NCBI RefSeq assembly: GCF_004135975.1
Contig: NZ_CP026538.1
Location: forward strand, 1,736,001 to 1,800,000
From: Solidesulfovibrio carbinolicus
Lineage (GTDB): Bacteria; Desulfobacterota; Desulfovibrionia; Desulfovibrionales; Desulfovibrionaceae
Direction of reading: 5' to 3'
DNA length: 64,000 bases
The notes under the pieces were generated by a model. That model worked only from the letters and a program-made list of their open reading frames with translations, searched no databases and was not told the origin of the DNA. Of the stretch, positions 1-64,000 are shown one piece after another; the stretch's first letter is position 1, and the number at the start of each line of letters is the position of its first letter. Both the position numbers and the translations under genes were made by a program.

Positions 1-1196
1 TAGCTGGCCGGGGCTTCGGGCTTTTCCAGCAGGTCGCAGATCTGCTGGTTGGCCCAGAGCATGTTGCTGTCCGGGCCGACGATGCCGCAGGGGGCGGAGA
101 TGCCTTCCATGACGCCCTGGGCGAAGCCGAGCTTGTGTTTGAGTTCGGCCACCATGCGTTCGAGGTTGCGGGCCAGCCCGGCCAGTTCGAACCGGAAGCG
201 GCCGGTGAGGGCGGCTTTGAGGTCGCCGTCGGCCACGGCGGCGGCGTAGGCGGCGATGGCGGCCAGGGGCGAGAGCACCACCACCTTGTTGAAAATGATG
301 ATAAGCGCGGCCACAAGGACAAGGGCGGCCGCGCCGATGGCGATGAGCACGTTGCGCTGCCCCACGGCGCGCTGGGCCAGTTCGTCCGAAGAAACAGTCA
401 TGCACACCAGCCACTGGACGCCGGAGATCTGGGCCACGCCCATAAACTTTTTTTCGCCGTTGTAGGTATAGTCCATGACGCCGTTTTTGAGCGCCAGGGC
501 GCGTTCGCCGATGGTGCGGTCGGCGGGCTGTTTGAGCAGGAGCGACTTGTCCTTGGCGTGGGCGATGATGCGGCCCTGGTCGTCGAACATGAAGCCGTAG
601 CCGGTCTCGCCGAAGCGGATGGGGGACAGGTATTTGCGGATGAGCCGGTTCCAGTCCGTGGCCAGCACGATCATGCCCCGGGATTTGCCGTCCGGGCCGT
701 GAACGGCGTGGGCCGTGAGGAAATAGGGCTTGCCGGCGTCGTCGAGGCGGATTTCGCCGCTGGTGAAGTCGTCGCTGCCGGCCGTGATCTTCTTGAAAAA
801 GTCCCAGTCCTTATAGGAGTCGGCCAGGGGTTTGCCCGATTTGTAGACGCCGGAGACGGCCTTGCCGTCGGTGTCCACCACGGCCACGGCCAGCAGGGAG
901 GTGGAGCTTTTGAGGTAGCCCTCCAGCATCTTCTGGGCCCGGTCGGGCGCGCCGATGAGCGCTTCGAGAAAGATCGGCAGCGAGGCCAGGGTATCAACGC
1001 TTTCCTTGGCATTGTCGAGACTTAAGCCGATCAGATTGACCATGTCCGTGGCCGTGCGCTGAAGTTCCTCCTCTTGCAGGGAGGTGGAAATCTCGTTGGT
1101 GGAGACGGCGGCGTAGGTGATGATGGCGGCGATGCCGCAAAAAAGCGAGACGATGACGGCCAGGGTCAAAACGGCGTTGAGGCCCAGTCGACGCAT
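1..1196 (-). CDS. Methyl-accepting chemotaxis protein, N-terminal part (runs off the window)
   Basis: Membrane chemoreceptor that would feed ligand signals to CheA/CheW. The visible 398 residues have a short cytoplasmic start, a transmembrane helix at about residues 8-28, a periplasmic dCache-like domain, a second helix near 280-300, a HAMP linker and the beginning of a PAS domain. The signalling hairpin would lie beyond the window edge, so assignment as a chemoreceptor rests on strong resemblance in layout and sequence to the neighbouring complete receptor. The two genes point the same way and look like paralogues (both have [14 protein letters not shown]-type segments in the sensor domain). 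The ATG start directly precedes the hydrophobic helix; no strong ribosome site is obvious. Confidence 0.85.
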   Translation of the reverse strand, partial: MRRLGLNAVLTLAVIVSLFCGIAAIITYAAVSTNEISTSLQEEELQRTATDMVNLIGLSLDNAKESVDTLASLPIFLEALIGAPDRAQKMLEGYLKSSTSLLAVAVVDTDGKAVSGVYKSGKPLADSYKDWDFFKKITAGSDDFTSGEIRLDDAGKPYFLTAHAVHGPDGKSRGMIVLATDWNRLIRKYLSPIRFGETGYGFMFDDQGRIIAHAKDKSLLLKQPADRTIGERALALKNGVMDYTYNGEKKFMGVAQISGVQWLVCMTVSSDELAQRAVGQRNVLIAIGAAALVLVAALIIIFNKVVVLSPLAAIAAYAAAVADGDLKAALTGRFRFELAGLARNLERMVAELKHKLGFAQGVMEGISAPCGIVGPDSNMLWANQQICDLLEKPEAPAS

Positions 1197-1542
1197 GACG
1201 ATACTCCCGGATGCGGTGGTTGCGGGGGCTGCCCCGGCCGACGGCCGACGCGGCAGCCGGATTTCCGGCAGCCGGTCGTTTGCCAATCTTGCAAAAAGCC
1301 GATGGCCCCTCGTGCCTGGGAAATACTGAAAAGCCCGACGGCAAGCCAGCAGTTTTTGGCGTTGCGACAATCGCGGGACAGGGGGGCCGTCCCGAACGCT
1401 GCGGCCGGCGGCGCGGGAGTAGCGTCGGCCTGTCGTTGCGGGGCGGTCAATCCGGCGGCGGGGGCAAAGCGCCACGCCCCCACCCCCCGCCGGGGCGGGC
1501 GGTCGCGGGCGCCGGGCGGCAAAGGGGTTCTCGTCCGAAGCG
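1197..1542. other. Intergenic gap between the two chemoreceptors
   Basis: 346 bases of very GC-rich sequence that must hold the promoter of the truncated receptor and the 3' end of the complete one. I see no credible coding region, no RNA gene and no clear sigma-54 or sigma-28 promoter. The open frames here change composition freely and have no ribosome sites. Confidence 0.5.
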
Positions 1543-3885
1543 TCACGCGCCAAGGGCGGGGCGTGACTCGCTGGATTGCATGTCGGCCACCAGGCTGGAG
1601 AGGCCCTGAGCCTGATCGGCCAGATCGGTGACGGCCGTGGCGGACTGGATCATGGCGTCGGCGGTTTCTCCGGCAATGCGATTGATGGCGGCCACGGCCC
1701 GGGAAATCTCCTCCACCGTGGACGACTGTTCCTCGGCGGCGGTGGCGATGGCCTGGACTTGCTCGCCGGCGCTGGAAACCATGGTCACGATGTCGGTGAG
1801 GGCTTCGCCCGAGCGACGGGCCAGGCTGGTCGCTTCCTCGACGCTGGCCACGGCCTCGTCCACCATGGCCACGGTTTCGGCTGTGCCCTGCTGGATGCCG
1901 GCGATGGCCTGGCCCACCTCGCGGGTGGCGGTCATGGTTTTTTCGGCAAGTTTGCGGACCTCGTCGGCCACCACGGCGAAGCCGCGTCCGGCCTCGCCGG
2001 CCCGGGCCGCCTCAATGGCGGCGTTAAGCGCCAGCAGGTTGGTCTGGTCGGCGATGTCGGAGATGACGTTCATGACCGCGCCGATGCCCTGGGCGCGTTG
2101 GCCCAGGCCGGACATGGTGTCCTTGAGGCTGGCCGCCTGCTGGCGAACGGCGTTGACCGCGCCGACGACGTCGTTGGCAAGTCCGGCCCCCCGCCGGGCC
2201 ATTTCCTGGGCCTGCTCGGCGCTCCTGGCGGTTTCGGCGGCGTTTTTCGCCACTTCGACTATCGTGGCGTTCATTTGCTCCACGGCGGTGGCGGTTCCCT
2301 GGACCCGGTCGCTTTGTTCGGTGGCGCCCTGGCTGCATTGTTCGATCTGGGCCGAGAGCTGCTCGGCGGCCGAGGCCATGCGGTCGGCCACCGAGGCGGC
2401 TTCGCTGGCGGTGCGGCCGATGAGTCCGTTTTGGGCTTCGATATGGAGCTGTTGGCGGCGCAGTTGGGTGAGGTCGGAGAACAGGGCCACGCCGCCGAGG
2501 CAGACGCCGTCGAGGTCGAACAGCGGGGCCGCGTCGATCTGGGTGAAGGCGGCGCTGCCGTCGCGGGCCGGAACCTCGGCCTGGACGCCGGTGAGGGCCC
2601 GGCCTTCGGCAATGGCCCGGGCGGTGATGGTCGGGCGGTCGGGGTCGCCGTAGAAGAACTCCCCGGCCATCTGGCCGAGGTAGTCCTCGGGTCGGCCGGG
2701 GGCTTTGATGAAGTCCAAAACAGGTTGATTGAGGAAACGCAGGGAGCCGTCCGGCGCGGCAACCACGCAGGCCAGCGGCATGGCGTCGAGCAGGCCCTTG
2801 GCAAAGCCCAGGCGCGTTTTGAGTTCGTCCACCATGTGGCGCACATGGCCGGCCAGGGCGGCGAGTTCGTACCGGAAGGACCCTTCGAGCTTCACGCCGA
2901 AGTCGCCGTCGGCGACGCGGTCGGCAAAGGCGTTGATGGCGGCCAGGGGGCGCAACACCAGCCGGCGGGCGAGGACGGCGATGACGGCAGTGATAAGCGC
3001 CACCACGGCCAGCCCCATGGCCAGCAGCATGTTGCGCTGACTTGCGGCAGCGGCGCCCAGATCGGCCTTGGAAGCGGTCATGCCGACGTACCAGCCTGTG
3101 GCCGGCGACTGGACGACGGCCATGGTCTTGGCCTCATCCTTCCACATATAGTCAAAAACGCCGTGCTTCACCTGCATAAGGCGGCGGATAAAATCCAGGC
3201 CGGTGACGTCGCGTCCGGCCATGGTCGGGTCGCCGGCGTGGGCGGCCACGACGCCGGCCTCGTCCAGGACGAAGCCGTAGCCCTTTTCGCCAAAGCGCAA
3301 GGGGGCGATGAGGGCCGTCACGGCCGGCCCCACGTCGCAGCACACGGCGACGCCGCCAAGGAGCTTGCCGTCCTTGGCGCGCACGGCGTTGGCCGCGACC
3401 ATGATGCGGGAACCGCCGTTCTTTGCGGCCAGGGTGGCTTTGGTCAAAAAGGCGGAAGCCCCGGACTGCAGGGCCTGGACATAAGGCCGATCAGCATAGG
3501 AAGCGCCGGCTTCAAAGACTTTGCCGGCGGCGTCTCGTCCGGCCAGCAGGCCTCCGGCCGCGTCGAAAACGACAACGGAACGTACGCCTTTGAAGCTGGC
3601 GAGGGTTTCCACGAGCACGCTCTGGGCTACGGCCGGATTGCCGTCAAAAGCTTCCCGGATGCCCGAACGCAGGGACAGGGCGGCGGCCAGTTCCGACGCC
3701 TGGCCGGCGTAGAGGTCCAGGGTTTGGCTGACCGCCTCGGCGGATTGGCGCATGGACTGTTCGGCCAACTGTTCGGCCGTGGCCGTGGTGGTGGCGGAGA
3801 CGTAGGCGAGCAGGCCCAGGATGCCGGCCAGGACCGTGGCGCAGACAGCCAGGGTGAGCACGCCGCTGATGCCGATGGTACGCAT
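1543..3885 (-). CDS. Methyl-accepting chemotaxis protein with dCache, HAMP and PAS domains
   Basis: Complete 780-residue chemoreceptor. Order: helix at about 8-30, periplasmic dCache-type ligand-binding region, second helix near 285-305, HAMP, PAS domain (about 380-490), then the long methyl-accepting helical hairpin. The conserved tip is visible around residues 605-640 ([19 protein letters not shown] then [18 protein letters not shown]). The C-terminus has no CheR/CheB-tethering pentapeptide. The start is placed at ATG 3885 because AAAGGAG lies at good spacing upstream and the protein then begins just before the first membrane helix; an upstream in-frame extension of 18 codons lacks this support. 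Ligand unknown. Confidence 0.95.
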
Positions 3886-4061
3886 GGGAGACTCCTTTGC
3901 GTCGGGACAGTGGGACGCGGCGGAGCCTAGAAGGGGCATGTGACGGATTGAGGGCGGTTGTGGGGACTATACAAGAAACAGCCCTGGGCGTATTGTCATC
4001 ATGGCGTGAAAAAGCCGCGTAGCGCCCAAGAGTTCCGTACCTGCGCCCCAGGAGACCGCCC

Positions 4062-4238
4062 ATGAGCAACGGCGTATTCCTTCTCGTGCTGATCGGCCTC
4101 GGCTTTGCCTTTCTCATCTACTTTCACCAGCGCTCCAGGAACTACCAAGAGCGCCATCCCGGAGAGGATAACCCGGTGGACAAGTGGCTGACGGGCAAGG
4201 ACAAGGAGGATGAGGACGATTCGGACGCGAAGCGTTGA
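4062..4238 (+). CDS. Small single-pass membrane protein, 58 aa
   Basis: Short hypothetical protein. Residues 4-21 form one strongly hydrophobic helix (GVFLLVLIGLGFAFLIYF), followed by a basic stretch and a very acidic, Lys/Asp/Glu-rich C-terminal tail. AGGAG sits at proper spacing before the ATG, and third-position GC bias agrees with real coding. It stands alone between a chemoreceptor and uvrA, both on the other strand. I do not recognise a family; the layout fits a small inner-membrane protein with a charged cytoplasmic tail. Confidence 0.7.
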   Translation: MSNGVFLLVLIGLGFAFLIYFHQRSRNYQERHPGEDNPVDKWLTGKDKEDEDDSDAKR

Positions 4239-4296
4239 ACGGCGGACGGCGGCAACGCGCCAGGGCGCATTGCCGCCGGATAGGCTTGGAGAACGG

Positions 4297-4327
4297 GTAT
4301 CCCAGCCTCGTGTCAGGCTTGGGATAC
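4297..4327. terminator. Hairpin between small membrane gene and uvrA
   Basis: Dyad of GTATCCCAGCCT and AGGCTTGGGATAC around a 6-base loop, placed between two convergent genes just past both stop codons. It can serve as terminator for either strand. Confidence 0.6.
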
Positions 4328-4331
4328 AGTG

Positions 4332-7088
<2,757 letters not shown>

Positions 7089-7327
7089 CATGCCTCCAAA
7101 CTGCAAACGACAAGGACGCAAAATAAGGACCTTGGGCGGAAAGGCAAGGGCGTTTGCCAAAATGTCGCGGATCGGGCACAACTTGAAGGATAATGGACTG
7201 CTTTCTGATTGAGGCCGGGGCGTTTTTCGGGCCAACCGGCTTCTGGGGTCGTTGCGGCTAAAACTCGTTTACATTATGTCGATCTTGCCGGGGCGCCCGC
7301 GCGGCGCTGCACGGCAAAGGAGCGACC

Positions 7328-8383
7328 ATGCGCTACGAGGTCCCCTTTGTGCCCGATCCGGCCTACGGCGCGCTGCTAGCCGGCGCGGCGGACAGGCTGA
7401 ACGGCGTCTACTTCCGCCTCGGGCCCGAAACCCCGGACGCCCGGATGCCCGGCTTGGCCGATCCCTCGCCCATGGAATTGGCCGCCGGCTTGTCGGGCTT
7501 GCCGCCCATGCCCCGCTTGGGCCTGCTCAACGCCGCCTTCCACGCCCAGGAAACCCTGTCCAAGGACGGGCTGCGCGACCTGCTCATGCTCCTCGACGGC
7601 TATCTGGCGGCCGGGGCGCTGACCGGCATTGTTTACGCCGACCAGTACCTGCTCCAGGCCTTGTCCGACGCCTCGCCAACGGTTGCCCGGGAGCTGTGCG
7701 CCGTGCCGGGCATCAATTTCCGGCTGGACAGCTTCGAGCGGGCGGCGGCCGTGGTGGACGCGGCTTGCTCCACCCGGTTTCGCCCGCCGCCGCGCATCAT
7801 CCTTGACCGCGACGTCAACCGCGACCTGGACGGGTTGACCGCCATGGCCGGGAAGCTGCGCCGGGAGTGGCCGGACATGGGGCTTGGGCTTATGGCCAAC
7901 GAGGGTTGCCTGTACGCCTGCCCCTTCAAGCAGGCCCACGACGCCCACATTGCACTGTCGCGGCTGGCCGCCTGCCGGGTCGGGCCGGACCTCAACCGCG
8001 ACCTGGGCTGCTTGCGCTCCTTTGCCGAAGCGCCGGGACGCCTGCTCGCCTCGCCCAGCATCCGCCCCGAGGACGCCGGGCGCTACGAAGGCGTCGTCGA
8101 TTGCCTGAAGCTGTGCGGCCGCAGCCGGCCGGCGGCCGATGTGCGGGCCATTGTCGCGGCCTATCTCGACGGCCGGTTTGACGGCAATCTGATCTGGCTC
8201 CTGGACGCCCAGGAGATGCTCTCCGACCGTTTCGCCATCGACAACGCCGCCTTGCCCGAGGATTTCTTCGAGGTTACGACGTCGTGCTCCCGGCGCTGCG
8301 CCGCCTGCCGCTATTGCGACGAACTGGCCGAGGGGCTGCTTGTCACCCGCGCCCCCGGCCTTGTGCCCTACGGAACCGGCTGA
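7328..8383 (+). CDS. U32-like TIM-barrel Fe-S protein
   Basis: 351 residues resembling the peptidase-U32-like superfamily, whose characterised members (UbiU/UbiV, TrhP/YegQ, RlhA) carry a 4Fe-4S cluster and perform oxygen-independent hydroxylations rather than proteolysis. Seen: a motif with N191, C194, C198 and H204 in the arrangement NEGCLYACPF, further cysteines near residue 228 and 255, and a Cys-dense C-terminus (CSRRCAACRYC). Start ATG has AAGGAG at 6 bases. It ends 23 bases from the end of queC, convergent with the queuosine genes. Substrate unknown; a tRNA-related role is possible from context only. Superfamily assignment is moderate. Confidence 0.6.
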   Translation: MRYEVPFVPDPAYGALLAGAADRLNGVYFRLGPETPDARMPGLADPSPMELAAGLSGLPPMPRLGLLNAAFHAQETLSKDGLRDLLMLLDGYLAAGALTGIVYADQYLLQALSDASPTVARELCAVPGINFRLDSFERAAAVVDAACSTRFRPPPRIILDRDVNRDLDGLTAMAGKLRREWPDMGLGLMANEGCLYACPFKQAHDAHIALSRLAACRVGPDLNRDLGCLRSFAEAPGRLLASPSIRPEDAGRYEGVVDCLKLCGRSRPAADVRAIVAAYLDGRFDGNLIWLLDAQEMLSDRFAIDNAALPEDFFEVTTSCSRRCAACRYCDELAEGLLVTRAPGLVPYGTG

Positions 8384-8406
8384 CGGCAAAGAGTCGGCCG
8401 GCCGGG

Positions 8407-9114
8407 CTACAGGCTTGGCCGGTAGCGGGTGGGGTCGGCCACGCCGGCTTCCTCGAAGCCTTTCTTGCGCAGCAGACAGCTGTCGCAGCGACCGCAGGCC
8501 AGGCCGTCCGGGTCCGGGTCGTAGCAGGAATGGGTCAGGCCATAGTCCACGCCCAGGCTCGTGCCGAGTTCCACAATGCCGGCCTTGGACAGGTGCAACA
8601 GCGGGGTGTGGATACGGATGGAAAGGCGGCCTTCCACCGCTTCCTTGACGGCCAGGTTGGCCATGGCCTCAAAGGCGCCGATGAATTCCGGCCGGCAGTC
8701 TGGATAGCCCGAGTAATCCAAGGCGTTGACGCCGATGTAGATGTCGCTGGCCCCGAGCACCTCGGCCCAGCCCAGGGCCATGGACAGGAAGATGGTGTTG
8801 CGGGCCGGCACGTAGGTGACCGGAATGTCGGCTTCCATTTCGCCAATATCGCGGTCCTTGGGCACGTCGATGTCGGCCGTCAGCGCCGAACCGCCGATGG
8901 CCCCCAGCGGCAGGGGCAGAATCAGGTGGCTCGTGACCGCCATGGCCTTGGCCACCCGGCGGGCGGCTTCCAGCTCCACCTTGTGGCGTTGGCCGTATTC
9001 GAAACTCAGCGCGCACGGCAAAAATCCGTCGCGCCGGGCCACGGCCAGGCAGGTGGTGGAATCCAGGCCCCCAGAAAAAAGGACCACGGCTTTTTTTTGT
9101 ATGTCAGTCGTCAT
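8407..9114 (-). CDS. queC: 7-cyano-7-deazaguanine synthase
   Basis: Converts 7-carboxy-7-deazaguanine to preQ0 using ATP and ammonia, third step of queuosine precursor synthesis. 235 residues with the PP-loop SGGLDS at 14-19 and the C-terminal zinc site of four cysteines (about 197, 207, 210, 213). AAGGAG lies upstream of the ATG at suitable spacing. It is the last gene of queD-queE-queC, starting 16 bases after the queE stop. Confidence 0.96.
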
Positions 9115-9130
9115 GGCGGCCGTCTCCTTG

Positions 9131-9763
9131 TCAGACGCCCCGGGCGTCGGGGCTCCAGATGTGCTTGTGCAGTTGCAGCCCCAGGCGGGCCTGGACCCGG
9201 TCGGCCACCATCCAGGCGGCCAACTCGGCCGGGGCAAGTGTCGCGGCCACGGGCGAAAAATGGACGATGTGCGTGCGCCAGACCCGTGAGGAGATGTCCA
9301 GGGCGAAATCGTAATCGGTCCGGTCGGCAAGCACGAATTTCACCTCGTCGTGGGGGCGCAGCCGCTCCAGATTGCCGTAATCGTTGCGATGCTCCATGCC
9401 GCTGCCCGGGCATTTGACGTCCACCACGGCCGTGGCCCGGGCATCGAGCACGGCGATGTCGAGGCTGCCGTTGGTCTCGACCAGCACGGTCAGGTCCAGA
9501 TCGCACAGGCGCTTGACCAGCTCCGGGGTCTGCGGGGCCAGGAGCGGCTCGCCGCCGGTCACTTCCACCAGCGGCAGCCCCAGCCCGGCCAGGGCGGCCG
9601 TGGCGTCGGCCACGGTCATTTCGGCGTAGGAATCGCCGGCATGCAGGGTGTCGCACCAGCGGCAGGCCAGATTGCAGCCCGACAGGCGCAAAAAACCGCA
9701 GGGCCAGCCGGCATAGCTCGACTCGCCCTGGATGCTGGCAAATATTTCGTGAACCTTGAGCAT
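9131..9763 (-). CDS. queE: 7-carboxy-7-deazaguanine synthase (radical SAM)
   Basis: Radical SAM enzyme that ring-contracts 6-carboxytetrahydropterin to 7-carboxy-7-deazaguanine. 210 residues. The CX3CX2C cluster motif is C30, C34, C37 (CNLACRWC), preceded by the typical IQGE segment and followed by TGGEPLL. The ATG at 9763 overlaps the queD stop as TGATG, a sign of translational coupling; a GTG one codon upstream is less likely. C-terminus contains [13 protein letters not shown]-like conserved sequence. Confidence 0.96.
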
Positions 9764-10134
9764 CACGCCTCGCGGCAGGTGGCGGCCAGGCCACGGCTTT
9801 CCACCACGGTCACGGCCGTCACGCGCACCCGGCCGTCATCAAGCCGCTCCTTGAGCTTGGCCAGGATGTAGCCGGCCAGCACCTCGGCCGTGGGCGGATC
9901 AAGGGTGGGAACGTCGTTTAAGCAGGCATGGTCCAGATCGGCGAAAATGGCGTCCATGGCCGTGCGGACATCCAGGAAATCGGCCACCATGCCGTTTATC
10001 AGGCTTTCGGCGCAAATTTCGGCCGTGACCTGGAAATTGTGGCCGTGCATGGCGGCGCAGGGGCCGGGATGGCCCGGCAGACGGTGGGCGGCGCTGAAAT
10101 CGCCGGCAACGGCGATGGTGTAGATCGGCGGCAT
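9763..10134 (-). CDS. queD: 6-carboxy-5,6,7,8-tetrahydropterin synthase
   Basis: First dedicated enzyme of deazapurine synthesis, converting dihydroneopterin triphosphate to 6-carboxytetrahydropterin. 123 residues with the zinc histidines H17, H30 and H32 (SAAHRL and HGHNF) and the nucleophilic C26. First gene of the queDEC operon; GGGAGAG precedes the ATG. Transcribed divergently from queF, so one 108-base gap holds both promoters. I saw no preQ1 riboswitch in it. Confidence 0.95.
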   Translation of the reverse strand: MPPIYTIAVAGDFSAAHRLPGHPGPCAAMHGHNFQVTAEICAESLINGMVADFLDVRTAMDAIFADLDHACLNDVPTLDPPTAEVLAGYILAKLKERLDDGRVRVTAVTVVESRGLAATCREA

Positions 10135-10208
10135 GGCTGGGACTCTCCCTGGCGTTGAACATCGGGGCGAGGAAAGCTATGGAGGGTCGCCCGAAAGGTC
10201 AAGACAAC

Positions 10209-10242
10209 CACGGCCGCTCCCGGCCGTCAAGGAGACGTACCC
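10209..10242 (+). promoter_or_regulatory. queF leader hairpin and ribosome site
   Basis: A 7-bp stem (ACGGCCG / CGGCCGT) with CTCC loop ends directly before the AAGGAG ribosome site of queF. It may affect translation initiation or just be a GC-rich leader; the stem is short. Confidence 0.35.
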
Positions 10243-10674
10243 ATGCCGCATCGCGTACCCAGAGACGACATCAGCACACTCAAAACCCTCGGCCAGGGGG
10301 CCACGGTCTACCCGAGAAACGTCACCCCCGGCCTGCTCGAAACCTTCCCCAACGCCTTCCCGGACCGGCGTTACGACATCACCTTCGCCTCCGACGAGTT
10401 CACGAGCCTGTGCCCCAAGACCGGCCAGCCCGACTTCGGCACCATCACCATCCGCTACGTGCCCGACAAGCTGTGCATCGAATCCAAGTCGCTCAAGCTC
10501 TACCTCTTCAGCTACCGCGACGAAGGCGCTTTCATGGAAACCCTCACCAACCGCATCCTCGATGACCTCGTGGAAGTCTGCCAGCCGCACCATATGGAAG
10601 TCACCGGCGACTTCGCCGCCCGGGGCGGCATCACTATTTCGGTGACGGCGACGTTTGTGAAAGAGAAGAAATAG
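10243..10674 (+). CDS. queF: NADPH-dependent preQ0 reductase
   Basis: Reduces the nitrile of preQ0 to preQ1, the base later inserted into tRNA. 143 residues, the short unimodular type. Catalytic C57 ([11 protein letters not shown]), D64, and the NADPH/QueF motif ESKSLK at 80-85 are all present. AAGGAG lies 8 bases before the ATG. With queD, queE and queC next door, the window encodes the whole route from the pterin intermediate to preQ1; tgt and queA are not here. Confidence 0.96.
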
Positions 10675-10691
10675 GGAGAGATAGGAGGAAG

Positions 10692-10802
10692 ATGCCTCCG
10701 GCGGCCAAAGGGGCTGAGCCCCTTTGGAATCCCCGAAAGGGGGATGTCTGGGGCGGCGACGGGTGGAGGGACAAAGCGTTGGAGCATTCCCGAAAGGGAA
10801 TG
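10692..10802. terminator. Three-hairpin region between queF and yihY-like gene
   Basis: Contains a type-A palindrome (CCAAAGGGGC-TGA-GCCCCTTTGG) preceded by GCCTCCGGCGG, then two hairpins closed by GAAA tetraloops (around 10729-10745 and CATTCCC-GAAA-GGGAATG at 10785-10802). It lies between convergent genes and probably ends transcription in both directions. The type-A core recurs at 60.1 kb. Confidence 0.65.
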
Positions 10803-10810
10803 AAAGGCGG

Positions 10811-11740
10811 TCAGCCCCTAGGGCGGCGGGCCAGGCGGCCGGCGCGCAGGCGGTCGAAGAGGCTGGCCGGCGACAGCCGCCGCCGCAGGGCCGACGGGCC
10901 ATGGTCGCGCCGCCACAGGCGCAAGAACCAGGCTCCCCACAGCACCAGACAGGCGTTGTACTGCAGCCACAACAAAAACAGCACCGCCCCGCCCAGGGAA
11001 CCGTATACGAGTTCGTAGCGCCCGCCATGGGCCACGAACTGCCCGAAAGCCGCCGTCACCGCCCAGGCCGCCACGGCAAGCAAGACCGACACGCCGGCGA
11101 TGGCCCGAAGCGGCCGCCGCCCCGGCAAAAACAGCAGATAGGCGGCGGCGAACATGCCGGTCAGGCAGAGAACGCCCCAGGCCGCCGACCACTGGCGCGC
11201 CAGACTCCCGCGCGGCTCCAGGCGCGGCAGATAGGCCAGATACAGGGCCGCCGTCAGCGCCCCCAGAAACAGCACGCCGGCCACGGCCCCCCAGGCCGCG
11301 CTCATCAATCGCGCGGCCAGGGCCGGCTGTTGTTCCGGGGCCGCCTCGCCAAGAGGCCGGCGTAGCGCCCGGCGAAACGCGCCCAGAAACAGCCACGACG
11401 ACCACAGCACAAACACCGCGCTTTCCAGGGAAAACCCCGGCGAGGCCCACAGCAGCCGCCTGGCCCGGGAGACCAGCAGTTCGTCGATATACGGCGTGAG
11501 GATGGCGAGCTGGCGGCGTAGGGCCATTTGGCCGGTCCAGTCCTCGCCCGACACCGCCCCGCACAGGGCCAGCATGGCAAAAAGCAGCGGCACCGAAGAG
11601 AGCAGCGCGTAAAAGGCCAGGGCGGCGGCTTGGGTCGGCCCGCCCGAGCGGAAAAAGGCGGCCGTGGCCTTGACGGACAAGCGTCCGACCTCCCGTAGCC
11701 AGGCGGTCATTTCCCGCCGCCGCAACCGGGGCGACGTCAA
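10811..11740 (-). CDS. YihY/BrkB-family inner-membrane protein
   Basis: About 309 residues with six hydrophobic segments and the family's typical N-terminal run (TQAAALAFYALLSSVPLLFA), matching the YihY/virulence factor BrkB family (often misnamed RNase BN). Molecular function not established in the family. The last gene of a three-gene operon with two phosphatases. Its first possible start is TTG at 11740, overlapping the upstream stop (TTGA); an ATG ten codons inside (11710) is the alternative. The C-terminus is strongly basic. Confidence 0.85.
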   Translation of the reverse strand: MTSPRLRRREMTAWLREVGRLSVKATAAFFRSGGPTQAAALAFYALLSSVPLLFAMLALCGAVSGEDWTGQMALRRQLAILTPYIDELLVSRARRLLWASPGFSLESAVFVLWSSWLFLGAFRRALRRPLGEAAPEQQPALAARLMSAAWGAVAGVLFLGALTAALYLAYLPRLEPRGSLARQWSAAWGVLCLTGMFAAAYLLFLPGRRPLRAIAGVSVLLAVAAWAVTAAFGQFVAHGGRYELVYGSLGGAVLFLLWLQYNACLVLWGAWFLRLWRRDHGPSALRRRLSPASLFDRLRAGRLARRPRG

Positions 11741-12732
11741 GGCTTTGCGCCCCCGGCCAGCCAGGCCGCCCAGCCCAGGGGCGCGCCGCCGGGATTGGCC
11801 CGGGCGTAGTCGTAAAACCGGCGCAGAAAGTCCAGGCGCTGCCGGGCCAGGGCGTCGCGGCCCGGGGCGCTGCCGCCGCTGGTCTTGGCCAGATCCGAGC
11901 CGCCCAGGGCCTTTTGGCGGGCGATGATGTCCTCGAAAGCCACGGCCTGAGCATTTCGCAGCATGTCGACCAGGGTCATGAAGGTGGTGGTGCGTCCGGC
12001 CCCGCCCCGGCAGTGGAAATGCAGCCAGACGTCCGGGGGCAGGCTGCGGGAGAATCGCACGAACCGTTCGACCACGGCGTCGTCGGGCCGGGTATGGTCG
12101 GACACGGCCAGGCGCAGATAGCCCAGGCCCAGGGACGCGGCGGCCTGGGCTTCGCTGACGGCGGGCAGCGGACCGAGCGTCAAGGGTGTGGGGCCGCCGC
12201 GCTTGGCTTCCCGGGCCACGACGATGTCCGGCCGCTCATCGATGGCGGCCAGGAGGGCGGCTTCGGCCTCGGCCACGAAAGCAGCGTCGCGGCCCGGGTT
12301 GCCCTGGTTGTCGGGCAGCCGCCAGGACACGGCATTACCGCCGAGAAAACCGTGGGATTCCCGGCGCAGATCGACGATGACGGCGCGCGGCGGAAATTGT
12401 TCGCGCATAAGGGCCAGCCCGGCCAGGGAGAACTGGCTGCTGCCGGAGACGCGCAGCCCGTTTAAGCCCTCCCGTGAGGGGACGGCAGCCCCGTCCGACG
12501 CGGTCAGGGGGAAAAAACAGGTGCGAAACCGATGGGGCAGGGCGCTGGCGGCAGGGGCGTCCAGGGTCAAAACCCCGACGTCCGGTCCGGGTTCGGCCGA
12601 GGCGGCAGCGCTCGGACCGGCCAGGAACAGGGCCAACACCACGGCCAGCAGCCCGGCCAGGGGCCAGGGCACCGCAAGGCGCGGCCGAGCGGACCGGCGA
12701 AGCCGGCGGCACGACGGCGGCAGGGCGGACAT
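11737..12732 (-). CDS. Exported cysteine phosphatase, phytase-like (PTPLP)
   Basis: 331 residues with an Arg-rich N-terminus and a membrane helix at about 24-45 that looks like a signal sequence. The protein tyrosine phosphatase P-loop is HCRGGAGRT with C241 and R247; the surrounding text (RLPDNQG near 138, REAKRGGPTPL, SDHTRPDD at 211-218, FHCRGGAGRTTTF) matches PTP-like inositol polyphosphatases/cysteine phytases. Likely a periplasmic phosphomonoesterase; inositol phosphates are the family's known substrate but not proven here. AGGAGG precedes the ATG, 12 bases after the acid phosphatase gene. Confidence 0.85.
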   Translation of the reverse strand: MSALPPSCRRLRRSARPRLAVPWPLAGLLAVVLALFLAGPSAAASAEPGPDVGVLTLDAPAASALPHRFRTCFFPLTASDGAAVPSREGLNGLRVSGSSQFSLAGLALMREQFPPRAVIVDLRRESHGFLGGNAVSWRLPDNQGNPGRDAAFVAEAEAALLAAIDERPDIVVAREAKRGGPTPLTLGPLPAVSEAQAAASLGLGYLRLAVSDHTRPDDAVVERFVRFSRSLPPDVWLHFHCRGGAGRTTTFMTLVDMLRNAQAVAFEDIIARQKALGGSDLAKTSGGSAPGRDALARQRLDFLRRFYDYARANPGGAPLGWAAWLAGGAKP

Positions 12733-12744
12733 GGCTTCCTCCTG

Positions 12745-13440
12745 TTACTGGGCCAGCCCCAGGGCGCTGCGGACTTCGGCCCGGGCGGCGGCGTACTGTT
12801 GCTGGAATTCGGGGCTGTTGAACAAGAAGGCGGCGATGACCGTGCCGGCGATGCGGCCGGCGGCCACGTCGCTGGGGTAGTGCACGCCGCCGATCTCGCG
12901 GTTGAAGCGGTACTGCTCGGCCCGGGCCGCCAGGGCTTGGGCCTTTTCCGGGACCATGTTGGCCAGGATGATGGCCATCAAGGTGCCGTAGGTGGAATGG
13001 CCGCTGGGGTAGGAGGCGTTGCCGGGCTTGGGCACGCAGGGATCGATTTGCGCACTGACGGCATAGGGTCGGGGGCGGTCCCAGTGCTTTTTGGCGTTGC
13101 CGAGGATGGCGTCGCCGTTATCCTTGACCGCCTTGAAAAAGGCCGCCGCGACCGGCAACTTTTCGGCCGTGAACTGCGGCCCGACGACATCGGCGAAGCG
13201 GAAGACCTCGCGGGCGGCGTCGGCCTGGGCAAAGGCCACCATGTCCGGGGTGCGGTCCTTTTGCAGTTGCAGGAGCAGGGCGATTTCGTCGCGCTGCTCG
13301 GCCGAATCCATGGCTGGCGGCGGCGGCAGCAGCCGGGCCAGATCGACTTGCCGCGGGCTGACGAACAGGGTTTCGGACCAGGCCAGTTGCGGCAGCGAAA
13401 CAAGCAGGACCAGCAGAAGCAGGCGGAACCGGGCAAGCAT
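12745..13440 (-). CDS. Periplasmic PAP2-type acid phosphatase
   Basis: 231 residues with a signal peptide (LLLLVLLVSLPQLAWS). The three vanadium-haloperoxidase/PAP2 motifs are in order: HWDRPRPY, PSGHST, and REIGGVHYPSD, the layout of class A non-specific acid phosphatases (PhoN type). Start at ATG 13440 with GGAGG 6 bases upstream. First gene of a phosphatase-phosphatase-YihY operon, which suggests scavenging of phosphate from organic phosphoesters in the periplasm. Confidence 0.92.
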   Translation of the reverse strand: MLARFRLLLLVLLVSLPQLAWSETLFVSPRQVDLARLLPPPPAMDSAEQRDEIALLLQLQKDRTPDMVAFAQADAAREVFRFADVVGPQFTAEKLPVAAAFFKAVKDNGDAILGNAKKHWDRPRPYAVSAQIDPCVPKPGNASYPSGHSTYGTLMAIILANMVPEKAQALAARAEQYRFNREIGGVHYPSDVAAGRIAGTVIAAFLFNSPEFQQQYAAARAEVRSALGLAQ

Positions 13441-13691
13441 GGGGAACCTCCACGGGGGGATGTCGGGCCGGGGCGGCCGGGACGGCATAGCCGGGGCTGG
13501 CGCAAGTTATAGGGCCTTGGCCGGCGGCTGTCACGGCCGGGGGCTGCAACCGGCTTGGGCTTTGGAGCGACTGACGGGCATCGGCGCAGGGGATTGGAGG
13601 GATGGGCGCGTCCCTGGCCCGCGCCGGCCTGAAGCAGGAAGATTGTGGAACGGATTCTGCAATATCGCCTGCATACAGGGAGGAATTGCCC

Positions 13692-13856
13692 ATGTTCGCA
13701 CCAAGTATCCATGTGGAATGCGTGAGCTTTTTTGAACCATCCAAGGGGGAATGGCGGGAGGAGCGCGTCAAGGGTCTGGCGGAAGATGAGTCTTTGCGCT
13801 GCCCGGACGACGAGGAAGAGGACTTTCTTTCCTTCTGCCGCCGCTCGCTGCTGTAA
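13692..13856 (+). CDS. Hypothetical 54-aa protein
   Basis: Small soluble protein, no signal or membrane segment, with an acidic central run (DDEEED) and three cysteines. AGGGAGG lies at good spacing before the ATG, the best argument that it is translated. No family recognised. It stands alone between two minus-strand genes and is followed by a strong hairpin. Confidence 0.55.
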   Translation: MFAPSIHVECVSFFEPSKGEWREERVKGLAEDESLRCPDDEEEDFLSFCRRSLL

Positions 13857-13955
13857 TTGCCGGTCGGCCTTCATGGGGCCGACGTTGCACTGGGTGCAGC
13901 GTTACGTCTGGCTGAAGAGCATTTTTCAGAATAACCAAATTTCGTCGTGCAATAC

Positions 13956-13988
13956 AAAGCCGGTTCCCCGCCCGGGGAGCCGGCTTTT
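13956..13988. terminator. Bidirectional terminator
   Basis: AAAGCCGG-T-TCCCCG and CGGGGA-G-CCGGCTTTT form a long stem with a two-base loop, with A-run and T-run at the ends, between convergent genes. Confidence 0.8.
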
Positions 13989-13994
13989 CGTTTT

Positions 13995-14747
13995 CTACTT
14001 CAAGCCGATGGGCGCGCCGGAAGCAAACGCCGGTTCGTGCAGCGGCAGCAGGATGTGGGCCGCCTTCTTGACGCGGACCAGGATGTCGTAGGCCGCGTAG
14101 GGATTGACGCAGGTGCCGGGCGGGATGACGTCCATCTCCCGGGCCGTTATGGCCTTGGGCGGAAAGAAGTTCTCGTTTATCACGCAAAAGCCGGTGATGA
14201 CGGCCTGGCCGGCCGGGGTGTCGACAAAGACCGACATGCCGCCCTCGGTGTGGGCCGGGGTGTGGACCATGCGCAGGCCGGGCAGGATTTCGGTGTCACC
14301 GGTGACCGTCTGCATCTGGCCGGAATCGATGACGTCTTCCACGTATTCGGCGTTGTAGCGAAAGTCCAGGGGGTGCGGGTTGTTGACATGGGCCAGCTCC
14401 CGTTCGTGGGCGTAGATGACCGCGTTTTCCAGATAGGCGTCGTTTTCGCAGTGGTCGTTGTGCAGATGGGTGTGGATGACCACGTCGATGTCGGCCGGGG
14501 TCAGGCCGTACTGGGCCAGGCCGGATTCCAGGGTGTGGATTGTGCCGCCAAGGGCCGCCTGGCGGGCGGCGGACTGCACCGGGCGCATCTCGCCGGTGTC
14601 CACCAGCACCTTCTTGCCGCCGCCTTCCAGATACCAGCCATAGATGGGTATGGTGTAGGGCGTGCCGTAGTCGAACTGGTAGGTCATCATGCCCTTGTCG
14701 AATTCCTTGGAGCCAAGGACAATGGGATGGATCACGTACTTGCCCAC
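13995..14747 (-). CDS. Metallo-beta-lactamase-fold hydrolase, AHL-lactonase-like
   Basis: 250 residues of the MBL superfamily. The zinc motif HxHxDH is H94, H96, D98, H99 (THLHNDH), with a later HTPAHTEGG and D/H positions typical of the N-acyl-homoserine lactonase (AttM/AiiA) branch. Substrate cannot be told from sequence; other lactonases or esterases are possible. GTG at 14747 is chosen because GGAGG lies 8 bases upstream and the fold begins right there; the in-frame upstream extension is low-complexity and implausible. Confidence 0.8.
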   Translation of the reverse strand: MGKYVIHPIVLGSKEFDKGMMTYQFDYGTPYTIPIYGWYLEGGGKKVLVDTGEMRPVQSAARQAALGGTIHTLESGLAQYGLTPADIDVVIHTHLHNDHCENDAYLENAVIYAHERELAHVNNPHPLDFRYNAEYVEDVIDSGQMQTVTGDTEILPGLRMVHTPAHTEGGMSVFVDTPAGQAVITGFCVINENFFPPKAITAREMDVIPPGTCVNPYAAYDILVRVKKAAHILLPLHEPAFASGAPIGLK

Positions 14748-15162
14748 GGTAAAAAACCTCCGCTGCGCGCGCTGAAGTGCCCCGGGCCGCGTAGCGTCCC
14801 GGCGCGTCAGTCGACCGCCCAGGGCAAAAGGTAAGCAGTCGGCGGCGGCGCGGCAAGGGGGACGCCCCCGGCGGCGAGTTGACGGCGGCGGCAAAGACGG
14901 ACACAACGCCCATGGCGATGCGCGCCGCCAGACGCCCCAACAGGCGGGCGATTCGAAACGCATTACTTGAAAATGCAGCCGTATTTTCAAGAAAATGTCT
15001 TGGGATTTTGGCTGTTGCCGGCAAATGAACCGGTAGGCTTTTCGAGTGCGCGTCTCGCCGCGACGGCGCGCCCGCCAGGCCTTGCCGCCTGGTTCGTTTC
15101 TCCGCGCGATATGGCGGTCCGACGCCCGCAAACCGACGCCCACACGTTCAGGTGACCCCTCT
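14748..15162. other. Intergenic region with one copy of a structured repeat
   Basis: Divergent gap between the lactonase-like gene and the acyltransferase. Besides a GC-rich half with no visible genes it holds copy 3 of the three-copy structured element (14959-15050). Promoters for both genes must lie here but no clear consensus stands out. Confidence 0.5.
14959..15050 (+). repeat. Structured dispersed element, copy 3
   Basis: Outer stem CGCA / TGCG encloses a first hairpin (CTTGAAAATGC then GTATTTTCAAG) and a second one (CCGG-caaatgaa-CCGG within GTTGCCGG...GGTAGGC). The same order and spacing occur at 28604-28709 and 38498-38592. Shared segments include TGTTGCC and TAGGC followed by TTTTC. 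This is the most divergent copy. It could be a small RNA, a leader element of the acyltransferase gene, or a mobile palindrome. Confidence 0.6.
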
Positions 15163-16170
15163 ATGATGTATTCCATTCAGATTTTGCGGATCATCGGCAT
15201 GTTGATGATCGTCTATATCCATGTCGGCGTCTACATGACGCTGGTGAACAACGTCGGCGATTCCCTCTTTCACGTCATTCCCGACGCATTCATGTGCAAG
15301 GCCTTCATCTTCTTCAGCATCTCCGGCTTCATCATGGCCTTTCTTCTCGACATCGGCTACCGCAACTTCCTGGTGCGACGCCTTCTGCGCGTCTATCCGA
15401 CCTTTCTTATCGCCTGCGGTCTGGCCATCGCCTTGCGCTATCTGCTCTTTGACCAGCTGCCGGGCAAGGACATGTTCCTGGCCATGACGCTTTTGCCCGT
15501 GGGCTTCGTGGACTATCCCCTCAAGATCGAATGGACGCTCATTTACGAAGTCTGTTACTACCTCATCATCACGCCTTTCGCCTTCCCCAAGACGCGACGC
15601 TACTTCGTGCCGTTTCTCTTCGTCTGGCTCGGGGTCATCCTTATCGCCTACTACGCCTCGGGCATCACGGCCTTTTACGTGCTGCCGCCCTGGAAGCGGC
15701 TTTTCGTCTCCTACGTCAACATCTACTTCATCACCGGAGCCCTGGCCTACCACGCCGCCAAGCGCCTACGCTTCGACTGGTGGCCGGCCTACGTCCTGGC
15801 CATCGTCGCCAGCGCCGCCGTCACCGTGGCCACTTCGGAGGCCTGGAAGCTCGAACCCTACAACATGAAGCAGCTGGCCACCTGGAGCCTGTGCACGGCC
15901 GTGACGCTGGTTTCCCTGGTCAAGCTCGAAAACCATTTCCAGGCCCCGTGGGTGAAGGCCATCGGCCAGTGGGGCGACTACGCCTATGCCGTCTACCTGA
16001 CCCACGCCCTGGTGGTGGGGGTCTTTTTCTCCTGGCTGGTCTACCGGTTCGGCTGGCAGCTCGACAACCGGGCGGCGCTTGTGGCCGTGGGCCTGATTCT
16101 CGTCGTGGGCTATGGCCTGGGCCGGCTGGACGCCGCCGTCCATGGTTACTTCAAGCGGAAATTCGCCTGA
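15163..16170 (+). CDS. Acyltransferase family 3 (OafA/WecH-like) membrane protein
   Basis: 335 residues with about ten transmembrane helices and the family's N-terminal signature helix containing the catalytic histidine (IVYIHVGVYM). These enzymes O-acylate envelope or exported glycans using acyl-CoA. Two consecutive ATGs are possible starts; only a weak AGGTG lies upstream. The SGNH esterase gene follows 151 bases downstream in the same direction, so acylation and deacylation of a glycan may be linked. Substrate not inferable. Confidence 0.85.
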   Translation: MMYSIQILRIIGMLMIVYIHVGVYMTLVNNVGDSLFHVIPDAFMCKAFIFFSISGFIMAFLLDIGYRNFLVRRLLRVYPTFLIACGLAIALRYLLFDQLPGKDMFLAMTLLPVGFVDYPLKIEWTLIYEVCYYLIITPFAFPKTRRYFVPFLFVWLGVILIAYYASGITAFYVLPPWKRLFVSYVNIYFITGALAYHAAKRLRFDWWPAYVLAIVASAAVTVATSEAWKLEPYNMKQLATWSLCTAVTLVSLVKLENHFQAPWVKAIGQWGDYAYAVYLTHALVVGVFFSWLVYRFGWQLDNRAALVAVGLILVVGYGLGRLDAAVHGYFKRKFA

Positions 16171-16321
16171 TGCTCTGCGGCGGGAAAGCCATATGCCCAA
16201 TCATCTCGTGCCGTATGCCCTTGCTGACGCGGTTCTCGTGACGCCGGGCGGCTGGTAGGCGTGATGTACGATATGTCCTTGAGGAGGCGGTTTTCGTGAC
16301 GCTACGCGGCGGGGCGAGCTG

Positions 16322-17254
16322 ATGCCGGCTGCCCGATCGCTTTTCGCCTGGGCGGCCGACGCAGCGCTCATTGCCGCCACGGTCCTGGCCCTGGGCTGGG
16401 CCGGCCGGGAAGTAGCCGCCGATCTCCGGCTCACCCGCCTCCAGGAGCAGGCGGCCCGGCGCGTGCCGCATTTTCCCGACGCGGCCTCGCGCACGGCGTT
16501 CACCGACGCCGCCGGCCGCGAGACGGCCCCGTGCGCGTCGTTTCTCGGCCAAAAGCCGCTGGTCGTCCTGACCATCGGCCAGTCCAACATCGCCAATTCC
16601 GCCTTGGGCGAGTTTGCCCCGCGCCATCGTATCGGAAATTATTTCGAGGGATCGTGTTTCGTCGCGGCCAATCCGCTATTAGGCACGTCGGGCGAGCGGG
16701 CGGCGGCGGTGCTTGATTTCGCTGACGCGGCCCTGGAAGCGGGGCTCTACGACAGCGCGCTTGTCGTGCCGCTGGCGGTGCAGGGTTCGTCGGTGTGGAA
16801 CTGGGCGCGCCACGGCGATTTGCGGCCCATGCTCGAAAGCGCTCTGCGCCGCCTGGACGGGCAGGGGATCAAGCCCAATCTCGTACTCTACCATCAAGGC
16901 GAGGCCGATTGTCTGGTGGGAATGGAAGGGGGGCTGTACGCCGAAGGCTTGGACAACGTCATCAGCGATTTGCGGCGCATGGGCGTGGACGCGCCGGTGG
17001 TGGTCTCGCAAGTCAGCCGCTTCAAGGCGCTTGATTGCCCGGACGCCGCCACCGGGGCTTGCTCACGCATCTGCCCGGATATCCGGCAGGCCCAGGCCGG
17101 GGCGGCCGACCCGTCGCGCGGCGTCTTTGCCGGCCCGGACACGGACATGGCCGTAGCCGAGCGGTTCGACGGCTACCACATGACCGACGACGGCCGCCGT
17201 CGCTTCGCCGCCATGCTGCTGGAAACCGTGCGCGCCCTGCCGCAAGTGCGCTAG
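16322..17254 (+). CDS. SGNH/sialate-O-acetylesterase-like protein, membrane anchored
   Basis: 310 residues. Helix at about 8-27 anchors or exports the protein. The esterase domain shows GQSN (86-89, catalytic Ser88), YHQGEADC and the C-terminal FDGYHMTDDG with the catalytic Asp/His pair, the pattern of SASA-type carbohydrate esterases. Likely removes acetyl groups from an extracytoplasmic sugar. Follows an acyltransferase gene. Confidence 0.8.
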   Translation: MPAARSLFAWAADAALIAATVLALGWAGREVAADLRLTRLQEQAARRVPHFPDAASRTAFTDAAGRETAPCASFLGQKPLVVLTIGQSNIANSALGEFAPRHRIGNYFEGSCFVAANPLLGTSGERAAAVLDFADAALEAGLYDSALVVPLAVQGSSVWNWARHGDLRPMLESALRRLDGQGIKPNLVLYHQGEADCLVGMEGGLYAEGLDNVISDLRRMGVDAPVVVSQVSRFKALDCPDAATGACSRICPDIRQAQAGAADPSRGVFAGPDTDMAVAERFDGYHMTDDGRRRFAAMLLETVRALPQVR

Positions 17255-17320
17255 CTGCTTCTCGTCTTACGCACACGTCTCCATTACCGGTGAAGGGTGT
17301 CCCTTACCCCCTTTTTCCCA

Positions 17321-17372
17321 TATGGGGGGTCCGGGGGCCTCAGGCCCCCGGCCGCCGGAGGCATCTTCCTCT
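17321..17372. terminator. Type-B G/C palindrome after the SGNH gene
   Basis: CGGGGGCCT and AGGCCCCCG form a stem, flanked by GGGGGGTCCG on one side and GCCGCCGGAGGC on the other. Lies between convergent genes. Related copies at 31.7 and 54.5 kb have the same boundary motifs. Confidence 0.65.
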
Positions 17373-17386
17373 GTATTTTCTTCTTC

Positions 17387-18919
17387 TTATCTCTTCTTCA
17401 TCTTCCTACGAACAAAATCAGTAAGCATCCGGGCTTCCTCGACGCGCAGCAGCGAGGCCAGGCCCATGTAGGCCATGGCCCACAGGATGATGAGGATGAG
17501 CGAAAGGTAGGGGCGGTCGGCCGTGGCGTGGGCCCCGAAGCCGACGCCGATGCTTAAGATTGTGCCGATGAAAGTGGTGCGGCCCAGGCGCAGCCAGCCG
17601 GGGCCGAGTTTTTTGCGCAGGACCAGGCCCAGGGCGGCGATGTTGACCCACGACGAGATGGAGGTGGCCAGGGCCAATCCGACATGGCCGGTAGGTCCCA
17701 TGAGGGCCAGGCCGGCGATGACGTAGACCACCAGACACACGGCCGCGACAATGGCCGGGGTGCGGGTGTCGGACAGGGCGAAATAGGCGGAGTACAGCGG
17801 CCGTACGCAGGCAAAGGCGGGCAGGCCCACGCCGTAGGCCACCAGCGCCCCGGCGGTGGCGGCGATGGCCGGCTCGCCAAAGGCCCCGCGCCCGAAAAGC
17901 ACCCGCACCATGGGATCGGCCAGGGCGATGAGTCCGGCGGCGGCCGGCAGGCAGATGAAAAGGGTCAGGCGCAGCGAGGCGTTTAGGGTATCGACGAATT
18001 CCCCGGTCTTGCCGGCCGAGGCGAGCTTGGCCAGGCCGGGCAGGGCGACGGTGCCCACGGCCACGCCGAAGACGCCCAGCGGAAACTGCACCAGCCGGTC
18101 GGCGTAGTAGAGGTACGAGATGGAGCCGGTGGGCAGGTAGGAGGCAAGAAGCGTCCCCAGCACGATGTTGAGCTGATAGACCGCCGCGCCAAAGGCCGTT
18201 GGCAGCATGAGCAGGCCCATGCGCAGCACGCCCTTGTCGCGAAGGGACCATGGCCCGCGCCAGGAGAAGCCGAACTTTTTGAGTTGCGGCAGCTGCATGT
18301 AGACCTGCCCGATGCCGCCGATGACCACGCTCCAGGCCAGGGTGTAGGCCGGATCGAAGCCGAACAGCCAGGCCACGCCCGCGCCGAGGATGATGATGGT
18401 GTTGAGTTCGGAGGTGGCCAGGGCCGGGGCCAGGAAATGGCCGAAGGAATTGAGCACGCCCATGCACAGGGCCACGGCGGAAATCTCGATGATGTAGGGG
18501 AAGACGATGCGCGTGAGATCCACGGTCAGATCGAACAGCGCCGGATCGTCGGCAAAGCCCGGAGTGATGAGTTTGGTCAGCGGCCGGGCAAAGACGATGG
18601 CCAACGTGGTCAAGACGCCCAGGATGATGAGCAGCCAGACCATGGCCGAACGCGGCATGGCAAAGGCCTTTTCGTCGCCGACCTCCTCACGCAGCTTCTG
18701 AAAGACCGGCACAAAGGCCATGGTCATGGAGCCTTCGGCGAAAAGCCGGCGCATCATGTTGGGCAGGCGGTAGGCCACGTAAAAAGCGTCGGCGGCTATG
18801 CCGGCCCCGAGTACGTAGGCCAGGATCATATCCCGGAAAAACCCCAGTATCCTTGACAACAAGGTCGCGCCCCCGACAATGGAGGCGTCCTTGGCAATCT
18901 GTCTGACGTGCTGCGACAT
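17387..18919 (-). CDS. murJ: Lipid II flippase MurJ
   Basis: 510-residue polytopic protein of the MOP/MVF superfamily that moves lipid II across the inner membrane for peptidoglycan synthesis. About 14 helices; N-terminal segment ASIVGGATLLSRILGFFRDMILA with the conserved Arg pair, and the KGVLRMG-type loops of the family, are visible. The start is the ATG immediately before SQHVRQ; a GTG-initiated 18-codon extension runs through a palindrome and is rejected. No partner gene nearby. Confidence 0.95.
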   Translation of the reverse strand: MSQHVRQIAKDASIVGGATLLSRILGFFRDMILAYVLGAGIAADAFYVAYRLPNMMRRLFAEGSMTMAFVPVFQKLREEVGDEKAFAMPRSAMVWLLIILGVLTTLAIVFARPLTKLITPGFADDPALFDLTVDLTRIVFPYIIEISAVALCMGVLNSFGHFLAPALATSELNTIIILGAGVAWLFGFDPAYTLAWSVVIGGIGQVYMQLPQLKKFGFSWRGPWSLRDKGVLRMGLLMLPTAFGAAVYQLNIVLGTLLASYLPTGSISYLYYADRLVQFPLGVFGVAVGTVALPGLAKLASAGKTGEFVDTLNASLRLTLFICLPAAAGLIALADPMVRVLFGRGAFGEPAIAATAGALVAYGVGLPAFACVRPLYSAYFALSDTRTPAIVAAVCLVVYVIAGLALMGPTGHVGLALATSISSWVNIAALGLVLRKKLGPGWLRLGRTTFIGTILSIGVGFGAHATADRPYLSLILIILWAMAYMGLASLLRVEEARMLTDFVRRKMKKR

Positions 18920-18927
18920 GGTTTTTT

Positions 18928-18974
18928 GTGGGGAGGAAACCCCCTTTTTGAAAAAAGGGGGTTTCCTCCCCACA
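18928..18974. repeat. Long palindrome upstream of murJ
   Basis: GGGGAGGAAACCCCCTTTTT and its exact complement AAAAAGGGGGTTTCCTCCCC face each other around two bases. It directly precedes the murJ start, so it is either in the leader or an insulator between murJ and mutM, which run the same way. Confidence 0.7.
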
Positions 18975-19042
18975 CCCCTCCTTCCCTCAAAAACTTTTAA
19001 CGGGTGGTCGAGGCCGCCAAGGCTTCTTGGAACTCCTGACTG

Positions 19043-19140
19043 TGGGAGGGGCGTTTTCCGGCGGCAGGGTCTTCCCTGTCGCCGGAAAACGCCCCTCCCA
19101 TAATCAGGGGGTCCGGGGGGGATGATCCCCCCCGGGGCGT
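19043..19140. terminator. Very strong hairpin plus type-C palindrome downstream of mutM
   Basis: A perfect 21-bp stem (19043-19063 with 19080-19100) whose 16-base loop folds again as CAGGG/CCCTG. It is followed by a type-C palindrome (GGGTCCGGGGGGGATGATCC region, 19107-19140). Both lie just beyond the mutM stop, consistent with termination, though the stem is much longer than needed. Confidence 0.7.
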
Positions 19141-19148
19141 CTTCTGCC

Positions 19149-19994
19149 TTACTTCTGACACTTCCTGCAATAGGTGGAGGTGCGGCCGGCGATTTTGGCG
19201 TGGGTGAGCGGCGCGGTGCAGGCCGGGCAGGGGTCGCCGGATTTGCCGTAGACCTGGAAATGGTTCTGGAAACCGCCTTCCACGCCGTCGGGAGTGCGGT
19301 AGTCGCGGATGGTGCTGCCGCCGGCGGCGATGGCCGCCGCGATGACGTCCTGGACGGCCTTGAGGAGCCGTCGCCGTTGGGCCGGGGTCAGGGCCTTGGC
19401 CGGCGTGTCGGGCCGGATGCGGGCGGCGAAGAGCGATTCGTCGGCGTAGATGTTGCCGATGCCGGCGATGACGGTCTGATCGAGCAGCGCCGCCTTGATG
19501 CGGGTGGACTTGCGGGAAAGCGCTGCCTCGAAAGCGTCGGGCGTCATGTCCCAGGGTTCAGGGCCAAGCGACGCGTAGAAATCCCAGGCGCTCAGGGCCT
19601 CGGGCGTGAGCACCCGGGCCGTGCCGAAGCGGCGCAGGTCGGCAAACACCAGGGTGTTGTCGTCGGAGAGCCGGACGAGCAACCGGGCGCGGTCGGGATC
19701 GGGAGCGCCCGGCGGGGCGATGTGGAAGCGGCCGGTCATCTTGAGATGGAAGGCCAGGACGGCCGGGCCGTCGCCCGGGACCTGGGGGCGCGGGCCGAGG
19801 GTAAGCAGCAGCAGTTTGGCCCGGCGGGCGACGGATTGGATGGTCCGGCCCACGGCCATGGCGGCGAACTCGGCCCGGCGCTTGGGGCCGGCCAGCACCT
19901 TGGCGTCCGGGACGTCGATGCCGGTGATGACGCGGCCGACAAGGCCCGGGGCTAGGGCTCGGGCGATGGTTTCGACTTCGGGAAGTTCGGGCAT
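19149..19994 (-). CDS. mutM: Formamidopyrimidine-DNA glycosylase
   Basis: Base-excision repair enzyme for 8-oxoguanine and formamidopyrimidines, 281 residues. The N-terminus MPELPEVE supplies catalytic Pro2 and Glu3; the conserved lysine lies in the LAFHLKMTG segment; the H2TH region contains QTVIAGIGNIYADE; the C-terminal zinc finger is CPAC...CRKC. All expected residues are present. Start fixed by the invariant N-terminus. Confidence 0.97.
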   Translation of the reverse strand: MPELPEVETIARALAPGLVGRVITGIDVPDAKVLAGPKRRAEFAAMAVGRTIQSVARRAKLLLLTLGPRPQVPGDGPAVLAFHLKMTGRFHIAPPGAPDPDRARLLVRLSDDNTLVFADLRRFGTARVLTPEALSAWDFYASLGPEPWDMTPDAFEAALSRKSTRIKAALLDQTVIAGIGNIYADESLFAARIRPDTPAKALTPAQRRRLLKAVQDVIAAAIAAGGSTIRDYRTPDGVEGGFQNHFQVYGKSGDPCPACTAPLTHAKIAGRTSTYCRKCQK

Positions 19995-20101
19995 GGCGGA
20001 TGCGCTTACACGCGGGTCAGGCCGCCGGCCGGGCGGCGCGACGGACGGTTTTCCGGGAGGCAAGCCCGGTGGTTTTGCGGCGGTACGACGGCGGCATGGC
20101 G

Positions 20102-21544
20102 CTACTTGGCGGCCGGCAGGGCGATGGGGATGTCGATGGCCAGGGTTTCCCCGGCCCGGGAGACGGTAAGCGACAGCGCCTTGCCGTCCTTGACGGCCTC
20201 GATGGCGGCCTTGTGGAGCACGGACAGGGTGTCGGCCGGGTGGCCGCCGGCGGCGACGACGGCGTCGCCGGGCAGGAGTCCCGCCTTGGCGGCCGGGGAA
20301 CCGGGGGCGACGGCGGTGACCAGCGGCAGGGCGGCGGGTTTGCCGGGGGCGGGCTGGTCCTGGGTCAGGGTCATGCCGAGCCGGCTTTTTTGGGCGGCCG
20401 GGCAGGCGAAGAAGTAGGGCGCGGCTTCGGCGTCCGGGGCCTCGCCGCCGCGCCAGGGCATGACCAGAACGACCTTGGCCGAGGGATCAAGGACGGCCAG
20501 CCGGCGGGCGATGCCCCAGCCATTGGCCACATGTCCGGCTCCGGCGATGACGGCCACGGGCCGGCCGGCCACGGCCCGGGCATAGAGCGCCCGGGCGGCC
20601 ATCTGGGTGTCCCACAAGGACTGCACGGTGACGAAATTTTCAAAGGGGTCGCGGGCCGGCGCGGCGTCCCGGAGGGCCGGCTTGGCGGAGGCTTTGGCCT
20701 TGGCGCTGGACGTGGCGGTGTCGTCCGGCGCAGTCTTGGCCTGGGGGGCGACGTCCCGGGCGACCGACGGCGCGACCTTGGTCTGGGCAGCGGCGGCATC
20801 CTGGCTCGCAGGAGCGGCCAGTGGGCGGTTTTGGGGGTTGGCGTCCGTCTGTGCCGGCTTGGCGTTTTCCTGGGGCGCGGCCTTGCGCATGGCTCCGTGC
20901 TGGGCGAAAAGCTCGCGCAGCTCTTCCACCTGGGCCGGGGCCGGGGGCAGTATGGCTCCGGGGAGGCTGGCGCGTTCGGCCGGGGTCAGGGCGTCCAGGC
21001 CCTGGCGGCCGACCTTGCGGGCCAGACCCTTGGGGGCGTTTAAAGCGTAGACCGGGAGCTTGTACTCCCGGGCGGCCTCGAAAATCGGGGCGTAGAGTTC
21101 GAAATCGAAACCCCAGGTGGTTTTCCAGTCGAGTTTGGCCGGCAGTTCGGCCAGGGGGAGCGTGCCGGCGTTGAAGGCGTCGAGGACGCCTTGATAGTCG
21201 GCCGGGACCATTTCCAGGCCGATGGCCGGAAGGACGCCGACGGCGGCCAGCCGGCGGATGACGGCGGCCTGGGCCTGATGGTCGCAGGGGTTGGGGTGTT
21301 CCTCGCCCAGCAGCAGATAGTCGGCTCCGGCCAGTTCGGCGGCAAAGGCGGCCGGGGCCAGGGGCGCGCCTGCGGCGTCGACCAGGCTCTCGGGGGCGAC
21401 CGGGGGCGTGCCCGGGGCGCGCTTGGCGCAGCCCGCGCCGAGCATGGCCAGGGCCAGCAGGCCGGCCAGGAGAAAAGCCCCCAGGGCGCGGGAGGTTCCC
21501 GCGCCCCCGGGGGCCGTAGGCTCGAACGGAAAGTGGACTGGCAT
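20102..21544 (-). CDS. ChaN-like lipoprotein with PDZ domain
   Basis: 480 residues. Signal peptide with lipobox LGAGC (about 35-39), then a ChaN-like (haem-binding lipoprotein) domain with GEEHPNPCDH, an Ala/Lys-rich low-complexity insert about residues 225-285, and a C-terminal PDZ domain (VTAVAPGSPAAKAGLLPGD). ChaN proteins are implicated in haem or iron uptake. The Ala-rich linker varies in such proteins. Followed downstream by mutM on the same strand with over 100 bases between. Confidence 0.85.
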   Translation of the reverse strand: MPVHFPFEPTAPGGAGTSRALGAFLLAGLLALAMLGAGCAKRAPGTPPVAPESLVDAAGAPLAPAAFAAELAGADYLLLGEEHPNPCDHQAQAAVIRRLAAVGVLPAIGLEMVPADYQGVLDAFNAGTLPLAELPAKLDWKTTWGFDFELYAPIFEAAREYKLPVYALNAPKGLARKVGRQGLDALTPAERASLPGAILPPAPAQVEELRELFAQHGAMRKAAPQENAKPAQTDANPQNRPLAAPASQDAAAAQTKVAPSVARDVAPQAKTAPDDTATSSAKAKASAKPALRDAAPARDPFENFVTVQSLWDTQMAARALYARAVAGRPVAVIAGAGHVANGWGIARRLAVLDPSAKVVLVMPWRGGEAPDAEAAPYFFACPAAQKSRLGMTLTQDQPAPGKPAALPLVTAVAPGSPAAKAGLLPGDAVVAAGGHPADTLSVLHKAAIEAVKDGKALSLTVSRAGETLAIDIPIALPAAK

Positions 21545-21572
21545 GGTTATGCCGGGCGGCGCATGGGCGCGC

Positions 21573-22838
21573 CTAGTCCCACTTGCGCTTGTCTTCGATG
21601 GGCCGGATCTGGGGCGGCAGGGTGCCGGGGGCGACCACGGTGAGCGCCGGGCGCAGCTTGATCTTCTCCCGGAACTTGTGGAGCAGATCTTCCTCGCGCT
21701 TGAAGTTGGAGGCTTCGATGACCAGGGTCATCTCGTCGATGCCGCCGGGGTTGGTGACCTCGATCTGCCAGCGTTTGATCTCCTCGAAGCGGGTGATGAC
21801 CTGCTCGACCTGGTGCGGGTAGACGAACATGCCCTTGATGCGGGCGGTGGTGTCCACGCGGCCGACGATGGAACCCAGGCGAGGCGAGGTGCGCCCGCAG
21901 GGACAGGGGGCGCGCTCGATGTAGGACAGGTCGCCGGTGGCCAGGCGGATCAGCGGATAGGTCTTGTTGAAGGCCGTGACCACGATTTCGCCGACTTCGC
22001 CGTCCTTGAGCGGAATGCCGGTGTCGGGATGGCAGATCTCGACAAAGGCGCGGTTGGCGATGTGCAGGCCGGTCTTGTGGAAGCATTCGTAGCCGATGCA
22101 GCCCACGTCGGCGGTGCCGTAGCCCTGGCGCATGATGATGTCGAACTTCTTCTCCAGATTGGCGCGCAGCTTTTCGGAGAATTTCTCGCCGGTGACGAAG
22201 GCCACCTCCATGTAGAGGTCCTTGCGCAGGTTAAGCCCCATCTCCTCGCCCTTTTGGGCCAGGTGCATGAGGTAGCTCGGGGTGCCGACGTAGCCGGTGG
22301 CCCGCAGCTTCTGCATGATCTCCAGCTGGGTGGCGGAGTTGCCCGGGCCGGCGGGAACCACGGCGCAGCCGAGGTTTTTGAGCGGCTCCTCGAACATGAG
22401 GCCGGCCGGGGTGAGATGGTAGTTGAAGGTCACCTGGACCAGATCGCCTGAGCGGAAGCCGCAGGCGTAAAAGCCCTCGGTCCAGCCCCAGTAATCGTCC
22501 TCGCGGTCCTCGGGATCGAAGATCGGTCCGGGGGACAGAAAAATACGCCGCAGCTCGCCCATGTCCTTGGTCAAAAGCCCGCCGAGCCTCGGTCCCATGG
22601 ACTGCAGGAAGATGAGTTCCTTCTTCTTCAGGATGGGGATGTGCTTGAGGTCGGTGAGGGTTTTGAACTTCGATGCCTGGAACTGGGCTCGGTCGAAGCG
22701 CTTCTTGACGTCCTCGGAGTAGCGGTAAGCATAGGAAAGCAGATCCTTGATCTGGATCTGGTAATATTGGCGGCGTTCCGATTCGTCGAGCACTTCCCGG
22801 CGGGAATAGATGCCTTCTGTGCGATCCTTGCGCGTCAT
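21573..22838 (-). CDS. PaaK-like phenylacetate-CoA ligase family protein
   Basis: 421-residue AMP-forming ligase of the PaaK/coenzyme F390 synthetase branch. Seen: YGTADVGCIGYEC (the adenylate-binding Y-G-x-T/S-E-like motif), the TGDLSYI segment, a Cys pair APCPCGRTSPRLG, and the C-terminal GRVDTTARIKGMFVYP loop. Its acid substrate is unknown; in anaerobes such proteins may activate aromatic or aryl-acetic acids. Good coding bias; ATG at 22838. Confidence 0.88.
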   Translation of the reverse strand: MTRKDRTEGIYSRREVLDESERRQYYQIQIKDLLSYAYRYSEDVKKRFDRAQFQASKFKTLTDLKHIPILKKKELIFLQSMGPRLGGLLTKDMGELRRIFLSPGPIFDPEDREDDYWGWTEGFYACGFRSGDLVQVTFNYHLTPAGLMFEEPLKNLGCAVVPAGPGNSATQLEIMQKLRATGYVGTPSYLMHLAQKGEEMGLNLRKDLYMEVAFVTGEKFSEKLRANLEKKFDIIMRQGYGTADVGCIGYECFHKTGLHIANRAFVEICHPDTGIPLKDGEVGEIVVTAFNKTYPLIRLATGDLSYIERAPCPCGRTSPRLGSIVGRVDTTARIKGMFVYPHQVEQVITRFEEIKRWQIEVTNPGGIDEMTLVIEASNFKREEDLLHKFREKIKLRPALTVVAPGTLPPQIRPIEDKRKWD

Positions 22839-22910
22839 GCCGGGTCTCCTTTGGCGCGAAATCCCGTGATGGGAAAAAGAGAAGTTCTTTAGACCGGTCT
22901 TTTGGAAAAA

Positions 22911-24533
22911 TCAAGCCGCCCGTAAGGGCCTGCCGGCCAGGGCCCGCTGGACCACGGCCAGCAGTTCGAACCGGGTGACGGGCTTGGCGATGTAGTCGGT
23001 CATGCCGGCTGAGAGCCCCTGGCGGCGGTCCTCGGGCGTGGCCGAGCCGGACAGACCCACGATGGGGATGTCGGCGGCGGCCCCGGACTCGCCCCGCCGG
23101 ATGCGGCGGGTGGATTCCAGGCCGCACAGGCCCGGCATGGCGACGTCCATGAGCACCATGTCCACGGGCCGGCTGGCCAGAAGGTCGAACAGGCCCTCGC
23201 AGGAATCCACGGAAATGGGCACGTAGCCCCGATCTTCCAGGATGCGGCGCACCAGGAGCTGGGCCACGGGGTCGTCCTCGGCGTGGACGATGACCGCGCC
23301 GCCGCCGGTGGGTTGGGCGGCCTCGTTTGGCGCCGGGGCCGGGGATACGACGCAGGGCCGTCGCAGTTCGGCGGTGAAGGTAAAGGTGCTGCCCCGGCCG
23401 AGTTCGCTTTCCACCCGCAGCCGGCCGCCCATTTTTCCCACGATGTCCCGGGCGATGCCCAGGCCCAGGCCGGCCTGGGCGTAGCGTTTGCCGAGAAATG
23501 GCTCGCCGATGGCGAAATGGTCGAAGATGGCTTCCTGGCGGTCCGGGGCGATGCCGATGCCGGTGTCGCTTACGGAAAACAGCAGTTTGGCGGCGTCGGA
23601 ACGGGCGCTTTGGGTCGGGGCCATGGTCACGGCCACGTCCAGGCCGCCGCGCTCGGTATATTTGAGTCCGTTGTGGATGAGATTGAGCAGCACCTGGCGC
23701 AACCGCTGGGGATCGCCCACGAGCTGGACCGGCACGTCATCGGCCACGGCAGCCTGGAAAGACAGGCCCCGCGAGGCCGCGTCCTCGGCGCACATGGCGA
23801 AAAGCTCGGCCAGCATCCGGCGCGGCTCGAAGAGTTCCTCGGCCAGCACCAGCCGGCCCGAGGCGATGCCGTTTAAGTCGAGCAGGGCGTTTATGACGCC
23901 CAGGAGCTGGTTGGAGGCGTTCATGGCCAGCTCGAGAAATTGGCGGCGACGGCCGTCGCCCTCGCTTTGCAAAAGCAGGCTCAACATGCCCATGATGCCG
24001 TTTAAGGGCGTGCGCAGCTCATGGCTCATGTTGGCCAGGAACTGTTCCTTGGCCGCTCCGGCCCGGGCGGCCGAGCCGGCGAAGGCGGCGAATTCGCGGT
24101 AGAAAAGTTCGATCAGGCCGCGACGTTGGGGCAGCAGGCAGGGCAGGACGTGCAAGGCGGCGTCGGCGGCCCGGCTGCGGCCGAAAAGCGCTTGCCGGTC
24201 GGCCGGATTGGTGAAATACGGCCCCACCACCAGTTCCCCCGGCCGGCCGTCGCGCAGGATCAAGGGGAAGCGTTCCGCGGACAGTCCCAGGGGGCAGACG
24301 GATTTTGGCTCGTCGGTCTCAGCCAGGGGCGACCTCGGGGCCAGCCAGGGGCATGGTCCGCGTTCGGGGAATTCCCGGTGCAAAATGGCATGGGCTTCGG
24401 CCCCGGGATCGGGCCAGACGGGCGCGCCGGGGTTGGTGTTGACGGCCACCGGAACGCCCAGAAGCCCGGTTAAGGGATCAAGCAGCCGCTTGAGCGAACG
24501 GGGGGCTTCGGCGCTTGGTACATCTCTTGCCAT
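22911..24533 (-). CDS. Soluble hybrid histidine kinase with Cys-rich N-terminal sensor
   Basis: 540 residues without a membrane helix. Residues 1-150 form a PocR-like sensor with C61, C80 and C132 and the segment GRPGELVVGPYF; then HisKA with H171 in the H-box (NMSHELRTPLNG), a HATPase_c domain with DTGIGI and GLGLGIA boxes, and a C-terminal receiver with acidic pocket EDD and phosphoacceptor Asp in VLMDVAMPG. No response regulator or output gene lies adjacent, so its target is unknown. Cysteines could bind metal or sense redox. Confidence 0.88.
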   Translation of the reverse strand: MARDVPSAEAPRSLKRLLDPLTGLLGVPVAVNTNPGAPVWPDPGAEAHAILHREFPERGPCPWLAPRSPLAETDEPKSVCPLGLSAERFPLILRDGRPGELVVGPYFTNPADRQALFGRSRAADAALHVLPCLLPQRRGLIELFYREFAAFAGSAARAGAAKEQFLANMSHELRTPLNGIMGMLSLLLQSEGDGRRRQFLELAMNASNQLLGVINALLDLNGIASGRLVLAEELFEPRRMLAELFAMCAEDAASRGLSFQAAVADDVPVQLVGDPQRLRQVLLNLIHNGLKYTERGGLDVAVTMAPTQSARSDAAKLLFSVSDTGIGIAPDRQEAIFDHFAIGEPFLGKRYAQAGLGLGIARDIVGKMGGRLRVESELGRGSTFTFTAELRRPCVVSPAPAPNEAAQPTGGGAVIVHAEDDPVAQLLVRRILEDRGYVPISVDSCEGLFDLLASRPVDMVLMDVAMPGLCGLESTRRIRRGESGAAADIPIVGLSGSATPEDRRQGLSAGMTDYIAKPVTRFELLAVVQRALAGRPLRAA

Positions 24534-24565
24534 GCTAGAAGTCTTAGCCGCTTCCCCCGGTCCGG

Positions 24566-25474
24566 TCAATCGGGGGCAGCGGAATTGTCGCTTCCCTGGT
24601 CGCTCTCGTCAGGAAAACCGGACGGCCCGGCGTCCATGGACTCGGGGAAGTCGGCCGGCGGCGGGGGCGGGCAGACGTCGCGGCCGCCGTGGCGGGCGAA
24701 GACCAGAAAGCCGGTGTGGGCCACCATGCGGTCCTCGGGCCGCAGACGCTCGGGCACGGGCTTGTAGCGCCGCACCAGGATTTCGAGCACTTCCACGTCC
24801 TCGAAGGGCGAACTTTCCAACGCCCAGAGCAGTTCGCTGATCTGGTTGGTGGTGGGCAGGAGAAACCCCACCGGCGCGCCCGGGCGCACCACCGCCGCCG
24901 CCTGGGGCAGGTAGTCCCAGGGCGTGCGCACGTCGAGAAACAGCGCGTCGGCGTCGGTGGGGTCGCTGGCCGGATCGCCCTTGACCACGGATTCGGGGTA
25001 AAAGCCCTCGGCGATGTCGTGGTTGTGGCGCGACACCCGGTGGGACAGGCCCACGGCGTCGAGGTTCTCGCCGGAAAGCGCATGGAATTCGGGTCGTTTT
25101 TCAAAGGTGTAGACCCGGCCCGTGTCGCCCACGTGCCAGGCCAGGGCCGTGGTGAGGCCGCCCGAGCCGCTGCCCGACTCCACCACGCGGATACCCGGAC
25201 CGATGCCGAGCTTCAGGATCACGTAGCCGATCTCCTTGGGATACATGATCTGGGTGGAGCGCTTGACGCCCTTGATGAGATCGTGGGTGGTGGGCCGCAG
25301 GATGCGAAAGACGTGGCCGATGTGGGTGGCAACCGCGCCGCCGCTGCCGGCCCGGGCCACTTCGCTGAACCGGATCATGCCTTCCTGGGTGTGCAGCACG
25401 GTGTCCTGGTCGAAACGCCGCAGATATCGCTTGCCCTTGGGAGAGACCAGAAGTATCAAATCGCCCTGTTTCAC
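24566..25474 (-). CDS. trmI: tRNA (adenine-58-N1)-methyltransferase
   Basis: 302 residues. SAM-dependent enzyme that makes m1A58 in the T-loop of tRNA. Family features seen: N-terminal beta domain with GDLILLVSPKGKRYLRRF, the linker MYPKEIGYVILKLGI, SAM motif VVESGSGSGGLTTALA and the acidic motif LFLDVRTPWDYLPQA. GTG at 25474 is preferred because the family begins right there. The C-terminal 40 residues are Pro/Asp-rich and dispensable-looking. Confidence 0.93.
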   Translation of the reverse strand: MKQGDLILLVSPKGKRYLRRFDQDTVLHTQEGMIRFSEVARAGSGGAVATHIGHVFRILRPTTHDLIKGVKRSTQIMYPKEIGYVILKLGIGPGIRVVESGSGSGGLTTALAWHVGDTGRVYTFEKRPEFHALSGENLDAVGLSHRVSRHNHDIAEGFYPESVVKGDPASDPTDADALFLDVRTPWDYLPQAAAVVRPGAPVGFLLPTTNQISELLWALESSPFEDVEVLEILVRRYKPVPERLRPEDRMVAHTGFLVFARHGGRDVCPPPPPADFPESMDAGPSGFPDESDQGSDNSAAPD

Positions 25475-25538
25475 GCTGTCACCCCGGGTTGTTTGTTGGG
25501 TCGAGGCCCTTGACCATGGCGGAGCGCGCCTGTCAAGT

Positions 25539-26528
25539 GTGCGAGACGGCAAAAAGGAGCGCGCCACGGAACCTTTACGGCATGTTTTTGGCCCGGTAGG
25601 CTCGGGGAGGCTCGGCGTTTCGCTGGGCCTGGACCTGCTTGGCGCGCGCATTTGCTCGTTTGATTGCCTCTACTGCGAGGCCGGCGTCACCGAGGCCCTG
25701 ACCACCGCGCGCAAGCCCTATGTTCCGGCCCGCCGGCTGCTGGACGAACTGGCCGCCTGGAAGGCGGCCGGCCATGCCCCCCCCGACGTCGTGACCCTGG
25801 GCGGGCTTGGCGAACCGTGTCTGAACAGCGAACTCGGGGCCGTCATCGCCGGAGCCAAAGCGCTTTTTCCCGACCTGCCCGTGGCCGTGCTCACCAATTC
25901 GAGCCTGATGCCCGACCCGGACGTACGCCGGGAACTGGCCCAGGCCGATATCGTGCTGCCGTCCATGGACACGCTGGTCCCGGCCGAGTACCATCGCCTG
26001 AACCGTCCCCACGCCGCCGTGGGCCTTGCGGCCATCCGCCAGGGCCTGCTTGATTTCCGGGCCGCCTACGACGGCAAGATTTTTCTTGAAGTGCTGCTTT
26101 TGGCCGGGATAAACGACTCGGCCGAAAATGGCGAACTTTTGCAGGGCTTTTGCCGGGAACTCGCGCCGAACCGGGTGGATGTCGTCACCCTGTCGCGCCC
26201 CGGGGCCCATCCGGGCTGCCAGGCCGCTTCGGCCGAGGCCCTGGCCCGGTTTCGGGCCGCCCTGGGCGGCGTCGCCCAGGAGGCCGGCGCGCTGCGTCGG
26301 GCCGAGGGCCATGGCCCAGCCGCCTTGGCCGGGCCGGCTCTTGATGCCCTGGCCGGGCGCATCGCCGCCTCGGTGGCCAGACGCCCCCAGACCGAGAGCG
26401 GTCTGGCCGCGGGCCTCGGCGTGCCCGCCGCCCATGTCCGGCTGGCCCTGGCCGCCCTTGTCCGGGCCAAGGCCGTGCGGGAGCGGCGCGAAGGCGACGC
26501 GGTTTTTTATGCCGGCCTGGCCGGATAA
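25539..26528 (+). CDS. Radical SAM protein, YtqA/MTH-type
   Basis: Radical SAM enzyme with cluster motif CSFDCLYC and the family's leading sequence FGPVGSGRLGVSLGLDLL, followed by TLGGLGEPCLNS. A C-terminal winged-helix-like region is present (about last 60 residues). Function unknown in the family. GTG 25539 is the nearest canonical start, but its ribosome site is poor. An ACG at 25566, only a few codons before the conserved domain, has a perfect AAGGAG at 6 bases and could be the real start. Confidence 0.8.
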   Translation: MRDGKKERATEPLRHVFGPVGSGRLGVSLGLDLLGARICSFDCLYCEAGVTEALTTARKPYVPARRLLDELAAWKAAGHAPPDVVTLGGLGEPCLNSELGAVIAGAKALFPDLPVAVLTNSSLMPDPDVRRELAQADIVLPSMDTLVPAEYHRLNRPHAAVGLAAIRQGLLDFRAAYDGKIFLEVLLLAGINDSAENGELLQGFCRELAPNRVDVVTLSRPGAHPGCQAASAEALARFRAALGGVAQEAGALRRAEGHGPAALAGPALDALAGRIAASVARRPQTESGLAAGLGVPAAHVRLALAALVRAKAVRERREGDAVFYAGLAG

Positions 26529-26537
26529 ACAAAATTT

Positions 26538-26566
26538 TGCCTGGGCAAGCCTGCCCAGGCAGGGAG
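26538..26566 (+). promoter_or_regulatory. Leader hairpin abutting the rng ribosome site
   Basis: Perfect 10-bp stem TGCCTGGGCA / TGCCCAGGCA with a 4-base loop, ending one base before the GGGAG ribosome site. In E. coli, rne is autoregulated through 5' leader structure, so a similar feedback is conceivable; here only the structure is seen. Confidence 0.5.
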
Positions 26567-26570
26567 TTTC

Positions 26571-28040
26571 ATGGAAATGAGCAGAGGGAAGAAACGCAAG
26601 CAGAAGATGTTCATCAGCGTGCTGCCCGGCGAACAGGTCGAGGTGGCCGTGGCCGAGGACGGCCAGCTGTTGGAATACTACGTCGAGATGGTCCACCAGG
26701 CCAAGACGCGGGGCCACATCTACAAGGGCAAGATCCACAATATCGATCCCGCCCTGCAGGCCGCGTTTATTAATTACGGGGCCGAGCGCAACGGCTTTTT
26801 GCAGATCGACGAGGTGCACCCCGAGTACTACCAGATCGTGCAGGCCGGCGGCGACCGCCGTCCCAAGTATCCGCCCATCCAGAAGGCGCTGAAAAAAAAT
26901 CAGGAGCTCCTTGTCCAGGTCGTCAAGGAACCCACGGGCCACAAGGGCGCGTTTCTCACCACCTATCTGTCCCTGCCGGGCCGCTATTTCGTGCTGACCC
27001 CGGGCCGGGAGCAGCGGGGCGTGTCGCGCAAGATCGAGGACGAGGCCGAACGCAAGCGCCTCAAGGAAGTCATTTCCGGCCTCAAGCTCGACGAGGGCCT
27101 GGGCCTTATTGTCCGCACCGCCGCCCTGTCCCAGTCCAAGACGTCGCTGGAGCGCGATCTTTCGTATCTCAAGCGCCTGTGGAAGGAAGTGCGCCAACGC
27201 GGCACCACGGCCGAGACGCCAAGCCTCATTTATCAGGAACTCGACCTGTCCTCCCGGGCCGTGCGCGATTACCTGACCGACGACGTGGGCGAAATCTGGG
27301 TGGACGAACCCGAGACGGCCAAGCGCGTGTCGGAAATGGCCACCCTGGTCTATCCGCGCCGCCCGGGCATCGTCAAACAGCATCCCGACGTGGACGTGCC
27401 CTTGTGGGACCGCTTCAATTTGCGCAAGCAGATCGAGCAGCTCTACGGCCGCGAGGTCACCTTGCCCAGCGGCGGCGTGCTGGTTTTTGACCACGCCGAG
27501 GCGCTGACTGCCGTGGACATCAACTCCGGCAAGATCGGCGGCGAATCGAATTTCCGCGAGATGGCGCTCAAGACCAACATCGAGGCTTCCGAGGAAGTGG
27601 CCCGCCAGCTGCGGCTGCGCGACATCGGCGGTCAGGTGGTCATCGACTTTATCGAGATGAAGGACCGAAAGCACGTGGCCGAGGTGGAAAAGACCTTGCG
27701 CGCCGCCTTTAAAAACGACCGGGCCCGCACCGACGTCGGCCGCATCTCCCGCTTTGGCCTGCTCGAAATCGTGCGCCAGCGCCTGGGGTCCTCGGCCCTG
27801 TCCATCACCTCCGAGCCCTGCCCGTGCTGCAACGGCTCGGGCCAGCGGCGCAACCACGAGTGGCAGGCGCTGACGGTGCTGAAAGACATCTACCGCCAGC
27901 TGCGCAAGGATTCGAGCCAGGAGACGGTGACGGCCAAGGTCTCCGAGGAACTGTCCCGCTATCTCCTCAACCACAAGCGCGCCCGACTCTCGGCCATGGA
28001 AGAGGAATTCAAGAAAAAGATCGTCATAAACGCCCTGTGA
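26571..28040 (+). CDS. rng: Ribonuclease E/G family endoribonuclease
   Basis: 489-residue RNase G-type enzyme acting in rRNA maturation and mRNA decay. An S1-type RNA-binding region (GHIYKGKIHNIDPALQAAFINYG), the RNase H-like and 5'-sensor regions, catalytic-site text LTAVDINSGK with its Asp, VIDFIEM with the second Asp, and the zinc-link CPCC all appear in order. No long C-terminal scaffold, hence Rng rather than Rne. queH follows 4 bases after the stop. Confidence 0.95.
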   Translation: MEMSRGKKRKQKMFISVLPGEQVEVAVAEDGQLLEYYVEMVHQAKTRGHIYKGKIHNIDPALQAAFINYGAERNGFLQIDEVHPEYYQIVQAGGDRRPKYPPIQKALKKNQELLVQVVKEPTGHKGAFLTTYLSLPGRYFVLTPGREQRGVSRKIEDEAERKRLKEVISGLKLDEGLGLIVRTAALSQSKTSLERDLSYLKRLWKEVRQRGTTAETPSLIYQELDLSSRAVRDYLTDDVGEIWVDEPETAKRVSEMATLVYPRRPGIVKQHPDVDVPLWDRFNLRKQIEQLYGREVTLPSGGVLVFDHAEALTAVDINSGKIGGESNFREMALKTNIEASEEVARQLRLRDIGGQVVIDFIEMKDRKHVAEVEKTLRAAFKNDRARTDVGRISRFGLLEIVRQRLGSSALSITSEPCPCCNGSGQRRNHEWQALTVLKDIYRQLRKDSSQETVTAKVSEELSRYLLNHKRARLSAMEEEFKKKIVINAL

Positions 28041-28044
28041 CGCC

Positions 28045-28620
28045 ATGGCCGGCCGGGTCCTGCTCCATATCTGCTGCGGCCCGTGCGCCATCGCGCCGCT
28101 ATCGCGCCTGACCGAGGCCGGCCTGGAGGTTGTCGGGCTTTTCGCCAACGACAACATCCAGCCGGCTGCCGAATGGCTGCGCCGCCGCGACGGCGCGGCC
28201 CAGGTCGCGGCCCGGTTCGGCACGCCCCTGGTCATCGACGCCTACGATCCCCTGCCCCATATGCGCCGCTCCCTGGCCGATCCGACCGGGCGCTGCCGCC
28301 CTTGCTGGGACGAACGCCTGACCCGGGCGGCCGTTGTGGCCCGGGAGCAAGGCTGCGACGCCTTCACCAGTTCGCTGCTGTACAGCCGCTACCAGGATCA
28401 CGCCGCCATCGCCGCCCTGGGCCGGGCAGCCGGCGAGGCGGCCGGCGTGGCCTTCCATTACGCCGACTACCGCACCCACTGGGACGAGGGCGTGGCCCTG
28501 TCCAAGGAGTGGGGCATCTACCGCCAGCCGTACTGCGGCTGCGTTCTCAGCGAACTCGACCGTTACGCCAAGAAGCTGCGCCGCCCGCCGGTCCTCGACG
28601 ACTCGTGTCGCGTCCCTTGA
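28045..28620 (+). CDS. queH: Epoxyqueuosine reductase QueH
   Basis: 191 residues of the DUF208 family; QueH performs the last step of queuosine synthesis in tRNA, non-homologous to cobalamin-dependent QueG. Seen: HICCGPC with C10, C11, C14, NDNIQPAAE, CRPCW, SSLLYSRYQ and YRQPYCGC, the cysteines that hold the cluster and active-site metal. Probably cotranscribed with rng. Its stop codon lies inside the left arm of the structured repeat that follows. Confidence 0.95.
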   Translation: MAGRVLLHICCGPCAIAPLSRLTEAGLEVVGLFANDNIQPAAEWLRRRDGAAQVAARFGTPLVIDAYDPLPHMRRSLADPTGRCRPCWDERLTRAAVVAREQGCDAFTSSLLYSRYQDHAAIAALGRAAGEAAGVAFHYADYRTHWDEGVALSKEWGIYRQPYCGCVLSELDRYAKKLRRPPVLDDSCRVP

Positions 28621-28709
28621 ACAATACGAGCGTATTTTTTCAAGGAAAATCCATGGCGTCAGCCTTCCCTTCGTGGAGCTCCCTCGGTGGTTTTCGTGGA
28701 AGCGACACG
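28604..28709 (+). repeat. Structured dispersed element, copy 2
   Basis: Outer stem CGTGTCGC (28604-28611) with GCGACACG (28702-28709), enclosing hairpin CCTTGAACAATAC / GTATTTTTTCAAGG and a less regular second arm. Overlaps the queH stop codon. Same fold and partial sequence as the copies at 14959 and 38498. Confidence 0.65.
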
Positions 28710-29029
28710 CGGTCGTGCCACGCAGGCTCCCGACAAGGCTCGGCCATGTCCCAGTACGTCCATCCGGGGCATGCTGGGGCATGACTCCGGACTTTTGACT
28801 CGCCGCTGTTTTCACGACATGCCGACACTTTTCTCCTCCGTCATCAGGCATCTTGACCGGGCCGGAGCGGCCGTCGGCCGTTGTCGCCCTGGTCGCCGCG
28901 GCTTATACACATCTTTCCAGACGCGCTGAATCGATGTTGTTGGTTCCATTATGTCTGGAACGATAAACATGGAATCAATTCTCCGTGGACTTGTGGTCAC
29001 GTCCTTCACCCCGAACTTTTGGAAGAACT
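28621..29029. other. Intergenic region between queH and cbiB
   Basis: 409 bases. The first 90 belong to the structured element; the rest has lower coding bias than its neighbours and no convincing gene. An inverted repeat GTTCCA-N7-TGGAAC (28943-28961) about 70 bases before cbiB could be an operator. No cobalamin riboswitch signature was found. Confidence 0.5.
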
Positions 29030-29971
29030 ATGCATCACGCCTTGCTTTTGGCCGCTGCCGCCGGCCTGGACCTGATTTTCGGCGATCCTCGTGAGCTGCC
29101 GCATCCGGTGCGGGGCATCGGCTGGTGCTACGCCCGCCTGGACGCCCTGGCCGACCGCCTTGGCCGGCGCGGCCGGTTTTTTGGCGCGCTGTCCGTGATC
29201 GCCGTGGCCGGCGGCGGCGCCCTGATCGTGGCGGCGGCCGGCGCGCTGCCCATCGTGGGCACGGTGTTGGCCGTCTATTTCGCCTATGCCGGCTTGGCCC
29301 TGGGCAGCCTTTTGGCCGAAGGACGGCGCGCGGCACGCTTCTTGATTGCCGGGGATATGGAAGCGGCCCGCATGGCCGTTGGCGGGCTGGTCAGCCGCGA
29401 CGTGGCCGGCCTGGACGCCCCGGAGTTGTGGCGGGCCTTGGCCGAGTCCGTGGCGGAGAACGCCAACGACGGCTTCGTGGCCCCGTTTTTCTGGCTGGCC
29501 GTGACCGGTCCGGCCGGACTGTGGGCCTACAAGGCGGTATCCACGGCCGACTCCATGTGGGGCTACCGCACCCCGCGCCACGAGCGGCTCGGCTGGTTCG
29601 GGGCCCGGGCCGACGACGTCCTGGCTTGGCTGCCGGCCCGGCTGACCGTGGCCGCCCTGTGGCTGGCGGCGCGGCTCATGGGCGCGGGGCGCGGCGTTCG
29701 CCTGGGCGACATCGCCAGGGACGCGGCCAAAAGCGCCAGCCCCAACGCCGGCTGGCCCATGGCCGCTGCGGCCTGGCTGTGCGGCGGCAGTATGGGCGGC
29801 CCGACGCGCTACCATGGCGCGCTGGTCGAAAAGCCCCGGCTGGGGCCGCCGGGCCGTCCTTGGGATGCGGCCCGCTATGAATTGCTGAGCGCCATGGTAT
29901 TGTTTGCGGGGTGTATTGTTGCAGTGGGAACAGTTGCCTTGTGTAGCATAGGGATATGGTCTGTTGTGTGA
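29030..29971 (+). CDS. cbiB: Adenosylcobinamide-phosphate synthase
   Basis: Membrane enzyme that attaches aminopropanol phosphate to adenosylcobyric acid in B12 synthesis (CbiB/CobD). 313 residues, several hydrophobic helices. Family landmarks: DLIFGDPRELPHPVRGIG, the LAESVAENANDGFVAPFFW segment, YKAVSTADSMWGYR and KSASPNAGWPMAA. No other cobalamin gene lies in the window. Start ATG at 29030 comes just before the first helix; the ribosome site (GGAAGAA) is only fair. Confidence 0.95.
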   Translation: MHHALLLAAAAGLDLIFGDPRELPHPVRGIGWCYARLDALADRLGRRGRFFGALSVIAVAGGGALIVAAAGALPIVGTVLAVYFAYAGLALGSLLAEGRRAARFLIAGDMEAARMAVGGLVSRDVAGLDAPELWRALAESVAENANDGFVAPFFWLAVTGPAGLWAYKAVSTADSMWGYRTPRHERLGWFGARADDVLAWLPARLTVAALWLAARLMGAGRGVRLGDIARDAAKSASPNAGWPMAAAAWLCGGSMGGPTRYHGALVEKPRLGPPGRPWDAARYELLSAMVLFAGCIVAVGTVALCSIGIWSVV

Positions 29972-30052
29972 TTGTTGCCGTCGAGGTGAATCATCTGATC
30001 TTTATTTTTCCAGTCTGTAATATCGATGGCAGCACAAAAAAATGATTTTTTG

Positions 30053-30081
30053 TTGACGAGATTCTGTTTTTGGTGATAGGC
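30053..30081 (+). promoter_or_regulatory. Possible promoter of the cold-shock gene
   Basis: TTGACG at 30053-30058, then about 17 bases, then ATAGGC/GATAGG, within an AT-rich stretch that contrasts with the GC-rich surroundings. The -10 box is weak, so the assignment is tentative. Confidence 0.3.
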
Positions 30082-30114
30082 GATAAAGTACGATTTTTTC
30101 AGGAGGGCAGACTC

Positions 30115-30321
30115 ATGGCTTTTGAAGGTACAGTCAAGTGGTTCAGTGACAAGAAAGGCTATGGATTCATCATGCGCGAAGGCGAAGATGACGTCTTTGT
30201 CCATTACTCTTCCATTGAAGGGGATGGCTTTCGTACGCTTCGCGAGGGTGAGCAAGTAACGTTTGAGATTCTCCAGGGCGAACGTGGTCCCAAAGCCTCT
30301 AACGTGGTGCGGCCCGCCTAG
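30115..30321 (+). CDS. Cold-shock domain protein
   Basis: 68-residue CspA-type RNA chaperone. Both RNA-binding motifs are intact: RNP1 KGYGFI (14-19) and RNP2 VFVHYS (27-32). AGGAGGG lies 7 bases before the ATG. Single gene with an AT-rich leader and a strong terminator, as expected for an abundantly expressed small protein. Confidence 0.96.
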
Positions 30322-30343
30322 CCACATTGCCCTATTGCACAAG

Positions 30344-30381
30344 ACAAAGCCCCCGTCGGACCTCTCCGGCGGGGGCTTTGT
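30344..30381. terminator. Terminator between cold-shock gene and proC
   Basis: ACAAAGCCCCCG pairs with CGGGGGCTTTGT across a 14-base loop; works on both strands for two convergent genes. Confidence 0.85.
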
Positions 30382-30408
30382 GACGTTTGTGCGCCAACTG
30401 AAAGCGCT

Positions 30409-31209
30409 TTACGCGCCCAGAGCCTTGGAGCGGTCCCGGGAGGCCACGGCGGCGTCGATGATGGCCGCCCGCACGGCTTGGCGGTCCAGGTGCATCAGCG
30501 CCTCGATGGTGGTGCCGGCCGGCGAAGTCACCATCTCGCGCAGGATGCTCGGATGGAGGTTCGTTTCCGCCGCCAGTTTGGACGTGCCGGCAAAAAGGCC
30601 GATGACGATGTCGGTGGCCTTGTCGCGGGGGAAGCCCATGAGCACGCCGGACTCGATGAGCGCCTCCATGAAGTGGAGCACGTAGGCCGGACCCGAGCCG
30701 GCAAGGCCGGTAAAGGCGTCGAAGAACTGCTCTTGCAGTACGTAGGTGCGCCCCAGGGCGGCAAAAAGCGTCTCGACAAAGGCCTTGCGCTCGGCGTCCA
30801 AGGCCGGATCGTCCAGACACAGGGCGAACTGGCCCGCGCCGACCAGGGCCGGGGTGTTGGGCATCACCCGCACCACCGGACACTTGCCGGCCGAGAGTTC
30901 CCGCAGCCGGGTCATGGTGACCCCGGCCACGATGGACACGAGCACCGTCTCCGGACCTAAGGCCGGGGCCAGCTCGGCCATGGCCGCAGCCAGATACTGC
31001 GGCTTGACGCACAGGATCAGATAATCGCTGCCGGCCGCCAGATCCTCGGGAGTCGCGGCCGGTTTGGCCAGCTTGTCGGCGGCCAGGGCCGCCACCTTGG
31101 CGGCGTCCACGTCGTAGGCCAGGGCCGAGACGTCGGGAACGGCGGCGAGACCCTTGATGATGGCCGCGCCCATGTTGCCCGCGCCGAGAAATCCGATGAC
31201 GGCGGCCAT
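30409..31209 (-). CDS. proC: Pyrroline-5-carboxylate reductase
   Basis: Last step of proline synthesis, NAD(P)H-dependent. 266 residues with the dinucleotide fold GFLGAGNMG at the N-terminus, CVKPQ, VRVMPNTPALVG, and the C-terminal dimer motif FDAFTGLAGSGPAYV followed by SPAGTTIEAL. The gene starts 4 bases after the ndk stop, so the two are cotranscribed. Confidence 0.96.
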   Translation of the reverse strand: MAAVIGFLGAGNMGAAIIKGLAAVPDVSALAYDVDAAKVAALAADKLAKPAATPEDLAAGSDYLILCVKPQYLAAAMAELAPALGPETVLVSIVAGVTMTRLRELSAGKCPVVRVMPNTPALVGAGQFALCLDDPALDAERKAFVETLFAALGRTYVLQEQFFDAFTGLAGSGPAYVLHFMEALIESGVLMGFPRDKATDIVIGLFAGTSKLAAETNLHPSILREMVTSPAGTTIEALMHLDRQAVRAAIIDAAVASRDRSKALGA

Positions 31210-31213
31210 GGCC

Positions 31214-31630
31214 TTAGCCCACCATTTCCAGGGCGCTGAAGAAATAGCCGGTCTCGACGGCGGCCGTCTCCGGAGCGTCGGAGCCGTGGACCGAGTTCTT
31301 CTCAATGTCCAGGGCGTAGCACTTGCGGATGGTGCCTTCCTCGGCGTTGGCCGGGTTGGTGGCGCCCATGAGCTTGCGGTACTTGGCGATGGCGTCGTCG
31401 CCTTCCAGGATGGACACGACCACCGGGCCGGAGGTCATGAAATCGACCAGGCTGCGGAAGAACGGACGCTCCTTGTGCACGGCGTAAAAGCCCTCGGCCT
31501 CGGCGGTGGAAAGACGGATCATCTTCATGGCCACGACCTTGAGGCCGGAATCCTGGATCATTTTGAGGATGGCGCCGGCCAGGTTGCGCTCAACGGCGTC
31601 GGGTTTGATGATGGAAAGGGTGCGTTCCAT
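31214..31630 (-). CDS. ndk: Nucleoside diphosphate kinase
   Basis: 138-residue NDK that equilibrates nucleoside tri- and diphosphates. Phosphohistidine H115 lies in KNSVHGSD; N-terminal [14 protein letters not shown] and the [14 protein letters not shown] loop are canonical. Upstream gene of the ndk-proC pair. Confidence 0.97.
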
Positions 31631-31734
31631 GGATGTGCTCCTTGATGGTGATGGTTTCGGGACAAAGCCCGGCGTGCGGCCCTTACCGCGAATCCGCCGC
31701 CAAGGCAAATGCCGCGAATGGGAGGGAAGAGAAG

Positions 31735-31790
31735 AAGCCTTGGCGGCTGGGGGCCTGAGGCCCCCAGCCCCCCCATATGGAGAAAGGTTT
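31735..31790. repeat. Type-B G/C palindrome upstream of ndk
   Basis: CTGGGGGCCT and AGGCCCCCAG form a stem, with AGCCTTGGCGG before and CCCCCCATATGGAGAAAGG after. Probably the terminator of the CBS-protein gene's upstream neighbour or an insulator; same family as 17.3 and 54.5 kb. Confidence 0.6.
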
Positions 31791-31861
31791 AAAGGGGTTT
31801 TGACGAGGATTGGCTGAGGCCTGGACCCCCGGTTCTTTATCGATGCAGAGTGGTAGGGGGG

Positions 31862-33103
31862 TCATGCGCGGCCGGCAATGGCGCGCAGCACGGCTTCCCG
31901 GTCCACCATGCCGCGAAGCTTGCCGTCGTCGTCGGTGACCACCAGACGCTTCACCCCGTGGACGATCATTTTTTGTAACACGTCGGTGAGCGCCGCGTCC
32001 TCGGCCACGCTGTAGACCGTGGTCTGCATGGCCTCGCCGGCCGTACCCGTGGAACATACGCCGGCGTCCTCATCGTCGTCCTTTTTCCCGAAAAGCGCCC
32101 GCAAAATGCCCGGACGCTTGGCCGGACCGCAACGAGCCAGCAAATCGCCGTCGTGGACGATGCCGACCACCTTGCCGGCGGCATCCAGAACCACCACCCG
32201 CCGCAGCGGCGAGGCGATCAGCCGGGCCGCCACGTCAAGCAGCGGTTCGTCGGGCTTTGCCGTGGGCACGTCGGTGATCAGCACGTCCCGGGCCTGCTGC
32301 ATGAGTCCGGCCGTGAAACGCGGCATGGCCTCGGTCGAAGCAGTCGGCACCTTGGCCGCGGCCCGCAAAATGTCCGTGCGGCTGACAATGCCGATGAGTT
32401 CCCCGGCCTCGTCCACCACCGGCAACCGCTTGAGACCCTTTTTCACCATGCGCTCGGACGCTTCCCGCAGGCTCGCCCGCTCGCCGACGGTCTCGGCCGG
32501 CGCGGTCATGACCTCCTTGGCGGTATGCCCCGAAAGGGCCGCCGCCGCCTCTTCCCGGGCGTCGGCCGGCAACAGCCCGAACAGCGACAACCGGGCCGAC
32601 AGCCCGCCGCGCGTCAGCAGATCGCCGCCCGTGACCACGCCCAGAACCTTGCGCCCGGCGTCCACCACCGGCACGGCCTTGACGTGGCGGGCCACCAGCA
32701 GCTCCACCACCTCGCCAAGGTCCGTGTCCGGCCCAACCGATGCCACGTCCGCCGCCATGACGTCGCGCACCCGCACCGGACACCGGAACAGGGCCGCCAT
32801 GCGCTGGCGCGTCACCACGCCGCCCTTGGCAAGCTTTTCGATCCGGGGCAGCAAGGCGTCGATGCGCTCGGGCCGGTCGGCGATCTCCACCACCATGGGC
32901 AGGTCTTCGGACAGCCGCAAAATTTTCGCCGTATGCACGAGGCTCCCGGCTCCAAAGCCCAGTACGCCGCGAAACACCGTGGCCCCGGCCGCGCCATGCC
33001 GCCGGGCTTCCTCCACCACCAGCTCATAAGCCGGCCGGCCGTCCACCCGGTCCGACTCGCCGCAGTATACCCGCACCAAATCGATTTCCATCCAGTCCGA
33101 CAT
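31862..33103 (-). CDS. DUF190 protein fused to four CBS motifs
   Basis: 413 residues: an N-terminal DUF190 domain (about 1-105, PII-like fold; EIDLVRVYCGESDRVDGRP) followed by two Bateman modules (CBS pairs, about 110-270 and 275-410, each with RDVM/KEVMTAP-like and VVDxxGxxxGxV repeats). DUF190 proteins are commonly encoded beside CrcB/Fluc fluoride channels, and crcB lies upstream on the same strand here. CBS pairs usually bind adenine nucleotides, so the protein may tune fluoride export to energy state; this is inference. Confidence 0.85.
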   Translation of the reverse strand: MSDWMEIDLVRVYCGESDRVDGRPAYELVVEEARRHGAAGATVFRGVLGFGAGSLVHTAKILRLSEDLPMVVEIADRPERIDALLPRIEKLAKGGVVTRQRMAALFRCPVRVRDVMAADVASVGPDTDLGEVVELLVARHVKAVPVVDAGRKVLGVVTGGDLLTRGGLSARLSLFGLLPADAREEAAAALSGHTAKEVMTAPAETVGERASLREASERMVKKGLKRLPVVDEAGELIGIVSRTDILRAAAKVPTASTEAMPRFTAGLMQQARDVLITDVPTAKPDEPLLDVAARLIASPLRRVVVLDAAGKVVGIVHDGDLLARCGPAKRPGILRALFGKKDDDEDAGVCSTGTAGEAMQTTVYSVAEDAALTDVLQKMIVHGVKRLVVTDDDGKLRGMVDREAVLRAIAGRA

Positions 33104-33120
33104 AGATGCTCCATGGTAAG

Positions 33121-33502
33121 CAAGCGGGCTCTGCCCGCGCCCGCCGGGGGGGATAATCCCCCCCGGACCCCCTTGATTGGGGGCGCTGTCGCGGCGCGGG
33201 AAGCCCGCGCCGCGACAGCGCCCCCAATCAATGGATTCCAGAGGCCATGATCAAGCCACTAATATCTGGTTGTTCTTTCTCCACCAATTCGGCCCCGCTT
33301 CGGGGCCGAGGGCCGGTTGGGGTCGGGATTTTGGCTGGGAATAACGGCGCGCCAGCGCCGAGATTCCCGGCCAAAATCCCGACCCCATCTTCGCGTGACG
33401 CCGCCAGCCGCCGTCCACTCTCCCGCCCGCCTGCCCACCCAGCCTGGGGGTCCGGGGGGCTAAGCCCCCCGGCGGGCGCGGGCAGAGCCCGCTCTTCCTC
33501 TT
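33121..33502. repeat. Composite palindromic element, left copy
   Basis: Mosaic of a type-C palindrome (33121-33172), a perfect 28-bp hairpin (33173-33200 with 33204-33231, loop AAG), a unique spacer, a 132-bp core (33274-33405) and another type-C palindrome (about 33447-33502). The core itself holds two stems, one of 24 bp (33319-33342 with 33363-33386). The same mosaic occurs in reverse orientation at 36225-36605. Lies between crcB and the DUF190-CBS gene and fills the 437-base gap there. Confidence 0.85.
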
Positions 33503-33540
33503 CCTCACCCTCAACCTCTCCCTCTCTTACCCCCTTCTCG

Positions 33541-33918
33541 CTACACCAGCCGTCCCAGCGCCAGGCCGGCGAACAGGGCGGCGAAGCCGAGGAGGGTTTG
33601 GAAGCCGAGGTTGGCGAAAAGGGCGAGGTAGCGGTGGTCTTCGAGCAGGCCGCCGCTTTCGAAGATGAAGGTGGAGAAGGTGGTGAACGCGCCCATGAAG
33701 CCGGTGAGCAGCACGACGCGCGCTTCGGTGCGCAGCAGCATGCGGTCCGCGCCGGCTTCCCAGACCAGGCCGAAGAGGAAGCATCCCAGGATGTTGACGA
33801 CCGCCGTGCCCCAGGGGAAATCCCGGCCCAGGACATCGTAGACCAGTCCCGAGAGCCAGTAGCGGGCCAGGGTGCCGGCGGCTCCGGCCAGGGCGATAAG
33901 TCCCAGTTTTTCGAGCAT
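33541..33918 (-). CDS. crcB: Fluoride ion channel CrcB/Fluc
   Basis: 125-residue, four-helix dual-topology fluoride exporter. The conserved Asn N42 (VVNILGCFLFG) and the phenylalanine-box region GFMGAFTTFSTF (73-84) are present. Divergent from nifU. No fluoride riboswitch could be recognised upstream. Confidence 0.93.
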   Translation of the reverse strand: MLEKLGLIALAGAAGTLARYWLSGLVYDVLGRDFPWGTAVVNILGCFLFGLVWEAGADRMLLRTEARVVLLTGFMGAFTTFSTFIFESGGLLEDHRYLALFANLGFQTLLGFAALFAGLALGRLV

Positions 33919-34012
33919 GTCGCCACTCCGGTGGCGGGCGGCGAGGGTACGCGCGTCCGAGTGATTTCGTGTTTTTTCTTACGCCTGGGCGCAAAAAGCG
34001 TAAAGGGCGCGG

Positions 34013-34040
34013 TTGACGAAACCAATCCCATCGTTATGGT
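34013..34040 (+). promoter_or_regulatory. Candidate sigma-70 promoter of nifUS
   Basis: TTGACG and TATGGT with a 16-base spacer, ending about 115 bases before the nifU start codon. Confidence 0.45.
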
Positions 34041-34155
34041 ATGAATTTGTCACGGGTCTTTGAAAAAACGGGGTTCGCCCCTTTTCGCCAACCGCCTTTT
34101 GCGGCATACACTGGCGTTGCGACGCCGGCCGCGTGCCGACGCAACGGAGGTCAAC

Positions 34156-35001
34156 ATGTGGGAATATACGGATAAAGTCAGGGATCATTTTCTCAATCCG
34201 AGAAATGTCGGCAGCCTCAATGACGCCAACGCGGTGGGCGAGGTGGGATCGCTTGCCTGCGGCGACGCGCTCAAGCTTTTTCTCAAGATCAGCGATGCCG
34301 GCGTCATTGAGGACGCGAGCTTTCAGACCTTCGGCTGCGCTTCGGCCATTGCCTCCAGTTCGGTTTTGACCGAGTTGCTCAAGGGCAAGACCATCGAGGA
34401 AGCCAAGGCGCTGACCAACAAGGACATCGCCGAGTTCCTGGGCGGGCTGCCCAAGGAAAAGATGCACTGCTCGGTCATGGGCCAGGAGGCCCTGGAAGCG
34501 GCCCTGGCCAATTATCTGGGCGAGAAGGCCCCGGAGCACGAGCCCGAAGGGGAGCTCGTGTGCAAGTGTTTCGGCGTCTACGACGGCCAGTTGCGCCGGG
34601 CCATCCGCGAGAATAAGCTGACCACGGTCGAGGAGATCACGGACTACACCAAGGCCGGCGGCGGCTGCGGCGATTGTCTGGAAAAGCTGGCCGCCATCCT
34701 GGCCGACGAACTCGGCCAGGCCGCCAAAAAGCCGCTGGTCGAGCTGGAAGTCAAGCGCCCCATGACCAACCTGGAGCGCATGAAGCTCGTGACCAAGGTC
34801 ATGGAGGAGGAGATTCGCCCCAACCTCAAGAAGGACGGCGGCGACATCGAACTGGTGGACATCGACGGCCAGACGGTCTTCGTGTCGCTTCGCGGGGCCT
34901 GCAAGGGCTGCCCGAGCAGCAACGTGACGCTGACCGAATTCGTGCAAAAGCGGCTCCAGGAGCTGGTCGAACCCGGCATCACGGTCAAGGAGGCGCGGTA
35001 A
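34156..35001 (+). CDS. nifU: Fe-S cluster scaffold NifU
   Basis: 281-residue three-domain NifU. N-terminal IscU-like scaffold with C35, C61, C105; central BFD-type [2Fe-2S] domain with C136, C138, C171, C174; C-terminal Nfu domain with CKGC (C249, C252). Assembles clusters from sulfur delivered by NifS. GGAGG lies 5 bases before the ATG. The stop overlaps the nifS start (TAATG). Without nif genes nearby this is probably the housekeeping Fe-S machinery of the cell, as in other sulfate reducers. Confidence 0.96.
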   Translation: MWEYTDKVRDHFLNPRNVGSLNDANAVGEVGSLACGDALKLFLKISDAGVIEDASFQTFGCASAIASSSVLTELLKGKTIEEAKALTNKDIAEFLGGLPKEKMHCSVMGQEALEAALANYLGEKAPEHEPEGELVCKCFGVYDGQLRRAIRENKLTTVEEITDYTKAGGGCGDCLEKLAAILADELGQAAKKPLVELEVKRPMTNLERMKLVTKVMEEEIRPNLKKDGGDIELVDIDGQTVFVSLRGACKGCPSSNVTLTEFVQKRLQELVEPGITVKEAR

Positions 35002-36188
35002 TGAACCCGGTCGTCTATCTCGACAACAACGCCACCACCCGGGTCGCCCCGGAAGTGGCGGAAGCGATGCTGCCGTACCTGACGGAATTCTACGGCAACC
35101 CCTCCAGCATGCATTCCTTTGGCGGCCAGGTCGGCATGCAACTCAAAAAGGCCCGGGCCGACGTCGCTGCGGCCCTGGGCTGCGATCCGGCGGAGCTGAT
35201 TTTCACCTCCTGCGGCTCGGAGTCGGACAACACCGCCATTTTGAGCGCCCTGGCCGCCCAGCCCGAGAAAAAGCACCTCGTTACCACCCGGGTGGAGCAT
35301 CCGGCCGTGTTGAGCCTGGCCAAGCACCTGGAAGAAAAGGGCTACGAGGTCACCTATCTCGGCGTTGACGACAAGGGCAACCTGGATCTGGACGAGTTGG
35401 CCGGCGCCGTCCGCAAGGACACGGCCATCGTGTCCGTCATGTATGCCAACAACGAAACCGGCGTCATTTTCCCCATCCCGGAGATCGCCGCCCTGTGCAA
35501 GGCCAAGGGCGTGCTGTTCCACACCGACGCGGTCCAGGCCGTGGGCAAGATCGACATCGATCTGTCCAAGCTGCCCGTGGACATGCTCTCGCTGTCCGGC
35601 CACAAGCTCCATGCGCCCAAGGGCGTCGGCGTCCTGTATGTTCGCAAGGGCACGCCGTTTCGGCCGTTTCTCATCGGCGGCCACCAGGAACGCGGCCGCC
35701 GGGCCGGCACCGAAAACACCGCCGGCATCATCGCCCTGGCTGCGGCCATGACCCTGGCCAAGGAACACATGGCCGAGGAGAATACGCGGGTAAAGGCGCT
35801 GCGCGACCGGCTCGAAGCCGGCATCCTGGCCGCCGTGCCCCATAGCCAGATAAACGGCGACACGGCTCACCGGCTGCCCAACACCACCAGCATCGCGTTT
35901 AAGTTCGTCGAAGGCGAAGCCATTCTCCTCATGCTCGACCAGTACGGCATCTGCGCCAGCTCCGGCTCGGCCTGCACCTCGGGAAGCCTCGAACCCTCCC
36001 ACGTGCTGCGGGCCATGGGCGTGCCGTTCACCTACGCCCACGGCTCCATCCGGTTCAGCCTGTCGCGGTATACCACCGACGCCGACATCGATCTCGTCCT
36101 CGACAAGCTGCCCGGCATCATCGAAACCCTGCGGCGCATGTCGCCGTTCCGCGAGGAAGAAGCCGCCAAGCCGGCGTGCACGTGTTGA
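35001..36188 (+). CDS. nifS: Cysteine desulfurase NifS/IscS type
   Basis: 395-residue PLP enzyme that takes sulfur from cysteine for NifU. PLP lysine K202 in SGHKLHAPKG and the catalytic cysteine C325 in SSGSACTSGS (class I loop). N-terminal YLDNNATTRV typical. Translationally coupled to nifU. The C-terminus ends in ...KPACTC, a Cys-x-Cys tail not present in the textbook enzymes. Confidence 0.95.
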   Translation: MNPVVYLDNNATTRVAPEVAEAMLPYLTEFYGNPSSMHSFGGQVGMQLKKARADVAAALGCDPAELIFTSCGSESDNTAILSALAAQPEKKHLVTTRVEHPAVLSLAKHLEEKGYEVTYLGVDDKGNLDLDELAGAVRKDTAIVSVMYANNETGVIFPIPEIAALCKAKGVLFHTDAVQAVGKIDIDLSKLPVDMLSLSGHKLHAPKGVGVLYVRKGTPFRPFLIGGHQERGRRAGTENTAGIIALAAAMTLAKEHMAEENTRVKALRDRLEAGILAAVPHSQINGDTAHRLPNTTSIAFKFVEGEAILLMLDQYGICASSGSACTSGSLEPSHVLRAMGVPFTYAHGSIRFSLSRYTTDADIDLVLDKLPGIIETLRRMSPFREEEAAKPACTC

Positions 36189-36224
36189 TGCGGCAGCGCC
36201 CGTGAGCCTGCTGGGACGCTGTCC

Positions 36225-36605
36225 CAGACCCTGCCAGGGCGCTGCCCTGGACCCGCCGGGGGACTCAGTCCCCCGGACCCCCGGCATGGGTGGGGTAGGC
36301 GGGTGGGAGGATGGACGGCGGCGTCGCGCGAAGATGGGGTCGGGATTTTGGCCGGGAATCTCGGCGCTGGCGCGCCGTTATTCCCGGCCAAAATCCCGAC
36401 CCCAACCGGCCCTCGGCCCCGAGGCGGGGCCGAATTGGTGGAGAAAGAGTTTTTAAAAAACGTTGTCGGCGTGATTATCGTCTCGTATCCCTTTGATTGG
36501 GTGGCGCGATGGCGGCGCGGGCTTCCCGCGTCGCCATCGCGCCACCCAGGCAAGGGGGTCCGGGGGGGATTATCCCCCCCGGCGGGTCCGGGCAGAGCCC
36601 GGTTA
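36225..36605. repeat. Composite palindromic element, right copy (inverted)
   Basis: Reverse-complement counterpart of the element at 33121-33502: type-C palindrome, 132-bp core (36317-36448, three mismatches to the left copy by eye), unique spacer, a 29-bp hairpin (36493-36521 with 36525-36553, loop CTT), and a type-C palindrome ending at 36605. It fills the 429-base gap between nifS and cysK. The hairpin arms differ from the left copy at matching positions, so pairing is mostly kept. Confidence 0.85.
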
Positions 36606-36617
36606 ATGGGAGTGGCC

Positions 36618-37547
36618 ATGCGAATTGCAAACAATATGCTGGAGTTGGTGGGCAAAACGCCCATGGTGTGGTTGACCCGGATGGCCGAGGGCTGTTCGGC
36701 TCGGGTGGCGGCCAAGCTGGAGTCGTTTAACCCCTGTTCGTCGGTCAAGGACCGCATCGGCGTGGCCATGATCGAGGCGGCCGAGCGGGAAGGCAAGATC
36801 GGCCCGGGCGCGGTCATTGTGGAACCGACCTCGGGCAACACCGGCATCGGCCTGGCTTTCATGTGCGCCGTGCGCGGCTATACGCTCATTTTGACCATGC
36901 CGGAGTCCATGAGCCTGGAGCGGCGCACGCTGCTCAAGGGCTTTGGGGCGCGGCTGGTGCTGACCCCGGCGGCCAAGGGCATGTCCGGGGCGGTGGAGCG
37001 GGCCAGGGAGCTGGTGGCCGAAATGCCCGGGGCGTTTATGCCCATGCAGTTCGCCAATCCGGCCAACCCGGAAGTCCATGCCCTGACCACCGGGCCGGAG
37101 ATCTGGGACGACACGGACGGGCTCGTGGACATTTTCGTGGCCGGCGTCGGCACGGGCGGCACGGTGACGGGCGTTGCCCGGTCGCTCAAGGCCAGGAAGC
37201 CGAGTCTCAAGGCTATTGCCGTGGAGCCGGCGGCCAGTCCGGTCTTGTCCGGCGGTAAGCCCGGGCCGCACGCCATCCAGGGCATCGGCGCGGGGTTCGT
37301 GCCCGAGGTGCTGGACCGCGGCGTGGTGGACGAGGTGGTGACCGTGGCCAATGAGGACGCCCTGGCCACGGCTAGGCGGCTTTTGCGCGAGGAAGGCATT
37401 TTGTGCGGCATTTCTTCCGGGGCCAATGCCTATGCCGCCTTGGAACTCGCCCGCCGGCCGGAAAACGCCGGCAAGGTGATCGTTTTCATCGTCTGTGACA
37501 CGGGCGAGCGCTATCTTTCCACGCCGCTTTTCACCGAGGGGGTCTGA
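36618..37547 (+). CDS. cysK: Cysteine synthase
   Basis: O-acetylserine sulfhydrylase, 309 residues, makes cysteine from O-acetylserine and sulfide. PLP lysine in SSVKDRIG, substrate loop PTSGNTGIG, and GTGGTVTG phosphate cup are canonical. GGAG lies 6 bases before ATG 36618; another ATG twelve bases upstream is less well placed. The stop overlaps the cysE start as TGATG. Confidence 0.96.
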
Positions 37548-38494
37548 TGACCGACGCCAAGTTCCCGTTGCCCCGGCCGCGCCGGCGCACGCCGGTGGAG
37601 TGGGTGACCGAAATGCTGTGCGAGGAAGCCTCCTACGAGAAGGTGTACCATCGCCCGCTCCACGACGAACCCATGCCCTCGGTGCCGGTGCTGGAAGAGG
37701 TCATGGAACGCCTGCGCGGCATCCTGTTTCCGGGCTATTTCGGCCATTCCGACGTCTCGCCGGAGAACATGCGCTTTCACATCGGCGCAAGCCTCGACGC
37801 GGTGCATCGGCTCCTGGTCGATCAGGTGCGCCGTGGGCACTGTTTTTTTTGCGAAATCGAGCACGCCGGCACTTGCCAGGACTGCCAGGAGCGGGCCGAA
37901 AAACTGGTCGGCGATTTCCTCATGCGCCTGCCCGACATCCGCGAGGCCCTGGCTGAGGACGCCCAGGCCGCCTTTGAGGGCGACCCGGCCTCACGTTCGC
38001 CCGGCGAAACCATCTTCTGCTATCCGAGCCTGACGGCGCTCACGCATCACCGGGTGGCCCACGAGCTGCACAAACTTGGCGTGGACCTCATCCCGCGCAT
38101 CATCTCCGAAATGGCCCATTCCCGCACCGGCATCGACATCCATCCCGGGGCCACCATCGGCCGGCGGTTTTTCATCGACCACGGCACCGGCACGGTCATC
38201 GGCGAGACCTGCATCATCGGCGACAACGTGCGGCTCTATCAGGGCGTGACCCTGGGGGCCAAGAGCTTCCCCAAGGACGAGGAGGGGATGCTGGTCAAGG
38301 GCATCGCCCGCCATCCCATCGTGGAAGACGACGTGGTGGTGTATTCCGGGGCCACGGTGCTGGGGCGCATCACCATCGGCAAGGGCGCGGTCGTTGGCGG
38401 CAACGTGTGGGTCGTTGACGACGTGCCGGCCGGGGCGCGCATCGCCCAGCAAGGCTCGGGCGGGGTGATCATCCGCGACGGCGCGGGGATTTAG
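37547..38494 (+). CDS. cysE: Serine O-acetyltransferase with Cys-rich insertion
   Basis: 315 residues. C-terminal left-handed beta-helix with hexapeptide repeats and the catalytic region GIDIHPGATIGRRFFIDHGTGTVIGET. The long N-terminal domain resembles EpsC-type enzymes of anaerobes and carries a CxxC-N7-CxxC cluster (C99, C102, C110, C113), which could hold zinc or an Fe-S centre. Coupled to cysK, so both steps from serine to cysteine are one transcription unit. Confidence 0.95.
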   Translation: MTDAKFPLPRPRRRTPVEWVTEMLCEEASYEKVYHRPLHDEPMPSVPVLEEVMERLRGILFPGYFGHSDVSPENMRFHIGASLDAVHRLLVDQVRRGHCFFCEIEHAGTCQDCQERAEKLVGDFLMRLPDIREALAEDAQAAFEGDPASRSPGETIFCYPSLTALTHHRVAHELHKLGVDLIPRIISEMAHSRTGIDIHPGATIGRRFFIDHGTGTVIGETCIIGDNVRLYQGVTLGAKSFPKDEEGMLVKGIARHPIVEDDVVVYSGATVLGRITIGKGAVVGGNVWVVDDVPAGARIAQQGSGGVIIRDGAGI

Positions 38495-38497
38495 CTT

Positions 38498-38592
38498 CGC
38501 GTCTCTTGAAAAATACGAGAGTATTTTTCAAGAGAAATTCATAATTTCAGTCTGTTGCCTGCGAAAAGCCATAGGCGTTTTCCGTGGACGCG
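38498..38592 (+). repeat. Structured dispersed element, copy 1
   Basis: Outer stem CGCGTC / GACGCG (38498-38503 with 38587-38592), first hairpin TCTTGAAAAATAC / GTATTTTTCAAGA, second hairpin GCCT...AGGC. Begins 4 bases after the cysE stop. Cleanest of the three copies. Confidence 0.65.
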
Positions 38593-38613
38593 ACAGCACT
38601 TCGCCTCTATAAT
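38585..38613 (+). promoter_or_regulatory. Candidate sigma-70 promoter of the small lipoprotein gene
   Basis: TGGACG, 17 bases, then a perfect TATAAT at 38608-38613, about 90 bases before the start codon. The -35 box is formed by the right edge of the structured element. Confidence 0.5.
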
Positions 38614-38703
38614 GGGTGCAGCAAACTCAGAAACGAACCTGATTGGGCCGGCGAAACGCGACAATCGCGCGTACACGCCGGGAACGCGGGTTCCCGGGGA
38701 GGG

Positions 38704-38940
38704 ATGATGCGATTGTTGCTTATGGCGCTGGCCTTGTGCATGCTGGCCGGCTGCGCCGAGAAGTCCGGTTCCAAGTCGTTTATCGGCATCGACGCCTATC
38801 AGGAAGAAAGCCGCAGCTGGAAGCAGGGTGAGGACGGCGACATGCGGTTTGGCCGCTATTCCACCCACCGCTACGCCGCCACCCAACACGGCGTGGATTA
38901 TTCGCCGACCACGAGTGCCTGGGGAAAAACATACTATTAA
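38704..38940 (+). CDS. Small lipoprotein, 78 aa
   Basis: Signal peptide MALALCMLAGC with lipobox cysteine, then a polar 60-residue mature part rich in Tyr/Ser with no known domain (ends GKTYY). GGGGAGGG lies right before two consecutive ATGs (38704, 38707); the second has better spacing. Own promoter and terminator, so likely a separately expressed envelope protein. Confidence 0.75.
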   Translation: MMRLLLMALALCMLAGCAEKSGSKSFIGIDAYQEESRSWKQGEDGDMRFGRYSTHRYAATQHGVDYSPTTSAWGKTYY

Positions 38941-38957
38941 GCCAAGTGGTTATAGTT

Positions 38958-38997
38958 CGAAAGCCCGGCCGCGACAGACGTCGCGGCCGGGCTTTCG
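38958..38997. terminator. Perfect 18-bp terminator hairpin
   Basis: CGAAAGCCCGGCCGCGAC pairs exactly with its complement at 38980-38997 around AGAC. Shared by the lipoprotein gene and the convergent molbindin gene. Confidence 0.9.
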
Positions 38998-39015
38998 CCA
39001 TTTGCAGCGGAAAAA

Positions 39016-39225
39016 CTAGTCGGCGACGACCATGACGCTGGAGGCCTTGACCATGGCGTGGACCTTGGCCCCGGCCTTAAGACCCATGTTCTCGGCGGAT
39101 TCCTTGGTGATGACCGAGACGATCTCGACGCCGGGGGCGGCTTCAATGACGACTTCGGCGTTGACCATGCCGATGGTGACCTTCTTCACGGTGCCGGGGA
39201 TGAGATTGCGGGCGCTGACTTTCAT
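39016..39225 (-). CDS. Molybdopterin-binding (Mop) protein, molbindin
   Basis: 69-residue single Mop domain that binds molybdate or tungstate oxyanion, probably for storage or homeostasis. Typical text: SARNLIPGTV, VTIGMVNAEVVIE, VSVITKESAENMGLKAGAKVHAMVKASSVMV. AGGAG precedes the ATG at 8 bases. Single-gene unit; Mo/W is needed by formate dehydrogenases of such organisms. Confidence 0.93.
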   Translation of the reverse strand: MKVSARNLIPGTVKKVTIGMVNAEVVIEAAPGVEIVSVITKESAENMGLKAGAKVHAMVKASSVMVVAD

Positions 39226-39605
39226 GATGGTACTCCTGGCCTCGGGGCCGTCTTGAGGCGGGGTCGGGAAGGCCTCGCCGTTGCGTTCCGTGAGGCAAGA
39301 GATAATACAGGATTTACTCACACGCAAATTAATTTTTTCGTGTTAGTGATGTTATTATTAACACATTAAATTACAGTATTTTACCATTAGTTGAGTCACG
39401 CTGATGAATTTTGCGAGATTCTTGATTTGAAAGATATGATTTTCGCTTAGCTCTATGATTTTAAATATTTACTGTAAAAAATTGTAAAATGCTCGCCGGA
39501 AAATGTTACGAGAAGAGCAGATGCGATGCAGGCGCGGGGATGGGACATCTCGCCTTGGCCGCCCTGTCCCTGGGCAGTGGTGGCGGACAGGCGGTTTGGG
39601 ACAGC
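39226..39605. other. AT-rich intergenic island upstream of the molbindin gene
   Basis: About 39300-39500 is strikingly AT-rich with frequent stops in all frames, unlike the rest of the window. It contains an inverted repeat GTGTTA-N13-TAACAC (39340-39364) that could be an operator for the molbindin gene. No gene seen. May be a remnant of foreign DNA or an extended regulatory region. Confidence 0.5.
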
Positions 39606-39680
39606 GGTGCAGGACCGGGCGGTGCAGGACCGGGCGGTGCAGGACCGGGCGGTGCAGGACCGGGCGGTGCAGGACCGGGC
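39606..39680. repeat. Five tandem copies of a 15-bp unit
   Basis: GGTGCAGGACCGGGC repeated five times without a mismatch. The unit is a multiple of three, so open frames run through it, but no ribosome site or family supports translation. It lies just beyond the encapsulin gene and its terminator. Confidence 0.9.
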
Positions 39681-39703
39681 GTGCGCCCCCGCTTGGGGCG
39701 CAC
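39681..39703. terminator. Terminator of the encapsulin operon
   Basis: GTGCGCCCC and GGGGCGCAC around five bases, 10 bases past the encapsulin stop codon, directly adjoining the tandem repeat. Confidence 0.7.
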
Positions 39704-39713
39704 GCCCATTGAT

Positions 39714-40520
39714 TTACTTGGCGGCGAAGTCAAGCCGCACCACCACCGTCGGGTCGAGCACCTGGAAGGTGAAGGATTCCAGGAAGAACAGGGCGACCTT
39801 TTCGGTGTCGTGGGAGGCGTAGCCGATGGCGATGTCGCCGCCGAGCGTCATCTCCAGATCGCCGCCCCGGGTGGAGAGCAGGTAAGCTTCCTCAATAAAC
39901 GGGCTGACGATGACCTGGCCGCCGAGCATGGTTTCCAGGTACTGCGACAGGGGATAGCCCCGCACATGGCCCGACAAGGCCACCCACAACTCCGGGCCGA
40001 CCACCAGGGCATAGGGGCCTTCCACCGAGGTCTTGCGCAGGGCCGTCAGCGCCTTGGAGACCTTCTCGGCGATGTCCTCGGGATTGGAGGAGACCTGCAG
40101 CCTAGTCTGGCTGGAGACTTCCGACAGGCCCTTGATGCCGGCCGGAGCAAAGCCGTGGTAGAGGGCCTCTTCCTCGAACCGGGCCAGTTTTTCGGCCGCC
40201 TCGTCCAGGGCGGCCAGATCGATGTCCTTGCCGCCCCGGGCGGCGTTGTCGATCTCGGCGATGTCCAGGGTGAAGGGCACTTTCACTTCGACCAGCGGTT
40301 TGACCTGATGCAGGCCGTAGGTGATGCCCGAGACCGACTGGGTCTTGGCGTATTCAATGCGCCCCAGGGGCACGGCGGCGTATTCCCAGCCAAGCGGCCC
40401 GGCGACGTCCACGACCCGGCGGCCCGAGAGCATGGTGGTCAGCGTCTGGCGGGCGCGGCTGTCCACGGCCTGCCAGGCGGCGGCGGTTACGGGGGCGAGA
40501 TCGCGTTTGAGAATATCCAT
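39714..40520 (-). CDS. Encapsulin shell protein (family 1)
   Basis: 268 residues with HK97-fold encapsulin/linocin-M18 features: N-terminal LKRDLAPVTAAAWQAVDSRA, GRRVVDVAGPLGWEYAAVPLG, and a C-terminal EKVALFFLESFTFQVLDP segment. Self-assembles into a protein nanocompartment. It follows its cargo gene after 15 bases. Together they form an iron-mineralising ferritin-like compartment, used against oxidative and iron stress. Confidence 0.95.
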   Translation of the reverse strand: MDILKRDLAPVTAAAWQAVDSRARQTLTTMLSGRRVVDVAGPLGWEYAAVPLGRIEYAKTQSVSGITYGLHQVKPLVEVKVPFTLDIAEIDNAARGGKDIDLAALDEAAEKLARFEEEALYHGFAPAGIKGLSEVSSQTRLQVSSNPEDIAEKVSKALTALRKTSVEGPYALVVGPELWVALSGHVRGYPLSQYLETMLGGQVIVSPFIEEAYLLSTRGGDLEMTLGGDIAIGYASHDTEKVALFFLESFTFQVLDPTVVVRLDFAAK

Positions 40521-40535
40521 GGCGTCTCCCGTGGG

Positions 40536-40904
40536 TTAGCGGTTGCCCTTGAGGCTGCCGATGCCAAGCGAGCCGGAGCCGGCCGGGCTTTGGGGGGCGT
40601 TCGCCCCGCCTTCGGCGGCGTCTTCCAGGGCGGTGATGTCGCCGGTGGTGAACAGGTAGGTGCGCATGACCGCGTCCCAGCCCGGCATGGTGCGGCGCAG
40701 CCATTCCAGGCCCATGATGGCGTGCTCCATCTCCTCGTCGCGGTTGTGGGCCATGATGGCCTTGATCTGCGGATCGGAGGCGGCGACCACCCGCTGGTGG
40801 TACCAGTTGATGGCCTCGATCTCTTCCTTGAGGCTGGTCAGCGCCCGGACGAAATCCCGGTCCAGGGGCGAGAGCTCGGCAACGGGTTCATGATACTGGT
40901 CCAT
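40536..40904 (-). CDS. Encapsulated ferritin-like cargo protein
   Basis: 122 residues. Two-helix EncFtn-type ferroxidase with the iron-ligand pattern EEIEAINWYHQR (27-38) and DEEMEH (56-61, including His61). The C-terminus, after an Ala/Gly/Pro linker, ends LGIGSLKG-NR, the encapsulin-targeting peptide that docks cargo inside the shell. AGGAGG precedes ATG 40904. Promoter presumably in the 298-base gap upstream, which shows no gene. Confidence 0.95.
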   Translation of the reverse strand: MDQYHEPVAELSPLDRDFVRALTSLKEEIEAINWYHQRVVAASDPQIKAIMAHNRDEEMEHAIMGLEWLRRTMPGWDAVMRTYLFTTGDITALEDAAEGGANAPQSPAGSGSLGIGSLKGNR

Positions 40905-41202
40905 GCTTCCTCCTTGGCGCGCCCGGCAAGGCGTGGGCGAGGGCGCGAAATTGGGGCCAGTATGCCACAGGCCGGCGGGAATGCAACGGCTCGGGCAGGA
41001 AAGTCGCGTGGCGTTCAGGCGTCGGGCGGGGCGCGCTCGTGTCTGGCGGCATGAGGCCGCCATGCGCTAAGGGCGGTCCGCTTGGGACCGGGCCGGTGCT
41101 GGGCCGGGTAGGGTGGGCAGGGGAAATGAGGCCAAAGCGGCCTGGAAGGCCGGCGCGCCGGGGAACCCGGAAGTCCCACGGTTCGCGCCGGCCGAATACG
41201 GG

Positions 41203-41835
41203 TCAGATGATGATGAGGTTTTTGATCTCGTCGCTATCCGCCTCGTCAGGCGGAAAATGCGGCGCGAGTAGGCCGGCCAGGGTGTCCAGGCAGGCGATGA
41301 GCGCCTCCTTTTGCCGGCCGGCGGCGATGCCCCCGGTCAGTGCCGCCGTGGCTGCGTCCAGGGCGGCGGCGTCCAGGCGGCCGACAAGGCCCTTGTCGGG
41401 CTGGATGAAGACCAGCCGCTCGAAGACCGAGATGTAGACCAGCACGGCGTTGCGGTGTTTGGTTTCGGTCAGGCCATGGCTGAAAAACGCGGCCTGGGCG
41501 GCCTGCTTCGTTTCGGCCAGCCGCCGGGCCTTGGACACGAACAGGCGTTTGACGTCCGGGCAACGTTTGGCCGCTTCGAAGCCGGCCAGGGCGAACACGC
41601 CGCCAAAAAGTAAGAACAGCCACAAGTTGCGCGTGCCGAAAGCCAGGCACAGCACCAGCCCGGCGCACAGCCCCACGACCACGGCGCAGGCCAGCTCGGC
41701 CTTGGGATAGTCGTCGCTGGCCTCCACCACCATGGGCACGATTTCGGCCGAGGTCCGGGCTTCGGCCCCGGCCACGGCGGCCACGATGGCTTCCCGGTCG
41801 GCCGGGGAGAAAAAGGCGTTGACATATTTGCTCAT
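41203..41835 (-). CDS. TPM-domain membrane protein
   Basis: 210 residues. An N-terminal TPM/YgcG-like domain (EAIVAAVAGAEARTSAEIVPMVVEASDDYP), two membrane helices at about 48-85, then the rest of the TPM fold (HGLTETKHRNAVLVYISVFERLVFIQPDKGL). Function uncertain; TPM proteins are tied to membrane or photosystem repair and stress. Ends the lemA-TPM-TPM operon, 9 bases after the previous gene. Confidence 0.82.
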   Translation of the reverse strand: MSKYVNAFFSPADREAIVAAVAGAEARTSAEIVPMVVEASDDYPKAELACAVVVGLCAGLVLCLAFGTRNLWLFLLFGGVFALAGFEAAKRCPDVKRLFVSKARRLAETKQAAQAAFFSHGLTETKHRNAVLVYISVFERLVFIQPDKGLVGRLDAAALDAATAALTGGIAAGRQKEALIACLDTLAGLLAPHFPPDEADSDEIKNLIII

Positions 41836-41844
41836 GACTCCCTC

Positions 41845-42705
41845 CTACCAGCTTCCCGACGAGCCGCCGCCGCCAAAGGAGCCGCCGCCGCCGGAAAATC
41901 CGCCGCCGCCGCCCGACGAGCCGCCGCCGACATAAAAGCCGCCGCCCCGGCGTCCGCTGCCGCCCCGGAACAGATACGGACCCACCAGCCCGAGCACCGC
42001 GCCGCCCAGGCACAGCAGGGCCAGCATGGCCAGGGTCAGGCCGAACAGGGCCCCGCCCAGGGGCAGGGCCAAGCCGAGCAGCCCGGCCCGGGCCGGGGCC
42101 GGCAGACCGGAAAGCAGGGCCGACAGGATCATGGCCAGGATGAAAAGCCCGAAAAACGCGTTGTCGTCGTGGCCCGAGGCGTGGCCGTCGCCGGGCGCGG
42201 CCTGGTACTCGCCGCGCGCGCCCTCGATGATGGCGGCCACGCCGGCTTCGATGCCGGCGTCGAACCGGCCGGCCTTGAAGGCCGGCACGATGGCGTGGTC
42301 GATGATGCGCCCGGTCAGCGCGTCGGTGAGCCGGCCTTCCAGGCCGTAGCCCACCTCGATGCGCACCTTGCGGTCGCCCTTGCTGACAAGGAGCAGCACG
42401 CCGTTGTCCTTGCCCTTCTGGCCGATGCCCCAGGCCTGGGCCACCTTGACGGCGTAGTCTTCCAGGGGTTCGCCCTGCAGCGACGGGATGGTCAGCACGA
42501 CAAGCTGGGTGGAATCCGTGCGCTCGAAATCGGCCAGGGCGGCGTCCAGGCGGCTCACCGCGTCCTTGGAGAGCATGCCGGCGTTGTCGTTGACCCGGCC
42601 CGTCAGGCGCGGCACGTCCAGGGCCAGGGCCTGCCCGGCGCACAGGGCAAAAGCGAGCAGTACGGCGGCCAGGGGAGCATGGTAAGGCAGGCGTAAGGAA
42701 AGCAT
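41845..42705 (-). CDS. YgcG-type TPM-domain protein with Gly-rich tail
   Basis: 286 residues. Signal peptide, TPM domain (about 35-165) beginning VNDNAGMLSKDAVSRLDAAL, three membrane helices (about 183-245) and a Gly/Ser-rich C-terminus of some 40 residues with GGG runs. Classical partner of LemA in many bacteria. Starts 19 bases after the lemA stop. Confidence 0.88.
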   Translation of the reverse strand: MLSLRLPYHAPLAAVLLAFALCAGQALALDVPRLTGRVNDNAGMLSKDAVSRLDAALADFERTDSTQLVVLTIPSLQGEPLEDYAVKVAQAWGIGQKGKDNGVLLLVSKGDRKVRIEVGYGLEGRLTDALTGRIIDHAIVPAFKAGRFDAGIEAGVAAIIEGARGEYQAAPGDGHASGHDDNAFFGLFILAMILSALLSGLPAPARAGLLGLALPLGGALFGLTLAMLALLCLGGAVLGLVGPYLFRGGSGRRGGGFYVGGGSSGGGGGFSGGGGSFGGGGSSGSW

Positions 42706-42724
42706 CCGCGATAACCTCCGTCGG

Positions 42725-43309
42725 CTAGAACTTCACCTTGGGGGCCTGCTGGGCCGCGTCGTCGGCCTTGTAGTATTCCTTGGGCGCGAGATGGAGCAGC
42801 ATGGAGTTGGTCATGGAGTTGGGGAAGGTGCGGATGGAGCTGTTGTAGATCTGCACGGCCTCGTTGTAGCGCTGGCGGGCTACGTTGATGCGGTTTTCCG
42901 TGCCTTCGAGCTGGTGCTGCAGATCGCGGAAGTTCTGGTCGGCCTTGAGCTGGGGATAGTTCTCGGCCACGGCCAGAAGGCGCGACAGGGCGGACTGCAT
43001 CTGGCCCTGGGCCTGCTGAAAAGCGGCCATTGCCTTGGGGTCGGCCAGGGTTTCGGGAGTGAGCTTGATTTGGGTGGCCTTGGCCCGGGCCTCGGTGACG
43101 GCGGTCAGGGTGTCTTTTTCGTGGCTGGCATAGCCCTTGACCGTTTCCACGAGGTTGGGAATGAGGTCCAGGCGACGCTGCAAGGTGGCTTCCACGTTGC
43201 CCCAGGCGGCTTTGACCGCCTCGTCGTTGGTCTGCATTTCGTTGTAGCCGCAGCCGGTGAGCCCGAAAAGGGCGACGACAAGGGCCAGGGCGGCAAGCAG
43301 TCGGTTCAT
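42725..43309 (-). CDS. lemA: LemA family lipoprotein
   Basis: 194 residues with lipobox LTGC, then the LemA coiled-coil helical domain (NVEATLQRRLDLIPNLVETVKGYASHE, AENYPQLKADQNFRDLQ, ENRINVARQRYNEAVQIYN). Membrane-anchored protein of unclear function. First gene of a lemA-TPM-TPM operon. Confidence 0.93.
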   Translation of the reverse strand: MNRLLAALALVVALFGLTGCGYNEMQTNDEAVKAAWGNVEATLQRRLDLIPNLVETVKGYASHEKDTLTAVTEARAKATQIKLTPETLADPKAMAAFQQAQGQMQSALSRLLAVAENYPQLKADQNFRDLQHQLEGTENRINVARQRYNEAVQIYNSSIRTFPNSMTNSMLLHLAPKEYYKADDAAQQAPKVKF

Positions 43310-43464
43310 TGGGCGCTCCTGTGGGAAAAGTCTATGGACAATAGACGGCCTATACCCCGCTCGGGCGGGGCAGGCAAGAAGTCCGAATGTTATTGGCGGC
43401 AGGCAGGAAGGCGAGGGGGCGGGCAGGCCGCGCCCGGTCCGGCCACGGAATGGGGCGGGCCGGC

Positions 43465-44130
43465 TTAGTCGGCCCGCCCCCGGCCCAGAATCCGGGCCAC
43501 GATGTCCCGGGAATTGGCTTCGGCCTGCAGGTATTCGTCCAGGGACAGGCCCGCGCCCAGAGCCACCTTCTTGCGGCGGTCCTGGCTGACGAAATCTTCC
43601 GGGGCATGGGCGTCGTTGTCGATGACGAGCTTGGCCCCGAAGCGCCGGGCCATGGCCGCCACATGGCCGTTGGTCAGGCTGTGGCCCTTGCGGGTGGTGA
43701 TTTCCAGGGCCACGCCGCGCTCGGCGGCCAGCTCCGCCTCTTCGGGCGTGATCATGCCCGGATGGGCCAGGATGTCGCAGCCGCCTTCGATGGCGGCCAG
43801 GTTGGTGCCCGTTTCCACCGGCTCGACGATGGTCTCGCCGTGGACCACCACGATCTGGGCTCCGGCCGCCCGGGCGCGCTCCACGAGCTGGGGAATCAGC
43901 GGCGGTGGCACATGGGTGATCTCCACGCCATAAAGGGCCGTCAACCCGAGAAAAGCGCCGGTTTCGGCCACGAACCGGCCGATGTTGGCCAGGATCAGGT
44001 CGAGGTTGGAATGATCGGCGTGGTCGGTGAGCGCCACGGCCTTGTAGCCGGCCTTGACGGCGCGACGCACCAGTTCGGCCGGAATGAGCACGCCGTCGGA
44101 AAACGTGGTGTGGGTGTGCAGGTCGATCAT
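43465..44130 (-). CDS. PHP-domain phosphoesterase
   Basis: 221 residues of the PHP superfamily with metal ligands in HTHTTFSDG (H5, H7), ALTDHAD, ILAHPG and DNDAHAP. Resembles histidinol-phosphate phosphatase or the family of nucleotide phosphoesterases; no his genes nearby. Starts 2 bases after the DUF151 stop, so part of the miaB-DUF151-PHP operon. Confidence 0.88.
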   Translation of the reverse strand: MIDLHTHTTFSDGVLIPAELVRRAVKAGYKAVALTDHADHSNLDLILANIGRFVAETGAFLGLTALYGVEITHVPPPLIPQLVERARAAGAQIVVVHGETIVEPVETGTNLAAIEGGCDILAHPGMITPEEAELAAERGVALEITTRKGHSLTNGHVAAMARRFGAKLVIDNDAHAPEDFVSQDRRKKVALGAGLSLDEYLQAEANSRDIVARILGRGRAD

Positions 44131-44132
44131 GG

Positions 44133-44627
44133 TCACATCTTGTACTTGGTGTCGTTTGGGTCGTACTTTTCGAGCAATTCCGTCCACTTCTCCGAGTCGT
44201 CCGAGGCGAACTCGACCACCGAGGCCTCCTTGGACTCCTTGGCCACCTGGTCGATGACAGCCTCGTTGACCAGGATCGGGGCCTTGGCTCGAAGCGCCAG
44301 GGCCACGGCGTCGGACGGGCGGCTGTCGATGCGGCGGATGCCGCCCTCCACTTCCACTTCGACGTTGGCGTAATACGTGCCTTCGGTAAGCTCGGTCAGG
44401 TTGACGCACACCACGTGGGCGTCCAGGGCATGGATCATGTTGAGCAAGAGATCGTGGGTCATGGGACGCGGCAGTTCCACGTCATTAAGCGCCAGGGAGA
44501 TGGCCATGGCTTCCATGGCCCCGATCCAGATGGGCAGGGCGTTTTTTTCGTCCAAGTCCTTGAGGATGAGCACCGGGACTTGGGACTCCTCGTCCAGGGC
44601 CAGCCCGAAGACTTTCATTTCAATCAT
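44133..44627 (-). CDS. Bifunctional nuclease family protein (DUF151)
   Basis: 164 residues: DUF151/BFN domain (VPVLILKDLDEKNALPIWIGAMEAMAI, DSRPSDAVALALR) with a C-terminal acidic extension. Family members in plants and Thermotoga have nuclease activity; bacterial role unclear. Start overlaps the last codons of miaB by 8 bases; GGAGG is well placed. Confidence 0.9.
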   Translation of the reverse strand: MIEMKVFGLALDEESQVPVLILKDLDEKNALPIWIGAMEAMAISLALNDVELPRPMTHDLLLNMIHALDAHVVCVNLTELTEGTYYANVEVEVEGGIRRIDSRPSDAVALALRAKAPILVNEAVIDQVAKESKEASVVEFASDDSEKWTELLEKYDPNDTKYKM

Positions 44628-45960
44628 GCTCGGCCTCCGCCTCCCCGACCAGGGAGTGCTTTTTGGCTTGGACGATGCGCACGGCCACGAGCCTTCCCGT
44701 GTGGTCCGTCCCTTCGGCCAGGGCCACGTTGACCACCCGTCCGCCGGGATCTCGGCCCCGCCAAGTGACGCCAAGGATTCCTTCGCGCCGGCTTTCCCCT
44801 TCGATGAGCACGACTTCCCGCCGACCCAGCCGGGCGGCCAGGGACGCGGCCAGCCGTTCGTCCAAAAGGGCCTGGAGTTCGGCCAGACGGGCCGATTTCT
44901 CCTCCGGCAGGATCTTGGGCGCAAGCTTCTCGGAAGCCGTCCCTGGCCTGTCAGAGTACATGAAGGAGAAGCCGCTATCAAATCCTACCTTGCGCACCAA
45001 TTCGAGGGTGGCCTCGAAGTCGGCCCGGGTTTCACCCGGAAAGCCAACGATGAAGTCCGAGGTCAGGGCGATGTCCGGGCAGGCCCGGCGCAGCTTGTCG
45101 ACCAGGGTGAGATACGCGGCGGTGTCGTAGCGCCGGCCCATGCGCCGCAGGATATCGTCGCAGCCGGACTGCACCGGCAGATGCAGCGCCGGGCACAGCT
45201 GGGGCAGGGCGGCGAAGCGTTCGATGACCTCGTCGCTTAGGTCCTTGGGATGCGAAGTGGTGAAGCGGATGCGCTCGATGCCGGGCACGGCGGCCACGGC
45301 GTCGAGGAGCTTGGCAAAGCTCGCGCCGTCGCCGGCATCGTCCAGGCCGTAGCTGTTGACGTTTTGGCCAAGCAGCGTCACCTCGCGCACGCCCCGGGAA
45401 GCGAGGCTTTGGCATTCGGCGATGACCGAGGGCAGGGGGCGCGATTTCTGCCGGCCGCGCACAAAGGGCACGATGCAATAGGAACAATAATTGTCGCAGC
45501 CCTGCATGATGGAGACAAAGGCCTTGGGCGGCAGCTTGTCGTCGGGCCAGGACTGGTCGCGCTCGGGGTAGGCTTCGGAAAAATCCAGCAGCGAAAGCCG
45601 CAGTTGCGGTTCCTCGGCCAACCGGGCCAGGGCGCGGGGGGCGGCGGCGATGCCGTCGGTGCCGAAAACAAGCCGCACCATGGGAAAGCGCCGCCACAGC
45701 GTCGTGCCGAGCTGCTGGGCGGTGCAGCCGCCAACGGCGATAAAGGCGTTGGGATTATGCCGGTTGCGGTCGGCGATGCGGCCGATTTCGCTGACGACTT
45801 TCTGTTCGGGCTTGTCGCGCACCGAGCAGGTGAAAAGGATGAAACACTCGGCTTCCGCTTCGGGAGCCTGGGTGAAGCCTGCCGCTATGAGGGAACGGGC
45901 AAGCCAGTCGCCGTCGCCGACGTTCATCTGGCAGCCCATGGTGGTGATGTGGAATTTCAT
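44620..45960 (-). CDS. miaB: tRNA-2-methylthio-N6-dimethylallyladenosine synthase
   Basis: 446-residue methylthiotransferase. Auxiliary cluster cysteines C10, C45, C79, radical SAM cluster C155, C159, C162 (CDNYCSYC), and the C-terminal TRAM domain are present. Adds a methylthio group next to the anticodon of tRNA. Start ATG 45960 at MKFHITTMGCQMN, the conserved beginning. Top gene of a three-gene operon. Confidence 0.95.
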   Translation of the reverse strand: MKFHITTMGCQMNVGDGDWLARSLIAAGFTQAPEAEAECFILFTCSVRDKPEQKVVSEIGRIADRNRHNPNAFIAVGGCTAQQLGTTLWRRFPMVRLVFGTDGIAAAPRALARLAEEPQLRLSLLDFSEAYPERDQSWPDDKLPPKAFVSIMQGCDNYCSYCIVPFVRGRQKSRPLPSVIAECQSLASRGVREVTLLGQNVNSYGLDDAGDGASFAKLLDAVAAVPGIERIRFTTSHPKDLSDEVIERFAALPQLCPALHLPVQSGCDDILRRMGRRYDTAAYLTLVDKLRRACPDIALTSDFIVGFPGETRADFEATLELVRKVGFDSGFSFMYSDRPGTASEKLAPKILPEEKSARLAELQALLDERLAASLAARLGRREVVLIEGESRREGILGVTWRGRDPGGRVVNVALAEGTDHTGRLVAVRIVQAKKHSLVGEAEAEHD

Positions 45961-46397
45961 GGCGCAAGAGCCATAATGCACGCCGGGCCGGCGGTAAAGG
46001 GGGCGAGGCGCGGCTTGTCGGGATGCCTGCGTCGGTGGCGTCCGGCTGAGGGAACAAGGCGCGGCGGCATGGCCGGCGCTGCAGCCTAGCTGACAAGGCC
46101 AGGCCAGGATTGAGCAGCGGACGAAGGACCGCCGCCTGGCGCGTGACGGATGGCGTCGCCGCCTGGGGAAGTCACAGCTGCGAGCCACGGCGTGAACCTT
46201 GCAGCTGGTGTCCTTGTCGTCTATCATTGGGCACAGCGAGTGTCAGGAAATTGGGAGATAATGGCAGTCGCCGGGCGACGGCTAATAGTAGACTGCTTCA
46301 GAGTCGTTCTTGTTCGAGGCTTGAGGGCGGTGGACAAGGCCGGCACGGGACGCAGGAAGGCGCTGAAGAGGACAAGGGCTTCAATGCCGAGGACCGC
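45961..46397. other. Intergenic region upstream of the SGNH-radical SAM gene
   Basis: 437 bases, divergent gap. No gene, though composition shifts to lower GC towards the right. Contains one good promoter candidate (46199-46227). Confidence 0.5.
46199..46227 (+). promoter_or_regulatory. Candidate sigma-70 promoter
   Basis: TTGCAG and TATCAT with an exact 17-base spacer, about 170 bases before the SGNH-radical SAM start codon. Confidence 0.4.
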
Positions 46398-48287
46398 ATG
46401 GGAACCAATACACGAAAAATTGTCATAGTAGGCGATTCTTTGGGCATGGAGCGGACTGGCGATCTTGGTGACATTCCGCTTGGCGTCACTTAGCCTGTCC
46501 TTTTGCAGAAATTGCTTCCGAAAAGTGCCGGCTCTGAAATTGTCATCGGGTCCGCCTGCATACGGGCCAGAACCATGGACACCGTTGCGGACGCCATCGC
46601 CGATGCCGCGATTTTTGGCGCGGACACGGTCATCGTTCAGGCAGGCATCGTGGACTGTTTTCCGAGGATTTCGTCTCGGGAAGACAGAGAGCGCTTGAAC
46701 AGTCTGCGGCCGGAACTGCGCGATGTCATCCGCAAGTTTCTTAGGGAAAACCGTGATGCCGTTCTCGCCGAGGCGGGGAGCGTGGTTTATACAAGTCTGG
46801 AGACGTATAGGGACAGCGCTCTTCAGGCTGCCATGTTGGCGCAACGCCTCGGCCTTAACATCATATTCTTGTCGATCGTTGCGCATAGCGACCTGGAATA
46901 TGCCACTCCAGGCGTCATGAATAATGTCGAGCAGTATAATAATGCCTTGCGCGAAGTGTGCGCGCTGACGGAGTGCGCCGAATATTTTGATTTGACGGAA
47001 TTTTCTAAAGACAAGGAGTTGCTGCACGACGATTTGTATCACATTAGCCCCCAAGGCAACGCGAGGCTGGCGCTGCTGATGCGAAACCATCTGGTGCGGC
47101 CCGCGTCCTGCGCCAGCACGGGAGGGCAGGCCGAAGGAAAGAAACTGCAGGCGTTCGTCAAGGCTCGGGCCGAGGTTTTGCACGTGCTCGGCGGCGTGCT
47201 GGCCAAGGCGGGGCACACCGCCCGCGCAGACGCCGCAGAAAAGGCCGCAGCCCAGACAATAATCCACTTTCCGAGCCGTAGGACAGGAAATATCCCGACC
47301 AGCGCCTTTATCGAGATTACTAATCATTGTAATCTAAATTGCACAATGTGCAACACGCAAATGTCGAAGCGAATGAAGGGATTCATGTCGCCTGAGGTAT
47401 TTGATAAAGTTATTGCGAGGCTGCAGTCTGTTGGGATATATCGGGCGGCACTTCATACTGTTGGTGAAACTTTGCTGCATCCGAATCTTGGTGATCTACT
47501 TGGTATTGCCAGGAAACGAAATTTCAGCGTCTTCTTTAGCACTAATGGGCAGCTTACGGGGAAGCTGGAAAAGATTTTGCCGTATTACTCTGGGTTGTTT
47601 AACAGTATTCGATTTTCCATCGATGCGGCGACGCCGGAAACCTATGCGCTCATCCGAAAAGGTGGAAAAATTGAACGGGTGTGGAAGTCCTTTCAGCTCA
47701 TCAGGGATTTCAATGTCGCCCATGGGACGAACTTTGGCATTGTTACGAATTATATTCTTTCGGATACGAATATTGGTGAGATCGACAGCTTTATTGATCA
47801 CGTGAGCGAGTTTGCCCCTGTCGACAGCATGAAGTTCAATCTCCCGAATTCCTTGAGCCCCGATCCGTCGTTTCTCAAGGAAATCTTCTCCTTCCACAGT
47901 TTGATATACCCAACCGGCTATGGGTGCATGCTGCCGTTCAACACGGTCGCCATCACCTTTGACGGCAAGGTTTCGCTGTGCTGTCGGGACTATGACGCGG
48001 ATTTGACGATTGGCTCTTTTCTCAAGGACAACCCGTTGGGGATTTGGCGAGGCAAACAGGCGGAAGCCATTCGCCAAGGGGTTCTTGGCGTTGGGGAATG
48101 CCCGGGACTCTGCGCCAAGTGCCACAATGTTTCTGGCTCCGAGATATCCTCCATGTTCATCCATAACGCCCGCGCGCTGGGGCTTCGGGATCTTGGTGCA
48201 CGGTTGTGGAGCGTGCTTGCGGCCATGGCGCATGATCCATACGACCTCGGCGGCGTACGTAAGGCCTGCTTAAACGCCCTGTCCTGA
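46398..48287 (+). pseudogene. SGNH hydrolase-radical SAM/SPASM fusion interrupted by in-frame TAG
   Basis: One reading frame of 630 codons with a single TAG at 46491-46493. Before it: MGTNTRKIVIVGDSLGM, an SGNH block with the catalytic Ser, led by GAGGA at 5 bases. After it the same frame continues (PVLLQKLLPKSAG) through the hydrolase, whose Asp/His pair is DDLYHISPQG, into a radical SAM domain (NHCNLNCTMC) and a SPASM-like cysteine set (GCMLPF, LCCRDYD, CPGLCAKCH). SGNH relatives read ..TYPxLLQ.. here, so TAG stands for Tyr. The downstream part has no usable start. GC is lower than in neighbours, suggesting transfer. Nonsense-mutated gene, or read through; not resolvable here. Confidence 0.75.
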
Positions 48288-48572
48288 TCTTACCGGTCGG
48301 CGATTGGCCTGCGGACTTTGTCCGGTAACGGAAGAGCTTTGTCGGCCATGCCGCCGTATCAGGTAATTTCCTTGCGGTGCTGGGATCGTTTCGGTGATAC
48401 GGTAGGGGAAAGCCCTTGGGCGTAAGCGTTTAGCATGCATCCGGGGGCTGGGCCTTTCCCTTGGTCGCGACGAAGCCTTGGCTTCCCCGGCCATGTGGCG
48501 ATTGCGGCAGAGTTTGCGCGTACAAGCGTGCTCTAGCGATTCCAGGACCTACGGCAAACCGCGAGGCGAAAC

Positions 48573-49973
<1,401 letters not shown>

Positions 49974-50028
49974 TCCTGCCGTTGGCGGGGAACTCCTCGC
50001 CAACGGCAGCCCTTTCCCTTTGTCCATT

Positions 50029-50095
50029 GCAGGGGTCCGGGGGGATCATCCCCCCGGCGGGCGCGGGCAGAGCCCGCTCTTCCTCTTCCCTTATT
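50029..50095. terminator. Type-C palindrome between fumC and DUF1848 gene
   Basis: GGGTCCGGGGGGATCATCCCC-CCGG followed by GCGCGGGCAGAGCCCGCTC, the standard type-C arrangement, and a T-rich tail, between convergent genes. Confidence 0.7.
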
Positions 50096-50114
50096 CCCTC
50101 ATTCCCCTTCCCCT

Positions 50115-50987
50115 TCACAACCTGACGCCGTCGGGATCGTGACGGGCGTAGGCCGTGCGGGCGCGGTCGAAACTTGTGGTGGCGTAGCAGCAGGCGCAGC
50201 CGAACAGGCAGCGGTCGTAGGCCCCGATGTCGCGGCTTTTGGCGCAGCCGCAGCCCGGGCGCTGGCCGGGGTCGCGGTCGGCGGTCACGGCGCGTCCGGT
50301 CCGGGCGGCGATCCAGTCGCCGTCGATGCAGCGCGAGGCGGCGATGCCGGCGGCGGCGTAGTCGGCCGGCTGGCAGCAGGTCGTAAGCGTCAGGGAATGG
50401 GCGGCGGCCATATCGCGCAGGTCGAGCAGCAGGCGCAGGCGTTCGGCCTCGGGAACATCGAGGGGGGCAAAGCCTTGCGCAGCGGCGGCGGCCAGGCGTT
50501 TGGCGATTTTGCGATAGGGTTCGACGAAGCTGACGATGACGCGGTCGGTGTGGCCGGCCAGGGCGGCGGCCAGCCGGGCGAAGGTGCGGCGATGCCAGTC
50601 GGGCGGCGTGGCGGCGGTCAAGGCGATGGGGTCGTAGCGCCAAGCCACCCGGCCGGGCAGGGCGGCGGCGAGATCGCGGAAAGCCGGCACGGAAACCTCC
50701 GGGCCGGGGCATTTGGGGTCCAGGGGCCGGGGGTTGTCCAGGAGCGTGACGAGGAAGAAGGCCTCGTGGCCCATGGTGGCGAGTTCGGGCTGATGGGGCA
50801 GCATGGGACGCGGGTCGCGGGTCCAGAAGACAATGGCGGCGACGTCCTCGGGAAGAAGCGACACGCGGCTGATCTGGGCGGCGTTGAAAGGGTTGGCCAC
50901 TTCGCAAAAGCCGGCCCTGATCCGGTTCATGAACCAACGGCTGTAGAAGGCCGGGATGTCCGTGCGCCGGCTGGCGCTTATGAGCAC
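50115..50987 (-). CDS. DUF1848 Fe-S protein
   Basis: 290 residues starting with the family motif ISASRRTDIPAFYS and ending with a Cys-rich segment (CGCAKSRDIGAYDRCLFGCACCYA) that probably binds an Fe-S cluster. Function unknown. GTG start overlaps the end of dsdA by 10 bases, so the two are coupled. Confidence 0.9.
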   Translation of the reverse strand: MLISASRRTDIPAFYSRWFMNRIRAGFCEVANPFNAAQISRVSLLPEDVAAIVFWTRDPRPMLPHQPELATMGHEAFFLVTLLDNPRPLDPKCPGPEVSVPAFRDLAAALPGRVAWRYDPIALTAATPPDWHRRTFARLAAALAGHTDRVIVSFVEPYRKIAKRLAAAAAQGFAPLDVPEAERLRLLLDLRDMAAAHSLTLTTCCQPADYAAAGIAASRCIDGDWIAARTGRAVTADRDPGQRPGCGCAKSRDIGAYDRCLFGCACCYATTSFDRARTAYARHDPDGVRL

Positions 50988-52270
50988 GCGCAGGCTCCGG
51001 CCTGGGTGAGCAGTTCGGCGAATACGGCGTCGGGGAGCAGGCTGCCGCCGGTGGCCCAGAGGAGGTGGACGGCCGGACGGCCGGCCAGGGCCGGGAAGCC
51101 GGCCCGGCGCACGGCCAGGGGGCCGGCCAGGGCGGCGGCGGCCGAGGGTTCCAGGCGCAGGCCGTCGGCGGCGTGGGCTTCGCCGACCAGACGCAGCATC
51201 CGGGCGTCGGTGACGGTGAGCGCGCCGTCAAGGACATGCTCCAGGCAGGCGCAGGCCAGGGCCGAGGGGCGGGTCACGGCCAGGCCGTCGGCCACGGTGG
51301 GGCCGGTCAGGCCCCATTCCCGGGCGTCGATGCCGGCATGGCGGCCGGTGGCCAATCCCAGGAGCACGGCCGGGGCCTTGGTCGGTTCGACGGTAAAGCA
51401 CAAGGCGGCGTCGTCCAGAGCCAGACGCGCGCCCAGGGCAATGCCGCCCGGCGCGCCGCCCACGCCGCAGGGCAGGTGCAGGCACAGTGGGGTTTCCGGC
51501 GAGACGGTCAGGCCGGCAGCAGCCAATTTGGCCGGCAACCGCAGGCCGGCCACGCCGTAGCCGGTGAAGAGATCAACGGAATTTTCGTCGTCAATGAAAT
51601 GCAGGCGGTCGTTGCCGGCCGCTTCGGCCCGGGCCACGGCGCAGGCGGCGGCATAGTCGCCGGCGTGTTCGACCACCACGGCGCCGGCGGCGCGCAGGCG
51701 GTCTTTTTTCCAGGCCGTGGCTTCGGCCGACATGTGAACCACCACGGCAAACCCCAGCCCCCGGCCAAAAACGCCGATGGACAGGCCCAGGTTGCCGGTG
51801 GAACCGACGGAGAGGGTATGGCCGGCGAAGAAGGCCCGGGCGGCAGGTTCGGCCAGCCGGAGGCAGTCGTCGCCGGGGCCAGCGAGCAGACCCTCGGCCA
51901 GGGCCAGGCGCTCGGCCACGCACAAGACGGCGTGGAGGCCGCCGCGCGCCTTGACCGAGCCGACCACGGGCAGGGCATGGTCGGCGGCCAGATAGACCCG
52001 GTCGGTTTCGGGCAGGCCGGCTTCATGGAGCCGGCGGGCCAGGCCCGGCACGGACAGAAGCGGCGATTCGACCACGCCTTCGGCCGGCGCGAGTTCAGGA
52101 AAAAGACGCGCCAAAAGCGGCGCGAACCAGGCAAACCGGTCCCGCGCCGCTTCAATGTCGGCCAGGGTGACGGGCAACGTGTCCCGGATCTCGGCCATGG
52201 GCCGGCGGCCGGGATTGACGAAACACACGGGTTTTGCGGCGCGCAGGCCGGCAACAAGGGCGGCGTCCAT
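50978..52270 (-). CDS. dsdA: D-serine ammonia-lyase
   Basis: 430-residue PLP enzyme of fold type II that deaminates D-serine to pyruvate. PLP lysine K107 in GSVKARGG, phosphate-binding loop SVGSTGNLG, and HLPCGVGGAPGG match DsdA. No DsdC or transporter next to it. Coupled to the DUF1848 gene. Confidence 0.9.
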   Translation of the reverse strand: MDAALVAGLRAAKPVCFVNPGRRPMAEIRDTLPVTLADIEAARDRFAWFAPLLARLFPELAPAEGVVESPLLSVPGLARRLHEAGLPETDRVYLAADHALPVVGSVKARGGLHAVLCVAERLALAEGLLAGPGDDCLRLAEPAARAFFAGHTLSVGSTGNLGLSIGVFGRGLGFAVVVHMSAEATAWKKDRLRAAGAVVVEHAGDYAAACAVARAEAAGNDRLHFIDDENSVDLFTGYGVAGLRLPAKLAAAGLTVSPETPLCLHLPCGVGGAPGGIALGARLALDDAALCFTVEPTKAPAVLLGLATGRHAGIDAREWGLTGPTVADGLAVTRPSALACACLEHVLDGALTVTDARMLRLVGEAHAADGLRLEPSAAAALAGPLAVRRAGFPALAGRPAVHLLWATGGSLLPDAVFAELLTQAGACACS

Positions 52271-52332
52271 GGCGGCAAGCTAGCCCAAACCCATCCGCCA
52301 AGCTAGCCCGCAGCAATGGTGGTTTCCATCAA

Positions 52333-52383
52333 GGGGGTCCGGGGGGATTATCCCCCCCGGCCGCCGGAGCATCTCCCCCTCTT
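52333..52383. repeat. Type-C/A hybrid palindrome downstream of the zinc-ribbon gene
   Basis: GGGGGTCCGGGGGGATTATC core followed by GGCCGCCGGAGCATC, that is a type-C stem joined to the GCCGCCGGAG boundary seen in types A and B. Confidence 0.6.
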
Positions 52384-52653
52384 CTAACTATTGGCCGCGT
52401 ATTTGGCGGCGGCGCGGGCGGCGGGGGTGGTGTTTTTGACGGTGGCGAGGGTGGCTGGCGGCTGCGACGGCTGGAGTGGCGGCGCGGCAGGGGGAACCTG
52501 GGGCGTCGGTTTTTTGGCGTTGCCGGCCAGGCGGAAGGGCGAGGCGAAGTGGTGGCCGCATTCCGGGCAGGCCATGAGCACGCCGCCGACATCGGGCGGA
52601 AACCGCAGCGCCTGGCCGCAGCCGGGGCAAGTACGAACAAGGGCGTCGGACAT
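52384..52653 (-). CDS. Zinc-ribbon protein, 89 aa
   Basis: Two CxxC pairs (CPGCG at about 9-13, CPECGHH at 29-35) form a zinc ribbon; the rest is Pro/Ala-rich. Hypothetical; such proteins often bind RNA or partner proteins. Unlinked to its neighbours by spacing. Confidence 0.75.
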   Translation of the reverse strand: MSDALVRTCPGCGQALRFPPDVGGVLMACPECGHHFASPFRLAGNAKKPTPQVPPAAPPLQPSQPPATLATVKNTTPAARAAAKYAANS

Positions 52654-52791
52654 CGGTGACTCCTTGGCCGGAAATTATGCAAGACAAGTGCCCGGCGCGG
52701 GCGGGATGGTTACAGCCGGGAGCGGACTTAGCGCAGGCGTCATGAAACCGTGGCGGCCGGGTATTCGGCCGGGCTGACAGGCAGCCGCGTC

Positions 52792-53370
52792 TCATTTCTC
52801 CCAGACCGGCGGCCAGGCGCGCAGGAAGGCCAGCACGAGGTCGCGTCCTTCCTCGATGGACAACCGTTCGGCGTCCACCACGCATTCGGCGGCCGGGTCT
52901 TCCTCGAAGGGCACGTCCACGCCAATGACCTGTCCCAGACCCGGGAAGTCGCGGCCGGTGGCTTTGCGCATCATGGCCTTGGCATAGAGGCCGGCCATGA
53001 CCTTGCCTTCGGGCCGGGCCGCCTCCCGGGCCATGGCCGTGGCCAGGGAGCAGCGGACGTGGATTTCGGCGAAGTGCGGCATAAGCGACCGGGCATAATC
53101 GCGCATGGCCCGGCGCGGGGCCGAGGCATCCATGACCACCAACCCTGTATGCTTCCGGTACAGACCGGCCGCTTCCTCGGCAAAAAGCTTGTAGGCCTTT
53201 TCGCGTTCGCCCTCGCTGTAGGTGGGCTTGGGAAAATAGGCCTTGCGCCGGTCGTCGAGTTCGAGCAACGCCACATCGCCCCCGGCAAGGGTCAGATAGT
53301 GGCACACGGCCCGGGCCAGGGCGCTCTTGCCCGAGCCGGGCAGTCCGGTGAACCAAATGGCGGCAGGCAT
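52792..53370 (-). CDS. cysC: Adenylylsulfate kinase-like protein
   Basis: 192-residue P-loop kinase of the APS kinase family. Walker A GLPGSGKS at 9-16, LELDDRRKAYFPKPTYSEGER region resembling the APS-binding motif (usually LDGDxVR), and VVMDASAPRRAMRDYAR. Begins 5 bases after an aminoglycoside-phosphotransferase-like gene. The canonical Asp-Gly-Asp is altered to LDD, so APS may not be the true substrate. Confidence 0.78.
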   Translation of the reverse strand: MPAAIWFTGLPGSGKSALARAVCHYLTLAGGDVALLELDDRRKAYFPKPTYSEGEREKAYKLFAEEAAGLYRKHTGLVVMDASAPRRAMRDYARSLMPHFAEIHVRCSLATAMAREAARPEGKVMAGLYAKAMMRKATGRDFPGLGQVIGVDVPFEEDPAAECVVDAERLSIEEGRDLVLAFLRAWPPVWEK

Positions 53371-53375
53371 GGGGA

Positions 53376-54488
53376 TCAGTCCATATAGCGGTTGAAGTTG
53401 GCCCAGTCGAAGCGGTCGTCTTCCAGCACGTTTTCGAGAAAACGCAACAACCCCTGGCGCACAGCCTCGGGATGGCCGGGATACCACTGGGGCGAGGCCA
53501 CCACCAGCCCCCGGAAAACGTAGAACGGCGCGATGACGGCAAGCATTTCGGCGTCGTTGGTGCGCTCCAGATAGGTCTCCCAGAAGGTCCGGTAGAGCCG
53601 TTCGAAGTCGCCACCAAGGCGCGCGCCGCCGTAGAGGCCAAAGAGCACGAAATTGAGGCTCATGGTGGCCACGTCGTCGGCCGGTTCGCCCCATTGGCCC
53701 CGGCTGCGGTCCAGCACGGCGAAATCGCGCGTCTCCCCCTCTTCCTGAATGAGCACGTTCCAGGGGTGGAAGTCGCCGTGAACGTCGCTTAAGCGGTGGG
53801 TGAAGGCCCGAAGCTTCCAGCGCCAGTCAATGACGCGTTTTTCCAGGGCGCAAAAACGCTCGGGCGCAAACAGCTCGTAGGGATAGGGATAGGCGTCCAC
53901 AAGGCCGAAGATGCACTCCGACGCGCCGATCAAATTGCGGATGCGGCGCAGATAGAGGTCGGCGTCGTCCTTCTTGGCGCTGTGCACCCGGGCCAGCCAG
54001 CGGGCGAACTCCCGGGCCATGGCCAGATCCTTGGCCTCCAGGCCGGTCTTTTGGATGCGGGCCAAATCCAGATAATAATCGTAGCCCGGGGCCTTCTCGG
54101 TGACGATGAAAAATTCCCGGGGCCGGGACACGGGCACGAGGTTGTCGTCCTCGTCGAAATAGCCCAGGGCCATGGGGCGCACATGCTTTTCCATCTCTCC
54201 GGAAGTGGCATGCTGGAACATGAGGATGGCGGCCCGGTCCCAGTAGAACTGGTGGCCGTACTTGTCGCCGCGCATGATGGACAGCACGCCCCGGCGCAGT
54301 TCGCCGCCGGCTTCGAACTTCAGGCACACCGGCTTGCCGTAGCCGAATTCCTTCATGCCCTGGTCGTCCACGCCCATTTCGCAGGCTCCGGCCAGGCGCG
54401 CGTCAGGCCCGAAAGCCTGGGCGAGGAAACGCTCCAACGCCTCCGGCCGTATGGTGATGGCTGGTTTTTTTTCGGTTCCTTTACGCAT
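53376..54488 (-). CDS. Aminoglycoside phosphotransferase-like kinase
   Basis: 370 residues with APH/choline kinase fold. Catalytic loop HGDFHPWN (H237, D239, N244). The metal-binding Asp normally in a DFE/DWE motif is D260 within LDRSRGQWGEPADDVA. Coupled to the cysC-like gene. Drug resistance is unlikely; a sugar or small-metabolite kinase is more probable. Substrate unknown. Confidence 0.82.
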   Translation of the reverse strand: MRKGTEKKPAITIRPEALERFLAQAFGPDARLAGACEMGVDDQGMKEFGYGKPVCLKFEAGGELRRGVLSIMRGDKYGHQFYWDRAAILMFQHATSGEMEKHVRPMALGYFDEDDNLVPVSRPREFFIVTEKAPGYDYYLDLARIQKTGLEAKDLAMAREFARWLARVHSAKKDDADLYLRRIRNLIGASECIFGLVDAYPYPYELFAPERFCALEKRVIDWRWKLRAFTHRLSDVHGDFHPWNVLIQEEGETRDFAVLDRSRGQWGEPADDVATMSLNFVLFGLYGGARLGGDFERLYRTFWETYLERTNDAEMLAVIAPFYVFRGLVVASPQWYPGHPEAVRQGLLRFLENVLEDDRFDWANFNRYMD

Positions 54489-54545
54489 GGGGAAGAGGCC
54501 TCCGGCGGCTGGGGGCCTGAGGCCCCCAGACCCCCCACTTGGGAG
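54487..54545. repeat. Type-B palindrome upstream of the kinase pair
   Basis: GAGGCCTCCGGCGGC then CTGGGGGCCT and AGGCCCCCAG. Immediately before the kinase start codon, so possibly in its leader. Confidence 0.6.
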
Positions 54546-54639
54546 AAGGGGGGAAAGGGGTTGTGGACGTGATTGGCGGCACGTCGCTTATAAAGAATAG
54601 GCGCAGGCGGCGGAGGCTGCAAGGGATAAACCTGTCGAG

Positions 54640-54700
54640 GGGTCCGGAGATCATCCCCCCGGCGGGGTGCGGGGCGGAGCCCCGCTCTTATCTCTTCGTG
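54640..54700. terminator. Type-C palindrome at the 3' end of the flippase gene
   Basis: GGGGTCCGGAGATCATCCCC-CC and GGGGCGGAGCCCCGCTC in type-C order, at the stop of the Wzx-like gene. Confidence 0.6.
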
Positions 54701-55899
54701 AATCCCCACTTCACGAAGGCCCAGCCGAGGCCGGCGCACAGGGCGGCTTCGGTGGCCACAGTGGCCAGGGCCGCGCCCTTGGCGGCAAGCAGTGGAATAA
54801 ACAGGAAATTGAGGGCGATGTTGAGCACGGCGGCAATGATGGTGACCACGGCGTAGTAGCGCTCGCGGCCAAGGGCTACAAGACCCTGGGTCAGGACGTA
54901 GTTGGGCAGGATAAAGGGTAGCGAGGCCAGCAGCCAAGCCAGAAGCGGCTCGGCGGCGGCGTATTTGTCGCCAAAGGCCAGACGCAGGATAAACGGGCCA
55001 AGGATGAGGCCGCCTATGGTCGCGGCGACGGCCAGGGCGATCATGACGCCGAGCATGAGGCGAAAGGAGCGGCCAAAGGCGCCCTGGTCGTCGAGGCTCA
55101 CGCGCAGCTTGCGGAAAAACACGTGGGCCAGGGGCGTGGCCAGCATGATGACGCCTTCGATGAGGCGGTAAGCGGCGGCGTAGTTGCCGACGGTGGCGTC
55201 ATCGCCGGTGAGGAACTTGAGCAGCACGATGTCGCAGCGGAAATAGATGGTGGTGGCGGCCGAGATGCACAAAAACGCGGCGCAGGGGGCGTAGACGTCG
55301 CGGTACAGGCCGATTTTGGGCCGCGTCAGCAGCGGTCGGGCGTAGGGCGTGGCCAGGGCCAACAGCTGGCCCACGGCCAGACCGGCGAAGACGGCCAGGG
55401 GGCCGGGCGAGGGGAAAAGCAGGGCGGCCCCGGCGGCCAGGGCCGTGGCCGTGCGCACCACGGCCCGCCACAAGGCCTCGGCGGCGAAATTGTTGTGACC
55501 CTTGAGTTCGGAGGAGACCAGCGAAGAAGCGCAAAACAGGGCGTAGTAGACCACGGCCGCGCCCAGGGGCAGGCGTTGCCCGTGCGGGAAAAGCGGGATC
55601 AGGCAAAGCCCGAGCAGCGTCACGGCCAACAGGTGACCCAAGGCCAGGGACAAAAGCGACGGCCGACCCGGAACAGGGGACAGGCCGGCCTTGGCCGTTT
55701 CGCGAAAGACCAGGGTGGAAAAGCCGCCGTCCTGCAGGATGGCGAAAAGCGACCCCAGGGTGAGGAGGTAGGAGTATTCGCCGAACCCGGCCGGACCCAG
55801 GACGCGGCCGAGCAGGAAGGTCAGCCCCACGGACACGGCGGCGGCGTAGAGGGTGGCCGCCCACTGGCTGCTAAGCGCCTTGGTCAGGGCGCGGCTCAC
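54688..55899 (-). CDS. Wzx-like polysaccharide flippase
   Basis: 403-residue polytopic membrane protein (about 12 helices) of the MATE/PST family exporting lipid-linked glycans. N-terminal WAATLYAAAVSVGLTFLLGRVLGPAGFGEYSYLLTLG is typical. GTG start, weak ribosome site. Follows the GT39-like gene by 37 bases; they plausibly build and move an O-antigen- or capsule-like glycan. Confidence 0.85.
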   Translation of the reverse strand: MSRALTKALSSQWAATLYAAAVSVGLTFLLGRVLGPAGFGEYSYLLTLGSLFAILQDGGFSTLVFRETAKAGLSPVPGRPSLLSLALGHLLAVTLLGLCLIPLFPHGQRLPLGAAVVYYALFCASSLVSSELKGHNNFAAEALWRAVVRTATALAAGAALLFPSPGPLAVFAGLAVGQLLALATPYARPLLTRPKIGLYRDVYAPCAAFLCISAATTIYFRCDIVLLKFLTGDDATVGNYAAAYRLIEGVIMLATPLAHVFFRKLRVSLDDQGAFGRSFRLMLGVMIALAVAATIGGLILGPFILRLAFGDKYAAAEPLLAWLLASLPFILPNYVLTQGLVALGRERYYAVVTIIAAVLNIALNFLFIPLLAAKGAALATVATEAALCAGLGWAFVKWGFTKR

Positions 55900-55936
55900 G
55901 CGTTGTTCTCCTGGCCGGGCTCACCGTCAAGCGGCA

Positions 55937-58900
55937 TTAGTAATTGTCCTGGAGGTCCGGCCGGTAGGGCAGGAGTTCGGGCGTGAGGAAAAGGGAAAGC
56001 GGCTGGCCGCCGTTATGGAGCAGTTCGACGGCAAAGGAGCCGGCCGGGGCCGGCAGGCCGGTGAAGGCGGACGTGTCCAGGACAGCCTCGATGCGCATGG
56101 GTGTGTCGTCTCGCGACCACAGTTGCACGCCCGGGCCGGAAAAATCGAAGCGCACGAAACCGTTGTGGATGGGCTTTGTGAAACGCAGGACGGAAATCCG
56201 GCGTACCATGAGGCCTTCCCAGTGGCCGCTGCGGTTGCTGGCCAGGGTATCGAGCGTTGTAAACTTCGCGCCGTCTTCGGAAAAGGCCACGGTCAGCCGG
56301 TTCTTGCCGGCCTTGTCGGCGAAGATGCGCGGGTAGGACAGGATGCGCAGTGCCGTGATGGGATAGGCCGAACTCAGCGGCACGGTCAGCGAACAGGGCG
56401 CGGCGTCGCGGCAGGCCAGGCAGTCCTCGTCGGCGTTTTTGCGGATGTTGTAGGCCAGGGGAAAGGCGGCCAGGGCTTCGGCTTCCCGGGCAAAGCTCGG
56501 CTCGAAGCGCAACACGCCGAGGCCCGAGCGCGTCAAGAGCAGCGTCGAGGGCGACGGAGCCAGGACGCCGATGTCCAGGCCGCGCCCGGCCACGGCGAGC
56601 TTTGGCCGGTTGAGCGCGCCCGTGAGCTTGAGGGAGGCGAATTCCGTCGGTGCGGCGTCATTTTCCAGGAGGCGTTCCGGTCGATCCGCGGCCAGAGGGA
56701 GGAAGGGCCGGGCCAGGGCCGGATCGTAGAGGACGTAGGCCGGCTTGCCGTCCGGTCCGGGGATGGCGAAAACCGGTTCGAGGCTGGGGTGTTCGGCCAG
56801 GAAGCCGGGCAGGGCGTCGGCCGGATTGGCCGGTCCCTGGGGGATGCCCGGCCGGGTCGGGAAGGCGTAGAGCGCGGCGTCCAGACGGGTCTGTCCGGGC
56901 CTCCAGGCCGCCAGGGCGTTGTTGGCGGCCACGCGCTCCAAAGCACTTTGGGCCGGATCGGCGTTGGCCGGGCGGCCGGTCAGGGTGGCGGCCAGTTCCA
57001 GGCCGTTGACCTCAATGACGCCGGGATTGGCCACCGGGCCGTAGTCGATGCGAAGGCGCAGGGTTGACGCGCCGGTAATGGCCTGGGACAGGGGATAGTC
57101 GCGGTGGATGAAACGGCGTTTTTCGTAGTTGGGCGCAACGAGCTTGCCGTCGGGCCCGAGGAAAGCGTCGCCGGTCAGGGTCTCCAGGGGGACCAAGGGG
57201 CCGTCGCCGACGGCCAGGGCGATGGTCACCCGGGAATCGGACGGGATGCCCTCCAGGAAAATGGCCGAGAAGTCGAGGGACAGCCGGCCGGCGGCGTAGG
57301 CCGTGCCCGGGGCGGCGACGAAACGGTAGAGGACGTGGCCCGGGCGCTCGTAATCGTAGTGGGTGAGCGTGTGGTAGCGGCTTTCCGGGGCGATGTTGTC
57401 GGCTTCCTCGCAATCGGCGTAAAAGCGGTAGTCGTCGAATGTGTCGGCATAGACGGCGTTTCCGGCCGCGTCCGGGAAAAGCACCACCGGGGCGGCGCTC
57501 ACAAGCCCCAGACGGTAGACGGCGGAATCCATGAACCGGGCGACCTTGTGCATGGGAAAGGGTTTCATGGCCGGATTCAAGTCGCTCTGGATGACGTGGT
57601 AGGCCCGCTTGTAGCCCTTGGGCTGATACTGGGCCAGGGTCTTGTAGACGCTGGGCAGGTACCAGTTGGTAATGAGCTTGGGGTTCCTGTTGCTTTGCAG
57701 AAAAAGATAGTCGACGTTGTTCTTGTTCCAGGCCAGATAGTCGGCCAGTTCCTTGTTGTATGACGTCTCGCGGCGGTAATAGGACGGCAGGGTGGAGAGA
57801 TCCATGGCGCAAAGGAGCAGACAGCAGCCGAGACCGGCCAGGGGCAGGGTCAGGGCGCGCCGTGACGGCGTAAGGCCGACATAATCGGCGATCCTGTTCA
57901 GGCCGGCGTCCAGGCCAAGCCCGGCCAGGGCGAGCAGAGCGAAAAAGGCGTTGAACACGTAGCGCGAGCTGATTTCGAGCTGGGTGCCGGCCAGCAGAAA
58001 GGCGGCCACGGGCATAAACGCAAAAAAGGCCAGTAAGACGAGGCCCGGCCGCAGGCGGGGTTTGGCCAAGGCAACGCCCAGCCCGCCAAGACTGGCGAGC
58101 GCTAGAGGCAGCCAGGGCAAGCCCCGCTTGGGCGCGGCATAGGCGAAGAATTCGGTCAACACGCTGACGACAAACCCCTCCGGGATGCCCGGGGATTTTT
58201 CCTGGCGCAGCAAGGCGAAGATGTTGCGGTAGGCCGGCAGCCAGGGCAGGAAGCACAGCCCGACCACGCCCACGCAGGCGGCCAGGGCCAGCCCTTTGTG
58301 GAGGGCCCGGCGCGGGGTCAGCTCGCGGGAAACGAGGCCTCGCAGGAGATAATAGGCGGTGAAAAGCCCCTGCGCACCGATGTTGGTGGTGCCCATGGAC
58401 GAACTGTAGCACATAGCCGTGGTGGCGGCGGCGTAGGCGACGTAGTTGGCCAGCCCTCCCCGATTAAGGGCGCGGTAAAGCGTCCACAGCGACAGCAGGC
58501 CCAGCAGCGTAAAGAGGCTGTAGGGGCGAAGTTCCCGCGAATAGTGGATGTGGTAGACGCAAAAGGTGGTCAGGGCGGCGGCGAAAAGGCCCGCCCGGCG
58601 GGTGAAGAGTTCGCCGACAAAGCCGTACATCACGGCCACGGTGGCCGTGCCGGCCACGACGCTGATGCCGCGCAGAGCCGTGTCGTCGTGGGTGACGGTC
58701 AGCACGGCCCGGGTGATCAGGTGGTAGAGCGGCGGAAAAAACTCGCCCCCGAAATCCGATGGGCCGATGACGGAGAGGGTATGGAGCATCCGTTTGACCG
58801 GCAGCAGGGCCGTGCCAAGAGTAATGAACTCGTCCCACCACAAGGACGGATCGCCCAGATGGAGCAGGCGCAGGCAAACGGCCGCGACCAGCAGGACGGC

Positions 58901-58984
58901 CAGAAGGAGCCAATACAGGCGGCGGTTGTCAGTAGTCGGCATGGAGGATGGTTCCCGGACCCCGTGGTGCGGGGTCAAGGCCAT
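55937..58984 (-). CDS. Large GT39/PMT-like membrane glycosyltransferase
   Basis: 1015 residues. About 10-12 N-terminal helices with DPSLWWDEFITL, the conserved Asp-Glu of the PMT/ArnT (GT-C) fold, then a long C-terminal extracytoplasmic part (about 430-1015) of mostly beta-rich, unrecognised sequence. Would glycosylate using a polyprenyl-phosphate sugar. Starts directly after the mnmA stop (TAAATG); an internal ATG 14 codons later (58942) is equally possible. Confidence 0.8.
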   Translation of the reverse strand: MALTPHHGVREPSSMPTTDNRRLYWLLLAVLLVAAVCLRLLHLGDPSLWWDEFITLGTALLPVKRMLHTLSVIGPSDFGGEFFPPLYHLITRAVLTVTHDDTALRGISVVAGTATVAVMYGFVGELFTRRAGLFAAALTTFCVYHIHYSRELRPYSLFTLLGLLSLWTLYRALNRGGLANYVAYAAATTAMCYSSSMGTTNIGAQGLFTAYYLLRGLVSRELTPRRALHKGLALAACVGVVGLCFLPWLPAYRNIFALLRQEKSPGIPEGFVVSVLTEFFAYAAPKRGLPWLPLALASLGGLGVALAKPRLRPGLVLLAFFAFMPVAAFLLAGTQLEISSRYVFNAFFALLALAGLGLDAGLNRIADYVGLTPSRRALTLPLAGLGCCLLLCAMDLSTLPSYYRRETSYNKELADYLAWNKNNVDYLFLQSNRNPKLITNWYLPSVYKTLAQYQPKGYKRAYHVIQSDLNPAMKPFPMHKVARFMDSAVYRLGLVSAAPVVLFPDAAGNAVYADTFDDYRFYADCEEADNIAPESRYHTLTHYDYERPGHVLYRFVAAPGTAYAAGRLSLDFSAIFLEGIPSDSRVTIALAVGDGPLVPLETLTGDAFLGPDGKLVAPNYEKRRFIHRDYPLSQAITGASTLRLRIDYGPVANPGVIEVNGLELAATLTGRPANADPAQSALERVAANNALAAWRPGQTRLDAALYAFPTRPGIPQGPANPADALPGFLAEHPSLEPVFAIPGPDGKPAYVLYDPALARPFLPLAADRPERLLENDAAPTEFASLKLTGALNRPKLAVAGRGLDIGVLAPSPSTLLLTRSGLGVLRFEPSFAREAEALAAFPLAYNIRKNADEDCLACRDAAPCSLTVPLSSAYPITALRILSYPRIFADKAGKNRLTVAFSEDGAKFTTLDTLASNRSGHWEGLMVRRISVLRFTKPIHNGFVRFDFSGPGVQLWSRDDTPMRIEAVLDTSAFTGLPAPAGSFAVELLHNGGQPLSLFLTPELLPYRPDLQDNY

Positions 58985-60055
58985 TTAGCCAAGGTTTTCC
59001 GGGATGACAAGGCCGGGGGCGGCAATGATCTCGCCGCCGGCCAACACCCGGCCGTGGGCGTCGTAGAGGACGGCCACCTGTCCCGGGGTCGGGCGGGCGA
59101 CGGGTTCGGCAAAAATGATGTCGAGGCCGCCGTCAGCCGTCAGCCGAGCCGCGGCCGGCCGAGGCTTCATGCGGTAGCAGGTCTGGGCCAGGACGGCTTC
59201 GGGCCAGTGCTCCGGCGGCACGAGGCAATTGGCCGGGCCGGTGCGGCAGAGCGTCGCGGCCAGCGCGGCCTTGACGCCGACAATAAGCGCGTTGGCGACC
59301 GGATCCTTGTCGATGACGTAGAGCGGTTCGCTGTAGGCGATGCCCAGGCCCTTGCGTTGGCCGATGGTGTGCCGCCAGAGCCCCTGATGGGTGCCCAGGC
59401 GCTTGCCGTCGGCCAGGACGATGGGGCCGGGGCCGGACAGGGGGAAGCCCTGATCCTTCAGAAACGCGCGGTAGTCGTCGCCGGGAACGAAGCAGATTTC
59501 GCGGGATTCGCTGGGCAGCGGCGGGGTCAGTCCAAGGGCGGCCAGGGCGGCCGGGTGTTCGGCCTTGTGCCGGCCGGCCAGGGGAAAGACGGCCCGGGCC
59601 AGGGCATGTTGCGGCACGAGGCTCAAAAAATAGCTCTGGTCGCGGCTGTCGTCCGCGCCGCGAAAAAGGGCCGGCCCGGTCGGCGTCTGTTTGATGCGGG
59701 CGAAGTGGCCGGTGGCGATGGCCTCGGCTCCCTGGGCCAGGGCGGCGTCCAGGAGCAGGCCGAACTTCATGTCACGGTTGCAGGCGGCGCAAGGGTTGGG
59801 CGTGCGCCCGGCGGCGTAGGCGGCGGCAAAGGGATCGATGACCCGGTCGCGAAACTCCCGCGACAGATCGACGGCGGCAAAGGGTATGCCAAGGGCGCGG
59901 CACTGGGCGTCGATGGCCTCGGCCAGGGCCAAGGCCTTGTCGCCCGGCGGCAGGAAATGGGCGTGCAGGGCGGCGACGTCGTGGCCGGCGGCGCGCAGGA
60001 GACCCAGGGCGAGCAGGCTGTCCGACCCGCCGGAAACGGCGACGGCTATGCGCAT
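58985..60055 (-). CDS. mnmA: tRNA-specific 2-thiouridylase
   Basis: 356-residue enzyme that makes 2-thiouridine at wobble 34. PP-loop with SGGSDS (usually SGGVDS), catalytic C89 in NPCAACNRD and the partner cysteine C188 in SREICFVPGDD; DSRDQSYFL region present. Sulfur would come from a desulfurase such as NifS. Followed immediately by the GT39-like gene. Confidence 0.93.
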   Translation of the reverse strand: MRIAVAVSGGSDSLLALGLLRAAGHDVAALHAHFLPPGDKALALAEAIDAQCRALGIPFAAVDLSREFRDRVIDPFAAAYAAGRTPNPCAACNRDMKFGLLLDAALAQGAEAIATGHFARIKQTPTGPALFRGADDSRDQSYFLSLVPQHALARAVFPLAGRHKAEHPAALAALGLTPPLPSESREICFVPGDDYRAFLKDQGFPLSGPGPIVLADGKRLGTHQGLWRHTIGQRKGLGIAYSEPLYVIDKDPVANALIVGVKAALAATLCRTGPANCLVPPEHWPEAVLAQTCYRMKPRPAAARLTADGGLDIIFAEPVARPTPGQVAVLYDAHGRVLAGGEIIAAPGLVIPENLG

Positions 60056-60084
60056 GGGGTGATGGATGGTTGGGGGATGATCAG

Positions 60085-60215
60085 GGGGGAAGCCTCCGGC
60101 GGCCAAAGGGCTGCCGCCCTTTGGAATCCCATCTCTTCTTTACCGACGCCGTGGCCCCTGGCCACCCAGGTGGGGTTTCCAAAGGGGCTCAGCCCCTTTG
60201 GCCGCCGGAGGCATT
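60085..60215. terminator. Inverted pair of type-A palindromes
   Basis: GCCTCCGGCGGCCAAAGGG-CTGC-CGCCCTTTGGAA on the left and TTTCCAAAGGGGCTCAGCCC-CTTTGGCCGCCGGAGGC on the right, facing each other around about 45 bases. The pair can form one large stem or two separate ones and sits between gatA and mnmA. Confidence 0.75.
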
Positions 60216-60236
60216 CTTCATCTTCTTCCGCTTCTT

Positions 60237-61703
<1,467 letters not shown>

Positions 61704-61791
61704 GGAAAAACCCTTCAAGGCCGCCGCCGGGCCGTCAAGGCCGGGCTGGCTGGCGTCGCGTGATATGTGGAGGGGCGAAGCCGCCCCGCGC

Positions 61792-62076
61792 CTACACGAT
61801 CTTGGGGACGATGAAGAACTGGCCGTCGGTGGCCGGGGCGTTGGCCAGGATCTGGTCGCGGGAACAGGCCTTGGCCGCCACGTCGTCCCGCATGGGCGTT
61901 TCGTGGGTCACCGGGCTGTACAGCGGTTCCACGCCGGCCGTGTCCACCGACCCCAGCGTTTCCATGTAGGCCAGGATGCCGTCCATCTGGCCGGCGAAAC
62001 GTTCGAGCTTGTCGTCGTCCAGGCGCAGCCGCGCCAGCTTGGCCACCTTGGCCGCGTCTTCGGAAGAGATGTGCAT
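61792..62076 (-). CDS. gatC: Glu-tRNA(Gln) amidotransferase subunit C
   Basis: 94 residues that stabilise GatA. Typical [17 protein letters not shown] start, a [15 protein letters not shown] helix and the VSPL-like/ TPMRDD C-terminal segment. Upstream partner of gatA; 7 bases separate it from the lipoprotein gene. Confidence 0.94.
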
Positions 62077-62083
62077 GACGTCG

Positions 62084-63562
62084 TTATCCTTGGGGTTGGG
62101 AAATCGAAATCGCCTGGCGATGGGCTGGGACCGGCGCGGCCGGTGCGGGCTGGGCCGGGACGGGCTGGCTCGGCTGGGCCGGAACGCCGGGCTGGCCGGG
62201 CGCGGTCGGAGCCTGCCCCGGAACCGGCTGGACCGGCGAATAGGACTGCTCGTTTTCCGGGGCCGGATTCTCCAGCGCCTTTTGCCGGATGGCGTTTAAG
62301 CGCTGGCGGAAGCCTTCGGGATCAAGCAGCACCGGGCCGGTGACCGAGGGCCTAAAGAGATACATGGCCACATGGGCCTTGCCGTCGGGGCCGTAGGACA
62401 GCGGGGCCATGCTGAAGTCCAGGCCGTTGACGGCCTGGGCCAGCCGGGCGCTGACGTCCTGGGGCGGCAGGCCCTGGGGCAGGCGGCCCAGACGCGCGGC
62501 CATGCGGGCAAAATCGAAGCCCACGGCCTCCCACATGTCAGGATGTTCCACGCCCTGGGCGCGCATGGCGGCCACGAGCTGCTGGGTGGCCTGGCCCTGG
62601 TTTTCCGGCCACCAGGCTCCGGGGCACACGGCCAGACGGTAGTTTTGGATGTTTATTTGCGCCTTGGTGGCGGCGGCCCGATACAGGGCCTCGGTCCACA
62701 GCTGCGGCCCGAGGATCAGCAGATCCTCGACCCGGTTTTTGAAAAAGGAAGGCAGCACTTTGTCGGCCCTGGCCCATTCGTCGGGCAAAAACACCGCGCC
62801 AAAGCCCGGGCGGCCGCCGCTGGTGTGCACCATGTCGGCCACGGCGGTTTCCCAGCTAGCCGGGTCCTGGGGATTGTAGACGCCGGTGGCGGTGATCTGC
62901 GCGCCGATCTTGGAAGCGGCCAGGGCAAAGGCGTCGCCCATGGTCTGGCCGTAGCGGTCGCCGGGACGCAACACGGCAAACTGGTTGATGCCGTAGTCGC
63001 CGCCTGCCAGCCGCAACAGGGCGTCGATCTCGTCCTCGGCGCTGGGGAAAAAGCGCCAGGCGTCCACGCCTTCCCGGGCTTCATTGAGCGAGGGCATGAA
63101 GGCCACAAACACGCGGGTCGGCAACATGCCGGCGGTTTCGAGTTCCTTGAGCGTCAGCCGGTGCATGGGGCCGCCGACCACCGTGACCTCGGGGGGCAGG
63201 TTGCGCACGGCGTCGAGCCAGCCCGGCTGGGTGGCGTCGATGACGTGGACATCCAGGGGCGTGCCGGCTTTTTCCAGCTGCTCCTGAGCGGCCTTGACGC
63301 CCTTTTGCACCCGGCCGCCGAATTCCCGAAACGGGCCGCCAAGGGGCAGCAGCATGGCGATGGAATTGGCGAAAGCCGGCTTGGGCGGCGGCGTCGGCTC
63401 GGGCTGGACCACAGGCGGCGGAGGCGGCGTCGGCGCGGGAGCCGGCTGGGAAGAACCGAAAAAGCTCCCGGCGCAACCGGCGAGCGAAGCGGCGAGGAAA
63501 CAGGCGACAAGCCCGGCCACCAGGCGCGGGGCGAAGAAGCGATGCGTGGTCGTGACGTTCAT
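62084..63562 (-). CDS. Periplasmic-binding-fold lipoprotein (penicillin-binding protein activator-like)
   Basis: 492 residues. Lipobox LAGC (about residue 28), Pro-rich linker, then a type I periplasmic-binding fold starting [16 protein letters not shown], as in LpoA-like PBP activators and amino-acid-binding receptors. The C-terminal 60 residues are Pro/Gln/Ala-rich low complexity. No transporter genes nearby, so a cell-wall role is possible. Confidence 0.78.
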
Positions 63563-63612
63563 TGGGCGAACCGGGGTTTGGCGGCCGGGCCGCCGTGGCG
63601 TGAGGGCACAAA

Positions 63613-63648
63613 AAAAGCCCGACCCGTCCGGGGACGGGTCAGGCTTTT
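63613..63648. terminator. dnaK terminator
   Basis: AAAAGCCCGACCCGTC and GACGGGTCAGGCTTTT form a strong stem with T-run on the minus strand, just past the dnaK stop. Confidence 0.85.
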
Positions 63649-63695
63649 CGATACGCGCAATGGCCGGCGAAGGCAAGCCCGCGCGGGACTGGTCG

Positions 63696-64000
63696 TTATT
63701 TCACTTCGGTGTAGTCGGCGTCGACCACGTCGTCGTCGCCGCCGGCCTTGGCTCCCGGCTGTCCGCCGGCCGCGCCGGCCTGGGGACCGCCGGGCTGTCC
63801 GCCCTCTTCGGCCTTTTGCTGGTAGAGCTTTTCCGCCAGCTTGTGCGAGGCCTGGGACAGGTCGTCGGTGGCGCGCTTGATGGCGTCGGCGTCCTCGCCC
63901 TTGAGCGTTTCCTTGACGTTGTTGAGCTTGGCCTCGATCTCGCCCCGGGTGACGCCGTCGATCTTCTCGCCGAGTTCCGCCAGGGACTTCTCGGTGGTGT
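63696..64000 (-). CDS. dnaK: Chaperone DnaK, C-terminal part (runs off the window)
   Basis: The last 101 codons: C-terminal helical lid (EIEAKLNNVKETLKGEDADAI) then a Gly/Gln/Pro-rich linker and the conserved DDVVDADYTEVK end of DnaK. The 5' part lies beyond the window. Confidence 0.95.
   Translation of the reverse strand, partial: TTEKSLAELGEKIDGVTRGEIEAKLNNVKETLKGEDADAIKRATDDLSQASHKLAEKLYQQKAEEGGQPGGPQAGAAGGQPGAKAGGDDDVVDADYTEVK

Follow-up and report, generated by a model that had tools for sequence, protein, structure and literature searches.

IS630 is said to prefer the TA of CTAG as its target, a preference reportedly described by Tenzen and Ohtsubo in 1991. Insertion sequences of the IS630 and Tc1/mariner type (IS630 itself and ISY100) show a TA duplication, according to the relevant part of one paper (PMC2170065). 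The passages available on RUP of Streptococcus pneumoniae describe a 107-bp repeat, A/T-rich relative to its genome and present in 108–110 copies, whose terminal repeats resemble those of IS630-Spn1, an IS630 element, and whose target is TA (PMC3049150, PMC2229807). Correia/NEMIS and ERIC are presented in a section of the second of these papers as dispersed elements of small size that carry terminal repeats and have TA at the ends, and matching insertion sequence ends are there said to have been either not found or not sought for such repeats, RUP excepted (PMC2229807). In Pseudomonas syringae, the entry for MITEPsy1 gives a length of 100 nt, terminal repeats and insertion at CTAG or YTAA (PMC3189936).

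Here, we have analyzed a window of 64,000 nucleotides from Solidesulfovibrio carbinolicus, that is, the whole stretch of DNA examined, in which three hairpin-forming segments had been noticed. Judged from sequence comparison, they are very probably decayed copies of a dispersed, non-autonomous IS630-type MITE that would have been moved in trans into the TA of CTAG. No description of this repeat family was found in the open-access literature searched. The genome that contains the window (4.69 Mb, 6 contigs) is referred to as G000, and the genomes compared with it carry other G numbers. The relevant features of the window are as follows.

14952..15059, + strand: copy 1, old and decayed (nhmmer profile, 51.8 bits, and alignment), upstream of a gene assigned to Acyl_transf_3 by Pfam analysis of its open reading frame
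28045..28620, + strand: queH (open reading frame; Pfam QueH)
28602..28711, + strand: copy 2, at the 3' end of queH (nhmmer, 71.9 bits)
28602..28615, + strand: left terminal inverted repeat of copy 2, CTCGTGTCGCGTCC
28616..28644, + strand: subterminal A/T-rich hairpin 1 of copy 2, CTTGAACAATAC / GTATTTTTTCAAG (sequence and fold)
28698..28711, + strand: right terminal inverted repeat of copy 2, GGAAGCGACACGCG
37547..38494, + strand: gene ending at copy 3 (Pfam Hexapep; stop codon TAG at 38492-38494), named cysE in the original prediction
38491..38599, + strand: copy 3 (nhmmer, 95.7 bits), also present at this site in G005 and G007

The original prediction had described these segments as homologous and structured, and both descriptions were borne out. 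Pairwise alignments had identical nucleotides in 73 of 120, 79 of 117 and 79 of 113 columns, in each case scoring higher than any of 300 single-base shuffles, and the folds gave z values of -4.2, -2.5 and -5.1 relative to the mean of 200 shuffles (that of copy 2 was equalled by 2 of the 200). The limits first proposed were roughly right, but the true ones, listed above, are slightly wider. The consensus is about 109 bp long and has a G+C content of 39%, compared with 66% for the window. Its 14-bp terminal inverted repeats, CTAGTGTCGCGTCC, enclose two subterminal hairpins: hairpin 1 (CTTAAAAAATAC-NNNN-GTATTTTTTAAG) is followed by a linker, hairpin 2 (CGAAA..GCC...GGCGCTTTTCG) and then GGACGCGACACTAG. 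The element is short, has many dispersed copies and contains no gene of its own.

Two of the window copies reach into a neighboring gene. The left end of copy 3, TTAG, is the source of the stop codon of the hexapeptide-repeat transferase gene. Copy 2 has CTCG at its left end and CGCG at its right end; the queH frame reads TCG at the edge of the element and continues to a TGA inside it (28618-28620), and thus the last queH codons and the TGA come from the repeat (28602-28620). G005 and G012 have counterparts of copy 2 at the corresponding position, and in both the queH frame stops at a TAA at the element edge. We also observed a different repeat (GCCTCCGGCGGCC, followed by inverted G/C-rich runs) that is repeatedly found 3' of genes in several genomes from the genus, including positions downstream of queH in relatives (L119-L122, L125-L127). 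At the site of copy 1 in G005 (L102, G005:C2:1885542), a second, consensus-like copy adjoins the old one.

The element had been taken to have three copies, and the family proved far larger, with at least 65 matches in G000 alone. When copy 3 was used as a BLAST query against this genome, 47 matches at about 40 places were obtained (seven were the same place on the other strand), and a terminal-repeat pattern was matched 134 times, compared with 10 for the reversed control. Profile A2, built from 26 copies, gave 77 matches in the G000 stretches examined, of which 55 were full length and two were the halves of one split copy. At one locus (L156, G000:C1:3256495-3256700), a full copy and a decayed copy were found side by side. 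Model R1, which carried an RNAalifold structure of just three base pairs and thus worked as a sequence profile, matched 16 of 59 genomes including G000. All 14 genomes of the genus that were searched had matches, from 10 to at least 65 per genome (at least 65 each in G000, G005, G007 and G012), and two other genera had two matches each, with best E values of about 1e-6 to 1e-5. An exact core pattern searched in GTDB genomes returned six stretches, all from Solidesulfovibrio magneticus UBA7700, in a search from which records near the window's own genome may have been excluded. The original prediction had looked to further copies with covarying stems in related genomes; many copies were indeed present, but they behave as a transposable element and their stems show no covariation beyond that of shuffles (see below).

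The presence or absence of the element was compared between close relatives by searching three of them for the joined flanks of 22 sites. Comparison of 23 of 30 loci (of the other seven, most were one-flank matches and one, L200, spans a junction) yielded 23 aligned site-by-genome cases from 14 of these sites; the count is confined to the loci examined, and spanning matches without a locus lie outside it. Where G000 carries the element, a clean CTAG was found at the empty site in 11 of the 23 comparisons and at 8 of the 14 sites. Another word was present in eight comparisons (CTAC, CTAA twice, CTTG twice, CCGG, TCGG and CTGG), and four were not clean.

As CTAG is palindromic, duplications of 2 and 4 bp could be separated in one case only. 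At that site, the filled copy in G005 reads CTAG...CTAC and the empty site in G012 reads CTAC, as predicted by a TA duplication for an element with G as its first base and C as its last; the right end at the same site is CGAG in G000 and G007, which neither the 2-bp nor the 4-bp model predicts. Among 124 copies from several genomes, CTAG was present at the left end in 53 and at the right end in 48 (the word being palindromic), and the commonest end pairs were CTAG/CTAG (21 copies), CTAG/CGAG (18) and CTCG/CTAG (14), with CTCG/CGAG in 3. The 21 copies with CTAG on both sides would also suit a MITE belonging to an IS5/IS701-like element that duplicates the 4 bp CTAG, and the available description of MITEPsy1 combines CTAG or YTAA insertion with a 4-nt duplication and the family entry 'IS5?' (PMC3189936). 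However, the ends of the present repeat match IS630 elements and the G005/G012 site fits TA instead of 4 bp, so that we consider an IS5/IS701-like origin improbable.

With regard to the IS630-type MITE, it should be noted that TA duplication alone does not account for CTCG ends, which depart from it. Read from the outside in, the 76 ends in G000 that do not serve as stop codons comprised CTCG (28, the commonest single state), CTAG (12), TTAG (1) and others (35). The CTAG or CTCG state is common to some same-place copies of two genomes and differs in the queH copy. A link between altered ends within a copy was considered and rejected (Fisher p = 0.07, for the 56 of the 124 copies with CTAG/CTCG-type ends on both sides).

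The likely partner of the repeat was identified among IS630-family insertion sequences of the genus and family, which have nearly the same ends and lie beside CTAG. In G011, inverted repeats TAGTGTTGCGTCCTTGAAAT flank an IS630 transposase on both sides, and one end of an IS630 element in G009 is identical to the MITE end over 13 bp; the two transposases match NF033545 (231 and 237 bits), and these elements are bounded by CTAGTGTTGCGTCC, CTAGTGTCGCGTCC or, once, ATAGTGTTGCGTCC. None of the IS630 ends listed reads CTCG. Similar ends, in most cases following CTAG, were also seen at several IS630 relatives from other genera of the family. No convincing pair of ends was found at more distant relatives (such as L255, L256, L258 and L262) or at the IS630 of G005 (L205). 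Across 25 loci of IS630 relatives, the 13-bp end occurred once exactly and 11 times with one mismatch, compared with zero for the reversed control; two pairs of these loci overlap, and 10 of the 12 occurrences are distinct.

On the basis of these ends, we propose that a transposase of the IS630 (Tc1/mariner) type, supplied from elsewhere, would bind GTGTCGCGTCC...GGACGCGACAC and paste the MITE into the TA of CTAG, thereby duplicating TA; both mobilization in trans and duplication of TA in place of 4 bp are what this model supposes. Of 288 genomes from the family, 17 have a relative of the transposase with an E value no higher than 1e-20. A search at the same threshold found no transposase of the matching group in G000, G005, G007 and G012, the genomes with the most copies; the DDE_3 match in G000 was partial, and the single full DDE_3 locus of G005 (L205) had no MITE-like ends. 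The matching enzyme may have been lost, or may have been present only for a time, where the repeat is commonest.

Two possible parents were examined and set aside. Similarity between the MITE and IS630 past the first 11 bases was at the level of chance in five of six comparisons and marginal (52 of 1000) in one; since similarity to the G009 element does not clearly extend past these bases, a simple internal deletion derivative is not supported. An IS1595-family sequence is a separate insertion inside one copy (L035, G000:C1:104037-105142), with its own ends (CGTGGCTAT/ATAGCCACG), a 310-aa transposase and an 8-bp duplication, TTAAGAAA, within the MITE. Its second copy at C1:3575048 encodes an identical transposase, and no MITE ends were found beside it.

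Terminal inverted repeats of 14 bp and TA/CTAG target sites are features of DDE elements. This bears on the idea of a REP-like palindrome family put forward in the original prediction, which was right about a dispersed palindromic repeat, but the ends are of the IS630 type, not of the REP type. A repeat of the REP/BIME type, mobilized by a RAYT (Y1 tyrosine transposase), would likewise form dispersed palindromes near genes, and three Y1_Tnp matches are present in G000; yet the repeats and target sites point to a DDE element, no MITE ends (one mismatch or fewer in 10 bases) were found in the flanks of about 1.5 kb at two of the three Y1_Tnp loci, and the third had one single-mismatch site. Such an origin is hardly credible.

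The segments had also been regarded as a possible RNA, mainly on the grounds that the outer stems differ between copies and yet stay paired. Alignments revealed that these stems are different stretches of one 14-bp terminal inverted repeat: CGTGTCGC/GCGACACG of copy 2 and CGCGTC/GACGCG of copy 3 are separate parts of it, and CGCA/TGCG of copy 1 lies out of register within a decayed repeat. Covariation was measured in alignment A3, for which 85 copies were taken from 122 distinct ones 100-116 bp in length (the 85 top-scoring copies less one, plus window copy 1); the remaining 37 had been set aside prior to counting. The claim of selection through compensatory change found no backing there, as the covariation score was 0.097, with 0.098 for shuffles (equalled or exceeded in 304 of 500), and the remaining measures did not leave the range of the shuffles (equalled or exceeded in 50 to 109 of 500), including paired cells (84.8% versus 84.5%; 50 of 500). 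The terminal inverted repeat helix (helix 1) was paired in 83% of cells and hairpin 1 (helix 2) in 94.6%; the end pair of columns 3-111 was unpaired in 48 of the 85 copies. Pairing dropped to 39-51% when partners were slid out of register, as expected of any inverted repeat.

Same-place copies were compared in 19 pairs from two genomes each (the closest pair per group, with some groupings based on a single flank). Single changes broke 34 pairs and kept 15 in the outer stem, and broke 15 and kept 7 in hairpin 1; double changes kept the pair in one of six cases in the outer stem and in both of two cases in hairpin 1. The hairpin 1 stem changed least (26 of 441 versus 40 of 519 in the linker), a small difference, and a weak signal of selection on structure might be present in this hairpin.

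A small RNA, attenuator or terminator kept for the sake of its fold would be in line with the strong folding relative to shuffles, the highly paired and least changed hairpin 1 with its two pair-keeping double changes, and the many copies directly 3' of genes. Against it stand covariation no greater than in shuffles, the presence or absence at CTAG between close relatives, the predominance of pair-breaking single changes and the five outer-stem double changes that broke the pair. Nor did any Rfam family match the window at gathering thresholds. In addition, by a rough coding test, genes end equally often at the left and right ends of the element (18 and 18), which argues against a strand-specific RNA or terminator. 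We regard a conserved structured RNA as highly improbable.

The same rough test (at least 80 open codons and a rule on third-position G+C) was used to examine gene ends. In 34 of 56 G000 copies, the terminal NTAG supplies the TAG stop codon of a neighboring gene; two copies do so at both ends, and 30 of the 36 stop-forming ends read CTAG. With the IS630-type MITE this position is understandable: an element beginning in G and ending in C creates new junctions NTAG on the left and CTAN on the right. A gene hit at its stop codon thus retains a TAG stop, whichever its direction, and copies survive mainly at gene ends and between genes. Survival at stop codons would then reflect selection. CTAG is about three-fold depleted in the window (18 found versus 53.5 expected from trinucleotides). 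The 53 CTAG sites outside elements in the G000 DNA examined included 14 stops, 12 sites in coding frames and 27 others. Compared with the 41 non-coding sites (14 stops), stop codons were enriched among copies (Fisher p = 0.014), and also compared with the window sites alone (4 of 14; p = 0.04); the control is weak, because background sites adjoin elements and the gene test is crude. Purging of insertions within genes, together with stop-keeping ends, may account for most of the enrichment.

A tentative extension is that the element is specialized for silent insertion at stop codons, with the choice of CTAG an adaptation to a safe-haven target, which stop codons would form because CTAG is rare in the window; we consider it possible, though on balance doubtful. 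If this were true, the TA of a TAA or TAG stop could, together with the terminal G and C, again form TAG at both junctions, and convergent genes sharing one CTAG could be separated without harm to either. Alternatively, a MITE by origin might now serve the host as a 3'-end element, through mRNA stability or insulation of convergent genes. Its frequency at stops, above that of other non-coding CTAG sites, and the fairly intact hairpin 1 of old copies would agree with such a role; however, there is no orientation bias, the sparing of hairpin 1 is small, the control has the weakness noted above, and in-gene purging with stop-keeping ends can give the same picture, which makes a host function rather unlikely.

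Taken as an IS630-type MITE, an apparent mystery RNA would be explained as a mobile element, and Solidesulfovibrio would gain a repeat family that can be annotated, together with its likely transposase partner. It also offers a case in which the choice of target (CTAG, often a stop codon) could make insertion harmless. Such repeats can easily pass for conserved RNAs, because any inverted repeat is bound to fold.

Among known systems, the ends of the MITE match those of local IS630 elements, as for an IS630/Tc1-mariner element, whereas it has no transposase gene and its internal sequence is not detectably related. From their published descriptions, as far as available, Correia/NEMIS and ERIC are set apart by another host, and the present repeat has a matching insertion sequence end. 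MITEPsy1 is similar in size, terminal repeats and CTAG-type target, but differs, in the account consulted, in its 4-nt duplication, its 'IS5?' assignment and the sequence of its terminal repeat. The nearest analog, as far as its description goes, is RUP, with similar length, A/T-richness, IS630-like ends and, probably, a TA target. In contrast with RUP, the MITE has a CTAG target, 14-bp repeats, two subterminal hairpins, a frequent stop-codon position and another host, and no matching IS630 transposase was found in the genomes richest in copies. By analogy, and from its matching IS630 ends but not from homology with RUP, the repeat would represent a new member of the RUP-like kind.
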